Below are positions 1 to 44,500 of a DNA stretch of 44,500 bases, one piece after another. A program made the position numbers and the translations under genes. Below the pieces are notes generated by a model. The model had not been told where the DNA came from, did not search any database, and was given only the letters and a program-made list of their open reading frames with translations. Source of the DNA: Arcobacter sp. (lineage in GTDB: Bacteria > Campylobacterota > Campylobacteria > Campylobacterales > Arcobacteraceae). The stretch spans positions 155,387 through 199,886 of the forward strand of contig PKUK01000003.1 of the NCBI GenBank assembly GCA_002869535.1, read 5' to 3'. Each line of letters begins with the position of its first letter. Positions within the stretch are counted from its first letter, which is position 1.

Positions 1-326
1 ACTAATCTATCCATCAAAGAAGTTGGTTTTGCTTCATTTTTTACATTATTTTCTTTTGCACTTTTATCTTCTTTTGTATCTTCTACTTCTTTTTTTACAT
101 CTTTTGTTTTTATATCTTCTTTATTTAAATCTTTTGCTTTTATATCTTTTGTTTTTGCTTCTTCAAAATTTTCTTTCTTTGAATCACCAATATCATCTTT
201 TGCTTTAGATAACATCTTGTCAAAAAGGGATTCTCCCTCTTTTTTAGGACTATTTTGTGATATTTTAGAATTGTTTGAAACTTCTTTTGTTTTAGAGGGA
301 ACTAAGATTTCTAATTCATTACTCAT
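1..326 (-). CDS. fliK: Flagellar hook-length control protein FliK-like, N-terminal part (runs off the window)
   Basis: The frame is open from ATG at 326 to the window edge, giving about 108 residues; the C-terminal part is missing. The protein is hydrophilic and lysine/aspartate/glutamate rich, with short degenerate K-x-K-D-[IV]-K repeats around residues 65-90. This looks like the disordered N-terminal ruler region of FliK proteins. FliK measures hook length and switches the export gate from hook to filament substrates. The gene follows flgC by 22 bases with an AAGGAT ribosome site, as the last visible gene of the flagellar run. The FliK name rests on context and composition only, because the conserved C-terminal domain is outside the window. 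Confidence 0.55.
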   Translation of the reverse strand, partial: MSNELEILVPSKTKEVSNNSKISQNSPKKEGESLFDKMLSKAKDDIGDSKKENFEEAKTKDIKAKDLNKEDIKTKDVKKEVEDTKEDKSAKENNVKNEAKPTSLMDRL

Positions 327-348
327 ACTCTATCCTTATTCAGATGTT

Positions 349-810
349 CTATCTAGCAATTATGTCTAAGGTTTTTGTATCCATTGTCTTATGAGTTGTA
401 AAGGCTGATACATTCGCCTCATAAGATCTCATCGCTTCAATTAAATCAACCATTTCAATTACAGGGTTAATATTAGGATATGCAACATAACCATCTTCAT
501 TTGCATCGGGATGATCTGGTTCAAATTTCATTACAGGTTCTTCTTTAGACTCTACAATTTGTTTAATACCAACTCCACTTAAGTTTTTATTTGGAAAGCT
601 TGTCTCTTTTTCTTGGCTAGGACTTGCCGTTAATCTTTCTTTTTCGCTTAAAAGCATCTCTTCAAAAACAACATTTTGTTTTTTATAAGGTCCACCATCA
701 GTGGAATGAGTAGTTTGAGCATTAGCAATATTTGCACTTACAACATTTATTCTTGTTCTTTGTGCACTCGTTCCTGAAGTTGCAATATTGTATCCATCAA
801 AAAAACCCAT
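349..810 (-). CDS. flgC: Flagellar basal-body rod protein FlgC
   Basis: FlgC is a proximal rod subunit, exported by the flagellar type III apparatus and assembled above the MS ring. The 153-residue protein has the rod/hook N-terminal signature (SANIANAQTT, near residue 25) and a C-terminal heptad helix ending DTKTLDIIAR, with the MVDLIEAMRSYEANVSA segment typical of rod proteins. Length is normal for FlgC (about 140-165). It lies 14 bases downstream of fliE. The stop is TAG, followed two codons later by TGA. Confidence 0.95.
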   Translation of the reverse strand: MGFFDGYNIATSGTSAQRTRINVVSANIANAQTTHSTDGGPYKKQNVVFEEMLLSEKERLTASPSQEKETSFPNKNLSGVGIKQIVESKEEPVMKFEPDHPDANEDGYVAYPNINPVIEMVDLIEAMRSYEANVSAFTTHKTMDTKTLDIIAR

Positions 811-824
811 CTTATCTCCTTATA

Positions 825-1130
825 TTAAACTTGCATTGCCATAATTTGTTTATATGCACCCATTGCTTTATTTTTAACTTCTAATGCAAGTTTCAAACTT
901 AATTCTGCTTCTTCTATTTTCTGTACAGCTTCTTGTAAGTTTTCAACTTTTCCTGTTGCAATATTTTCCATTGCTTTATATCCATCAACTTGCGTCTCAT
1001 TTACTTCATTTATTGCATTGTTTAACATTGAAGCAAAAGATTCTCCTGCATTGTCATTTTTGTTATCAACCTTTTGAACATTATTTTGGTTTAAAACATT
1101 AGAAATGCCATTAACTCCTGAAATATCCAT
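825..1130 (-). CDS. fliE: Flagellar hook-basal body complex protein FliE
   Basis: FliE is the small adaptor that joins the MS ring to the proximal rod. The 101-residue protein has the family pattern: a variable N-terminus, then SFASMLNNAINEVNETQ (about residues 31-47) and a C-terminal helical part with AELSLKLALEVKNKAMGAYKQIMAMQV. The TAA stop sits directly before the ribosome site of flgC, the usual fliE-flgC pair. This gene shows that TAA is read as a terminator in this genome, which matters for the interrupted genes elsewhere. Confidence 0.95.
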   Translation of the reverse strand: MDISGVNGISNVLNQNNVQKVDNKNDNAGESFASMLNNAINEVNETQVDGYKAMENIATGKVENLQEAVQKIEEAELSLKLALEVKNKAMGAYKQIMAMQV

Positions 1131-1141
1131 AAAACACCCCT

Positions 1142-1468
1142 CTAGCTAGCTGTATTGCTATTTTTATTATTTGAGTCACTTGTCGTTAACTCACTTATAA
1201 GTTCATCTATTTTTTGAGTATGATATTTAAAATCTAACTCAGCTTTTTTATTATCAAGACTAAATAACAGTATTAGTAATGATAACATCACATTAGACAT
1301 TGTTTTTAAAAAAATTGTTGTAAAAATAATGCCTAACACCATTTCCATAGGTGTAAATAGATGAACATTAAATAGAAAAAATAAAGATGTACCAAAGAAA
1401 CCTATAGCTACGTAAAATCTAAAAATTCCACTAGCTATAACTGTTTTTGAAAATCTTTCTATTATCAC
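1142..1468 (-). CDS. Small membrane protein of the flagellar operon, function unknown
   Basis: A 108-residue protein starting at GTG. It has two or three hydrophobic segments (about residues 10-33 and 40-72) and a hydrophilic Ser/Asn-rich C-terminal tail of about 35 residues, probably cytoplasmic. I do not recognise a family. It sits between flhG and fliE, 13 bases after flhG and 11 before fliE, so it is probably cotranscribed and may be a lineage-specific motor or export accessory protein. That role is inferred from position only. Confidence 0.7.
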   Translation of the reverse strand: MIIERFSKTVIASGIFRFYVAIGFFGTSLFFLFNVHLFTPMEMVLGIIFTTIFLKTMSNVMLSLLILLFSLDNKKAELDFKYHTQKIDELISELTTSDSNNKNSNTAS

Positions 1469-1481
1469 TTTTTATCCAAAT

Positions 1482-2306
1482 CTATTTATTTAAAATTTTC
1501 AGCAGTGAACTAACTATAAACTCCAACTCTTCTGTAACGGCTTGACTTTCAAACTCATTTACAAATAATTTTCTCAATCTTCCAGTTGTCGAAATATTCT
1601 TAGAACTGCTTACGTTACCCATATATTCTATCATAAAATTAGAATTTAGCCTATTTTTAAGTGCAAGATTTTGTAAGGAATTTGTTATAGACTCGCCAAT
1701 TTTGTAGTTTTTTGTATGATTAAAACACAACATAAGCGAACTTTTATCTTTGGAGAGCATTTTTACCAAAGCATAAACATCTGTTAATGCACTAGGATCT
1801 GTAGTTGTTAAAGCCAAAATATTTGAAGAAATAGATAAAAACTCTTTTACATAATCATTTAAGCCTGCTCCTGTATCAACTAATACAATATCAAACTCTT
1901 CGATATCAATTATGTCCTGAACTATTCTTGCTATTACTAAACTGTTAGAATGATTAGAGTATTGATAAACACTCTTCCCTGCTATTAAGGTAATATTTGG
2001 ATATTGTGTTTGAATAAAAACATCTTCAAGATTTGATTTGCCATCAATATAATCAAATAGTGTAAGATTTGGTTTTATGTCAAAAAGAACTTGCATATTT
2101 GCTAAGCCTATATCTGCATCTATTACTCCTACTTTTAATCCTTTTTTTGCCAATAAGTAGGCAATATTTGCAGTAAAAGTAGACTTACCAACTCCTCCTT
2201 TACCTGAGGTTATGGTTAAAAGTTTAGTTTTTGAAGGAGTAGCTCTATACTTTCTTTTTGTTAAGTTAATTAACATATTTGCTTGTGTTGAAATTGTATT
2301 AATCAA
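1482..2306 (-). CDS. flhG: Flagellar number regulator FlhG (FleN/YlxH, MinD-like ATPase)
   Basis: FlhG is a ParA/MinD-family ATPase that limits flagellar number and works with FlhF at the cell pole. A deviant Walker A (SGKGGVGKST) lies about 50 residues in, followed by VIDADIGLANMQ (A') and a Walker B-like DIVLVDTGAGL. The frame is open up to TTG at 2345, inside flhF. I prefer TTG at 2306 because GGTAGGG (2313-2320) lies six bases upstream and the resulting N-terminus (MINTISTQANML) looks like a short leader before the ATPase core. That gives 274 residues; the longer choice gives 287. The gene follows flhF directly. Confidence 0.9.
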   Translation of the reverse strand: MINTISTQANMLINLTKRKYRATPSKTKLLTITSGKGGVGKSTFTANIAYLLAKKGLKVGVIDADIGLANMQVLFDIKPNLTLFDYIDGKSNLEDVFIQTQYPNITLIAGKSVYQYSNHSNSLVIARIVQDIIDIEEFDIVLVDTGAGLNDYVKEFLSISSNILALTTTDPSALTDVYALVKMLSKDKSSLMLCFNHTKNYKIGESITNSLQNLALKNRLNSNFMIEYMGNVSSSKNISTTGRLRKLFVNEFESQAVTEELEFIVSSLLKILNK

Positions 2307-2312
2307 ATCATT

Positions 2313-2320
2313 CCCTACCT
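2313..2320 (-). promoter_or_regulatory. Ribosome binding site favouring the internal TTG start of flhG
   Basis: On the minus strand this reads AGGTAGGG, six bases before TTG at 2306 and overlapping the flhF stop codon (TAG at 2315-2317). It supports termination-coupled initiation of flhG at 2306 rather than at TTG 2345, which has no comparable site. Confidence 0.5.
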
Positions 2321-3475
2321 TGGGCAGCTGTGTTGCATAAAACAATTAATCAAAAAGGATGAATCAGAAACAACCAAGTCATCAGGAACATTTTGTCCAA
2401 TAGAGATGTATGTTATTGATTTTTTTGTTTTATGTGCAAAGGAAATCAAGTTACCAAAACTTTTTGTTTCATCAAGTTTTGTAAAAGTTAAATAATCAAT
2501 ATTTAGTCTTGAATAATTTGTATAAATATCCATCAAATCACTTTGTTTTACATTTGCTGGAAGTACTAGAATTTTCTCAATTGGTAGCTCGTCAACCTTT
2601 TTTTGGAACTCATTTATAATTTCTATTTTATCAACATCGTATTGACTAGAGCCTGCTGTATCTATGAAGATGTAATTACAATCTTTTAGTCTTAATAGTG
2701 ATTCAACTAAATCTTCAGGTTTTTTCACTACCTCTAAAGGCAACCTCATAATACTTGTATATGCTTGTAACTGCTCAATTGCACCAACTCTAAAAGAATC
2801 CAAAGTTACAATACCAACTTTATAATTCTCTCCTAATTTGTATGCATAACGAGCTGCTAATTTTGCAATTGTAGTTGTTTTTCCAACACCAGTTGGTCCT
2901 ACCATCATCATAATTTTTCGCTGATGTTTTCTAAGTGGTACTTCATTTTTAATTGGAATTATTCTTCTTAGTATTAATTTAAAAAAATCATTTATTTTTT
3001 GTGGATTTGATTTCATTCCAACAGGCAGTTGTTTTATAGTCTTTTTCATAATTGTATATGTCATCTCTTGGTCAAATTCATTTGATTCAAAAAGATTATA
3101 TATATCTACAAACTCTGGAGGAATAGTTAAATCATATAGCTGTGATTTTGGATCCCAAATTGACTTTTTAACTTGTTCGATTGCATCTTGCATTTTAAGA
3201 ATTTCTTCTTTAAAATCATAAACTTTTGCGCTAAAGTCACTATCTTTTAAACTATTATTATTTGTAGTTATTTTTTTTGTGAAATCTTGCCTATTTTTTG
3301 TTTGTACAAAATCTTGTTCTTCTTCTAATGCAACTACAACTTCATACATATCTTTCTTACTTTTAGGATCAGAAATCTTCTTTGTTGATATTACAATTGC
3401 ATCTTCTCCACACTCTTCTTGTGCCTTCCTTAAAGCTTTTGTTGGTGTTTCTCCTAAAAAAGATAACATATTCAT
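2315..3475 (-). CDS. flhF: Flagellar biosynthesis regulator FlhF (SRP-type GTPase)
   Basis: FlhF is the third SRP-family GTPase; it recruits early flagellar components to the pole and in Campylobacterota is needed for flagellar gene expression. The 386-residue protein has the FlhF N-terminal B domain (SFLGETPTKALRKAQEECG), an N domain, and a G domain with P-loop GPTGVGKTT (193-201), TLDSFRVGAIEQL (about 224), IDTAGSS (about 271) and TKLDETKSFG (about 332). The start overlaps the preceding stop by four bases (ATGA), showing tight coupling. It is slightly short for the family because the linker between B and N domains is short. Confidence 0.95.
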   Translation of the reverse strand: MNMLSFLGETPTKALRKAQEECGEDAIVISTKKISDPKSKKDMYEVVVALEEEQDFVQTKNRQDFTKKITTNNNSLKDSDFSAKVYDFKEEILKMQDAIEQVKKSIWDPKSQLYDLTIPPEFVDIYNLFESNEFDQEMTYTIMKKTIKQLPVGMKSNPQKINDFFKLILRRIIPIKNEVPLRKHQRKIMMMVGPTGVGKTTTIAKLAARYAYKLGENYKVGIVTLDSFRVGAIEQLQAYTSIMRLPLEVVKKPEDLVESLLRLKDCNYIFIDTAGSSQYDVDKIEIINEFQKKVDELPIEKILVLPANVKQSDLMDIYTNYSRLNIDYLTFTKLDETKSFGNLISFAHKTKKSITYISIGQNVPDDLVVSDSSFLINCFMQHSCPR

Positions 3476-3873
3476 CTAGCTCTTCCATCTTTGTAAATTT
3501 TTTCAATCTTTCCATTATCTCTTTTTATCTTTATATAATCATCGTTTTCATATAAAATTTTTCCATTTGTTTCAATTTCAATTGACCCAAAACTAAATAT
3601 TACTTTATTATTATTCTCTTTTTTTAAATCATCATGGCATATGATTTTTTCTTTTTGTAAATACTTTTTTGTAAAATATTTCTCTTTTTTTAATTCTGCA
3701 ATTGTAATAGGTTTACAATCTTTTGGTATATTATCTAGTTGTAAAATAGCGACATTTGAAGGACTTAAGGCAATATTATACGGAATATCAATTTTAGCAA
3801 TAATTACTTCAGTTGAAAAAAGTTTTAAAACAGAAATTATTGTTAAATAAAAAAAACTAAATCTTAATTTCAA
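3472..3873 (-). CDS. Short FlgA/SAF-like secreted protein, putative
   Basis: A 133-residue protein with an N-terminal hydrophobic stretch like a signal peptide (residues 4-20). Two segments resemble the C-terminal half of FlgA, the periplasmic P-ring chaperone: a SAF-like YFTKKYLQKEKIICHDDL (about 66-83), and a beta-rich IEIETNGKILYENDDYIKIK followed by GKIEKIYKDG near the C-terminus. It is much shorter than typical FlgA (over 200). The start is TTG, chosen because GGAGGGAA lies five bases upstream. It overlaps the flgN-like gene by 17 bases and flhF by four. The FlgA link is inference from pattern and position. Confidence 0.5.
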   Translation of the reverse strand: MKLRFSFFYLTIISVLKLFSTEVIIAKIDIPYNIALSPSNVAILQLDNIPKDCKPITIAELKKEKYFTKKYLQKEKIICHDDLKKENNNKVIFSFGSIEIETNGKILYENDDYIKIKRDNGKIEKIYKDGRAR

Positions 3874-4234
3874 CTATATTCCCTCCACTCTCAGTTGTTA
3901 ATTCATCAACAATATCCTTATACATTTGTTGAATAGGAAGTACTATAGAGGCTAGTTTTGCATTTAATACATGTAGTTCTGTTAACTCTTTTTCCAAATT
4001 ATCAACATCATTTCGATATATATTTATATCTACTCCCTCTTGCATCTTTTTAACTAACTCTTCATTTAAATTTTGTCTTAACTCAATTATTTGATTCATA
4101 TAATCTTGTTTATCATCGTTTCTATCTAACAACTTTTCATGCCTAGCTGCTTTTATATCTTCAATGTCACTATTAATTAAATCTTTCATTTTTAAAACTA
4201 AAGAACCCATTTCATCTGTAATGTTTTTAATCAT
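3857..4234 (-). CDS. FlgN-like flagellar export chaperone, putative
   Basis: A 125-residue, almost wholly helical, acidic protein. Its long heptad pattern around residues 8-100 (IKAARHEKLLDRNDDKQDYM in the middle) matches the layout of FlgN, the cytosolic chaperone of the hook-filament junction proteins FlgK and FlgL. It lies directly downstream of flgJ (22 bases), and flgJ/flgN adjacency is common in flagellar operons. No invariant residue proves the family, so another helical chaperone is possible. Confidence 0.55.
   Translation of the reverse strand: MIKNITDEMGSLVLKMKDLINSDIEDIKAARHEKLLDRNDDKQDYMNQIIELRQNLNEELVKKMQEGVDINIYRNDVDNLEKELTELHVLNAKLASIVLPIQQMYKDIVDELTTESGGNIVEIKI
3879..3886 (-). 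promoter_or_regulatory. Strong ribosome binding site for the TTG start of the FlgA-like gene
   Basis: The minus strand reads GGAGGGAA, then TATAG, then TTG at 3873. It lies inside the 3' end of the preceding flgN-like gene and fixes the start of the FlgA-like protein at a TTG. Confidence 0.6.
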
Positions 4235-4256
4235 GTTATTACCTAATCTAAACTAT

Positions 4257-4544
4257 TTATTTTTTACTTAAAAACTCATATAACAAATTACTAATACCCA
4301 TTCCACCTGCAGCACTATTTGATACAGCATCTGTGTACATACTTTTTATAATATCAGAACCTGTTCCCTCACCTGCTATATTTGTAGACTTTAAGGAAGT
4401 ATCCATTATCTGTTTTAAGAAGAAGGCCTCAAAATTATCACATACATCTCTTAACTTATTATCTTCTAAGTTCTTTGTATTAACATTTTCGAATTTTTTT
4501 TGGTTTAATGTTGATATATCAACATTGTTTGTTAAATCTATCAT
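4257..4544 (-). CDS. flgJ: Rod-binding protein FlgJ (N-terminal type, no muramidase domain)
   Basis: FlgJ caps the growing rod. The 95-residue protein contains the rod-binding core: CDNFEAFFLKQIMDTSLKS (about 35-53), then SDIIKSMYTDAVSNSAAGGMGISNLLYEFL at the C-terminus. No peptidoglycan hydrolase domain is attached, as is usual for Campylobacterota, where a separate enzyme opens the wall. The ATG overlaps the motB stop by four bases. Confidence 0.85.
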   Translation of the reverse strand: MIDLTNNVDISTLNQKKFENVNTKNLEDNKLRDVCDNFEAFFLKQIMDTSLKSTNIAGEGTGSDIIKSMYTDAVSNSAAGGMGISNLLYEFLSKK

Positions 4545-5311
4545 TGTTCCAACCTATCAAAGAAGTTTTCTTTTTCTAATATATTTTTTTGTTCAGTTGA
4601 AGATACGAATCGTAACTCAACTCTTCTATTTTCTGCTGCATTCTCGCTTTTTGGTCTGTATGAGCTATAGGCAGAAACTTTTAATTGGGCAGGGTCTATT
4701 CTATTTTTTATTAACTCTTTTACAACAGAAATAGACCTTAAAGCTGAAATATCCCAACCATCTCTTGGTATTGTATCATTTGTAAAATTACTTCTATCTG
4801 TATGCCCAATTATCTCTATATCAAAAGTTTGAGGCATTGTTCTTATAACCCTTGCTATTTTAGATATAAATCTCTTAGCTGATTTATTCTCTAAAGTATA
4901 CTCTCCCTCTCCAAACATTAAAGAAGATGGAATATCTAAAGTAAATTCATTATTCCCTTCCGTAATTTGAACTTGTTCTGTCATTGTTGAAGTTTGTTCA
5001 TTTATTTCTTCTGCAATTTGTGTCATTTCCTCAACTGCTGATTGAGTATCTTGAGCATTTTAATCAGCATCATTACTAGCTTCTTTTGAAGTATTTGTTG
5101 ATTCATCTCTTTTTACAGTATCTTGTGTTTGATCTAAAAAGCCCATTGCTTTTCTCATAATCTCAAAATACTCTTCAACCTTTTTTTTATCCATAACTGC
5201 CATAGATAATAAAAGAATAAAAAAGGTAAGTAATAGTGACATCAAATCACCAAATTGAACTAACCAACCTGGTAAACATTTAGGACAGTCAGGACACTTT
5301 TTATCAGCCAT
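4541..5311 (-). pseudogene. motB: Stator protein MotB, interrupted by an in-frame TAA at codon 84
   Basis: MotB anchors the MotA/MotB stator to peptidoglycan. The first part (5311-5063) has a Cys cluster (CPDCPKC, residues 6-12), the membrane helix with the ion-binding Asp (FGDLMSLLLTFF, D22) and the plug/linker. A TAA at 5060-5062 stops it after 83 residues. The same frame then stays open for 172 more residues and encodes the OmpA-like peptidoglycan-binding domain (IEIIGHTDRSNFTND, then WDISALRSISVVKEL). Reading through would give 256 residues, a normal MotB. One base change in GAA, CAA, AAA or TCA would produce the stop. Translation could restart at ATG 5026, but that piece has no membrane anchor or signal peptide. 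The product should not work unless the stop is suppressed or is a sequence error. Confidence 0.85.
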
Positions 5312-5323
5312 TATTGTACTTTA

Positions 5324-6079
5324 TCATTGAGGTGCTTCAACTAACATTGCATTTAGTTTCATTTTAATATTACCAATTGATTCTTCTGCTGAAATCATTG
5401 CAGTACCTGTTATAATAACTTCACATGCAGTCACTTCAGTTTTATGTTTTTGGTCAAGTTTTGATTCTACTACTCCAGCCAATAATGTACCAGTTAAAGC
5501 CCCATACATTGTTGTAAGTAATGCAACTGCCATTGCTGGACCAACTGCTGCTGGGTCTGAAAGATTTGCAAGCATTGCAACAAGCCCAACAAGTGTTCCA
5601 ATCATCCCCATTGAACCCGCTGTTCCACCCATATTTGAAAAAACACCAATAAGTGAAGTGTGTCGTTTATCCATATGCTCTAGTTTTAATTCTAATAAAG
5701 GAATCAAAACATCTGGCTTTGTTCCATCTACTAAAAGTTGAAAGGCTTCTTTAAAAAAAGCATTTGGTTCTGTCAATACTTTTTGTTCAATTTGCATTAC
5801 ACCATGTTTTTTTACTTCAGTTGCATAAAAAATAATTTTTTCAATTAGCTCAGGTAATGGTTCTGTTTGAGATTCATTTAAAGCAATTTTAAATCCATCA
5901 CCAATTCTTTTCAATTCACTAGGTTGAAATTGTCCTGCAGTTACAGCAATAGTTCCTCCAAATACAATAACAATAGATGGAATATCAATATAAGGTCCAA
6001 AACCAACTCCACCTAACATAATAGCAAGAGCAACTAATGCCCAACCACCAATCAAGCCGCCAAGAGTACTTTTATCCAT
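5324..6079 (-). CDS. motA: Flagellar motor stator protein MotA
   Basis: MotA forms the ring of the ion-driven stator. The 251-residue protein has four hydrophobic segments (about 5-25, 30-48, 150-172, 180-205) and the MotA/TolQ/ExbB pattern MGMIGTLVGLVAML followed by AVGPAMAVALLTTMYGALTGT with its conserved proline. The charged cytoplasmic loop between helices 2 and 3 carries the FliG-contacting residues. It lies 12 bases before motB and three after fliY, in one operon. The gene itself is intact although its partner motB is not. Confidence 0.95.
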   Translation of the reverse strand: MDKSTLGGLIGGWALVALAIMLGGVGFGPYIDIPSIVIVFGGTIAVTAGQFQPSELKRIGDGFKIALNESQTEPLPELIEKIIFYATEVKKHGVMQIEQKVLTEPNAFFKEAFQLLVDGTKPDVLIPLLELKLEHMDKRHTSLIGVFSNMGGTAGSMGMIGTLVGLVAMLANLSDPAAVGPAMAVALLTTMYGALTGTLLAGVVESKLDQKHKTEVTACEVIITGTAMISAEESIGNIKMKLNAMLVEAPQ

Positions 6080-6082
6080 TTT

Positions 6083-6982
6083 TTATCCTAATCCTATTTG
6101 ACTTAGTCTTGATGAATCGTTCCCGATGTTTTTAATTTTTAACCCAAATTTACCTTCAACAATTACAGCTTCACCTTCACCAATTTTAATTCCATTTACC
6201 AAAATATCTAAAGGTTCATTTACCATTTGTTCTAACTCTATTATTTCTCCAATATCCCATTTTAAGATATCTTTTAATAAAAAGAGTTTTGTTCCAAGTC
6301 TTACACTAAGTTTTAGTTTTATATCAAAGAGAAGTTTTAGGTTTTTTGAAGATTCTTCAGATAATAATGAATCAATCCCACTTACAGAGGGTAGAGATGA
6401 CATATTTGCTCCTGCATTTTGAGTATCATTTGTATTATTAGAAGTGATACTTTCTATAACTTCATTTCCAGTTATACCTGATAAAAACGGAAGTATAATA
6501 TCATCAAAACCAATAATTACTTCTGATATTTTATTATCAAGACTTAATTTAAAAGAATAGATATTATCACTATTTTCTTTTTCACTGCACTCAACAATTT
6601 TAGAACCTAAAACTTGATGTTTTAAGCCAGAGATATCAGGAAAGCCCTGTGCATTTACAGAAGTAGATATACTACCACAAATATTTGAGACAATTTCATT
6701 TACTGCGTCTGTTATTTCATCATCAATATGCTCTTTTAAATCACCTGTTCCACCAAGCATTAGATATTCAAATCTTGCAGCACTTGATGTTGGAATAAAA
6801 AAATTAAAATTTGATGCCATGTCTTTGAATTCAAACTTCACATCAATTTGTACACATTGTGAAGAATCAACTTTTGAAAAATCTGCTTTTTCAACACTTT
6901 CACATTTTGTTGATTGTGAAAGTAATTGCTCTAAAGTATTTGATAATTCGTCTTTTATAATATTTGATATATCTGATGCCAA
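6083..6982 (-). CDS. fliY: Flagellar motor switch protein FliY/FliN-type
   Basis: A C-ring protein. Its last 85 residues form a SpoA (FliN C-terminal) domain: LFDIKLKLSVRLGTKLFLLK, then LELEQMVNEPLDILVNG-like and VIVEGKFGLKIKNIG. The first 200 residues look like a CheC-like fold (DEITDAVNEIVSNICGSIS), as in FliY of Campylobacterota and Gram-positive bacteria, where it can bind or dephosphorylate CheY-P. The start is TTG at 6982 with AAGG upstream. No FliM gene is in the window; a separate FliN is at 14203. The FliY name fits the 299-residue two-part build better than plain FliN. Confidence 0.85.
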   Translation of the reverse strand: MASDISNIIKDELSNTLEQLLSQSTKCESVEKADFSKVDSSQCVQIDVKFEFKDMASNFNFFIPTSSAARFEYLMLGGTGDLKEHIDDEITDAVNEIVSNICGSISTSVNAQGFPDISGLKHQVLGSKIVECSEKENSDNIYSFKLSLDNKISEVIIGFDDIILPFLSGITGNEVIESITSNNTNDTQNAGANMSSLPSVSGIDSLLSEESSKNLKLLFDIKLKLSVRLGTKLFLLKDILKWDIGEIIELEQMVNEPLDILVNGIKIGEGEAVIVEGKFGLKIKNIGNDSSRLSQIGLG

Positions 6983-6995
6983 AACTAAACCTTAA

Positions 6996-7313
6996 TTAAT
7001 TTTTATTATTTAAATCTTCTACTATCTCATTTAAATGAGCTTTTACTTTCATCATATCTTCTGTTGGATATTTAAATTCGGCATCCCCTCTTGTAACTTT
7101 TACAAAAAAGTCTTTACTATCTTTGTTGTAACCAAACTTTACATTATCTAGTACAACCTCATTTACTAGATCTGTGTGCTCATTTGTTTTTACATTTTTA
7201 TACTTTTCATCAGGTACGATTCTATCTTTTTCATCTACTTCTTGTACCTTTTGAATCTTTATTTCGTGATTCACTTTTGATGCGTCGATTTCAGGCATTC
7301 TACCAATTTCCAT
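6996..7313 (-). CDS. FlaG-family protein
   Basis: The 105-residue protein ends with a FlaG-like block: VKFGYNKDSKDFFVKVTRGD followed by FKYPTEDMMKVKAHLNEIV, comparable with the FlaG pattern of one beta hairpin, an I-P-P-E-x-M-like turn and a helix. FlaG proteins influence filament length and assembly. AAAGGAGA lies before the ATG and a TATAAT about 35 bases upstream, so this gene probably heads the fliY-motA-motB run. Confidence 0.6.
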   Translation of the reverse strand: MEIGRMPEIDASKVNHEIKIQKVQEVDEKDRIVPDEKYKNVKTNEHTDLVNEVVLDNVKFGYNKDSKDFFVKVTRGDAEFKYPTEDMMKVKAHLNEIVEDLNNKN

Positions 7314-7344
7314 AGTTTCTCCTTTATCAATATTATTTTAAATT

Positions 7345-7350
7345 ATTATA
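7345..7350 (-). promoter_or_regulatory. Putative -10 box for the flaG-fliY-motAB operon
   Basis: A perfect TATAAT on the minus strand, 32 bases before the flaG ATG, in the 83-base gap between the TPR gene and flaG. No clear -35 is seen, as is normal for sigma70 promoters in Campylobacterota. Confidence 0.45.
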
Positions 7351-7396
7351 TCTAAAAAAATTTAAATTAAGAAATTTTGATTTATATTAATAAAAA

Positions 7397-9412
7397 TTAA
7401 AGTGTTTCTAAAAACTCATCAAAGCCTTCTAATTTAAAATCTATCATATCATCTGTATAAGGTTTAAGAAAAAATTGTTTTGCACTACTTATTTTTAGCT
7501 CTTGTATTAATTGTACTCCTGTTAAAAATTCAGAAGCACTATCATTTAATAAACTTTTTATTAGAGAAATTTGAATAGAAGCTTCATTATAGTTCCCTGC
7601 ATCCAAGTAACATGCAACTATCAAATACATAGTATATTTATCATCAAGTTTATACTCATTTTGTAAACTTTCTAAAAGTTTTAATGCTTTATTAGGATAT
7701 CCATCATGAAGTAATTTTAACGCTTTGGTTCTTAAATATGTAGGAGTAATATTACTTTCCATACTAAAATCAGCTCTATTAAATAGACCTAATGATTTTA
7801 ATAAATCCACATAATATTGAGTAATTAGAATTGGCCCATCCAAGAAGTTATTATTAATTTGTAAAGGAACTGTATCTTGTAATCTTGAAAAATATTCAAA
7901 ATCATTTTCATTTTTTCTTTTAATGACTTTTTTAAGAAGAAAAGTTAATGGTTCCTTAAAATCTTCTTTTATTAAAGGCTCATCTAATGTGGCAATGCCC
8001 TCATTAAATTTTGGCAAAAAGTCTAATGCTCTATAAAAAATTGTTTTAGAATAATGTTTTGGCTCTGTAGAAGTTCCAATATTTTCATTAATAATTAAAT
8101 TATAAATCTTTTGTCCAAAATATTGATACATACCCTTTTTAAGTTTTGCATTGGCATCTAAATACTCTTTATCTTTTATTGTACTATTTGATCTTATTGC
8201 AGTAATTAAGGCCATAACTGAATACAATTTATTACCAGGATTTAATTTACTTGCTTGTTGAAAATACTTTAAAGCATTATAAAAATCATTTATTTGAGCA
8301 TAAGATAAACCCAAATTATAATATATATATGACTTAGTATCTTTGTTTAACATCTTCTTTAATATTACAACTTTTTGAATGGGATCTTTTTTTATTAACT
8401 CCAAAAATGAAGCATTATATGAAATCATATCTTCTAGATTTTCTAAACTTTGTTTATCTTTAAAAATAAAGCCTTTTGTAGAGTCATAAATAATCTCTTC
8501 ATTATCAGAAAATATGTATGGGGCATAATAATAAATATAATCAATTTTTCTATTTAAATCAAAATTTGTAACAAATTTAAAATACTCTTTAGGAGTATAT
8601 TTATCTTTGTTTAAAAACATTTTAAGTTCTAACTCTTTGTTTGTTTCAAAAGATGATTTTCTCTCTTGAATTAAAGTCAAATTTTCATCTAATTTTTCTA
8701 AATTGTTTGATTTTAAATTATTAAAAACCTTAAACCATAAAATCTTATCTTTTACCTTTAAATTTACTGTACTTTCATATGCTTTTGCTAATAATAAATC
8801 TGCCTTATTATAATCTTTTAGTTTAATTAACAAAAGTGCTTTTTTTAAATTTGATGAGTAATCCATAGCTTCTAAAAGTGTTAAGGCCATTTCATAGTCT
8901 TTTAGTATTATAAAAGTATCAGATACAAGCCTTTTACCATGCTCTGACAAATCTTTTCTTGTTTTTGCTATTTCAATAATCTTTTTTAAAAACTTTTTAT
9001 TATTAGATATTAGGTATAAATAATAACAAGCAGACATGTAAGAGTATGTATTTTCTTTAATAGCAGCAGAGTGATTATATATTCTTTCTAGATATATTCT
9101 TGCATTATAAATTGAATTTAACTTATAATAAGCAATTCCAATATTCAAATATGAAGGTATTTGTAAAAACTTTGAAGTCTCTTTTAAAATTTCAATGGCT
9201 TTTAAATACTCATTTTTTTCTAAAAGAAGAACTGCGTTATTAAATTGTACTTGTTGAGATATGCTTTTTTGATTTTTTGTTAAGTCATCATATTTAAAAA
9301 TAACTTCAGGTTGTGATTCAACTTTTGAAACGTCTTCTGCAGTTAATATAGTATGAAAAATAGTAATTAATAAAAAAAGAAAAAACTTTTTCTTTAAATT
9401 AAATAGTTTAAT
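7397..9412 (-). CDS. Secreted TPR-repeat protein of the flagellar cluster, PflA-like candidate, with an ATT start
   Basis: The first standard start is TTG at 9148 (583 residues), but the frame is open upstream to 9412. There an ATT follows AGGAG by six bases and gives a clear signal peptide (KLFNLKKKFFLFLLITIF, cut near LTAED). That yields 671 residues. The mature protein is helical with degenerate TPR-type pairs (KALLLIKLKDYNKADLLLAK; YYNLGLSYAQINDFYNALKY; ALKLLHDGYPNKALKLLESL). A periplasmic TPR protein among flagellar genes suggests PflA, the stator scaffold spoke of Campylobacter-type motors; this is inference. ATT is a very weak start, and ATG to ATT is one G-to-T change, so expression may be much reduced. 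Confidence 0.7.
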   Translation of the reverse strand: MKLFNLKKKFFLFLLITIFHTILTAEDVSKVESQPEVIFKYDDLTKNQKSISQQVQFNNAVLLLEKNEYLKAIEILKETSKFLQIPSYLNIGIAYYKLNSIYNARIYLERIYNHSAAIKENTYSYMSACYYLYLISNNKKFLKKIIEIAKTRKDLSEHGKRLVSDTFIILKDYEMALTLLEAMDYSSNLKKALLLIKLKDYNKADLLLAKAYESTVNLKVKDKILWFKVFNNLKSNNLEKLDENLTLIQERKSSFETNKELELKMFLNKDKYTPKEYFKFVTNFDLNRKIDYIYYYAPYIFSDNEEIIYDSTKGFIFKDKQSLENLEDMISYNASFLELIKKDPIQKVVILKKMLNKDTKSYIYYNLGLSYAQINDFYNALKYFQQASKLNPGNKLYSVMALITAIRSNSTIKDKEYLDANAKLKKGMYQYFGQKIYNLIINENIGTSTEPKHYSKTIFYRALDFLPKFNEGIATLDEPLIKEDFKEPLTFLLKKVIKRKNENDFEYFSRLQDTVPLQINNNFLDGPILITQYYVDLLKSLGLFNRADFSMESNITPTYLRTKALKLLHDGYPNKALKLLESLQNEYKLDDKYTMYLIVACYLDAGNYNEASIQISLIKSLLNDSASEFLTGVQLIQELKISSAKQFFLKPYTDDMIDFKLEGFDEFLETL

Positions 9413-9423
9413 GAGATTCTCCT
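9410..9423 (-). promoter_or_regulatory. AGGAG ribosome site leading to an ATT codon
   Basis: The minus strand reads AGGAG (9423-9419), six spacer bases, then ATT (9412-9410), directly after the stop of the preceding gene (TAA at 9425-9427). No ATG, GTG or TTG lies in the correct frame nearby, and the codons that follow encode a signal peptide. This decides the start of the TPR gene. Confidence 0.65.
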
Positions 9424-9424
9424 A

Positions 9425-9754
9425 TTAAATCATAGTATTAACTTGAGCATAAAGCTCTTCAGACCTCTTTTTGAGTTTATCAACTTGATGTCTTAACTCA
9501 TTATTTTGTAACTTCACATCTCTTAAGTCATTCCTAGCAACGGAGAGGTTATTTTCAGTATGTTTTAAAGCATCATCTTGCGCAACAACTTGTTTATTAT
9601 ATCTATCCATTAACTGAGTGTATTTATTCTTTTCATCTTCTAATATATTTTTTTCTTCATTTACTTTTACATATAAAGATTTATACACATTTGTTGTAGA
9701 AAAATAATATAAAAACATTATCATCAAAAACAAAATTAACAAAAAATTTTCCAA
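9425..9754 (-). CDS. Membrane-anchored coiled-coil protein of the flagellar cluster, function unknown
   Basis: The 109-residue protein has one N-terminal membrane helix (residues 3-20) followed by a single long coiled coil (about 28-105) with heptads such as LRDVKLQNNELRHQVDKLKK. The start is TTG at 9754 with AGAGG upstream. It lies between flgE and the TPR gene, 13 bases before the latter. The layout resembles small membrane-tethered structural parts of the Campylobacterota motor, but no family is recognised. Confidence 0.7.
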   Translation of the reverse strand: MENFLLILFLMIMFLYYFSTTNVYKSLYVKVNEEKNILEDEKNKYTQLMDRYNKQVVAQDDALKHTENNLSVARNDLRDVKLQNNELRHQVDKLKKRSEELYAQVNTMI

Positions 9755-9770
9755 ATTTAACCTCTTTAAA

Positions 9771-9796
9771 AAATAGATAGAAAAATCTATCTATTT
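9771..9796 (-). terminator. Rho-independent terminator after flgE
   Basis: A perfect 10-base inverted repeat (AAATAGATAG / CTATCTATTT) with a six-base loop, followed on the minus strand by a run of T. It starts six bases after the flgE stop and ends just before the ribosome site of the coiled-coil gene, so it may attenuate rather than fully stop transcription. Confidence 0.65.
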
Positions 9797-9802
9797 AATT
9801 TA

Positions 9803-12166
9803 TTATCGTTTTAAACCAATTAATGTAGTTAATAATTGGTCAGATGTAGTAATTGATTTAGCATTGGCTTCAAAAGCTCTTTGGAATACCATCAAGTTAA
9901 CTAAACTTTCACTTAAATCAGCAGTACTTAACTCTAAAGTTGCAGACTCTATGGTTGCAGTTCTATCATTATTAATATTATATGTTGGCTCACCACTTTG
10001 AGTAGTTTTTGCTAAAAGGTTATTACCCATTGGGTCAAGTCCTCTTTCATTATTAAACAGTGCAATAGCAACTTGTCCAATAGCAAACTCAGCACCATCT
10101 TGTTTCATAGTAATTAAACCTGAAGCATCTACGGAGAACTCACCGAAGGCGGAATCGGATATGCCCAAGGTATCGAGCCTTAGTTGAAGTGAGTCTTGAG
10201 ATGATGTTTGGTCAAGGGTCGTTTTTATTTCCAAGAACTCTGCACCGGCACCTTTTCGTCCAGAAGCATCTGCATTTTTATCAATACCACCTGCTACTTT
10301 GTTTATAGTTAATGTCGAAGGGAAGTTACCTGATGGGGCACCTGATGTTTGTTGAATTATTAACTCCCCATTTACAACTACTGCATTATATGGCATTGAA
10401 ACTGTTGTACCACTAGCGTTTGTTGCTGTATTTTTAGAAAATATATCATTTATTTTTCCAGCAAGTGTATCTAAATCTCTAGGAGAAGATATTGTTCCTC
10501 CAGTAGTTGTAATAGCACTTAGTACAGTACCATCAGATAAAGTAATTGATGGAATTGTCATTGTAAAACTTGTCTGTCCATTTGCTAAAACTGCTGCTGT
10601 ATCATCAAAAGTATAAGAACCAGCACTTCCTGTTGCAGTATAAGTTTGTGCATTAGCATACAACTCTGAACTAAATTCAACATCATACTCTTTTGCTTCA
10701 ATTACTAGATTACCATTTATATTTTTTGCAGTAAAGTATTTATTAAAATTTTCAACTGAGATATTTGTGCTTCCTGTTGCATTTGTAGTTAAGTTTGTAA
10801 TAATATCATCAATGTCATCTGTTGCAGAAACACTAATTGCAGAACCAAAATTAATTGTTTTTTCTAAATCTTTGTCATATACACTAAAGTCAAAACTATA
10901 AGTATCTGCATTATTTAAATTAAGTTCTTGCAGAGTAAAAACATCTCTTTGATTACCACTAATTGCCATAGCTAATGCATCTCTAGCACTTTGTAGTCCT
11001 CCAAGTCCAATACCTTCTTGTGCAGTTGTAGCACTAGTAGTTTCATTAAAAGAACCATAAACGATTGTATCCCCTGAAACTTCTGCAACTTCTGTTATTT
11101 TAAACTCTTGTCCTGGAATCATTGATTGAATTTGAATCATTCCATGTAAAACATCTGCATCTTTTGTAGATTTTGTAAAGGTATCAAAAGATTCAAAAGA
11201 GTTTACAGCACTTCCTGTTTCAGTAGTACCACCTCTTGAAATATCTTCATCAGTTACAGTATATGCAACAAATCCTGTTATTTTAGAAATTTGATCAGCT
11301 AAAGCTTTATATGTTGCAATCTGACTTGCTTCTACATCTGTTAAAACAGTTGTTCCATCATCAGCCGTTCTAGATGGTTCAGATATATAGTTTTGAGAAT
11401 ATTTTTTACCATCAATATAAACATAAATTTGATCACCCTCTTTAGTTAAATCTGTTCCTATAAAATTAACTTGTGAAATTTGAGCTTGTGCACTTTGAGA
11501 AGTTCCATCTGGATTATCCTGATATGCTGATAATGCATCAGAATAATTTGAAACTAAAGCTTTAACATCATTAACCTTAGATGCCTCATTTTTTAATCCA
11601 TAACCTGAATAGACATCACTAACATCTGCTTTTGCTGTCTGTTCATAATTTGTTGCTTTAGCTGTGTATGTTTCAACCGATTGAGACAAAGTAACAATTT
11701 TAGATGTAAGAAGTTCAGTGTATGCACTTGTAAATACGTTAATATTTGGATTTGTTGATAATCTGTCATCAGAGGTGATTGTACTCATAGCCCATCCCTG
11801 AACTTCATTACCAGCTGCATCTTGCAATGTACCATTATCACCCATTCTAAAGTTACCAGCTCTTGTATAATAAGTCTCACTTGTACCTGTTGAACTCTTA
11901 TTTGTTACAGCAAAGAACCCATGACCAGACAGTGCCATATCATAATCTACACCAGTACCCTTTAGGTTACCTTGTACATAAAGTTTTTCGGCATCAAGTA
12001 TTTTTGCACCCTTACCTATTCTATCTTGATACATTTGATCAGCAAAAGAGATTCTTGATGCTTTATAACCTATTGTATTAACATTTGCGATATTATGAGA
12101 CTCGTTGTCCAAAGCCTTTTGTTGTGCTGCTAAACCAGAAATACCAGTCCATAGTGCTCCAATCAT
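9803..12166 (-). CDS. flgE: Flagellar hook protein FlgE
   Basis: The 787-residue protein is the main hook subunit. The N-terminus has the rod/hook signature (MIGALWTGISGLAAQQKALD, then HNIANVNTIGYKASR), followed by the D1 segment YDMALSGHGFFAVTN and YYTRAGNF. The C-terminus has LSESLVNLMVFQRAFEANAK and ITTSDQLLTTLIGLKR. The long, Thr/Ser/Asp-rich middle is the variable outer hook domain; sizes near 800 are normal for Campylobacterota. A GC-rich patch lies at about 10127-10270 within the conserved C-terminal part. It has its own probable promoter and terminator. Confidence 0.95.
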   Translation of the reverse strand: MIGALWTGISGLAAQQKALDNESHNIANVNTIGYKASRISFADQMYQDRIGKGAKILDAEKLYVQGNLKGTGVDYDMALSGHGFFAVTNKSSTGTSETYYTRAGNFRMGDNGTLQDAAGNEVQGWAMSTITSDDRLSTNPNINVFTSAYTELLTSKIVTLSQSVETYTAKATNYEQTAKADVSDVYSGYGLKNEASKVNDVKALVSNYSDALSAYQDNPDGTSQSAQAQISQVNFIGTDLTKEGDQIYVYIDGKKYSQNYISEPSRTADDGTTVLTDVEASQIATYKALADQISKITGFVAYTVTDEDISRGGTTETGSAVNSFESFDTFTKSTKDADVLHGMIQIQSMIPGQEFKITEVAEVSGDTIVYGSFNETTSATTAQEGIGLGGLQSARDALAMAISGNQRDVFTLQELNLNNADTYSFDFSVYDKDLEKTINFGSAISVSATDDIDDIITNLTTNATGSTNISVENFNKYFTAKNINGNLVIEAKEYDVEFSSELYANAQTYTATGSAGSYTFDDTAAVLANGQTSFTMTIPSITLSDGTVLSAITTTGGTISSPRDLDTLAGKINDIFSKNTATNASGTTVSMPYNAVVVNGELIIQQTSGAPSGNFPSTLTINKVAGGIDKNADASGRKGAGAEFLEIKTTLDQTSSQDSLQLRLDTLGISDSAFGEFSVDASGLITMKQDGAEFAIGQVAIALFNNERGLDPMGNNLLAKTTQSGEPTYNINNDRTATIESATLELSTADLSESLVNLMVFQRAFEANAKSITTSDQLLTTLIGLKR

Positions 12167-12186
12167 GATTTATCCTTTTAGATAAA

Positions 12187-12192
12187 ATTATA
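12187..12192 (-). promoter_or_regulatory. Putative -10 box for flgE
   Basis: A perfect TATAAT on the minus strand, 20 bases before the flgE ATG, with AAAGGAT as ribosome site in between. Hook genes in this phylum often use sigma54; no clear GG/GC sigma54 pair was seen here, so the sigma70-type reading is tentative. Confidence 0.4.
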
Positions 12193-12204
12193 AACATTTT
12201 ATGT

Positions 12205-12240
12205 TTATTAATTAGTACTCTATTAAGTACTAATTAATAA
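12205..12240 (-). terminator. Perfect 14-base inverted repeat between the two hook genes
   Basis: TTATTAATTAGTAC and its exact complement are separated by eight bases. The repeat begins directly at the stop codon of the upstream hook-like gene (stop at 12241). There is no strong T run, but a second small hairpin (12191-12207) follows. Likely a transcript end or stabiliser for the hook-like gene ahead of the flgE promoter; an operator is also possible. Confidence 0.5.
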
Positions 12241-13701
12241 TCATCTCATTAATGCTATTGCTGTTTTTAAAAAATCATCTGACGTTGTAATTGATTTTGA
12301 ATTTGCTTCAAAAGCTCTTTGTGCTATTAAAAGTTTTTGTAACCCAGTAGAAACACTTATATTACTAACTTCTACACTACTTGCAACCATTTCATTTAAT
12401 AAATCAGCATTTTTAGGCTCGCCAGAAGCTGAAGTTTCTGAGTATAAATTAGAACCTTCTGCTTTTAATGATTGCTCATCAGGGAAATATGCTGTAGATA
12501 CTCTTCCTGCTATATATGTATTAGTTCCTTGTGTTAAGTATAAGATACCATCATTTCCAACACTAAGTGAAGTATCATTATATGAAGCAAGTCCAAGGTT
12601 TGTTATTTTTAAATTAATATCGCTTAAAGATAATGATGCTTGATTAGGTGCAGGAATTCCATTTTGAATATCTAGAAACTGCGCATTTGCCAATTGAACT
12701 GCACCATTTAATGCATCCCTTGCTGATTCAACCATTGCTAATCCTGATCCCTCAACTGCATCAGTTATTTCTATAAGTGGAACACTTGAGTTTATTGTAG
12801 GTGAAGAGATTTTTGTATTATCTCCTGGTATCAAATTATCAATTGTAAGCATTCCAGTTGTAGAATCAAAAGATGATGAATATCCTTGTAAGTCAGAAAT
12901 CTTATCTGATAATTTATTCATAGTAGTCAAGGCATCTGTATCAAAATATTGTCTAACTAATTGATTTCCTATATACAATTCTACTACATCGTTAGTATTT
13001 GTAAGCTCAGTTTCATAGTTTGAATATGTTAAATTTACCTGTTGATTAGTTGAAGCAACAGATACTTCATTTGGATTTGATTCTAATAATTTAAGTTTAT
13101 TATTATAATCTGTTTTCAAAGCTTCAATATCTGATACAACTGAAGTTGCACTTTTATAGTTTTGTCCAGAAACACCAACATCAGTTGCTGTTTTTGTATA
13201 ATCAGTTGCTTTTGCATTAATTGATATTGTTCTATCTTCTTGAGTAATTATTGAAGAGGCTAAATGTTTTGTATATGTATCTCCAAATGCTACAATATCA
13301 TTAGATGAAGTAGTAGAAATTATTTCTGTTTGAACACCTTGAACAACTAAGCCTTCGCCATTTACTAGTGTTCCATCACTAGATTCTGTAAAGTTTCCGG
13401 CTCTTGTGTAGTAACTTTGTCCAGTAGCAGTATCATTTACTATAAAAAACCCTTTTCCTTCTATTGCAAAATCATAAGGATTACTAGTATCTTTTATTCC
13501 ACCTTGACGAAAAGTTTTTTCAATTGACTCTTGAGAAACACCTTTTCCGTAGCTACCATTTTTATATAACATATCTTGAAAAGAGATTTCATCTTCTTTG
13601 TGACCAATAGTATTAACGTTAGAAATATTATTTGCAGCTACATTTACAGAGCTTGATGATGCATAAATTCCAGATAATCCGTTGTATAAACCACTAATCA
13701 C
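12241..13701 (-). CDS. Second FlgE/FlgG-family hook-like protein
   Basis: The 486-residue protein has both ends of the flagellar rod/hook/hook-associated family: MISGLYNGLSGIYASSSSVN and NNISNVNTIGHKEDEISFQD at the N-terminus, YDFAIEGKGFFIVND and YYTRAGNF in the middle, and LQKLLIAQRAFEANSKSITT with FLKTAIALMR at the C-terminus. It is shorter than flgE by about 300 residues, mainly in the outer domains. The start is GTG with GGA upstream. It lies directly after flgD, the usual place of flgE, so it is a true hook paralogue; whether it forms a minor hook segment or a junction is not known. Confidence 0.85.
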   Translation of the reverse strand: MISGLYNGLSGIYASSSSVNVAANNISNVNTIGHKEDEISFQDMLYKNGSYGKGVSQESIEKTFRQGGIKDTSNPYDFAIEGKGFFIVNDTATGQSYYTRAGNFTESSDGTLVNGEGLVVQGVQTEIISTTSSNDIVAFGDTYTKHLASSIITQEDRTISINAKATDYTKTATDVGVSGQNYKSATSVVSDIEALKTDYNNKLKLLESNPNEVSVASTNQQVNLTYSNYETELTNTNDVVELYIGNQLVRQYFDTDALTTMNKLSDKISDLQGYSSSFDSTTGMLTIDNLIPGDNTKISSPTINSSVPLIEITDAVEGSGLAMVESARDALNGAVQLANAQFLDIQNGIPAPNQASLSLSDINLKITNLGLASYNDTSLSVGNDGILYLTQGTNTYIAGRVSTAYFPDEQSLKAEGSNLYSETSASGEPKNADLLNEMVASSVEVSNISVSTGLQKLLIAQRAFEANSKSITTSDDFLKTAIALMR

Positions 13702-13710
13702 TTTTTTTCC

Positions 13711-14193
13711 TTAATAAATTTTTGTTATATTGTCATAATCAATTTTTGACATATCTTCTGCAAGAATTAAAGAACCAGATTCTGAATCATATCCAATAAC
13801 TTGATAACCAGTAGCTATAACTTTTCCTTCATCTGATTCAACAGATGTAATTTGGAAACTTTTAGGATTTCCATCTTGTCCCATATTTCCATCTTCTACA
13901 ATTCTGCCAATAACATCAGTTGCACTTGCTAGTGCCATTTGAGAGAATGAGTTTTGTAAAGATTCCATTGCCTCAATAGTAGATAAGTTTGTTTGTATAC
14001 TCTACATTTGCATTTGAGAGTCTAACATACTAGCAGAATCCATTGGTTTGGTAGGGTCTTGCAGTTTTAACTCTTCTAACATTAACTTTAAAAAATCTTC
14101 ATTTGTAAGCCCATCATTACTAATACCAGCAGTATATTGCTGTCCAGTAGCTGTCGTTTTAGTACTTGTTGATACACCATCTACACCTGCCAT
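13711..14193 (-). pseudogene. flgD: Hook cap protein FlgD, interrupted by an in-frame TAG at codon 64
   Basis: FlgD caps the growing hook. The first 63 residues contain the FlgD signature (NEDFLKLMLEELKLQDPTKPMD). A TAG at 14002-14004 then stops translation, while the same frame continues (SIQTNLSTIEAMESLQNSFS, then ATDVIGRIVEDG) to a natural TAA at 13711, giving 160 residues in total. There is no frameshift. GAG, CAG or TCG to TAG is one base change. ATG at 13968 could restart, but the resulting piece lacks the conserved N-terminus. With only the fragments, hook assembly should fail. The full frame is also short for FlgD (usually over 200). Confidence 0.85.
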
Positions 14194-14202
14194 GATTTTC
14201 TC

Positions 14203-14490
14203 CTATAACATATTTTCTTCAAAGAAATATCGTACAACATTGTCTGAATCCATTGAATCTTGTACTCTAACTGCTAATCTTTCATCTATTACGATGATAT
14301 CACCAGTACCAATAATTCTTGTATTAACATATATATCACCTCCAGCACCTGCTGCTTTATCAAGTGATAATATATCTCCTTCACCCAAATCTAGAAATTC
14401 TTTTATTGTTATATTTGCAGTACCCAGCATAACATCTACTGTTATTTGCGTATCAACTAATAAATCATATACTCTGTCGTTAATTTCCAT
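14203..14490 (-). CDS. fliN: Flagellar motor switch protein FliN
   Basis: The 95-residue protein is essentially one SpoA domain: VYDLLVDTQITVDVMLGTANITIKEFLDLGEG, then DIYVNTRIIGTGDIIVIDERLAVRV. FliN forms the base of the C ring and binds FliH to bring the export ATPase complex to the switch. Length is normal for short FliN. It lies nine bases upstream of flgD and has its own probable promoter. Confidence 0.9.
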   Translation of the reverse strand: MEINDRVYDLLVDTQITVDVMLGTANITIKEFLDLGEGDILSLDKAAGAGGDIYVNTRIIGTGDIIVIDERLAVRVQDSMDSDNVVRYFFEENML

Positions 14491-14524
14491 AATCTTAGGT
14501 CACTTTACTTAGGTTTGATAATGA

Positions 14525-14530
14525 ATTATA
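14525..14530 (-). promoter_or_regulatory. Putative -10 box for fliN-flgD-hook gene
   Basis: TATAAT on the minus strand, 34 bases before the fliN ATG, inside the 136-base gap after fliH. The rest of that gap shows no gene. Confidence 0.4.
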
Positions 14531-14626
14531 ACACAAAGATTCGAATTTATATTTGTGTAAATTGAATAAAAAGGTCGATATTTAAATAGTTTTTGGCTTT
14601 TTAAGCTAATGTTTATTTTTGGAGAA

Positions 14627-15298
14627 TTACATGATTGAATCGAGTGATTCAAGCATTGAATTTACTTTTGCTTCTATATTTCCATCGAAATTTCCAAGGT
14701 CACTTGCAATTACAACACCACCTGCAGTTACATTTGCGTCTTGCACTAAAGAGATGTGAGTACCTTCTAAATTTAAGTCATTTTTTAATAGTTCAAAATC
14801 TCTTGTGTTTAAATGTATTTTAACTTTTGAAGCAGTTTTTATTTTGTCTAATATATTATGTATAGTCTCTTTTGCAATTTTTGAGGAGTTCTCACCTATC
14901 TCAACAGAAATGATTTTTTTTGCAATTGATATTGAAGTTCTAAGAATTTTTGTTTCCATTTGGAAAGTCGCTTGTTCAAAAAAAGCTGCATAGTGCTTTA
15001 AATCTTTTATTGCTTGAACAACTTGATGATCAATATCTTTTCCACCTGCTAATCCAATATGCTCTAATCCATTAACTTTTTGTTGAACAGCATCAATAGT
15101 TCCTGCAAGCGCTTTAATTTCTGCTAAAATTTGATCACCATTTATACTGACTTGTTTTTGATCTAATTTTGCAACTTTTTGCATTTGATCATTTTGTGTA
15201 ATTTCCCCAGTATTAAGAAATGTTCCTAATTGGAAATCTTCAACACCATCATTTGCTTTTATTACTTTTGCATTAGAATATACGTTATTTTTTTCCAT
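14627..15298 (-). CDS. fliH: Flagellar assembly protein FliH
   Basis: FliH regulates the export ATPase FliI and links it to the C ring. The 223-residue protein has a variable N-terminus, a coiled-coil middle (about 60-125) and the V-ATPase-E/FliH C-terminal domain with ILRTSISIAKKIISVEIGEN (about 125-144) and VKIHLNTRDFELLKNDL (about 166-182), then AGGVVIASDLGNFDGNIEAK. It follows fliG by three bases, in the order fliF-fliG-fliH. Confidence 0.9.
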   Translation of the reverse strand: MEKNNVYSNAKVIKANDGVEDFQLGTFLNTGEITQNDQMQKVAKLDQKQVSINGDQILAEIKALAGTIDAVQQKVNGLEHIGLAGGKDIDHQVVQAIKDLKHYAAFFEQATFQMETKILRTSISIAKKIISVEIGENSSKIAKETIHNILDKIKTASKVKIHLNTRDFELLKNDLNLEGTHISLVQDANVTAGGVVIASDLGNFDGNIEAKVNSMLESLDSIM

Positions 15299-15301
15299 AA
15301 A

Positions 15302-16309
15302 TTATTCCACATCCCTTTCAATTACGCCCTCTTCAATAAGCTTTTGGGCCGCATCAAGCATTTTTCTTTGAGCTGACTCAATATCTTTAATTTTAACTTT
15401 TGTAAGCATTTCGAACTCTTCTTGGAATCTATCACTTGCTCTTTGAGACATTGCACTTCTAACTATATCTAAATCATCTTCAGTTGCATTTTTCATAGCA
15501 ACAGCAACATCTGCCATTTCTACATTTTGAAGTACTTTCATTACATCATCTTTATCTAAAGCAAGTAAATCTTCAAATACAAACATGTTTTCTTTTATTT
15601 TTGTAGCAAGTGCTGTATCTACCCCATTGATATTTTTAAGTATATCTTGTGATTTTGGTCCCATTCTATTTAACATATCAGCAACAACTTTAACACCACC
15701 AACATCAACAATAGAAGATAATAGTGATTCTAGCTTTTTTTCTAGTACAATTGATATAGTTCTTACTACATCAGGAGATACATCTTTTATTGTAGCCATT
15801 TGCATTGTAACTTTTACTTTTACATCTTCTTCAAGTTGATTAAGCACGTCTGCTGCCCCATTTGATTCCATGTGTGCCAATATTACAGCAATAGTTTGAG
15901 GAGACTCCTCTTTAATAAAATCTGCAAGCTGTTTTGGGTTTATGGCATCAAGATAATTAAATGACTGAGATGCTAGTTGCATCTTAGATAGTTTTGCTAA
16001 TATTTCATCTGCTTCATTTTTACCTAATGATTTATAAAGAAGATCTTTTGCATAGTCATATCCACCAGCACTAATAAACCCTTTAGTTCTAGTATATAGA
16101 TGAAACTCATCAAGTATGGCTAAAGAGGTGTCTTTATCAACTGAACCTAATTGTGTAATAGCAGTAGATATCTCTTCAACAAGATGTCTTGGTAAATGTT
16201 GAAATATTTTAACAGTAGCTTCTTCACCAACAAGTACAAAAAAGATTGCCACTTTTTTTATCATTGGCATTCCTTTGGTAAGTTCGTGTTCTAAAGGATT
16301 CTCTGCCAT
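15302..16309 (-). CDS. fliG: Flagellar motor switch protein FliG
   Basis: FliG is the rotor protein on which MotA acts. The 335-residue protein has the N-terminal FliF-binding domain (KVAIFFVLVGEEATVKIFQHL), the middle FliM-binding domain with the EHPQ-like stretch (ADFIKEESPQTIAVILAHME) and the C-terminal torque domain (FVFEDLLALDKDDVMKVLQN). The acidic/basic residues of the torque helix follow in DLDIVRSAMSQRASDRFQEE. Three bases separate it from fliF. It is intact. Confidence 0.95.
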   Translation of the reverse strand: MAENPLEHELTKGMPMIKKVAIFFVLVGEEATVKIFQHLPRHLVEEISTAITQLGSVDKDTSLAILDEFHLYTRTKGFISAGGYDYAKDLLYKSLGKNEADEILAKLSKMQLASQSFNYLDAINPKQLADFIKEESPQTIAVILAHMESNGAADVLNQLEEDVKVKVTMQMATIKDVSPDVVRTISIVLEKKLESLLSSIVDVGGVKVVADMLNRMGPKSQDILKNINGVDTALATKIKENMFVFEDLLALDKDDVMKVLQNVEMADVAVAMKNATEDDLDIVRSAMSQRASDRFQEEFEMLTKVKIKDIESAQRKMLDAAQKLIEEGVIERDVE

Positions 16310-16312
16310 TTA

Positions 16313-18052
16313 CTATTTACCTTTCTTTTTATTAAATTTTTTGCCACTATCTTCTGCTAATAATAACTCAATCATTTTTGCCATTTCTGCTGGTTCGTTA
16401 TTGATAATTTTATCAATCTCTTCAATTAATATCTCATACTTAGTTGCTGATTCTTCATCTAATCCCTCAAGGTTATTTAAAATCTGACTTTTTATTTTAG
16501 ACTTTAATCTTCCCTTTGCACTATTAAGATTATACTCATCTTCTAAATTTGTATCATCAGTTAATCCTGGAATATTTGAATCAGAACCACTTGTACCTCC
16601 TGCTTTTGAACCTGATGAAGAACTTCCACCTAAAGCATCCCCTAAAATAACAACATCATTTTTTACAATAAACTTTCTATAAAAAACAAATAACATAATC
16701 AAGGCAATTAAATATTGAAAATATTCACTAAATTCACTTAGAATAGCTTTTACCATACCAATCGTATCATCTACTGGTTCAGCCGTTCCATCGCCAGCAG
16801 CTCCAGCTTCAGTTGCTGTGACAAATTTAAAGTCTTTAACAGTAACTTTATCACCTCTTCTATCATCGTAACCAATTGTATCTTGCACAACTTCAGAGAT
16901 ATTATTTAAAAACTCATCTTTATTTTGAACATCCGTTAAAACACTTGAATCAAATGTAACAGCAGCAGTAATTTTATTTATAGTAGAGTAATTTTTATCT
17001 TCATGGTCAATTACTTTTTTTGAAATTTCATAATTAACGATATTTTTAGATGCTTCATTACTTGATGAGCTACTTCCATTTCCTTCATTTGTATCAGGTC
17101 CTTCAATATTACTTTGAACACCTGGCACAGCAGCTGGCTCACCTGAAGTTCCTTGGGAAGAAGAAGTATTTTCAGTAGTTTGTTGACTTCTAATAGTACC
17201 TTCAGGCTCATATATCTCTTCTTGTGTATGCTTTTTTGAAAAATTTAGACTTAATGAAACTCTAGCAACAACCCTACCTTGACCTACTATTGGTTCAAGT
17301 AAATCTACAATTTTACCTTCAAAATCTTTTTCTAGTTTCTTTTTATATTTATTCTGAGCAATTGAACTTATATTGTCAATATCCTCTTTTGATTGTTCTA
17401 ATATTGAACCATCTTGATCTATAAGTTTAATGTTCTCATTTGTTAAATTAGGAATAGCAGAAGAGATAAAGTTTTTGATTCCATCTATTTGTCTTTGTGT
17501 TAAAAAAACACCAGGTTTCAAACTCAATACTGCAGATGCGGTAGGTGGCGTTTTTCTTTCTGTAAAAATAGTCTCTTTGGGAATACCAATTTTAACTGAT
17601 GCTCTTAAAATACCAGAAAGAGACTCCAATGCTCTTGATAGTTCTCCCTCTAAAGCTCTTAAATATTTAACTTTATTTTCAAAGTTTGTAGTACCTAAAG
17701 ATGATTTTTCAAATATTTCCCAACCAACATGTTGGCTTGTAGCAGCATCACTTGTAACTAATTTTATTTTTGCAATATTAATAAAATCTTTTGAAGTTTT
17801 TAAGGTCAAGGAATTACCACTTCCTACTACAGAAAATTGAATTCCTGCAGCTTCAAGTTCACTTGATGCTAGCATTACTTGGTTTTTTGTAAGATTTGTA
17901 GCTATTGTATAGTTTAATTTGCTATCTTCAGACTTTATATTTGAATAAATTAATAATCCCAGTAAAAGAACTAATAATAGTGAAAATCCCCCTATTATAA
18001 CTGCTCTTTGTGCAGAATTTAAATTATTAACAAACTTTAAGAGTTGATCCAT
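16313..18052 (-). CDS. fliF: Flagellar MS-ring protein FliF
   Basis: The 579-residue protein has two membrane helices (about 17-38 and 440-460) flanking the periplasmic ring-building domains, with GELSRALESLSGILRASVKIGIPKE and PPTASAVLSLKPG typical of the YscJ/FliF region. A Ser/Asn/Glu-rich loop lies at about 280-330. The C-terminal cytoplasmic tail binds FliG, which is encoded next. It follows flgB by 16 bases. Confidence 0.95.
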   Translation of the reverse strand: MDQLLKFVNNLNSAQRAVIIGGFSLLLVLLLGLLIYSNIKSEDSKLNYTIATNLTKNQVMLASSELEAAGIQFSVVGSGNSLTLKTSKDFINIAKIKLVTSDAATSQHVGWEIFEKSSLGTTNFENKVKYLRALEGELSRALESLSGILRASVKIGIPKETIFTERKTPPTASAVLSLKPGVFLTQRQIDGIKNFISSAIPNLTNENIKLIDQDGSILEQSKEDIDNISSIAQNKYKKKLEKDFEGKIVDLLEPIVGQGRVVARVSLSLNFSKKHTQEEIYEPEGTIRSQQTTENTSSSQGTSGEPAAVPGVQSNIEGPDTNEGNGSSSSSNEASKNIVNYEISKKVIDHEDKNYSTINKITAAVTFDSSVLTDVQNKDEFLNNISEVVQDTIGYDDRRGDKVTVKDFKFVTATEAGAAGDGTAEPVDDTIGMVKAILSEFSEYFQYLIALIMLFVFYRKFIVKNDVVILGDALGGSSSSGSKAGGTSGSDSNIPGLTDDTNLEDEYNLNSAKGRLKSKIKSQILNNLEGLDEESATKYEILIEEIDKIINNEPAEMAKMIELLLAEDSGKKFNKKKGK

Positions 18053-18068
18053 ATATTATTTATCCTAA

Positions 18069-18476
18069 TTAGTTTTTAGCTGAAGCGTCTATTACTGATG
18101 TGAAAAAAGTAACATCTTTTTTAATTGATGCTTGGATAGCACTAAATATAACATTATTCTTAGCCATCTCTCCCATTTGTGTATCCAAATTTACATTATT
18201 ACCATCATTTTGTTCTTGTAAATTTTTTACTTCATAAAGTTCTGTTTTTGATTTCTTTGAATCTTCTGAACTGTCTTTAATATGATTTTCTTTCGTTACA
18301 GCTAACTCTAAATCTTTTTGTCTATTTTTTTCTTGCAATTGTGACTCAAAACTCAACTCTTTTGTTTTATATTCTGGTGTATTTATATTTGCTATATTAC
18401 TTGAAATAACTTTTTGTCTCTCTGCTCTATAACTTAAATGATTAAATAAAGTTTGTGTTACACTACTTGCGTCCAT
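18069..18476 (-). CDS. flgB: Flagellar basal-body rod protein FlgB
   Basis: A proximal rod subunit of 135 residues. The N-terminal signature is YRAERQKVISSNIANINTPEYK; the C-terminus has NVNLDTQMGEMAKNNVIFSA, the FlgB version of the rod C-terminal helix. Two bases separate it from flgF. The usual partner flgC lies far away, next to fliE. Confidence 0.92.
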   Translation of the reverse strand: MDASSVTQTLFNHLSYRAERQKVISSNIANINTPEYKTKELSFESQLQEKNRQKDLELAVTKENHIKDSSEDSKKSKTELYEVKNLQEQNDGNNVNLDTQMGEMAKNNVIFSAIQASIKKDVTFFTSVIDASAKN

Positions 18477-18478
18477 AA

Positions 18479-19207
18479 TTACCTACTTTCACCTAGTTTT
18501 TGTATTACTTTTTGATTTAAATCGTCAATACCCGTTATACCTTTTTGTGCTAACTCCATGCCTCTTTGTGCTTCAATTAGTTGAACCATTGATAAAACAC
18601 CATTTACATTTGAATATTCTAAAGAACCTTGCATAACAAATGTTTCATTATTTTCCATAGCTTGTACTTGAGCATCCAATTGAGCTTGGTCTTTTAGTTT
18701 ATAATTATTATTTCCGTACTTTTGTAAGTTTTCATAATCTATTTTAAAAACACCAATAGCTTGTGCAAAACCTTCTTCAACACCAATTGGCTCACCATCT
18801 GCACTTAAAACATTGTTTCCATTACTATCTACTAAAAAACCATCAAGATTTTTAAAAGAGCCATCTCTAGTATACTGAACATCACCATTTTGTGTTAAAA
18901 CAGCAAAAAAAGTTTGTGGATCTTTTAGAGAAAAGTCTAATTCATTACCTGTATTAACAATTGCACCTTGTGTTGCATCAACGTAACTTTGATCAATTTT
19001 AGGAACTTTATTTGTTAATTCATTTATATATTCAGATTTTTTGCCTTCTTGTTTTGCTTTTTCTAAATAATGATTAAAAGTCCCTTCTGCTAAACCCTCT
19101 TCTTTAAAACCAATTGTATTTGCATTTGCCAAATTATTGGAAACTACATCAACTCTATTTATTTGATTTACCATTGCTGCTGCTAGGGGATATAGTCCTT
19201 GATTCAT
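18479..19207 (-). CDS. flgF: Flagellar basal-body rod protein FlgF (FlgG-family)
   Basis: The 242-residue protein has the rod N-terminus (QGLYPLAAAMVNQINRVDVV, SNNLANANTIGFKE) and C-terminus (GSLEYSNVNGVLSMVQLIEA QRGMELAQ). Between them is the FlgF/FlgG domain with FFAVLTQNGDVQYTRDGSFK. It differs from the plus-strand FlgG, which is the better distal rod match, so this one is called FlgF. It is encoded between the cheZ-like gene and flgB. Confidence 0.82.
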   Translation of the reverse strand: MNQGLYPLAAAMVNQINRVDVVSNNLANANTIGFKEEGLAEGTFNHYLEKAKQEGKKSEYINELTNKVPKIDQSYVDATQGAIVNTGNELDFSLKDPQTFFAVLTQNGDVQYTRDGSFKNLDGFLVDSNGNNVLSADGEPIGVEEGFAQAIGVFKIDYENLQKYGNNNYKLKDQAQLDAQVQAMENNETFVMQGSLEYSNVNGVLSMVQLIEAQRGMELAQKGITGIDDLNQKVIQKLGESR

Positions 19208-19217
19208 ACTTTAATCC

Positions 19218-20501
19218 TTATTTACCAAATTCTGCAATTAATGACTCTAAATCATCACTATCTACTAAATAATCAGAATGATCACCAGGTAAGTGATTTG
19301 CACCTGGTAAATTAACACTCTTTGATTCATCATCAAATATAGAATTTAATTGACGAGAAAGATTTATAACCAATCCCATAACTCTTTCTATTTTTTGTCT
19401 ATTTATATCATGAAATTGCATTAATTCCATTGTTTCAAAAAGTTCTTTATCTCTATTATGTAATCTTGTTTGTATCTCTTTTGGCTTATCAATTAAACCA
19501 TTAATTGTCTCCAAGTTATCAGAGAACTCTTTTACTTTTGGAAATTTTTTACTTAACATTTCTAAGAGTTTCAGTTGGGACTGCATAAACTCATCTAATG
19601 TTTTTGTTGTCTTTCTAAGTTCTTCATTATCATCTAAAATATAACTTAAGGCATCAAAAATTTTTGTTGCTTTCTCTTCTGAATCATTTGCAACTTCTCC
19701 TAATTGGTTAGGAATATTAATTTTATCAACATTTACAACATCATTACTTTTTTTATTAGAAGAAGAGCTTGTCTCATCTTTTACCTTATCCATTGCATCA
19801 ATAGAATCAGCATCTAAGTTGAAATCTAAACCACTTAAGTAATCATCATCTTCAGACTCTTTACTTGTCTCTAAACCTGCAATCATATCATCAATTTCAC
19901 TTGTGTCTACATCTTCATCTTTAGTAGCATCTTCTTCTGACATAATTCCATTTATAATTGAATCTATTTCATCACTTGATACTGAAGAGTTTTCATCTTC
20001 TTCTTTTGAACCTGTATCTTTCTCTTCATCAACTGAATTTAATAACTCGTCAATATCTGTATCTGAAACATCATCTGGAGTTTTTTCCTCTTCAGATTCG
20101 CTTTTTTGAGAATCTTCTTCTGTATTATTATCCATTGAATTTAATAATTCGTCAATATCAGTATTAGAAAAATCTTCTTTAGTCTCTTTTTCTTGGCTTT
20201 CACTATTTTGTGAATTTTCTTCTGCGTTTTCACTCATAGTATTTAAGAGTTCATCAATATCTTCAGTAGAAGCATCTCCTGAAGGCTTTTCCTCTTCTGT
20301 TGTAGAAGTATCAGTACTCTCTTCGCTCTTTACATTTGAATTTGATAAATCAGTTTGTGCTATTAAATCAGCTATATCATTTTCTGACATATTTTCTGAA
20401 TCTTTTTCATCAGAAGATGAATCATCATTTTCAGAATTTTCGTTTTCAGAGATATCCAAACCATTCATTAAAGCTTCTATCTCTTCTTGACTCATACTCA
20501 T
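19218..20501 (-). CDS. cheZ: CheZ-like CheY-P phosphatase with multiple CheY-binding-type motifs
   Basis: The 427-residue protein has two parts. Residues 270-395 form a long helical hairpin with LMQFHDINRQKIERV (360-374), matching the CheZ catalytic motif: D365 and Q369 sit in the D-x-x-x-Q spacing of E. coli D143 and Q147. Residues 1-240 are very acidic and repeat the short motif S-x-x-[DE]-I-[DE]-x-[LMI]-[LIM]-x (starts at about 4, 39, 78, 112, 146, 175, 200). The C-terminus repeats it as DSDDLESLIAEFG. The motif resembles the CheY-binding peptides of FliM's N-terminus and CheZ's C-terminus. cheY lies 20 bases upstream. Confidence 0.8.
   Translation of the reverse strand: MSMSQEEIEALMNGLDISENENSENDDSSSDEKDSENMSENDIADLIAQTDLSNSNVKSEESTDTSTTEEEKPSGDASTEDIDELLNTMSENAEENSQNSESQEKETKEDFSNTDIDELLNSMDNNTEEDSQKSESEEEKTPDDVSDTDIDELLNSVDEEKDTGSKEEDENSSVSSDEIDSIINGIMSEEDATKDEDVDTSEIDDMIAGLETSKESEDDDYLSGLDFNLDADSIDAMDKVKDETSSSSNKKSNDVVNVDKINIPNQLGEVANDSEEKATKIFDALSYILDDNEELRKTTKTLDEFMQSQLKLLEMLSKKFPKVKEFSDNLETINGLIDKPKEIQTRLHNRDKELFETMELMQFHDINRQKIERVMGLVINLSRQLNSIFDDESKSVNLPGANHLPGDHSDYLVDSDDLESLIAEFGK
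19965..20270 (-). repeat. Three tandem 102-base units in the cheZ-like gene
   Basis: Codons 78-179 form three 34-residue units, each starting with S-[TND]-[ET]-D-I-D-E-L-L-N or its variant S-S-D-E-I-D-S-I-I-N at the far end. Spacing between successive serines is exactly 34 residues (78, 112, 146), so the units probably arose by in-frame tandem duplication. The linkers diverge but keep Glu/Ser/Asp composition. Confidence 0.7.
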
Positions 20502-20521
20502 AGTTATACCTTTTTACTTAA

Positions 20522-20893
20522 CTATTTTTTAAATACACCATCTAGTTTTTCTTTTAATATTTCGGCATTAAAAGGTTTAACAATATAATTATTAACTCCA
20601 GCTTTCAAAGCAGTTATAACTTCGCCTTTACCACCTTCAGTAGTAATCATAATTATAGGTGTACTTTGATGATTACCCTCTTTTCTAACTTTTTTAACTA
20701 AATCAAGTCCATTCATATTTGGCATATTCCAATCTGTCAGAATAACGTCATACTGTTTTTTTGCCAACATTCCCCAAGCTTTAACTCCGTCTTCTGCTTC
20801 ATCAAAATCTTCTTTATCAATTCCTAATTGCATTACGACATTACCAATAATTCTTCTCATAGTAGAACTATCATCAACTATAAGTATTTTCAT
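20522..20893 (-). CDS. cheY: Chemotaxis response regulator CheY
   Basis: The 123-residue single receiver domain has all active residues: D7/D8, the phosphorylation site D54 (ILTDWNMPNMNG), T84 and K106 (NNYIVKPF). Phosphorylated CheY binds the switch to change rotation. It is the first gene of the minus-strand run and lies 20 bases before the cheZ-like gene, a natural kinase-output/phosphatase pair. Confidence 0.93.
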   Translation of the reverse strand: MKILIVDDSSTMRRIIGNVVMQLGIDKEDFDEAEDGVKAWGMLAKKQYDVILTDWNMPNMNGLDLVKKVRKEGNHQSTPIIMITTEGGKGEVITALKAGVNNYIVKPFNAEILKEKLDGVFKK

Positions 20894-20925
20894 TTATACA
20901 CCTTTGTAAATTTCAATTTTTTTAC

Positions 20926-20931
20926 ATTATA
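20926..20931 (-). promoter_or_regulatory. Putative -10 box for the cheY-cheZ-flgF-flgB-fliFGH operon
   Basis: TATAAT on the minus strand, 32 bases before the cheY ATG, in the divergent cheY/flgG gap. Confidence 0.5.
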
Positions 20932-21008
20932 ATTAATTTGTTTTAAATCTATACTTAATATAAGTGAGATTTAGCTTCAAATTTATTTGAATTTAAAAAT
21001 TCTTTAAA

Positions 21009-21014
21009 TATAAT
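21009..21014 (+). promoter_or_regulatory. Putative -10 box for flgG
   Basis: TATAAT on the plus strand, 29 bases before the flgG ATG, with AAAAGGA as ribosome site. With the box at 20926 it makes a divergent promoter pair in a 150-base gap. Confidence 0.5.
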
Positions 21015-21043
21015 GTATCATATTTTGGCAAAAAGGATTCACC

Positions 21044-21835
21044 ATGGTAAGAGGATTGTATACTGCCGCATCTGGAATGTACGCACAGCAGCATCAAATT
21101 GATGTTACATCAAATAATATAGCCAATGTAAACACAGCAGGATTTAAAAAAGATAGAGCTGAGTTTCAAGACTTAATGTATCAAAGACTAAATTTCACAG
21201 GTGGAGCTACTAGTGAAACTACAAGAAACCCTACTGGAATGGATGTTGGTTTAGGGGTAAGAGTCTCAGGAGTTCAAAAATCTTTTGAAGAGGGTGACAT
21301 TCAAACAACTGGAAATACCTTTGATATTGCAATTGAAGGAAAAGGCTTTTTTCAAGTTACTATGCCAGATGGAGAAATCGCATATACTAGAAATGGTGGG
21401 TTTAAAGTAAATGAAGAGGGTACCATAGTAAATGGAAATGGCTATCCTATGGAACCTGAAATTGTAGTCCCTGATAATTTAATTGATATTAATATTGCAC
21501 CAAGTGGACTAGTTACTGCAACTGATCCAGCAACTGGACAAGAACAAGAACTTGGGCAAATAACATTAGCTGATTTTATTAATCCAGCAGGTCTAAAACC
21601 TATTGGAGAATCACTCTTTCAAGTATCTACTGCTTCTGGAGATCCCATTGAGGCAAATCCAACAGAAGATCAGTTTGGAGGGCTTAGACAAGGGTTTATT
21701 GAGATGTCTAACGTTGCATTGGTTACAGAAATGGTAGATTTAATAACTGCACAAAGAGCATATGAAGCAAACTCTAAATCAATCCAAACTGCAGATAAGT
21801 TATTAACTATTGTAAATCAACTTAAACGTACATAA
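21044..21835 (+). CDS. flgG: Flagellar distal rod protein FlgG
   Basis: The 263-residue protein matches FlgG closely in length and motifs: VRGLYTAASGMYAQQHQIDV, SNNIANVNTAGFKKDRAEFQ, FDIAIEGKGFFQV, AYTRNGGFKVNEEGTIVNG and the C-terminal NVALVTEMVDLITAQRAYEA with SIQTADKLL. It is divergent from the main cluster and followed by two accessory genes. Confidence 0.95.
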   Translation: MVRGLYTAASGMYAQQHQIDVTSNNIANVNTAGFKKDRAEFQDLMYQRLNFTGGATSETTRNPTGMDVGLGVRVSGVQKSFEEGDIQTTGNTFDIAIEGKGFFQVTMPDGEIAYTRNGGFKVNEEGTIVNGNGYPMEPEIVVPDNLIDINIAPSGLVTATDPATGQEQELGQITLADFINPAGLKPIGESLFQVSTASGDPIEANPTEDQFGGLRQGFIEMSNVALVTEMVDLITAQRAYEANSKSIQTADKLLTIVNQLKRT

Positions 21836-21848
21836 TCTTTAGGTTAAA

Positions 21849-22283
21849 ATGGATTTAGAAGAATTAAAAAGACTCAGAGAGCGAAACTTTTTAGATCATA
21901 AGAAGAAAAAAAGAGAATATTATCTAAAAAAAAAGTTAGAAAAAGAGTCTAATGAATCATTAAAAAAATCTAAACAACAGATTTATGACTATGAAAATGA
22001 TTTAAATATAGAAAACTTTGATTTAAAAATCAAAGAGATAATTAAAAAACAAAAGTCTCATGTTGATAGTAGAAAAGATAAAATTATACAAAAAATAAAA
22101 GATTACAGAGAACAAAAGAAGAGTTACTACAATGATAACAGGGAAAAAAGGTTAGAATATGACAAAGAGTACAGAGAAAAGAAAAAAGAAGAGTTAAAAG
22201 AGTATAGAAAAAGATATTATGAAGAGAACAAAGAAAAAATTTTAGCAAGACAAAAAGAATACAGAAAATCATCTAAAGAGTAA
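21849..22283 (+). CDS. Very charged Lys/Glu/Arg/Tyr-rich helical protein, function unknown
   Basis: The 144-residue protein is more than half charged residues, with no membrane segment or signal. Its C-terminal half repeats a short degenerate unit around Y-R-E-x-K-K and Y-x-x-x-N-x-E-K (DYREQKKSYYNDNREKRLEY; KEYREKKKEELKEYRKRYYE). It is predicted to be one long helix or coiled coil. The gene lies 14 bases after flgG and two before the next, so it is likely cotranscribed and could be an adaptor or a nucleic-acid- or membrane-binding factor. No family is recognised. Confidence 0.7.
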   Translation: MDLEELKRLRERNFLDHKKKKREYYLKKKLEKESNESLKKSKQQIYDYENDLNIENFDLKIKEIIKKQKSHVDSRKDKIIQKIKDYREQKKSYYNDNREKRLEYDKEYREKKKEELKEYRKRYYEENKEKILARQKEYRKSSKE

Positions 22284-22285
22284 AA

Positions 22286-23551
22286 ATGGCAGAAAATCAA
22301 GAAAAAACAGAAGCAGAACTTTTAGAAGAAGCTATGCAAAATTTGGGTTTAGAAGAAGTTGTTGATGAGGGAAAAGCTGAAGAAACATTAGTTGAAGGTG
22401 CTCCCCTTTCAGATGAAGATATTGAGTCTTTAATAAAAGAAGATGAACCAGAAGAAAAAACTCAAGAAAGTCCGCAAGATAATCAACCCACTGACACTGT
22501 AGAAAAAAATGACTCAAAAGATGAAATATCTGATGTAGATGATATTAATTTAAACAATTCAACTGCAGATGAAATAGATGAGATACCTGATAACTCTGTA
22601 CTTAAAGATGAAGAGTTTGATGTTCAAAAAAAGCAAAGTAAAATTGTAAGAAGTTTAATTGTTATTGTATCAATACTATTAACTTTTGTATCTATTGGTG
22701 TACTACTTTATTTTGTAGGTTTTTTTGATTCATAACCAGTTAAAACAGAAATTAAGCCAGAAGTCGAAAAAACTCAAAAAGCTCAAAAAGATGAGTATGA
22801 ATTTAAAGAAGCAGATATTGATGCAAATAGATTAAATAAAAAGTTAAACTTATTAACAAAATATGAAATTGTTGAGAATAGTGCAACTGAAGAGAAGAAA
22901 GCTATAGAAAAAGAGAATTTATACCTTGAAGCTAAAAAACAACTTGAGATGGAAAGACAAGCTCAAATTGAAAGAATAAAAGAAGCAGAAAGAAAAAGAC
23001 TAGAAATGACACTTCCTCCTGTTCAAAAAGAAGAAGATATTAGTCAAACTATTGATAAAGAAATAGAAAAAGTAATTGATAAAGAAGAGACTCCAGCTGT
23101 GGCTGTAGTTGAAGTAGATAATAGTGCTTCTGTTGAAGAAAAAACAAAAGATGAAGAAGTAGCAGCTAAAAATGATGAACAGCTTGTTACTCCAGATGCA
23201 GTAATAGTAAAAGTTGATGATTCGCAAGTTACAGTTGTTGAACCAGTTGTTCCTGTAGCAGTAGTTGAGCCTATTATAGAAGAAAAAGCTAAGAGTCAAT
23301 TTGTAAAAATCATTAAAATAGCCACAAAAAGTCAAGATATATACAAATCATTCCTTGATAAAATATATTCTGTAAGTGATAATGTGACATTATGTAGAGA
23401 TTATCAAAATAATGTTGAAATATTTATTGGCACTTTTGATGATGATTCAAGTAGGGATAAAATCACAAAAGAGTATGAATCAAGATATAATATAGATGCC
23501 CAAGAGTATGATTATACAATCGAAGAGTATGATGAAAGATGTAACTACTAA
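22286..23551 (+). pseudogene. Single-pass membrane protein with acidic cytosolic and SPOR-like periplasmic parts, cut by an in-frame TAA at codon 150
   Basis: Residues 1-118 are acidic and contain a FliM-like motif (LSDEDIESLIKE, 41-52). A membrane helix spans about 120-146. Three residues later TAA (22733-22735) interrupts the frame, which then stays open for 271 more codons: PVKTEIKPEV, a long coiled coil (KKQLEMERQAQIERIKEAER) and a C-terminal region like a SPOR fold (TLCRDYQNNVEIFIGTF). Reading through gives 421 residues. The truncated product would end at the outer face of the membrane. It follows flgG; a role in motor assembly or signalling is inferred from context. The 3' end overlaps rimM, which is convergent. 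Confidence 0.75.
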
Positions 23552-24075
23552 CTATTTTCTAAAATAGGTTTTGCATCTTTTGTTAGAATTTTTTTATTAA
23601 CAATGTCAACACTTATGATATACTTTTTTTCATAAGGAAGTAAAAATGTTTTAGGTAGAGTTTTTTCTACTAAAGCTTTGTCTGTATCAATTTCAAAATA
23701 GTCACCAAGTGGATACCTATGGATATCACTTATTGTTCCCAATAACTCATCATTTTCATAAATACTACAATTCATTAAATCAAACCAAAAATATTGATCT
23801 TTATCTAATTTACAGTTTTCTTTAGTATCTTCTTGCGAAGTAAATAGTTGTTGATTTGTAATTTTTTTAGCATCATCGATATTATTAATTTCATGGAAAA
23901 GAATAAGTCCTCGTGATTAATTATAGTCTTTTACGGTAAGAGATATACCTTTATTAGTTGTAAATGTAGCATTTTTTTTAAACTGCTCTGGAAAATCTGA
24001 GTCAATGAAAATTTTTATTTCACCTTTTAAACCTACAGATTTTCCAAGTTTAGCTACATAAATTTGATTATTCAT
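23548..24075 (-). pseudogene. rimM: Ribosome maturation factor RimM, interrupted by an in-frame TAA at codon 53
   Basis: RimM helps mature the 30S head and binds S19. The frame from ATG 24075 begins with the RimM N-terminus (IYVAKLGKSVGLKGEIKIFI, then SDFPEQFKK), runs into TAA at 23917-23919 and continues in the same frame (SRGLILFHEINNIDDAKKIT, FWFDLMNCSIYE, the PRC-barrel IHRYPLGDYFEIDT, ending KPILENS). The total of 175 residues is normal. One change from TCA, GAA, CAA or AAA would create the stop. ATG at 23775 could only give the last 75 residues. rimM loss is tolerated but slows growth in E. coli. It lies seven bases after khpA. Confidence 0.85.
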
Positions 24076-24082
24076 CTTCAAG

Positions 24083-24322
24083 TTAGTTAGCAACTACTTG
24101 TATTTTATATGATATTCCATCTTTTGCCTTACAGCCATTAGCCATAGTTTTTAAAGCATTTATCATATTTCCATTTTTTCCTATAAGTTTACCCACATCA
24201 GATGTGTCAGCACCTATAGTAACTTCAACAAAAGTATCATCAATTTGTTTTTCTGATACAGTTATTGAGTCTGGACTACTAGCAATAAGTTTCACATAGC
24301 TTTCAATGAAATTCTTAATCAT
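24083..24322 (-). CDS. khpA: KH-domain RNA-binding protein KhpA (YlqC family)
   Basis: The 79-residue protein is a single type II KH domain with the GxxG loop (IGKNG, 47-51) and the following helix NMINALKTMANG. KhpA partners with other KH proteins in RNA control and cell elongation in some bacteria. It is encoded between rpsP and rimM, eight and seven bases apart, the conserved arrangement in many bacteria. Confidence 0.9.
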   Translation of the reverse strand: MIKNFIESYVKLIASSPDSITVSEKQIDDTFVEVTIGADTSDVGKLIGKNGNMINALKTMANGCKAKDGISYKIQVVAN

Positions 24323-24330
24323 GTTAAAAC

Positions 24331-24561
24331 TTATTTTGCTTCAGCTAATTTTTTAACTTTTTCAGAAGGTTTAGCACCAACACTTAACCAATAGTTATAT
24401 CTCTCTTCGTCAAGTTTTAATACTTTTGGTTCTGCTACTGGGTTATAATAACCAATTGATTCAATCCATCCTGAATCTCTTCTTTTTCTTGAATCTGTTA
24501 CAACGATTCTATAAAATGGTTTCTTATTTCTACCCATTCTTGTTAATCTAATTACTGTCAT
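24331..24561 (-). CDS. rpsP: 30S ribosomal protein bS16
   Basis: The 76-residue protein starts [20 protein letters not shown] and continues [19 protein letters not shown], the classic S16 signature. The length is normal, and it ends at TAA, again showing that TAA terminates here. An 81-base gap separates it from ffh. Confidence 0.97.
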
Positions 24562-24642
24562 GTTTTTCCTTTTTTTATTTAATAGTATTGAATTCTAAAC
24601 TCACATTAGAAGTTTACAACTCAACACTATTTGTTAGTTTTT

Positions 24643-25998
24643 TTATCGAGGTAGACCTTGCATCCCACCAGGACCTTTCATTTGTGACATCATATTTGAT
24701 AAGCCTTTCATTCCGCCTTTATTTGACAGTTGCTTAGCCATTTTTGATGCACTTTTAAATTGCTTCAAGATTTTATTAACTTGAACTTCTGATAATCCAG
24801 AACCCTTAGATAATCTTTTCTTTCTACTTGGATTTAAAAGAGATGGCATTTCTCGCTCTTTTGGAGTCATAGAACCTATTAATGCTTTGATTCTTTTTAT
24901 CTCATCTGAGTTTTCAAAATCCATATCTTTAAGTTGTCCAGCCATTTGTGACATACCTGGAATCATTCCTAAAATAGATTTCATAGAACCTAATTTACTC
25001 ATCATCTTAAGTTGTTCTAAAAAGTAATTAAAGTTAAATTCACCTTTTTTGATTTTCTTAGTTACTTCTTTAGCTTTCTTCTCATCAATAATTGCTGATG
25101 TTTTTTCTGCAAGTCCTTCAATATCTCCAGCGCCCATAAGTCTAGAAACAATTCTATCTGGAATAAATACTTCCAAATCTGGCATTTTCTCACCAGTACC
25201 AATAAATCTTAAAGGAACGCCAACTTGATCAGCTAAAGAGATTGCAACCCCACCTTTTGTATCACCATCATATTTAGATAAAATAACTCCATCGATTCCT
25301 ATTTGTTCTTTAAAAGAACTTGCTGTTCTAGTTGCATCATGACCTGTTAATGAATCTGCCACATAAAAAATTTCATCTGGATTCAGTGCTTTTTTTACTT
25401 CGTGTAATTGATTCATCAATTCTGCATCAATTGCCAATCGACCTGCTGTATCCACTAGTAAAACATCATAATGTTCATCTTTAGCTTTTTTCTGAGCAGC
25501 TTTTGCTATTTTAATAGGATTTTTTTCACTATCATCAAAGTATAAGTCAACTTCTATTTGAGCAGATATTTGTTTCAACTGTTCAACTGCTGCAAGTCTT
25601 TGTAAATCACAAGCAGCTATTAAAACTTTTTTCTTTCTTAGTTTTAAATATGTTGCAAGTTTACCAGTTGTTGTAGTTTTACCTGACCCTTGTAGTCCAG
25701 TCATTAAAATAGTTGTAGGAGGAGTACTAGAGAAAACAAACCCTTGGTTACCCTCTGCTGTTAGTATAGTTGTTAAGTTTTCTTGTAAAGCCTTTAGAAA
25801 AGAGTTTTGACCTATTCCTAACTCTTTTGTTCTTAACTCAACATTGAAGATTAAATCTTTCGTAGTTTTATGGTGTACATCTGCTTTTAATAGTGCTTTT
25901 CTAAGTTCAGTTGTCGCTTTTTTTAATGACGCGGCATCATCTTTAAATCTTACTTTATTTACTGCACTTTTAATCGAACCAGTTATTACATCAAACAA
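24643..25998 (-). CDS. ffh: Signal recognition particle protein Ffh
   Basis: Ffh binds the signal sequence and SRP RNA and targets membrane proteins with FtsY. The 451-residue protein has the N domain, P-loop GLQGSGKTTTTGKL (about 107-120), DTAGRLAID, SKYDGDTKGGVA and the methionine-rich M domain (about 300-451) with SRKKRLSKGSGLS for RNA binding. The start is TTG at 25998 with GGAG upstream; no nearer ATG gives the family N-terminus MFD. A small hairpin (26029-26044) lies in the leader. Confidence 0.95.
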   Translation of the reverse strand: MFDVITGSIKSAVNKVRFKDDAASLKKATTELRKALLKADVHHKTTKDLIFNVELRTKELGIGQNSFLKALQENLTTILTAEGNQGFVFSSTPPTTILMTGLQGSGKTTTTGKLATYLKLRKKKVLIAACDLQRLAAVEQLKQISAQIEVDLYFDDSEKNPIKIAKAAQKKAKDEHYDVLLVDTAGRLAIDAELMNQLHEVKKALNPDEIFYVADSLTGHDATRTASSFKEQIGIDGVILSKYDGDTKGGVAISLADQVGVPLRFIGTGEKMPDLEVFIPDRIVSRLMGAGDIEGLAEKTSAIIDEKKAKEVTKKIKKGEFNFNYFLEQLKMMSKLGSMKSILGMIPGMSQMAGQLKDMDFENSDEIKRIKALIGSMTPKEREMPSLLNPSRKKRLSKGSGLSEVQVNKILKQFKSASKMAKQLSNKGGMKGLSNMMSQMKGPGGMQGLPR

Positions 25999-26131
25999 AA
26001 CTCTACTCCATTTTTTAAATTTGTGTGATTTTACTAAAGTAAAACTTCATTTATGTTTAATTGAGTGTATTTTAAGTTAGATTTTATATTAGTTTTTTAA
26101 TTTTGATTGGTTTAATGACGTTTTTAAGGGT

Positions 26132-26159
26132 GTTTAGTAATTTTATTAAATTACTAAAC
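26132..26159 (-). terminator. Terminator-like hairpin after the rluA-family gene
   Basis: A perfect 12-base inverted repeat (GTTTAGTAATTT / AAATTACTAAAC) with a four-base loop, 12 bases after the stop codon, between the glyQ-rluA operon and ffh. AT-rich stem, no strong T run. The rest of the 173-base gap shows no gene. Confidence 0.55.
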
Positions 26160-26171
26160 CTTAATATTTAT

Positions 26172-26921
26172 TTAAAGTCCAAAAATATTAAACTCTCTTG
26201 GAACTTTTGCTTCAAAAGTATAATCAAAGATTTTAGTAATTTTAGAGTGTAATAAAACTCTATTTACATGAGTTGAAGCTTTACCATAAACTACATCACC
26301 AATTATTGGATAATTTGCATTGTTCAGATGAACTCTAATCTGATGTGTTCTTCCTGTATCAATTACGATTTTAACTTTTGATTTATTTCCTTCAACAAGC
26401 ATTGGATAAATAGTTGTTTTTGCACTTTTACCTTTTTTCATATCAACTTTACTTCTTGCAACACCTTTATTATTTTTGATAGTTAAAATTGGTTTATCAA
26501 TAACTATTGTCTCGATAACTTTTCCTTCTACAACAGCAACATACTCTTTATATACGTTGTTATTTTTAAACTCTCTAATAGCTCTTGTTTGAAACTCTTC
26601 GTTTTTAGCAAAAAGCATAACCCCACTAGTCTCTTTATCAAGTCTATTTAGTAAAAGGTATTTTGGAAACTTTCTTGATATCTCATCTGCTGTTAAAAAA
26701 GCTGGTTTATCTACAGCTAAAATATCATCATCTTGAAATATCATTTTTATAGGAGCAACATCTTTTACAATAAATTTTGTATTTTCAGAGATATCTCCCC
26801 TTGCTATTAAAACTTTTTTATCCCCTACTTTTACTAAACCTTTATCTATTAAGTCTTTAGCTTTACTATTTGATATATTCTCTTGCTTTGCTAATACTTT
26901 ATATGCTTTATCTTGTCCCAT
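26172..26921 (-). CDS. RluA-family RNA pseudouridine synthase
   Basis: The enzyme isomerises uridines in ribosomal or transfer RNA. The 249-residue protein has an N-terminal S4-like part (NISNSKAKDLIDKGLVKVG), then the catalytic block LLNRLDKETSGVMLFAKN with nucleophile D95, and TTIYPMLVEGNKSKVKIVID then GRTHQIRVHLNN. The usual H-R-L-D is N-R-L-D here; the catalytic Asp is kept. It overlaps waaA by 14 bases. The exact target site cannot be told. Confidence 0.85.
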   Translation of the reverse strand: MGQDKAYKVLAKQENISNSKAKDLIDKGLVKVGDKKVLIARGDISENTKFIVKDVAPIKMIFQDDDILAVDKPAFLTADEISRKFPKYLLLNRLDKETSGVMLFAKNEEFQTRAIREFKNNNVYKEYVAVVEGKVIETIVIDKPILTIKNNKGVARSKVDMKKGKSAKTTIYPMLVEGNKSKVKIVIDTGRTHQIRVHLNNANYPIIGDVVYGKASTHVNRVLLHSKITKIFDYTFEAKVPREFNIFGL

Positions 26922-28056
26922 TTATTTCCCTTATTATTGGTTCTATTGTACCTTCGCCTTTTAAAGAGGCAGGTTTTATATCTTTTATTTCTCTCATTAT
27001 ATCTTTTAATTGAGAGTTTTTTACAATTTTATAATTCTCTATACACTCAAAAAGAGCTTTTTGGTTAAAGTAGTTTTCACCACTTATTACTCTACAATTA
27101 AAAAAGGCAGGCTCAACTGGATTATGTCCACCTATTTTTTCAAATGCCCCACCTAAAATAACTGCATCTGAAATTTCATATATATTATTAAGCTCACCCA
27201 TAACATCTACCAAAATTATATCACTAGAAAAATCATTTTTCAAGGAAAACTTATGATAACTTATCTCTTTATTTTTTATAAAATCTAAAATAAGCTGATT
27301 TACTTTTTCAAATCTCTCTGGATGTCTTGGCACAATAATTAACTTTCCGAACTCTTTTTCATAAGAGTTTAAAATCAACTCTTCTTCATTTTCGTGAGTA
27401 CTACCAGCTGTTATTACAAACTCATCTAGCTTTGTGAACTTATTTGTTCTTTTAGGTAGTGTTGCAAGTTTAATATTACCTATTACTTCAACATTTTTTG
27501 CACCCAACTCTTCAAGTCTATTTTTATCTATTTGGCTTTGGGCAAAAACTTTATCTATATTTTTAAATATTCTTTTATAAAACCAAGAAAACTTTTTATA
27601 TGAACTGTATGACCTATCACTTATTCTTGCATTTATTAAAATAGTTTTTGTCTTTTTTATTTTTGCAAATAAAAAAAGCATATACCAAAGTTCTGCTTCC
27701 ATGACTAATAAAATTTTTTGTTTATTAATCCAAAAAGGAAGTAGAAGTTCATAGGGTAAATATCTTACATTTTTACTTAATTTTTTTGCCTCATCATATC
27801 CTGTATTTGTTATAACTGATATATTTACCTCTTCTTCTATTGCATCAACAATGGGCTTAATTGCCTTTGTTTCACCAAAAGAACATACATGAAACCAGAC
27901 CTTTGCTTCTTTAAAAGAACTATTGTCTTTTAAAAAAAATCTTGCGGGTAAAGCTTCTTTGTATTTTGTGTTTTTTGATTTAAATAAAATAAAGGGGATT
28001 GCTAAAATATATAATAGTAAAGATACTAAAAAATAAAATATTGAGAAGAGGCTCAA
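26908..28056 (-). CDS. waaA: 3-deoxy-D-manno-octulosonic acid (Kdo) transferase WaaA
   Basis: WaaA adds Kdo to lipid IVA on the inner membrane face. The 382-residue protein has an N-terminal membrane helix (4-24), the acceptor domain with VWFHVCSFGETKA carrying the catalytic base E62, LVMEAELWYML, and the CMP-Kdo domain with AGSTHENEEELIL, VPRHPERFEKV and GGHNPVEPAFF. Length is slightly under the family average (about 420). It is part of the glyQ operon, two bases after the zinc-ribbon gene. Confidence 0.92.
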   Translation of the reverse strand: MSLFSIFYFLVSLLLYILAIPFILFKSKNTKYKEALPARFFLKDNSSFKEAKVWFHVCSFGETKAIKPIVDAIEEEVNISVITNTGYDEAKKLSKNVRYLPYELLLPFWINKQKILLVMEAELWYMLFLFAKIKKTKTILINARISDRSYSSYKKFSWFYKRIFKNIDKVFAQSQIDKNRLEELGAKNVEVIGNIKLATLPKRTNKFTKLDEFVITAGSTHENEEELILNSYEKEFGKLIIVPRHPERFEKVNQLILDFIKNKEISYHKFSLKNDFSSDIILVDVMGELNNIYEISDAVILGGAFEKIGGHNPVEPAFFNCRVISGENYFNQKALFECIENYKIVKNSQLKDIMREIKDIKPASLKGEGTIEPIIREINGTR

Positions 28057-28058
28057 AG

Positions 28059-28778
28059 TTAAGCCTCTACAGTTTCTTCTTCTTTATAAATAATTCTTCC
28101 ACAATGGGGACAATTAATAATCTCTTCTGATTTAATTACTTCTGCATATGTTTGATCACTAATTTTCATAAAACAACCATAACATGCTTGTTTTTTAACA
28201 GGAACAACAGCTGTATCTTTTGCCCATCTTTTAATTTTTTCATAGAATGTTAAAACTTTATTATCAAAATTTCCTAATAATTCAGCTCTATCTTGATATA
28301 CAACATTTCTTTCTTTGTTGATTTCTTCAATAGCATTATCAACAGAAACTTGTAACTCTTTAATTCCATTCTCTTCTTCTGTTAACTTCTCTTGTAACTC
28401 TTTTAACTCTTCTTCTTTTGCAGTTGAAAGTTTATCAAGTCTTTCAATTTCTTCGTTTGCAAATGAAATTTGTTCTTTTGCAATCTCTTCTTCTAATTGT
28501 AAAGCTTTAACTTCTTTTTCTGTTTGAACTACTGCGCCTTTTTTAGAAATATCTTCTAATTTTGACTTTAATTCAGCTAAGTGAATATTATTTTTAGTTC
28601 TTTTTGATTTTATCTCATCAATTTGAGCATAAGTATCATTTATACCTTTTTTAATCTCTTCTGCAATCTCAACAAATGTTGCTAATTTGTCTTTTTCATT
28701 GTCAATTTGTGGTTCAAATGAACTAATTTTGCCGTCAAATTTTGATAATTTGATTAAATCCTCTAAATACTTGTTCAA
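28059..28778 (-). CDS. Coiled-coil zinc-ribbon protein (CdsZ-like, C4-type)
   Basis: The 239-residue protein has a long N-terminal coiled coil (about 25-165) and a C-terminal zinc ribbon with C199, C202, C223 and C226 (CYGCF ... CPHCG). Such proteins occur widely in Campylobacterota and Chlamydiae; homologues include CdsZ, linked to type III secretion, and HP0958 (FlgZ/RpoN chaperone), linked to flagellar biogenesis. The HP0958 link fits a flagellated host, but the assignment rests on layout only. It overlaps nif3 by four bases. Confidence 0.8.
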   Translation of the reverse strand: MNKYLEDLIKLSKFDGKISSFEPQIDNEKDKLATFVEIAEEIKKGINDTYAQIDEIKSKRTKNNIHLAELKSKLEDISKKGAVVQTEKEVKALQLEEEIAKEQISFANEEIERLDKLSTAKEEELKELQEKLTEEENGIKELQVSVDNAIEEINKERNVVYQDRAELLGNFDNKVLTFYEKIKRWAKDTAVVPVKKQACYGCFMKISDQTYAEVIKSEEIINCPHCGRIIYKEEETVEA

Positions 28779-29527
28779 CCGTTTCTCCTTGTATTATAAA
28801 AACTGAATGGATTTTTTGAATTCGCCATTATAGCTGTTAATTTATTTTTTTTCAAATATTTTTCAATAAGAGAAAATAAAAGTGTAGTAAAATGGTGCTC
28901 ACTTTCATAATGTCTTATATCAATTAATGAAATTCCTCTTGATTTTGCTTCCATTGCATCATGATATTTTATATCACCTGTTAAAAAACAATCCGCTTCA
29001 ACTTCCGAAATCATCGACATTCCTGCTCCTGTTACCAAAGCAACTCTTTTAACCTCATCACTACATTTTACAAATTTCAATTCATCAATATCTAATTTTT
29101 TTGATATTTCTTCACAAAACTCATTAAATGATGAATTTACATTGTCATATGAGATATATTCTTCACTATTTTCTAAATCTAATCCCAAAATATCTTTTCC
29201 AACATATCTATTCAAATGTGTTTTATCTATATTTGTATGCATTGAAATTAGTGAAATATTTTTTTGAATCAGTACTCTTAAAATCTTGGTTGCGTATGAA
29301 TCAAAATTTACTCTTTTAAGTGCTGAAAAAATCAAAGGATGGTGAGTGATAACTAAAGAGTTTTCTTCCATATTAGAAACTAATTCTTCATCCAAATCTA
29401 TACTAATATAAACTTTTTCTACTTCATCATCATAACTACCTACAATCAATCCAGAATTATCCCACTTTTCTTGTAAAACAAAAGGTGAAAGTTCATCTAA
29501 ATAATTATAAATATCTTTGATTTTCAT
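28775..29527 (-). CDS. Nif3/YbgI-family metal-binding protein (DUF34)
   Basis: The 250-residue protein has the family metal ligands: EKWDNSGLIVG at the start, VITHHPLIFSAL (about 60-71), SMHTNIDKTHLN and near the C-terminus LIDIRHYESEHHFTTLL. It is often annotated GTP cyclohydrolase 1 type 2, though the cellular role is unsettled. It overlaps glyQ by one base and the zinc-ribbon gene by four; nif3 with the zinc-ribbon gene is a conserved pair in this phylum. Confidence 0.88.
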   Translation of the reverse strand: MKIKDIYNYLDELSPFVLQEKWDNSGLIVGSYDDEVEKVYISIDLDEELVSNMEENSLVITHHPLIFSALKRVNFDSYATKILRVLIQKNISLISMHTNIDKTHLNRYVGKDILGLDLENSEEYISYDNVNSSFNEFCEEISKKLDIDELKFVKCSDEVKRVALVTGAGMSMISEVEADCFLTGDIKYHDAMEAKSRGISLIDIRHYESEHHFTTLLFSLIEKYLKKNKLTAIMANSKNPFSFYNTRRNG

Positions 29528-30408
29528 TATTTACCAATTCTTTTTAATCTATCTTCTTCTTGTTCTTTATATAAAACAGCACATCCCATTGAAAGCTCTC
29601 TTACTTTTAAAATATAATTTTGTCTCTCAGTAACAGAAATTGCTTTTCTTGCATCAAGTGTATTAAAAGCGTGACTTGCCAACATACACTGGTCATATGC
29701 AGGAAGTGGAAGTCCAGCTTCTAAACAAGATTTACTTTCATTAAAAGCATCATCAAAATGTTTAAATAACATATCTACATTTGCAACTTCAAAATTATAT
29801 TTAGAAAACTCATATTCACTCTCTTTATGAACATCTGCGTAAGTTGTTTTACCATATTCATTTTCATTCCAAACTATATCAAATACAGAATCAACCTCTT
29901 GTAAATACATAGCTAACCGTTCAGTTCCATATGTAATCTCTACAGCAACAGGGTCACAAGCTAATCCACCAACTTGTTGAAAATATGTAAACTGAGTAAC
30001 TTCCATACCATCAAGCCAAACTTCCCATCCAAGTCCCCATGCTCCTAGTGTCGGAGATTCCCAGTTATCTTCTACAAATCTAATATCATGTTTAGAAATA
30101 TCTAAACCTAAATACTCTAATGATTGTAAATATAAGTCTTGTATGTTGTCTGGGCTTGGTTTGATTAAAACTTGAAATTGATAGTAAGCCCCTAGTCTAT
30201 TTGGATTTTCTCCATATCTTCCATCAGTTGGTCTTCTACTTGGTGCAACATATGCTGTACTCCAAGGTGTTGAGTCTAAACTTCTTAATAGTGTTGCAGG
30301 ATGAAATGTCCCAGCACCAGCTGGCATATCATAAGGTTGAACAATATTACAACCCTGCTCTGCCCAAAATTGTTGTAATTTTAAAAGAAGTTGTGAAAAT
30401 GTAATCAT
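29527..30408 (-). CDS. glyQ: Glycyl-tRNA synthetase alpha subunit
   Basis: The 293-residue alpha chain of the bacterial alpha2beta2 GlyRS holds the class II catalytic core. Signatures: [60 protein letters not shown] and [19 protein letters not shown]. Length is normal. The beta chain (glyS) is not in the window, as is usual in this phylum. It heads the operon glyQ-nif3-zinc ribbon-waaA-rluA. Confidence 0.96.
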
Positions 30409-30451
30409 CTATTTTATCCCTAATACTTTTTGTATCTTATTTTTGTTTTGA

Positions 30452-30457
30452 ATTATA
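30452..30457 (-). promoter_or_regulatory. Putative -10 box for the glyQ operon
   Basis: TATAAT on the minus strand, 43 bases before the glyQ ATG, just downstream of the purE hairpin. Confidence 0.45.
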
Positions 30458-30467
30458 TTTTAAGATT

Positions 30468-30504
30468 ATCACACTATTTGAATAAAAAAAACAAATAGCG
30501 TGAT
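30468..30504 (-). terminator. Rho-independent terminator-like hairpin after purE
   Basis: A 13-base inverted repeat with one wobble (ATCACGCTATTTG / CAAATAGTGTGAT on the minus strand) and an 11-base T-rich loop, eight bases after the purE stop. It separates purE from the glyQ promoter. Confidence 0.6.
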
Positions 30505-30512
30505 GTTTTAAA

Positions 30513-31007
30513 CTATATTAATACTTCTATAGTTTTAGAATCAACTTCAACAGCTTTACTTTTTACTATTCTATCTTCTTTTAATTTTACAGCTAACTCT
30601 TTATCTGTAATAGCTAAAATTTGAATAGCTAAGTATGCAGCATTGATAGCACCTGCTTTTCCAAGAGCAACTGTAGCAACAGGCATTCCTGAAGGCATTT
30701 GAACAGTTGAAAGCATTGCATCCATACCATCCATAGCTCCACCTTTCATTGGAACTCCAATAACAGGTTTAGTTGTAGCTGCTGCTAATGCACCAGCTAA
30801 ATGTGCAGCCATACCAGCAGCAGCAATAAAGGCAATTGCACCTTTTTCTTCAGCTTCTTTTACATAGTTTTTAGTTCTCTCAGGAGATCTATGTGCAGAA
30901 GAGATAATCATCTCATACTTTACATTGAATTGCTCCAATGTGTCAGCACAGTTTTTCATTATTTCATAATCAGATTTACTACCCATAATAATAGAAACAA
31001 AATTCAT
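30513..31007 (-). CDS. purE: N5-carboxyaminoimidazole ribonucleotide mutase PurE
   Basis: PurE converts N5-CAIR to CAIR in purine synthesis. The 164-residue class I protein has MGSKSDYEIM (8-17), the SSAHRSPERT motif with the active-site His, AAAGMAAHLAGALAAATTKP and GVPMKGGAMDGMDAMLST. Length is normal. It is apparently a single-gene unit with its own -10 box and hairpin. Confidence 0.97.
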   Translation of the reverse strand: MNFVSIIMGSKSDYEIMKNCADTLEQFNVKYEMIISSAHRSPERTKNYVKEAEEKGAIAFIAAAGMAAHLAGALAAATTKPVIGVPMKGGAMDGMDAMLSTVQMPSGMPVATVALGKAGAINAAYLAIQILAITDKELAVKLKEDRIVKSKAVEVDSKTIEVLI

Positions 31008-31040
31008 ATTTTTCCTTTTATATTTTTATAAATAGTTGCG

Positions 31041-31046
31041 ATTATA
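31041..31046 (-). promoter_or_regulatory. Putative -10 box for purE
   Basis: TATAAT on the minus strand, 33 bases before the purE ATG, in the 50-base gap after aas. Confidence 0.45.
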
Positions 31047-31057
31047 TCAAAAAAATT

Positions 31058-34000
31058 CTAATTATTATATAAAGCTAATTCCTTTGACTTTTTAAAATCC
31101 TTTTTACCACTACCAAGCTTTGGGATTTCATCTACTATTTTTATTTTTGCAGGAATCATCAATTTATTATAAAATTTTTTAATAATATCATCTTTTAATT
31201 TTAAAACCTCATGTTCATCAACATGGGAAATTAACAATACTATTTTTTCACCTTTTTTTTCATCTTCAACTGAAGTAACAATAAAATCAACCTCAGAATC
31301 TTCTTTTAAAACTAGAAGTTTAGATATTTTATCTTCTATGGAAGCTAGACTTATCATCTCTCCTGCAAGTTTTGCAAATCTTGAATATCTATCAACTATA
31401 GTTATAAAACCATCTTTATCAATTTTTCCTTTATCTCCTGTTATATAATATAATTTCCCATCAATTCTTTTTAAAACTTTTGAAGTTTTTATCTCATCTT
31501 TTAAATACCCTTTCATAACTTGAATACCACAAATTACTATCATACCCTCTTCATTTGTTTTAAGCTCTTTAAGAGTATCTGGGTCAACTATTTTTATAAT
31601 GGTTCCAGGTATAGGCATACCAACACTGGCTTTTTTTGAACCAATTTGAATAGTTCCATCACTTGCAAGTGTATCAGGAATATTACAAGCAACTACAGGA
31701 GAGGTTTCTGTCGTACCATAGCCTTCTAAAATATCTTTTTCAAATTTATTTTTAAAATCAACCCTAACCTCATCTCTTAATTTTTCAGCTCCAGCAACTA
31801 CAAGTCTTAAACTATGAAACATAGTTTTATTTACTTTAGGATTTTTTGTATATAGTCTAAAAAAAGTTGAAGTTCCACACATAATTGTTGCTTTATATTC
31901 ATCAACCAGTTTACCCAAACCTAACCCATCAGTTGGATCTGGATGAGCTACACATTTTATTCCTTCAATTAAAGGCAAAAATGTTGTAACCACTATTCCA
32001 AAAGCATGAAATAAAGGTAGAGATCCAACAATAATATCATCATGTGTTGCATTTATTATTGTAGCTATTTGTTGAGAATTTCCTAAAATATTATCACCAC
32101 TTAGCTCAATACCTTTTGGGATATCTTCACTTCCTGATGAGAACATAATCATAACAGTATCATCTTTTTTTGTTTTACTTAAGAATATTGGTTTTAAAAT
32201 AAATGAAGGTAAAAGTTTTATCATAGCAAAAGTTATAAAAGCACTTGATTTTGATATTTTTTTCTTTAAATCTTCCACATAAACTACATCAACTAATTCA
32301 AATATCTCTTTTACATCTATACCTTTTTTCTCTAACTTTTCAACAAACTTTTTAGAAGCAACTATTGTTTTAATTTCTGCTTGTAAAATTGCTTGTTTTA
32401 TTGAGTTTAGTTCACTTGTATAATTTAGATTTACAAGAGTTTTTCCTAACATTAAACAAGAATAATTTATAAAAGCCCCTGCTGCTGTTGAAGGAAGAAC
32501 TAAACCTACATTTTTTCCTTTTATCTCTTTATGCAATAGATTTTTAAATAAAATTGAGGCAGTTAAGAATTTATTTCCCGATAGATTTACCCCTGTAGAA
32601 TCTGCAAAAATCATCTCATTTGATACTGATTTTAATCTATCAAAAACCACTTCATTTAATGTAGCTAAGTTATTTGTATGCTCTTGCCAAGCGATAGTTG
32701 ATAGATTTATAATATCTTGTTTTATACTAACTGCATTTGCTTTTTCTTTTTTTACTCTTTTTCCAAAAGATACCGTTACGCTATTTACTTTGTATGAATC
32801 TTTATATTTTTTACTTGCCCTTGAAAAAATTGTTTCCCAAAGACCTCTTATATAAAATGGTACTACTCTTATATCACTCATTGTTAATTCTAAGATTTTT
32901 TCAAAACCTTTTTTAAACTCACCCAAATGTCCATTTCTTGTAATACTTCCTTCTGGAAAAAGAACTACAATATTGCCCTTATCCAATTCATCTGCAACTA
33001 TTTTAATAGTATTTTTACTTCCTGTTGTTCCTATAGGTATTGTTTTAAACATCCTTAAGAGCCAATTTAAATACCATTTGTTATAGATTGGTTTGTGCAT
33101 TACAAATTTTACTTCCCTTGGAACTGCCATTAATACTACTGCCCAATCTATCCATGAAGTATGATTTCCTAGCAGTAATACTCCGCCAGTTGAAGGTATG
33201 TTTTTTATTCCACTAACTTCAAGTTTATATTTTATTCCAATAACACTTTTCAAAAATAGTAATATAAGTGATTGAGGTAGTTTAATTATTGTATATACTG
33301 TTCCTATAATAGTAATAAGTAAAATCAAATATATTGTATTGAGAGGGTTTAGATTATAAAAAGAGACAAGGGTTGTCATACACAACATCAAAAACATTGC
33401 AACTGAGTGAAACCAATTATTTCCTGCTAATACTGTTCCTAGTATTTTTTTCTTTTCATTAAATTGAATTAGTGCATTTAAAGGAACGACAAACATCCCT
33501 CCAAATATTCCAAAAAGGAAAAAAGAGACTCCAATAAAAAATGGACTTTGAGCTACGGTTGCTGCGTAAATAGTCGCTGCCATTCCTAGTGCAGATAAGG
33601 GTATAGTTCCTACTTCTATATAGTGTCTTGAAATACGAGAATAAAGAAGAGAACCAACCGCAATACCAACTCCTGATACACCAATTACTGCATTTATTAC
33701 AAAAACATCAGTAACATTTAAATACTCTTTTGCAAAAGATGGAAAAACTGCCATGATACCTTGAGATATTCCCCAAAATACAGAAAGTCCAATAACAGAT
33801 AAAAAAATTACACTATTTGAAGAGAGTACTTTTATATTTTTGCTTAAAAGTTCTCCTTTAAATAAAGCAAGCTTATCTAAAGCCATCTCTTTATCTCTTT
33901 TGTAATAAGTATTTACTCTTCTTAAAACTAAGAAAGAGACAATCATCTCTAAAAAAGCAACAGGTAAAATATAATATGTTAAAGGTAAAATTGCATATAA

Positions 34001-34543
34001 AAGTTCCTCTTTTGTATTTAAGAGTTCTAGGTTGTTACTATTATAAAAGCCTTCAAAAAAGAAAGAAGCACTAGCTATTGAAAAAAGTATCGCAATTATA
34101 GAGATTGCTTGCAGAGCTGAGTTTCCTGTGGATAGATTTTTTTTGCCATAAATATCAAGTATAAGCCCAAACTTTGCAGGTGAATATATGGCACTTTGTA
34201 CTGCCAATAAAACTAAAATAAACATGGCAAAATAAAAATTTGAGATAATATATGCAAATATCATAAGAACTGATAATAAAAAAGAAGAAACTGCCCCATA
34301 TATTAAAATATTTTTCTTATTGTATTTATCTGATAAATAACCGCTAAGTGTAAAAAGAAGTATAAAGGGAATAAGAATTAATGCATTTATGATGGATATC
34401 CAAATAACCTGCATACTTCCATCAAATATCTTAAAAGCAATATTTTGTAAAAAGATTTTATGGGCAATATCTACAACTACATTACAAAACACAACAAATA
34501 AAAAGGCAAATTTTATAACTACTAAATTATTTATTTTTCCCAT
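31058..34543 (-). CDS. aas: Acyl-ACP synthetase/lysophospholipid acyltransferase fused to an MFS transporter (Aas/LplT type)
   Basis: The 1161-residue protein combines three steps of lysophospholipid repair. Residues 1-400 are a 12-helix MFS domain like the lysophospholipid flippase LplT. Residues about 430-630 are a PlsC-type acyltransferase with NHTSWID (H461-x4-D466) and FPEGSITRNG. Residues about 640-1155 are an AMP-forming acyl-ACP synthetase with MFSSGSEDIPKG (about 800), YGTTETSPVVA and a C-terminal GSGKKDFKKS. It imports lysolipids, activates a fatty acid on ACP and re-acylates. A nine-codon leader overlaps its start. Confidence 0.93.
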   Translation of the reverse strand: MGKINNLVVIKFAFLFVVFCNVVVDIAHKIFLQNIAFKIFDGSMQVIWISIINALILIPFILLFTLSGYLSDKYNKKNILIYGAVSSFLLSVLMIFAYIISNFYFAMFILVLLAVQSAIYSPAKFGLILDIYGKKNLSTGNSALQAISIIAILFSIASASFFFEGFYNSNNLELLNTKEELLYAILPLTYYILPVAFLEMIVSFLVLRRVNTYYKRDKEMALDKLALFKGELLSKNIKVLSSNSVIFLSVIGLSVFWGISQGIMAVFPSFAKEYLNVTDVFVINAVIGVSGVGIAVGSLLYSRISRHYIEVGTIPLSALGMAATIYAATVAQSPFFIGVSFFLFGIFGGMFVVPLNALIQFNEKKKILGTVLAGNNWFHSVAMFLMLCMTTLVSFYNLNPLNTIYLILLITIIGTVYTIIKLPQSLILLFLKSVIGIKYKLEVSGIKNIPSTGGVLLLGNHTSWIDWAVVLMAVPREVKFVMHKPIYNKWYLNWLLRMFKTIPIGTTGSKNTIKIVADELDKGNIVVLFPEGSITRNGHLGEFKKGFEKILELTMSDIRVVPFYIRGLWETIFSRASKKYKDSYKVNSVTVSFGKRVKKEKANAVSIKQDIINLSTIAWQEHTNNLATLNEVVFDRLKSVSNEMIFADSTGVNLSGNKFLTASILFKNLLHKEIKGKNVGLVLPSTAAGAFINYSCLMLGKTLVNLNYTSELNSIKQAILQAEIKTIVASKKFVEKLEKKGIDVKEIFELVDVVYVEDLKKKISKSSAFITFAMIKLLPSFILKPIFLSKTKKDDTVMIMFSSGSEDIPKGIELSGDNILGNSQQIATIINATHDDIIVGSLPLFHAFGIVVTTFLPLIEGIKCVAHPDPTDGLGLGKLVDEYKATIMCGTSTFFRLYTKNPKVNKTMFHSLRLVVAGAEKLRDEVRVDFKNKFEKDILEGYGTTETSPVVACNIPDTLASDGTIQIGSKKASVGMPIPGTIIKIVDPDTLKELKTNEEGMIVICGIQVMKGYLKDEIKTSKVLKRIDGKLYYITGDKGKIDKDGFITIVDRYSRFAKLAGEMISLASIEDKISKLLVLKEDSEVDFIVTSVEDEKKGEKIVLLISHVDEHEVLKLKDDIIKKFYNKLMIPAKIKIVDEIPKLGSGKKDFKKSKELALYNN

Positions 34544-34572
34544 TATCTGTTTTTTTTCTTCATTTTTTTCAT
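34543..34572 (-). CDS. Possible nine-residue basic leader peptide overlapping the aas start
   Basis: ATG at 34572 follows GGAG by six bases and encodes MKKMKKKNR, ending in TAA that shares a base with the aas ATG (TAATG). Six of the nine residues are basic. A good ribosome site and an exact stop/start overlap suggest translational coupling to aas. It could also be chance in an A-rich leader. Confidence 0.35.
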   Translation of the reverse strand: MKKMKKKNR

Positions 34573-34629
34573 CTAATACTCCATAAGATACATTTTATTT
34601 GAAGTATAAATATTTATGAATAAGAAGTC

Positions 34630-34667
34630 AAGTTACACTTGTAAATATGCAACCAAGTTGTAACCTT
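34630..34667 (-). repeat. Imperfect inverted repeat between aas and the thioredoxin-like gene
   Basis: CAAGTTACACTTG and CAAGTTGTAACCTT face each other with about ten bases between. Read on the minus strand it could be a terminator for the thioredoxin-like gene (stop at 34695) or an operator ahead of aas. No T run is present. The rest of the 151-base gap between these genes holds only the aas leader. Confidence 0.35.
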
Positions 34668-34694
34668 TATTTATGTTCATATTTAATATATTTA

Positions 34695-34922
34695 TTAAAA
34701 TAGTGCTTTTATTTCTTCACTATTTAAGAGCTTTCCTGTTGATTTCACTTCTCCATCTATCACAAGTGCAGGTGTACTCATAACACCATAAGCCATGATT
34801 TTTTCAATATCTTCAACTTTCTCAACTTGAGCGAAAACTCCTGCTTGAGCAAGAGCTTTTTTTGTATTTTCTTCTAAGGATTTACACTTTGTACATCCAG
34901 TACCTAAAATCTCTATTTTCAT
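34695..34922 (-). CDS. Small thioredoxin-like protein (TM0996/MTH895 redox family)
   Basis: The 75-residue protein has a single thioredoxin fold with the redox motif C10-T-K-C13 (GTGCTKCKSLEE) and the cis-proline stretch VMSTPALVIDGEVKSTG. These small redox-active disulfide proteins are often linked to metal or arsenic detoxification, but no such gene is nearby. The ATG overlaps the stop of the GGCT-family gene by one base. Confidence 0.88.
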   Translation of the reverse strand: MKIEILGTGCTKCKSLEENTKKALAQAGVFAQVEKVEDIEKIMAYGVMSTPALVIDGEVKSTGKLLNSEEIKALF

Positions 34923-35266
34923 TATATCTCCTGTATGTGATCTTTTAATGTATAAATATAAGTATCTACTTCTAACTCATCATATCTCTCAACAGTTACG
35001 GGTGTTCTCACAAATTCAGCCCCTTCAAACTCATCTAAATAATCCCAATGATTAATCAAATTTGATGAAGTAAATAAAAATCCATGCACAGTGTCACCCT
35101 CTGGGTTAAGTCTTATTCCTGGATATCCCATACCTGCACTCCAACCAGCATCTATCAAAAATCCCTTTGCCGTTGCAGGTACAAACTTACCAACTATATT
35201 TTCTAACACATGACCATTTGGACAGTTTGGCATAAGTGTTCCATAAACAAAAAGTGTCTCTGTCAT
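34922..35266 (-). CDS. Gamma-glutamylcyclotransferase-family protein
   Basis: The 114-residue protein has the family start LFVYGTLMPNCPNGHVLE (binding loop YGTLMPN, 8-14), a central AGMGYPGIRLN and the catalytic-region LDEFEGAEFVRTPVTV. Members cyclise gamma-glutamyl compounds or cleave glutathione derivatives (YtfP, ChaC groups). The substrate cannot be told. It overlaps both neighbours by one base, forming a three-gene operon. Confidence 0.88.
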   Translation of the reverse strand: MTETLFVYGTLMPNCPNGHVLENIVGKFVPATAKGFLIDAGWSAGMGYPGIRLNPEGDTVHGFLFTSSNLINHWDYLDEFEGAEFVRTPVTVERYDELEVDTYIYTLKDHIQEI

Positions 35267-36123
35267 TATTTCTCTGCTTTAAATAGTTGATAAATAGATG
35301 AAAAATCTTCATCACCTTTACCTAACATCTTCATTTTAGAAAATAGTTCTTTTGGAATAGCTGCGCTGTAAAGTGGTTGGTTTAAACTAAAAGCTAAGTT
35401 TTGGAGAAGATGTAAGTCTTTATTTATTGCACTATTTGAAAAGTGTGGAGAAAAATCTTCATCAATAAGTTTTTGTGTTTTAGCTTTTAAAACAAGTGAT
35501 TGTCCACCACCTACACCTAAAATCTCTAAGGCTTTTGATTTATCTATTTCACAACTCTCTGCAAGTGCAGTACACTCTGCTAAAGTTGTCATAAATGAAC
35601 CAAGACACAGATTATTGATAAGTTTCATTTTTGTAGCACTTGCAGGTTTTTCTAAATAAAATATCTCTTTTGCTATTTTTTCTAGTATTGGTTTTGCATT
35701 ATCAAAAACCTCTTTTTTACCTGAACTTACAACTGTCAATTCACCTTTAAGTGCAGGAGCTACACTCCCAAAAACTGGATTTTCTAAATAATAACCACCT
35801 AATCCATTTACTGCTTCATGGAACTTTAAAACATCTTCATAATGATTCGTAGTCAAATCAATAATAGTCTTACCTTTTATCTCTTCACATAATAAGCCAT
35901 CCGGCATAGAAAAGATGTTATTAACAGCAGGAGAATCAAATAGACACATAAATATAGTATCGCATTTAGCTAGTAACTCTTTAGGAGAGTTTACAATTTT
36001 ATATCCTAAATCTTTTATTTTTTCAGCATTTCTATTATAAACAACTAGCTCTTCACCAACATCACTTAATCTTGAAGCAATAGCACATCCAAGATTCCCA
36101 AGTCCTATAAAACCTATAGACAT
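35266..36123 (-). CDS. NAD(P)-dependent beta-hydroxyacid dehydrogenase (3-hydroxyisobutyrate dehydrogenase family)
   Basis: The 285-residue protein has the N-terminal Rossmann motif GFIGLGNLGCAIASRL, the substrate loop NPVFGSVAPALKGELTV and the catalytic K167-x-x-x-N171 (KLINN). Relatives include 3-hydroxyisobutyrate, tartronate semialdehyde and succinic semialdehyde/glyoxylate reductases. It heads the operon with the GGCT-family and thioredoxin-like genes; start ATG with AGGAGA upstream. Confidence 0.88.
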   Translation of the reverse strand: MSIGFIGLGNLGCAIASRLSDVGEELVVYNRNAEKIKDLGYKIVNSPKELLAKCDTIFMCLFDSPAVNNIFSMPDGLLCEEIKGKTIIDLTTNHYEDVLKFHEAVNGLGGYYLENPVFGSVAPALKGELTVVSSGKKEVFDNAKPILEKIAKEIFYLEKPASATKMKLINNLCLGSFMTTLAECTALAESCEIDKSKALEILGVGGGQSLVLKAKTQKLIDEDFSPHFSNSAINKDLHLLQNLAFSLNQPLYSAAIPKELFSKMKMLGKGDEDFSSIYQLFKAEK

Positions 36124-36149
36124 ATTTTCTCCTAAGTTTTTTACTATGT

Positions 36150-36155
36150 ATTATA
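36150..36155 (-). promoter_or_regulatory. Putative -10 box for the dehydrogenase operon
   Basis: TATAAT on the minus strand, 26 bases before the dehydrogenase ATG. Confidence 0.45.
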
Positions 36156-36209
36156 AGGATATTACATTAAATAAAGATGATATTTTTAAATTGAATTGAA
36201 AGAAGTGTT

Positions 36210-36235
36210 GAAAAGATGAGTTAACTCATCTTTTC
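36210..36235 (-). terminator. Perfect 26-base palindrome after tkt
   Basis: GAAAAGATGAG and its complement flank TTAA, forming a hairpin two bases after the tkt stop codon. The descending arm is T-rich on the minus strand. Likely the tkt terminator. Confidence 0.6.
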
Positions 36236-36237
36236 AT

Positions 36238-38151
36238 TTATTTTAAGTCAGCTAAGATTTTAGCCTTAAGTTTAGTAATTGTAAATCCAAATTGGTCAAA
36301 TAAGTCATTTGCAGGACCAGAAGCTCCAAAAGTATCCATACCATAAACTACATCAGCAAATTTATAATACTCTAAACCTCGTGCAGCCTCTACAGCAAAT
36401 ACTTTAGTACTAGGATCAATGATTGTATCAATATATGTTTTATCTTGCTCTACAAGTAAATCATAACAAGGTACAGAAACAACATTTGCTATTACACCCT
36501 CTTCTTCTAAAGAACAAGCAGTTTGAAGTGCTAGCATTAGCTCACTTCCAGATGCCATAATTGTAATAGTTGCATTTTCTCTTTTTTTAACAATATATCC
36601 ACCATTTGAAACTTCACCAAATGCTCTATCATCTTTTAATACTTTTAATCCTTGTCTTGAACATACAAAAGCAGAAGGAGCATTTAATTTTAACGCCACT
36701 TTCCAAGAAGCCACATTTTCAGTTGCATCTGCTGGTCTAAATACATAAAAGTTTGGTAGTGCTCTAAATTGTGTTAAATGTTCAATTGGTTGGTGAGTTG
36801 GTCCATCTTCTCCAACACCAATAGAATCATGAGTCCAAACAAAATATTGAGGAATAGAAGCCAGTGCTGCAAGTCTAGCTGCTGGTTTTAAATAGTCACT
36901 AAATACAAAGAATGTTGCAGAAAATACTCTAAATAGTCCATATAAGTTCATAGCATTACAAATAGATGCCATAGCGTGCTCTTTGATACCAAAGTGGATA
37001 TTTTTACCATTTGGAAAATCACCAGCACCTTTTAATTCTGTTTTATTTGATGGTGCTAAATCTGCACTTCCACCAATAAACCCAGGAAGAGCTTGTGAAA
37101 TTGCATTTAGGATTTTATGATTTGAATCTCTTGTTGCTACACTTGAATCTGCTTCAAACTCAGGATAAACAATAGAATCTAAATCAGGATTTTGTAATTT
37201 TTCTATTTGCTTTTTAGAATCACTTGATAAAGAGTCATTCCAAGCCTTTTCACTTTCAGCTCCACTTGTAGTTTTATCAAAAGCAGCTTTTACATCATCA
37301 GAAACATAAAAAAACTCTTCAGGGTTAAATCCTGCTTTTGTTTTTGAAGCAGATATCTCATCAACACCTAAAGGTGCACCATGTGTATGGTGACTTCCCT
37401 CCATAGTTGCAGCACCTTTTCCAATAGCTGTTTTTGCTATAATAAGGACTGGTTTTGAAGAAGTTTTTGCTTTTGCAATTGCTTCATCTATTTGAGTAAA
37501 ATCATGCCCATCTATTTCTAATACTTCAAAATCAATTGCTTCAAATCTTTTCTTAACATCTTCACTCCAAGCAATAGAAGTATCACCTTCAATAGTAATA
37601 GAGTTTGAATCATAAATAATAACTAGATTGTCAAGACCTAAGTGTCCAGCAGTTGCTGTTGCTTCATATGAAAGACCTTCTTGTAAATCTCCATCTCCAC
37701 ATAAACAAAAAACTTTGTGATTGATTACATCTTCACTTAAAATATTTTTTGCATATTTACTAGCCATTGCAAAACCAACTGCATTTGCAATACCTTGCCC
37801 CAATGGTCCAGTTGTAATTTCTACCCCATGTGTATGTCCATATTCAGGGTGTCCTGGAGTTTTAGAATTTGTTTGTCTGAAGTTTTTAATATCTTCAATA
37901 CTTACATCAAATCCCCAAAGATGTAATAAAGAATAAACTAATCCAGTTGCATGACCACCTGAAAAAACTAATCTATCTCTGTTAAGCCACTTTGAATTTG
38001 CTGGGTTTACATTTAAATGTTTGCTCAATACCGTTGCAATGTCAGCAAGTCCCATAGGTGCACCTGGGTGTCCTGAGTTTGCTTTTTGAACCATATCTGA
38101 AGCCAAGAATCTGATTGTATCCGCTTGTTTTTGAAGTAAATTATTTGACAT
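36238..38151 (-). CDS. tkt: Transketolase
   Basis: The thiamine-diphosphate enzyme of the non-oxidative pentose phosphate pathway. The 637-residue protein has ANSGHPGAPMGLAD near the N-terminus, the ThDP motif CGDGDLQEGLSYEA to YDSNSITIEG, HHTHGAPLG, the central HFGIKEHAMASICNAM and GVGEDGPTHQPIEHL. Length is normal. It is flanked by its own -10 box and hairpin, so it is a single-gene unit. Confidence 0.97.
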   Translation of the reverse strand: MSNNLLQKQADTIRFLASDMVQKANSGHPGAPMGLADIATVLSKHLNVNPANSKWLNRDRLVFSGGHATGLVYSLLHLWGFDVSIEDIKNFRQTNSKTPGHPEYGHTHGVEITTGPLGQGIANAVGFAMASKYAKNILSEDVINHKVFCLCGDGDLQEGLSYEATATAGHLGLDNLVIIYDSNSITIEGDTSIAWSEDVKKRFEAIDFEVLEIDGHDFTQIDEAIAKAKTSSKPVLIIAKTAIGKGAATMEGSHHTHGAPLGVDEISASKTKAGFNPEEFFYVSDDVKAAFDKTTSGAESEKAWNDSLSSDSKKQIEKLQNPDLDSIVYPEFEADSSVATRDSNHKILNAISQALPGFIGGSADLAPSNKTELKGAGDFPNGKNIHFGIKEHAMASICNAMNLYGLFRVFSATFFVFSDYLKPAARLAALASIPQYFVWTHDSIGVGEDGPTHQPIEHLTQFRALPNFYVFRPADATENVASWKVALKLNAPSAFVCSRQGLKVLKDDRAFGEVSNGGYIVKKRENATITIMASGSELMLALQTACSLEEEGVIANVVSVPCYDLLVEQDKTYIDTIIDPSTKVFAVEAARGLEYYKFADVVYGMDTFGASGPANDLFDQFGFTITKLKAKILADLK

Positions 38152-38193
38152 ATTTTTCCTACTGTGTTGTGAGTTTTAAATTGTATTTCGCGG

Positions 38194-38199
38194 ATTATA
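38194..38199 (-). promoter_or_regulatory. Putative -10 box for tkt
   Basis: TATAAT on the minus strand, 42 bases before the tkt ATG, in the gap after the adhesin gene. Confidence 0.45.
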
Positions 38200-38225
38200 A
38201 CTAATTTTTTATAAAGATAAAATTT

Positions 38226-38253
38226 GTAGAAAAGAGAAGTCTCTCTTTTCTAC
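38226..38253 (-). terminator. Terminator hairpin after the adhesin gene
   Basis: A perfect 12-base inverted repeat (GTAGAAAAGAGA / TCTCTTTTCTAC) with a four-base loop, three bases after the adhesin stop, followed on the minus strand by an A/T-rich stretch. Confidence 0.65.
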
Positions 38254-38256
38254 TTA

Positions 38257-41200
38257 TTAAAAGTCTGGATCAATTGAAACATCATCGTCAATAAGTACTT
38301 TTACATTTGAACTTATTCCTTCATAAACATTGAATGTTTCTCCATCAATTTCTTCTTGTCCTTTACTAGCCCAATTATCTTTTCCACCTTCAAGAGTAAC
38401 TTTATCATCACTATCTCCGAAAATTTTTAACTCATTATCACTATCTGTAATATTTAAAATATCTTCTAGATTTATACTGATATCTTGTGCATCTGAATTA
38501 GTTAAATCTATATTTTCAATACTTTTTATTTCAGTTTGTTCTAAAATATTTCCTAAATCTATATCTTGATTTGTTAAAATTAATGTATCTTCTCCTGAGC
38601 CACCATCAATTTTATCCCAATTATCGCCAGCTTTGATTGTATCATCACCAGAACCAGCATCAATTTCTGACCACCCATGTGATTTTGAATCTCCTACTTG
38701 AAGTGTATCATTTCCACTACCTAAAGTAATTTTATCCCAATCATCACCAGCCTTAATATTATCATTTCCACTATCAGCTTCAATTTTAGACCAATTGTTG
38801 CTATCTGCATTTCCGATTGTTAAATTATCATCTCCGCCTTCTAAATCGACTCTATCCCATTTATTTCCTGCAATAATAACATCATCAGCATCACTAGTTT
38901 CAATTTTTTCCCAACCATTTGTTCCATCACCTTTATCAACTGCATTTTCAGTTATAGGATCTTCAATAGTTGTAGAAGGAGTATCATTATTATCTGATGT
39001 AGCTGCAATTACATTCATACCTACATTAAATGAAGTTGTATCTCCATCTTCATCTCTTGCTGTTACTGCAAATGTTTCAAGAACATCAGATGTAAAATCA
39101 GATGAATTTACAGTATATGTATATGCACCAGTGATGAAATTTACAGCTAATGTTGCCCCTAGTGGAGTTGTGATTGGCATATCGTTTGAAGTATAATCTG
39201 TTCCACCTATTGTAATTTTTGTTAATGTAATATCTCCGTTTCCTCCGCTTACATTATCTAATATATTCCCACTTACACTTGTTGTTATATCATTTGATGG
39301 TATAGATAAACTTAACTGTGTTGAATCAGTTACAACAGTTGTCTCTACATTTCCAGCTTGTGCTAAGATATCTAGATAACTTGTATCACTTATTCCACTT
39401 CCCATTGCTATTACGTGTAAACTATCAACATATGTATCTACAAAGTTATCCCACCCTGTTTGATAAGAACTATCTAACCATCCATTTTCATAATCTGTTC
39501 CTGTATTATGATGTCGGTCATATCCTTCATTATTCTCTCTTGTTGGCTCACCATCAGATATAAAGTATGCTACTGTTCTATCTGCACTTGGTTCGGTATA
39601 GTTGTTATATGTTTCATAAACCGCATCTTCATAGTTTGTATAACCACCTGCACTTAAATCATTTATAGTATCAATAGCTTCTTCTGCACTCATCCAATTA
39701 TTTACAGCTTGACCTTCCGCATTAAATGTTACAAGTTTCACATTTACACTACCTTGTGATTCATACTCATTTATCATATTTTCTAAGGCTTCTTTTGCCA
39801 ATGCTAATCTATTTACATGTTCATTATTATTTGTCATACTTCCTGAAACATCAAGTGTTATTACTACATTTGTAGCAATTGCTGTACTTGATGCTCCATC
39901 AAAGTTTAATGTTTGGGTTTCATCTACACTCTCTGTAACTAAATCTTCTGGAACAACTACATTAATATTAACATTAAATGCTGTTGTATCTCCATCTTCA
40001 TCACTTGCTGTTACAGTAAATACTTCAGAAACATCTGCTGTAAAATTATTAGAGCTTCCAGAGTATGTATAATCTCCCGTTGTAAAGTCGATATTTAAAG
40101 TTGCACCCTCTGGAGTTGTAATAGGCATATCTGCTGAAGTATAATCTGTATCACCGATTGTAATTTTTGTTAATGTTATATTTCCATCTCCACCGCTTAC
40201 ATTATCTAAAATATTTCCAGAAACTGAATCTGAACTAACTGTATTTGATAAAGTACTATTTAAATCATTTGCATCATCTACAACTATTACATTATTGTTT
40301 TCTACTATTTCAGATAAATATTGTGTCAATGAATCATCACCTATTCCTACTGAATAACTATGAGTAAATGGTAAAGCTTTAAATGCAGTAGCTATTGCAT
40401 CTGTTACACCTGTTGTATCATAACCATTTCCTGTTCTTGTTTCATATGTACCATTATTATTTGTATCTACCATATTATATGTTGGTTTTCCATCAGATAC
40501 AAAATATGAAATCATTTGGTCACTTAAAGGTACAGTCTCACTATTCATAGCTGTAGTTACATCTACTAATGCATCATCATAGTTAGTACCACCATCAGCA
40601 GTAAAACCATTTATATATGCTTTTGCTTCAGATATGCTTAACCATACTGAACCTGTATTTCCTGTCAATGTTTGACCATAATTAGCAAATGATGTCAACA
40701 TAATTTTCACATCACCTAAATCAGCATATTTATCAATCATATTTATTGTTGATTCTTTTGCTAATTCTAATTTATCACCTTTCATACTTCCTGAAACATC
40801 AAAGGTAAGTACTAAGTTTGTTGAAAGTGCATTATCACTAATATCTAAGGTTTGTGTCTCGTCTATACTTTCTGGCATTTGATCTATATCCTCAGCCATT
40901 GAAGAAGTAGTACCTTCAACTAAGGTAATAGTTGTATCAACAGTTGCAGGATTTCCAGCTTTATCTTCTGTTGTAACATTTATTGATATTTCACCAGATG
41001 ATAATTCACTTACATCATAATCCTCAATAGAATAAGAGCCATTACTTTGTACTTGTGCTGTTGTTGTTACAGTGTTAACTCCATCAGTTAATTCAATATT
41101 TACAGTTTGTCCAGCTTCAATATCTGTTGTAGTTCCTGAAATATCTAAAGTTTCTGTTGTATTATCAAAATTAATTGTATTTCCATTTACATCTACAAAA

Positions 41201-44200
41201 CTAGCAGGCTCTACATAAAATCCACTATCACTTGCTTGTCCATTGTCTGTATGAGCATCAAATGCAATATAGGCAAAGTTTTCGCCTAAATTATCTATAG
41301 TAAGATAAATATCTCCACCATTACTTTCAAATGTACCTACAGTTATGGCATCACCATTTGAATCAAAAGCAACCCATCCTCCTTCAAATGATTCATTTGA
41401 AGGAACATTTAATTTAAATGTTGCACTTGAAGAGTCTTGATTAAGAGCAATTAAAAGTGTTTCGTTATCATCAATTCCACTTTCACTCTCATTTTGATTA
41501 TTTTGAATGCCAACACCATACTCTGTTGTTACAGCAGTTTCATTTACACTATTAAGTTTTATACTTCCTGGATTATTAAAGTTTCCAGTCATGAAATTAT
41601 CACCATTGTAAGCATATGCTGTATATATTGCATCTGCTGTACTTGTAATATCTGCATTATCTATTGTAATATTAGCAGTTGTATCCATATCTACAGTATC
41701 ACTTGCACTTGCAGTATTTCCATATGTATCTTCACTACTTAAATTAACAGTTAATGTTCCATCACTTAATGAAGAAACATCAAAGTTTTCTATACTGAAT
41801 GTTCCATCACTATTTACTGTTACATTCGCTGGATCAATTTGAATAGCTGAAGTTCCATCTGTTACACTTAAACTTGTAATAGTTGCTCCAACTTCTATTT
41901 GACCACCAATAGTTGCTTTTTCTACACTTCCATCACTTGCATCAATAACATCATTTGAATCACTAGCATCTACAATTGAAACAGTTGCAGTAGTTGAGTT
42001 ATCCACATCATCATCAATTATTGTTCCTGTTGCTGTATCACTATAAGTAACTTTAGATGCAATTGCTTCATTTGATGAATCAATTCCACTAACTGAAACA
42101 ATATAAGACTCATTATTTTCATCAAGTATATCTTCTATTGTATCATTGAATAAGAATACTCCACTCGTACCACCATAAATTCTTACAGCAGTTTGAGATG
42201 AATAATCAGATGATTCAGCGCCATTTGCTGATGTTGGGTTATAATTTAAGTTAACTTCTACCCATTCACCTGCTGGAACTCTTACTTCATTTCCATTTTC
42301 ATCTACTAGTGTAATTTTATGAACTAATGTTCCACCTTCTATAGTTTCTGCATTTCCAATTTGTACGTAAATATTTTCAGGTAAATTATCTACTGATACA
42401 TTATTTAGATTAAGTTTTAAAGATGCAGTTTCTGTATCCCCATCTCCATCAGTTACAATAATTGGTATATTAATTTCTCCACCTGATAAAGAAGCACTTT
42501 GAGTAATAGAATAATCTCCACTTGATGAATCTATAGAAATAGTTGCAGCTCCATCATCTTTTGATAAAGTTAATTTATCTTGGCTTAAAGTCCAACCATC
42601 TAGTTCACCTAAGTTAAATGACCCTTCTCCATCAGCTCCAAATGATACATCAATATTAGCATCATCAGCTAAAGTTCCTTTAGTAGTCACTTCTGAAGCT
42701 GTCATACTTATATCATCGATTGCCATACCCCAGTTATCACTACCTTCTCCAACTTCTTTAAACTCTAGTCTGTTAGTTCCATCACCAGAACCACCAACTA
42801 CTTCTATAGAAGATGTATTCCATCCTGATTGGTTACCTTCAATAACTTGAATAAGTTCTCCACCCCAGTAAACTTCTAATACTCCAGAGTCAGACTCATT
42901 TGCCTGTGTAAAGGCTTTATCTGCATATGCAAAGTTTAATTCATATACTACATCATCTTGAACGCCACCAATAATTTGTCCGATATGAGTATTTTCTACA
43001 TCACTATCTCCACTATTATTAGTCTCTCCTAAGTCCATATAATTTGATCCATCAGCTGTTCCAACATTAGCATGGGCACCTTCATGTGGCTCCATCCATT
43101 CAGAAGTTGGACTCATAAGTTGCCAACCTTCCATAGACTGCATTCCTGACCAGTTTCCAGATGAAATATCTTGGTCATCAATAAAGCCTTTGTTTCCACT
43201 TCCATTAACTCTATGACCAGTTATATTTTCAAAACTTCCGTTTATAATTAAATTGCTAAATTGACTATTATCTAAGCTGATAGCATTTTCATTTGAATCA
43301 TCTATTGAAACAATATCATCTGCTATAGTTATATCTAAAGTAGTCTCTTCACTATTTTCATCATTTGAAGCAACTATTTTTAATCCAAGTGTTTGAGCAT
43401 CTTCACTAGTTGTATCCATGTGATCTACTACACCAACTAAGTCAAATTCATAAGATGTACCATCTTCTGACAACGTTGTCGTAAATACTGGACCATCTTC
43501 AGTTTCACCAACTATAGTTTTCCCATCAGAACTAACGCTCAATGAGATTTCTTTTCCATGAGATGTTAATGATGTAGTTTGATTACTTGCAAATACTACT
43601 TGATCAACATTTTCTATTGTTATATCTCCTGTAACAACTTTTTGTGTAGCATATCCATCATTATCAGTAGTACCAACTAGAGCATCTTCATCAACTTCAA
43701 CAGCATTTGCTTTTACTTTTACTGTTTTATCAATGATAGTTGTTGTGACACTATCATTACTTACTACTAAATTCTCAAAGTTCCCACCACTTACTTCATA
43801 ACTGCCAGTTGCATCTTTTGCAATAGATACTTTAAAGTCTTCATTTCCTTCTACTTCACTATCTTTAACTGTTTCAACAGTAAAAGTAGCTTTTGTTTGA
43901 CCTGCTTTTATAATAACATCTTGAGTCACATCAACTATATCACCACTTTCAGTAGTAATATGTCCAGTTACAACTTTAACTGTTACATCAGTTTGTGCTT
44001 TTTCATCTATTTCAATAGTATATTTAGCTGTTTTTCCCTCTTTTACTTCACTAGAACCAGAAATTGTTAAGTTTACATCAGTTATTGAATCAAGAACATC
44101 ATGGCTAGTTGCATCATTAACTGGTGTTACTTGCTCATATCCTGAATTATTACTTGCAGTTAAATCTGTTGGTGCTGGAATTGTATCTGTATCTGTAAAC

Positions 44201-44500
44201 ACATCTGATTCTGTAAAGTCAACTGTTGTTGTTCCTTCAGTTTGTCCTGCTGCTACAGTTATAGTTTTTTCAACACCATCTACTTTAAATGTAAATGTCT
44301 CATCTGCTGTTGGAGCTGTATCTAAAGTCATTGTATATGTAACAGTTGCTCCATCTTCATTTCCTGTAATTGCTGATGTTAATGTTGCATTTGTATTATC
44401 TATTGAATCAAGAACATCATGGCTAGTTGCATCATTAACTGGTGTTACTTGCTCATATCCTGAATTATTACTTGCAGTTAAATCTGTTGGTGCTGGAATT
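38257..44500 (-). CDS. Giant RTX-type surface adhesin, C-terminal part (5' end outside the window)
   Basis: The frame is open from 44500 down to TAA at 38257, about 2080 residues; an internal ATG at 44331 is not the true start. Parts, by position: Ig/Calx-beta-like repeats (44500-43730), a VCBS-like segment, a carbohydrate-binding-type jelly-roll region (about 43265-42690, NLIINGSFE ... WGMAIDDIS), more Ig-like repeats (to 40920), two VWA domains with MIDAS D-V-S-G-S (40783-40800 and 39835-39852), each followed by a VCBS-like segment, then Trp-containing RTX repeats (about 38920-38570) and a C-terminal secretion region. This is a LapA-like, calcium-binding, type I-secreted adhesin for surface attachment or biofilm. 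No secretion genes are visible. Confidence 0.9.
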   Translation of the reverse strand, partial: IPAPTDLTASNNSGYEQVTPVNDATSHDVLDSIDNTNATLTSAITGNEDGATVTYTMTLDTAPTADETFTFKVDGVEKTITVAAGQTEGTTTVDFTESDVFTDTDTIPAPTDLTASNNSGYEQVTPVNDATSHDVLDSITDVNLTISGSSEVKEGKTAKYTIEIDEKAQTDVTVKVVTGHITTESGDIVDVTQDVIIKAGQTKATFTVETVKDSEVEGNEDFKVSIAKDATGSYEVSGGNFENLVVSNDSVTTTIIDKTVKVKANAVEVDEDALVGTTDNDGYATQKVVTGDITIENVDQVVFASNQTTSLTSHGKEISLSVSSDGKTIVGETEDGPVFTTTLSEDGTSYEFDLVGVVDHMDTTSEDAQTLGLKIVASNDENSEETTLDITIADDIVSIDDSNENAISLDNSQFSNLIINGSFENITGHRVNGSGNKGFIDDQDISSGNWSGMQSMEGWQLMSPTSEWMEPHEGAHANVGTADGSNYMDLGETNNSGDSDVENTHIGQIIGGVQDDVVYELNFAYADKAFTQANESDSGVLEVYWGGELIQVIEGNQSGWNTSSIEVVGGSGDGTNRLEFKEVGEGSDNWGMAIDDISMTASEVTTKGTLADDANIDVSFGADGEGSFNLGELDGWTLSQDKLTLSKDDGAATISIDSSSGDYSITQSASLSGGEINIPIIVTDGDGDTETASLKLNLNNVSVDNLPENIYVQIGNAETIEGGTLVHKITLVDENGNEVRVPAGEWVEVNLNYNPTSANGAESSDYSSQTAVRIYGGTSGVFLFNDTIEDILDENNESYIVSVSGIDSSNEAIASKVTYSDTATGTIIDDDVDNSTTATVSIVDASDSNDVIDASDGSVEKATIGGQIEVGATITSLSVTDGTSAIQIDPANVTVNSDGTFSIENFDVSSLSDGTLTVNLSSEDTYGNTASASDTVDMDTTANITIDNADITSTADAIYTAYAYNGDNFMTGNFNNPGSIKLNSVNETAVTTEYGVGIQNNQNESESGIDDNETLLIALNQDSSSATFKLNVPSNESFEGGWVAFDSNGDAITVGTFESNGGDIYLTIDNLGENFAYIAFDAHTDNGQASDSGFYVEPASFVDVNGNTINFDNTTETLDISGTTTDIEAGQTVNIELTDGVNTVTTTAQVQSNGSYSIEDYDVSELSSGEISINVTTEDKAGNPATVDTTITLVEGTTSSMAEDIDQMPESIDETQTLDISDNALSTNLVLTFDVSGSMKGDKLELAKESTINMIDKYADLGDVKIMLTSFANYGQTLTGNTGSVWLSISEAKAYINGFTADGGTNYDDALVDVTTAMNSETVPLSDQMISYFVSDGKPTYNMVDTNNNGTYETRTGNGYDTTGVTDAIATAFKALPFTHSYSVGIGDDSLTQYLSEIVENNNVIVVDDANDLNSTLSNTVSSDSVSGNILDNVSGGDGNITLTKITIGDTDYTSADMPITTPEGATLNIDFTTGDYTYSGSSNNFTADVSEVFTVTASDEDGDTTAFNVNINVVVPEDLVTESVDETQTLNFDGASSTAIATNVVITLDVSGSMTNNNEHVNRLALAKEALENMINEYESQGSVNVKLVTFNAEGQAVNNWMSAEEAIDTINDLSAGGYTNYEDAVYETYNNYTEPSADRTVAYFISDGEPTRENNEGYDRHHNTGTDYENGWLDSSYQTGWDNFVDTYVDSLHVIAMGSGISDTSYLDILAQAGNVETTVVTDSTQLSLSIPSNDITTSVSGNILDNVSGGNGDITLTKITIGGTDYTSNDMPITTPLGATLAVNFITGAYTYTVNSSDFTSDVLETFAVTARDEDGDTTSFNVGMNVIAATSDNNDTPSTTIEDPITENAVDKGDGTNGWEKIETSDADDVIIAGNKWDRVDLEGGDDNLTIGNADSNNWSKIEADSGNDNIKAGDDWDKITLGSGNDTLQVGDSKSHGWSEIDAGSGDDTIKAGDNWDKIDGGSGEDTLILTNQDIDLGNILEQTEIKSIENIDLTNSDAQDISINLEDILNITDSDNELKIFGDSDDKVTLEGGKDNWASKGQEEIDGETFNVYEGISSNVKVLIDDDVSIDPDF
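44083..44500 (-). repeat. Direct repeat of at least 100 bases, period 318
   Basis: Positions 44083-44182 and 44401-44500 are identical as far as the window shows. The spacing of 318 bases equals 106 codons, one Ig/Calx-beta-like unit, so this is the end of a tandem domain array that continues outside the window. Identity at base level means recent duplication or gene conversion. Confidence 0.85.

Follow-up and report, generated by a model that had tools for sequence, protein, structure and literature searches.

An Arcobacter CheZ-type phosphatase carries an array of FliM-like peptides predicted to bind several CheY-P

CheZ switches off the swimming-direction signal CheY-P, and Bacillus subtilis FliY is likewise a CheY-P phosphatase. 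The contact between CheY-P and the C-terminal peptide of E. coli CheZ is established (PDB 1F4V, 1U8T). The N-terminus of FliM makes an established contact with CheY-P as well (PMC7355467), and B. subtilis FliY carries a FliM-like N-terminal CheY-binding peptide (PMC8809382). The largest flagellar locus of Arcobacter contains a cheYZ pair, and its CheY (CheYz), not the other four CheY of Arcobacter, has been argued to be the motor CheY that talks to FliM (PMC9321776). In the literature searched we found no phosphatase with several CheY-P-type peptides. Here, we describe an Arcobacter CheZ-type protein in which a FliM-like peptide recurs along an N-terminal arm, and compare it with these systems.

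The gene lies in a stretch of 44,500 nucleotides from Arcobacter sp. (hereafter the window), within a flagellar gene cluster, and runs on the minus strand from an ATG at 20501 to a stop at 19218. The open reading frame of 427 aa is as an earlier note on this DNA had given it. Residues 256-426 match the profile NF041271 (Phos_CheZ) at an E-value of 7.5e-27 and 94.4 bits, which falls short of the 350 bits set as equivalog cut-off at the Helicobacter level, as is the case in all 104 family genomes searched, and in a genome search PF04344 (Pfam CheZ) gives an E-value of 4.4e-5, under its curated cut-off. The phosphatase core, residues 256-393 (19323-19736, minus strand), is a long helical hairpin in the AlphaFold monomer model, with helices at 263-319 and 338-393 and a pLDDT of 90-98 over most of the hairpin. 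The catalytic D365-x-x-x-Q369 (19395-19409, minus strand), a pair already picked out in the earlier note, aligns with D143xxxQ147 of E. coli CheZ in both HMMER and hhalign, and both residues are invariant in an alignment of 62 CheZ sequences. A fold search with the whole model is uninformative on the CheZ fold because generic helical hairpins dominate the matches; many of these are unrelated, and 1kmi_Z ranks only 7th (E-value 0.88). The core profile match, the D-x-x-x-Q and the linkage to cheY bear out the earlier assignment to the CheZ-type phosphatases and, judged by sequence, the window protein is a Campylobacterota-type CheZ phosphatase.

The gene for CheYz (123 aa, 20522-20893, minus strand; PF00072 E-value 6.9e-29) lies 20 bp upstream of cheZ, and its product is likely to be the substrate of the window CheZ. 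Its closest PDB entry is an H. pylori-type CheY (3gwg, E-value 1.2e-44), and it is found in the same locus at 91 of 93 cheZ loci. CheYz aligns with E. coli CheY across the FliM-contact face, and the equivalents of D57, W58, T87, K92, Y106, K109, F111, L116 and K119 are invariant in 91 of 91 loci. In some relatives cheY and cheZ are in the same reading frame.

Residues 1-255 of the window CheZ (19737-20501, minus strand) form an acidic, mostly disordered arm with 88 aspartates and glutamates and 44 serines among its 255 residues. The confident AlphaFold core does not continue into the arm, where the pLDDT between motifs is mostly <50 and short helices appear at the motifs. All motifs are encoded on the minus strand. 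Motif 1, residues 4-12 SQEEIEALM (20466-20492; helix 5-12), is FliM-N-like and is the best match in the window to the E. coli FliM and own FliM peptides. Motif 2, residues 39-47 SENDIADLI (20361-20387; helix 40-55 in a block of pLDDT 82), is a loose match with one departure and is kept in both congeners. Three strict matches sit in successive tandem units, namely motif 3, residues 78-86 STEDIDELL (20244-20270; helix 80-95), motif 4, residues 112-120 SNTDIDELL (20142-20168; helix 114-124), and motif 5, residues 146-154 SDTDIDELL (20040-20066), the only motif without a predicted helix. They are followed by motif 6, residues 175-183 SSDEIDSII (19953-19979; helix 176-187), another strict match, and by motif 7, residues 199-207 DTSEIDDMI (19881-19907; helix 201-211), a relaxed match whose context VDTSEIDD[LM]IAGLE is preserved in both congeners. 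Residues ~229-239, DADSIDAMDKV (helix 232-242), may be a ninth, degenerate copy. Beyond the core, a C-terminal motif, residues 414-422 DSDDLESLI (19236-19262; helix 415-426), is the counterpart of the C-terminal CheY-P peptide of E. coli CheZ.

The earlier note had counted about eight copies of the motif. Five sites, at residues 4, 78, 112, 146 and 175, match the strict pattern S-x-x-[DE]-I-[DE]-x-[LMI]-[LIM], and the other three match only with one or two positions relaxed, namely A for [DE] at 39, D for S at 199, and D for S plus L for I at 414. Over the whole protein, the relaxed pattern [DE][IL][DE]x[LMI][LIM] matches seven times and a loose form eight times. In 20000 shuffles of the arm, the strict pattern was found 0.005 times on average and at most once, against five matches in the real arm, and the relaxed pattern 0.066 times and at most three times, against six; none of the 20000 shuffled arms held as many matches as the real one. 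The hydrophobic residues of the arm lie nearly all inside the motif units, in the pattern V/F/M....I..LL..M. A genome scan with the DNA form of the motif gave 217 matches, about the same as the 211 of a reversed control, and is hence useless by itself.

Motifs 3-5 lie within three tandem units of 102 bp (34 aa; residues 74-175, 19977-20282, minus strand; Tandem Repeats Finder period 102), which are 52-69% identical to each other in DNA. From one unit to another, the amino acid differs at 11-19 of 22 linker codons, and DIDELL stays the same with silent codon differences. A recent duplication at the DNA level without selection was considered as the source of the units and is rejected, given that the motif is kept at such low DNA identity. 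Conservation runs opposite to the pattern that the earlier note had named as adverse to its reading (linkers kept in relatives, motifs not): the two congeners are 95% identical to each other in the motifs and 75% in the linkers, and compared with the window they are ~75% identical in the motifs and 46-52% in the linkers. By these comparisons, the motifs are under purifying selection.

We compared 92 full-length Arcobacteraceae orthologues, the window's own included, with an outgroup of 50 CheZ from other Campylobacterota. The N-terminal copy is present in 92 of 92 and the C-terminal copy in 91 of 92 Arcobacteraceae orthologues, and the C-terminal copy also in the 50 outgroup proteins. Counting motifs across the Arcobacteraceae, a check that the earlier note had proposed, gives 118 internal copies of the relaxed pattern in 87 arms, compared with 4.07 expected by shuffling. 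With the loose pattern, 90 of the 92 orthologues have at least one internal copy, and there are 187 copies in all against 22 expected. Shuffling of the window arm and of the arms of its relatives rules out chance or composition as the source of the motifs. Longer arms tend to hold more copies (Spearman 0.50, loose pattern) and total length ranges from 271 to 427 aa, the window CheZ being the longest of the 92 and the one with the most copies. No internal arm copies were found in the 50 outgroup CheZ, in which arms of ~60-105 residues go with terminal copies only, of the types MTQEELDALM (N-terminal, slightly altered in 1 of 50) and DDIEALIASFG (C-terminal); one outgroup protein has a stray match within its core. 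Because the outgroup has terminal copies only, the internal array is an addition of the Arcobacteraceae. The sequences compared indicate that Campylobacterota CheZ generally have a FliM-like peptide at the N-terminus and that the double-ended arrangement is ancestral there, hence the window protein is not alone in having the two end copies.

Many Arcobacteraceae encode a further CheZ-like protein, which is short (119-163 aa) and lacks the long arm (L095-L104; for example L096:1791-2264 and L099:1905-2264); those whose sequences were read have the C-terminal motif or something close to it. We found no such protein in the window's genome, nor in most of genus g2. Arcobacteraceae genomes without a FliM match (G036-G039, G044 and G070) also lack a long CheZ, as expected for lost motility, and in three genomes with FliM (G048, G052 and G071) the sole CheZ match was short and weak.

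The consensus of 120 internal copies, phi-[SN]-[TN]-x-[ED]-I-[ED]-x-L-[LI]-x-x-[IL] (phi, hydrophobic), matches the start of the own FliM, MAEFLSQDEIDALLDIA, which is almost identical in 30 relatives, as well as E. coli FliM, ILSQAEIDALLNGD, and the C-terminal end of E. coli CheZ, VASQDQVDDLLDSLGF. The FliM-N-type sequence [SN]-x-x-[DE]-I-[DE]-x-L-L is present in the arm motifs, and motif 1, SQEEIEALMNGL, resembles both the own FliM, LSQDEIDALLDIA, and E. coli FliM, LSQAEIDALLNGD. Scored against the own FliM, E. coli FliM and E. coli CheZ peptides, the arm sites ranked 4th-6th beat all 2000 shuffles; taken singly, arm motifs score only moderately against the FliM and E. coli CheZ peptides, and several rank below unrelated proteins of the window. 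A motif profile run against the whole genome, built partly from sequences among its own matches, places seven CheZ motifs and the FliM N-terminus in its first eight ranks. With a profile built from the internal motifs of relatives only, window CheZ motifs rank 1st, 2nd and 4th at modest E-values of 0.04-0.13.

In one alternative reading, the arm is an acidic spacer that serves solubility or packing on the CheZ core, its motifs are short amphipathic helices of a generic kind, and their likeness to FliM is coincidental. An ordinary N-capped amphipathic helix can also read S-x-x-E-I-x-x-L, helices of such form are found in unrelated proteins, the motif profile weakly matches unrelated PDB proteins, and the acidic arm tolerates the length changes noted above. 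However, the consensus is much tighter than an amphipathic helix needs, with L or I at every hydrophobic site and D or E flanking the I, the accepted CheY-P-type peptide stands at the protein's own ends in nearly every relative, and the confident AlphaFold core stops short of the arm. We regard the generic reading as most improbable.

Two other proteins came up in these searches. MSEDEIDDLLKDFEESL, at the end of a large TPR/ATPase-like open reading frame (L166, own genome C9:513783-513830), is unrelated and scores an E-value of 0.035 with the motif profile, probably a chance match; with an adjoining HNH-like gene, the frame perhaps forms a Septu-like defence pair. In the window, downstream of a flgG-like gene, 22286-22735 (plus strand) encodes an acidic protein of 149 aa that probably has a single membrane segment, close to the C-terminus, and that has no family match above cut-off; one motif-like stretch in it, PLSDEDIESLIKEDE, comes 8th and 10th when scored against the FliM peptides.

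The explanation that we favour, and consider reasonably probable, is that the CheZ arm is a string of several FliM-like peptides by which each phosphatase would bind several CheY-P. In the arm, disordered acidic linkers connect about seven short peptides that can form helices, and the C-terminus of the protein supplies an eighth; each would mimic the CheY-P-binding peptide of the FliM N-terminus or the E. coli CheZ C-terminus. CheYz-P would be held by its alpha4-beta5-alpha5 face with the phosphoaspartate left free, and the flexible linkers would bring it to the D365/Q369 sites of their own dimer or of a neighbouring one, so that the arm would raise the local substrate concentration; it would also compete with FliM for CheYz-P and could buffer it. 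The binding of CheYz-P by the peptides, which we propose by analogy with the known ones, its stoichiometry and any kinetic effect are inferred. The earlier proposal of a multivalent CheY-P arm thus stands as the best reading, since the repeats are FliM-N/CheZ-C-like and selected and the CheY contact residues checked are kept, and two of its corollaries are not supported. Cooperative, switch-like removal of CheY-P is not implied by sites that act independently, because these only raise local concentration and steepness would need CheY-P to bridge dimers. Docking at the motor is unlikely, because a motif that resembles the CheY-binding peptide of FliM would compete for CheY and not bind FliM.

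Bridging is the core of another reading, in which arms loaded with several CheYz-P engage active sites of other dimers in a CheY-P-driven assembly, giving a network with steep, cooperative dephosphorylation. In E. coli, the oligomers that CheZ forms with CheY-P are reported to be more active, and CheY-P has been proposed to bridge CheZ dimers by joining the C-terminal peptide of one dimer to the active site of another (PMC1447658). A window CheZ monomer would offer ~8 peptides for this instead of one. However, nothing in the sequence favours bridging over delivery within a dimer, for which long flexible linkers are equally suited, and we hold this assembly to be very unlikely.

The strongest rival to multivalent CheY-P binding is that the arm is a localisation device, with motifs that bind CheA, a polar landmark, FliN/FliY or array proteins instead of CheY-P. 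The arm would then position CheZ at the pole or array and so assume the role that ChePep has in Helicobacter; in H. pylori, polar placement of CheZ depends on ChePep (PMC11237671). Using a three-sequence ChePep profile, we found long open reading frames in 15 of 20 non-Arcobacteraceae Campylobacterota genomes and none in 41 Arcobacteraceae genomes, eight of which carry receiver-type frames (182-271 aa) that match the N-terminal receiver-like part only; the window's genome has no match. Localisation is a live rival because ChePep was not found in Arcobacteraceae, and growth of the array and apparent loss of ChePep coincide on this one lineage. The absence counts as a lead, because one lineage is a single event and the profile misses 5 of 20 expected genomes. 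Moreover, the motif resembles CheY ligands, not known CheZ-localisation elements, and the three ChePep examined have no motif array, with 0-2 weak matches in 465-664 aa. Localisation hence seems to us unlikely. It is quite unlikely that the array condenses CheZ and CheY-P into a phosphorylation-dependent network that replaces ChePep and gives steep signal removal. The idea that the array is a borrowed ChePep repeat was rejected, since real ChePep lacks it, and the window CheZ itself has no receiver domain and adjoins cheY in a flagellar locus, which sets it apart from ChePep. In other Campylobacterota, the interval between fliR and gmk is occupied by long acidic ChePep-type genes (L210:3803-5242, L212:4863-6857, L213:2237-3634).

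The family offers a natural dose series, with two copies in other Campylobacterota, usually three to five in Arcobacteraceae and eight in the window, on one core and with one cognate CheY; the effect of repeated weak sites on a signalling enzyme is therefore testable. It also allows asking whether CheZ works without ChePep. The network reading, if true, would provide a bacterial example of a signalling switch that is tuned by motif number.

Among described systems, E. coli CheZ (1KMI; peptide 1U8T) shares with the window protein the D-x-x-x-Q on a long helix, a flexible linker and a C-terminal motif of the VASQDQVDDLLDSLGF type, but has one peptide per monomer, at the C-terminus only, and no N-terminal arm, and overall similarity is very low (PDB profile E-value 0.32; hhalign 48 columns). 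The Helicobacter/Campylobacter-type CheZ (NF041271; H. pylori HP0170) has the same core family and peptides at both ends, but its arm of ~60-105 residues is without internal copies and it works with ChePep. ChePep is also a CheZ-linked Campylobacterota chemotaxis protein with long acidic repeats, but with a receiver-like N-terminus and no motif array in the three examined. FliM has one copy of the peptide and no phosphatase domain. B. subtilis FliY, like the window CheZ, combines CheY-P phosphatase activity with a FliM-like N-terminal peptide, but on a CheC/CheX-type catalytic fold, with one peptide and as a part of the motor ring. Each part of the window CheZ thus appears to be already known, and what is new would be the multi-copy array on a CheZ.
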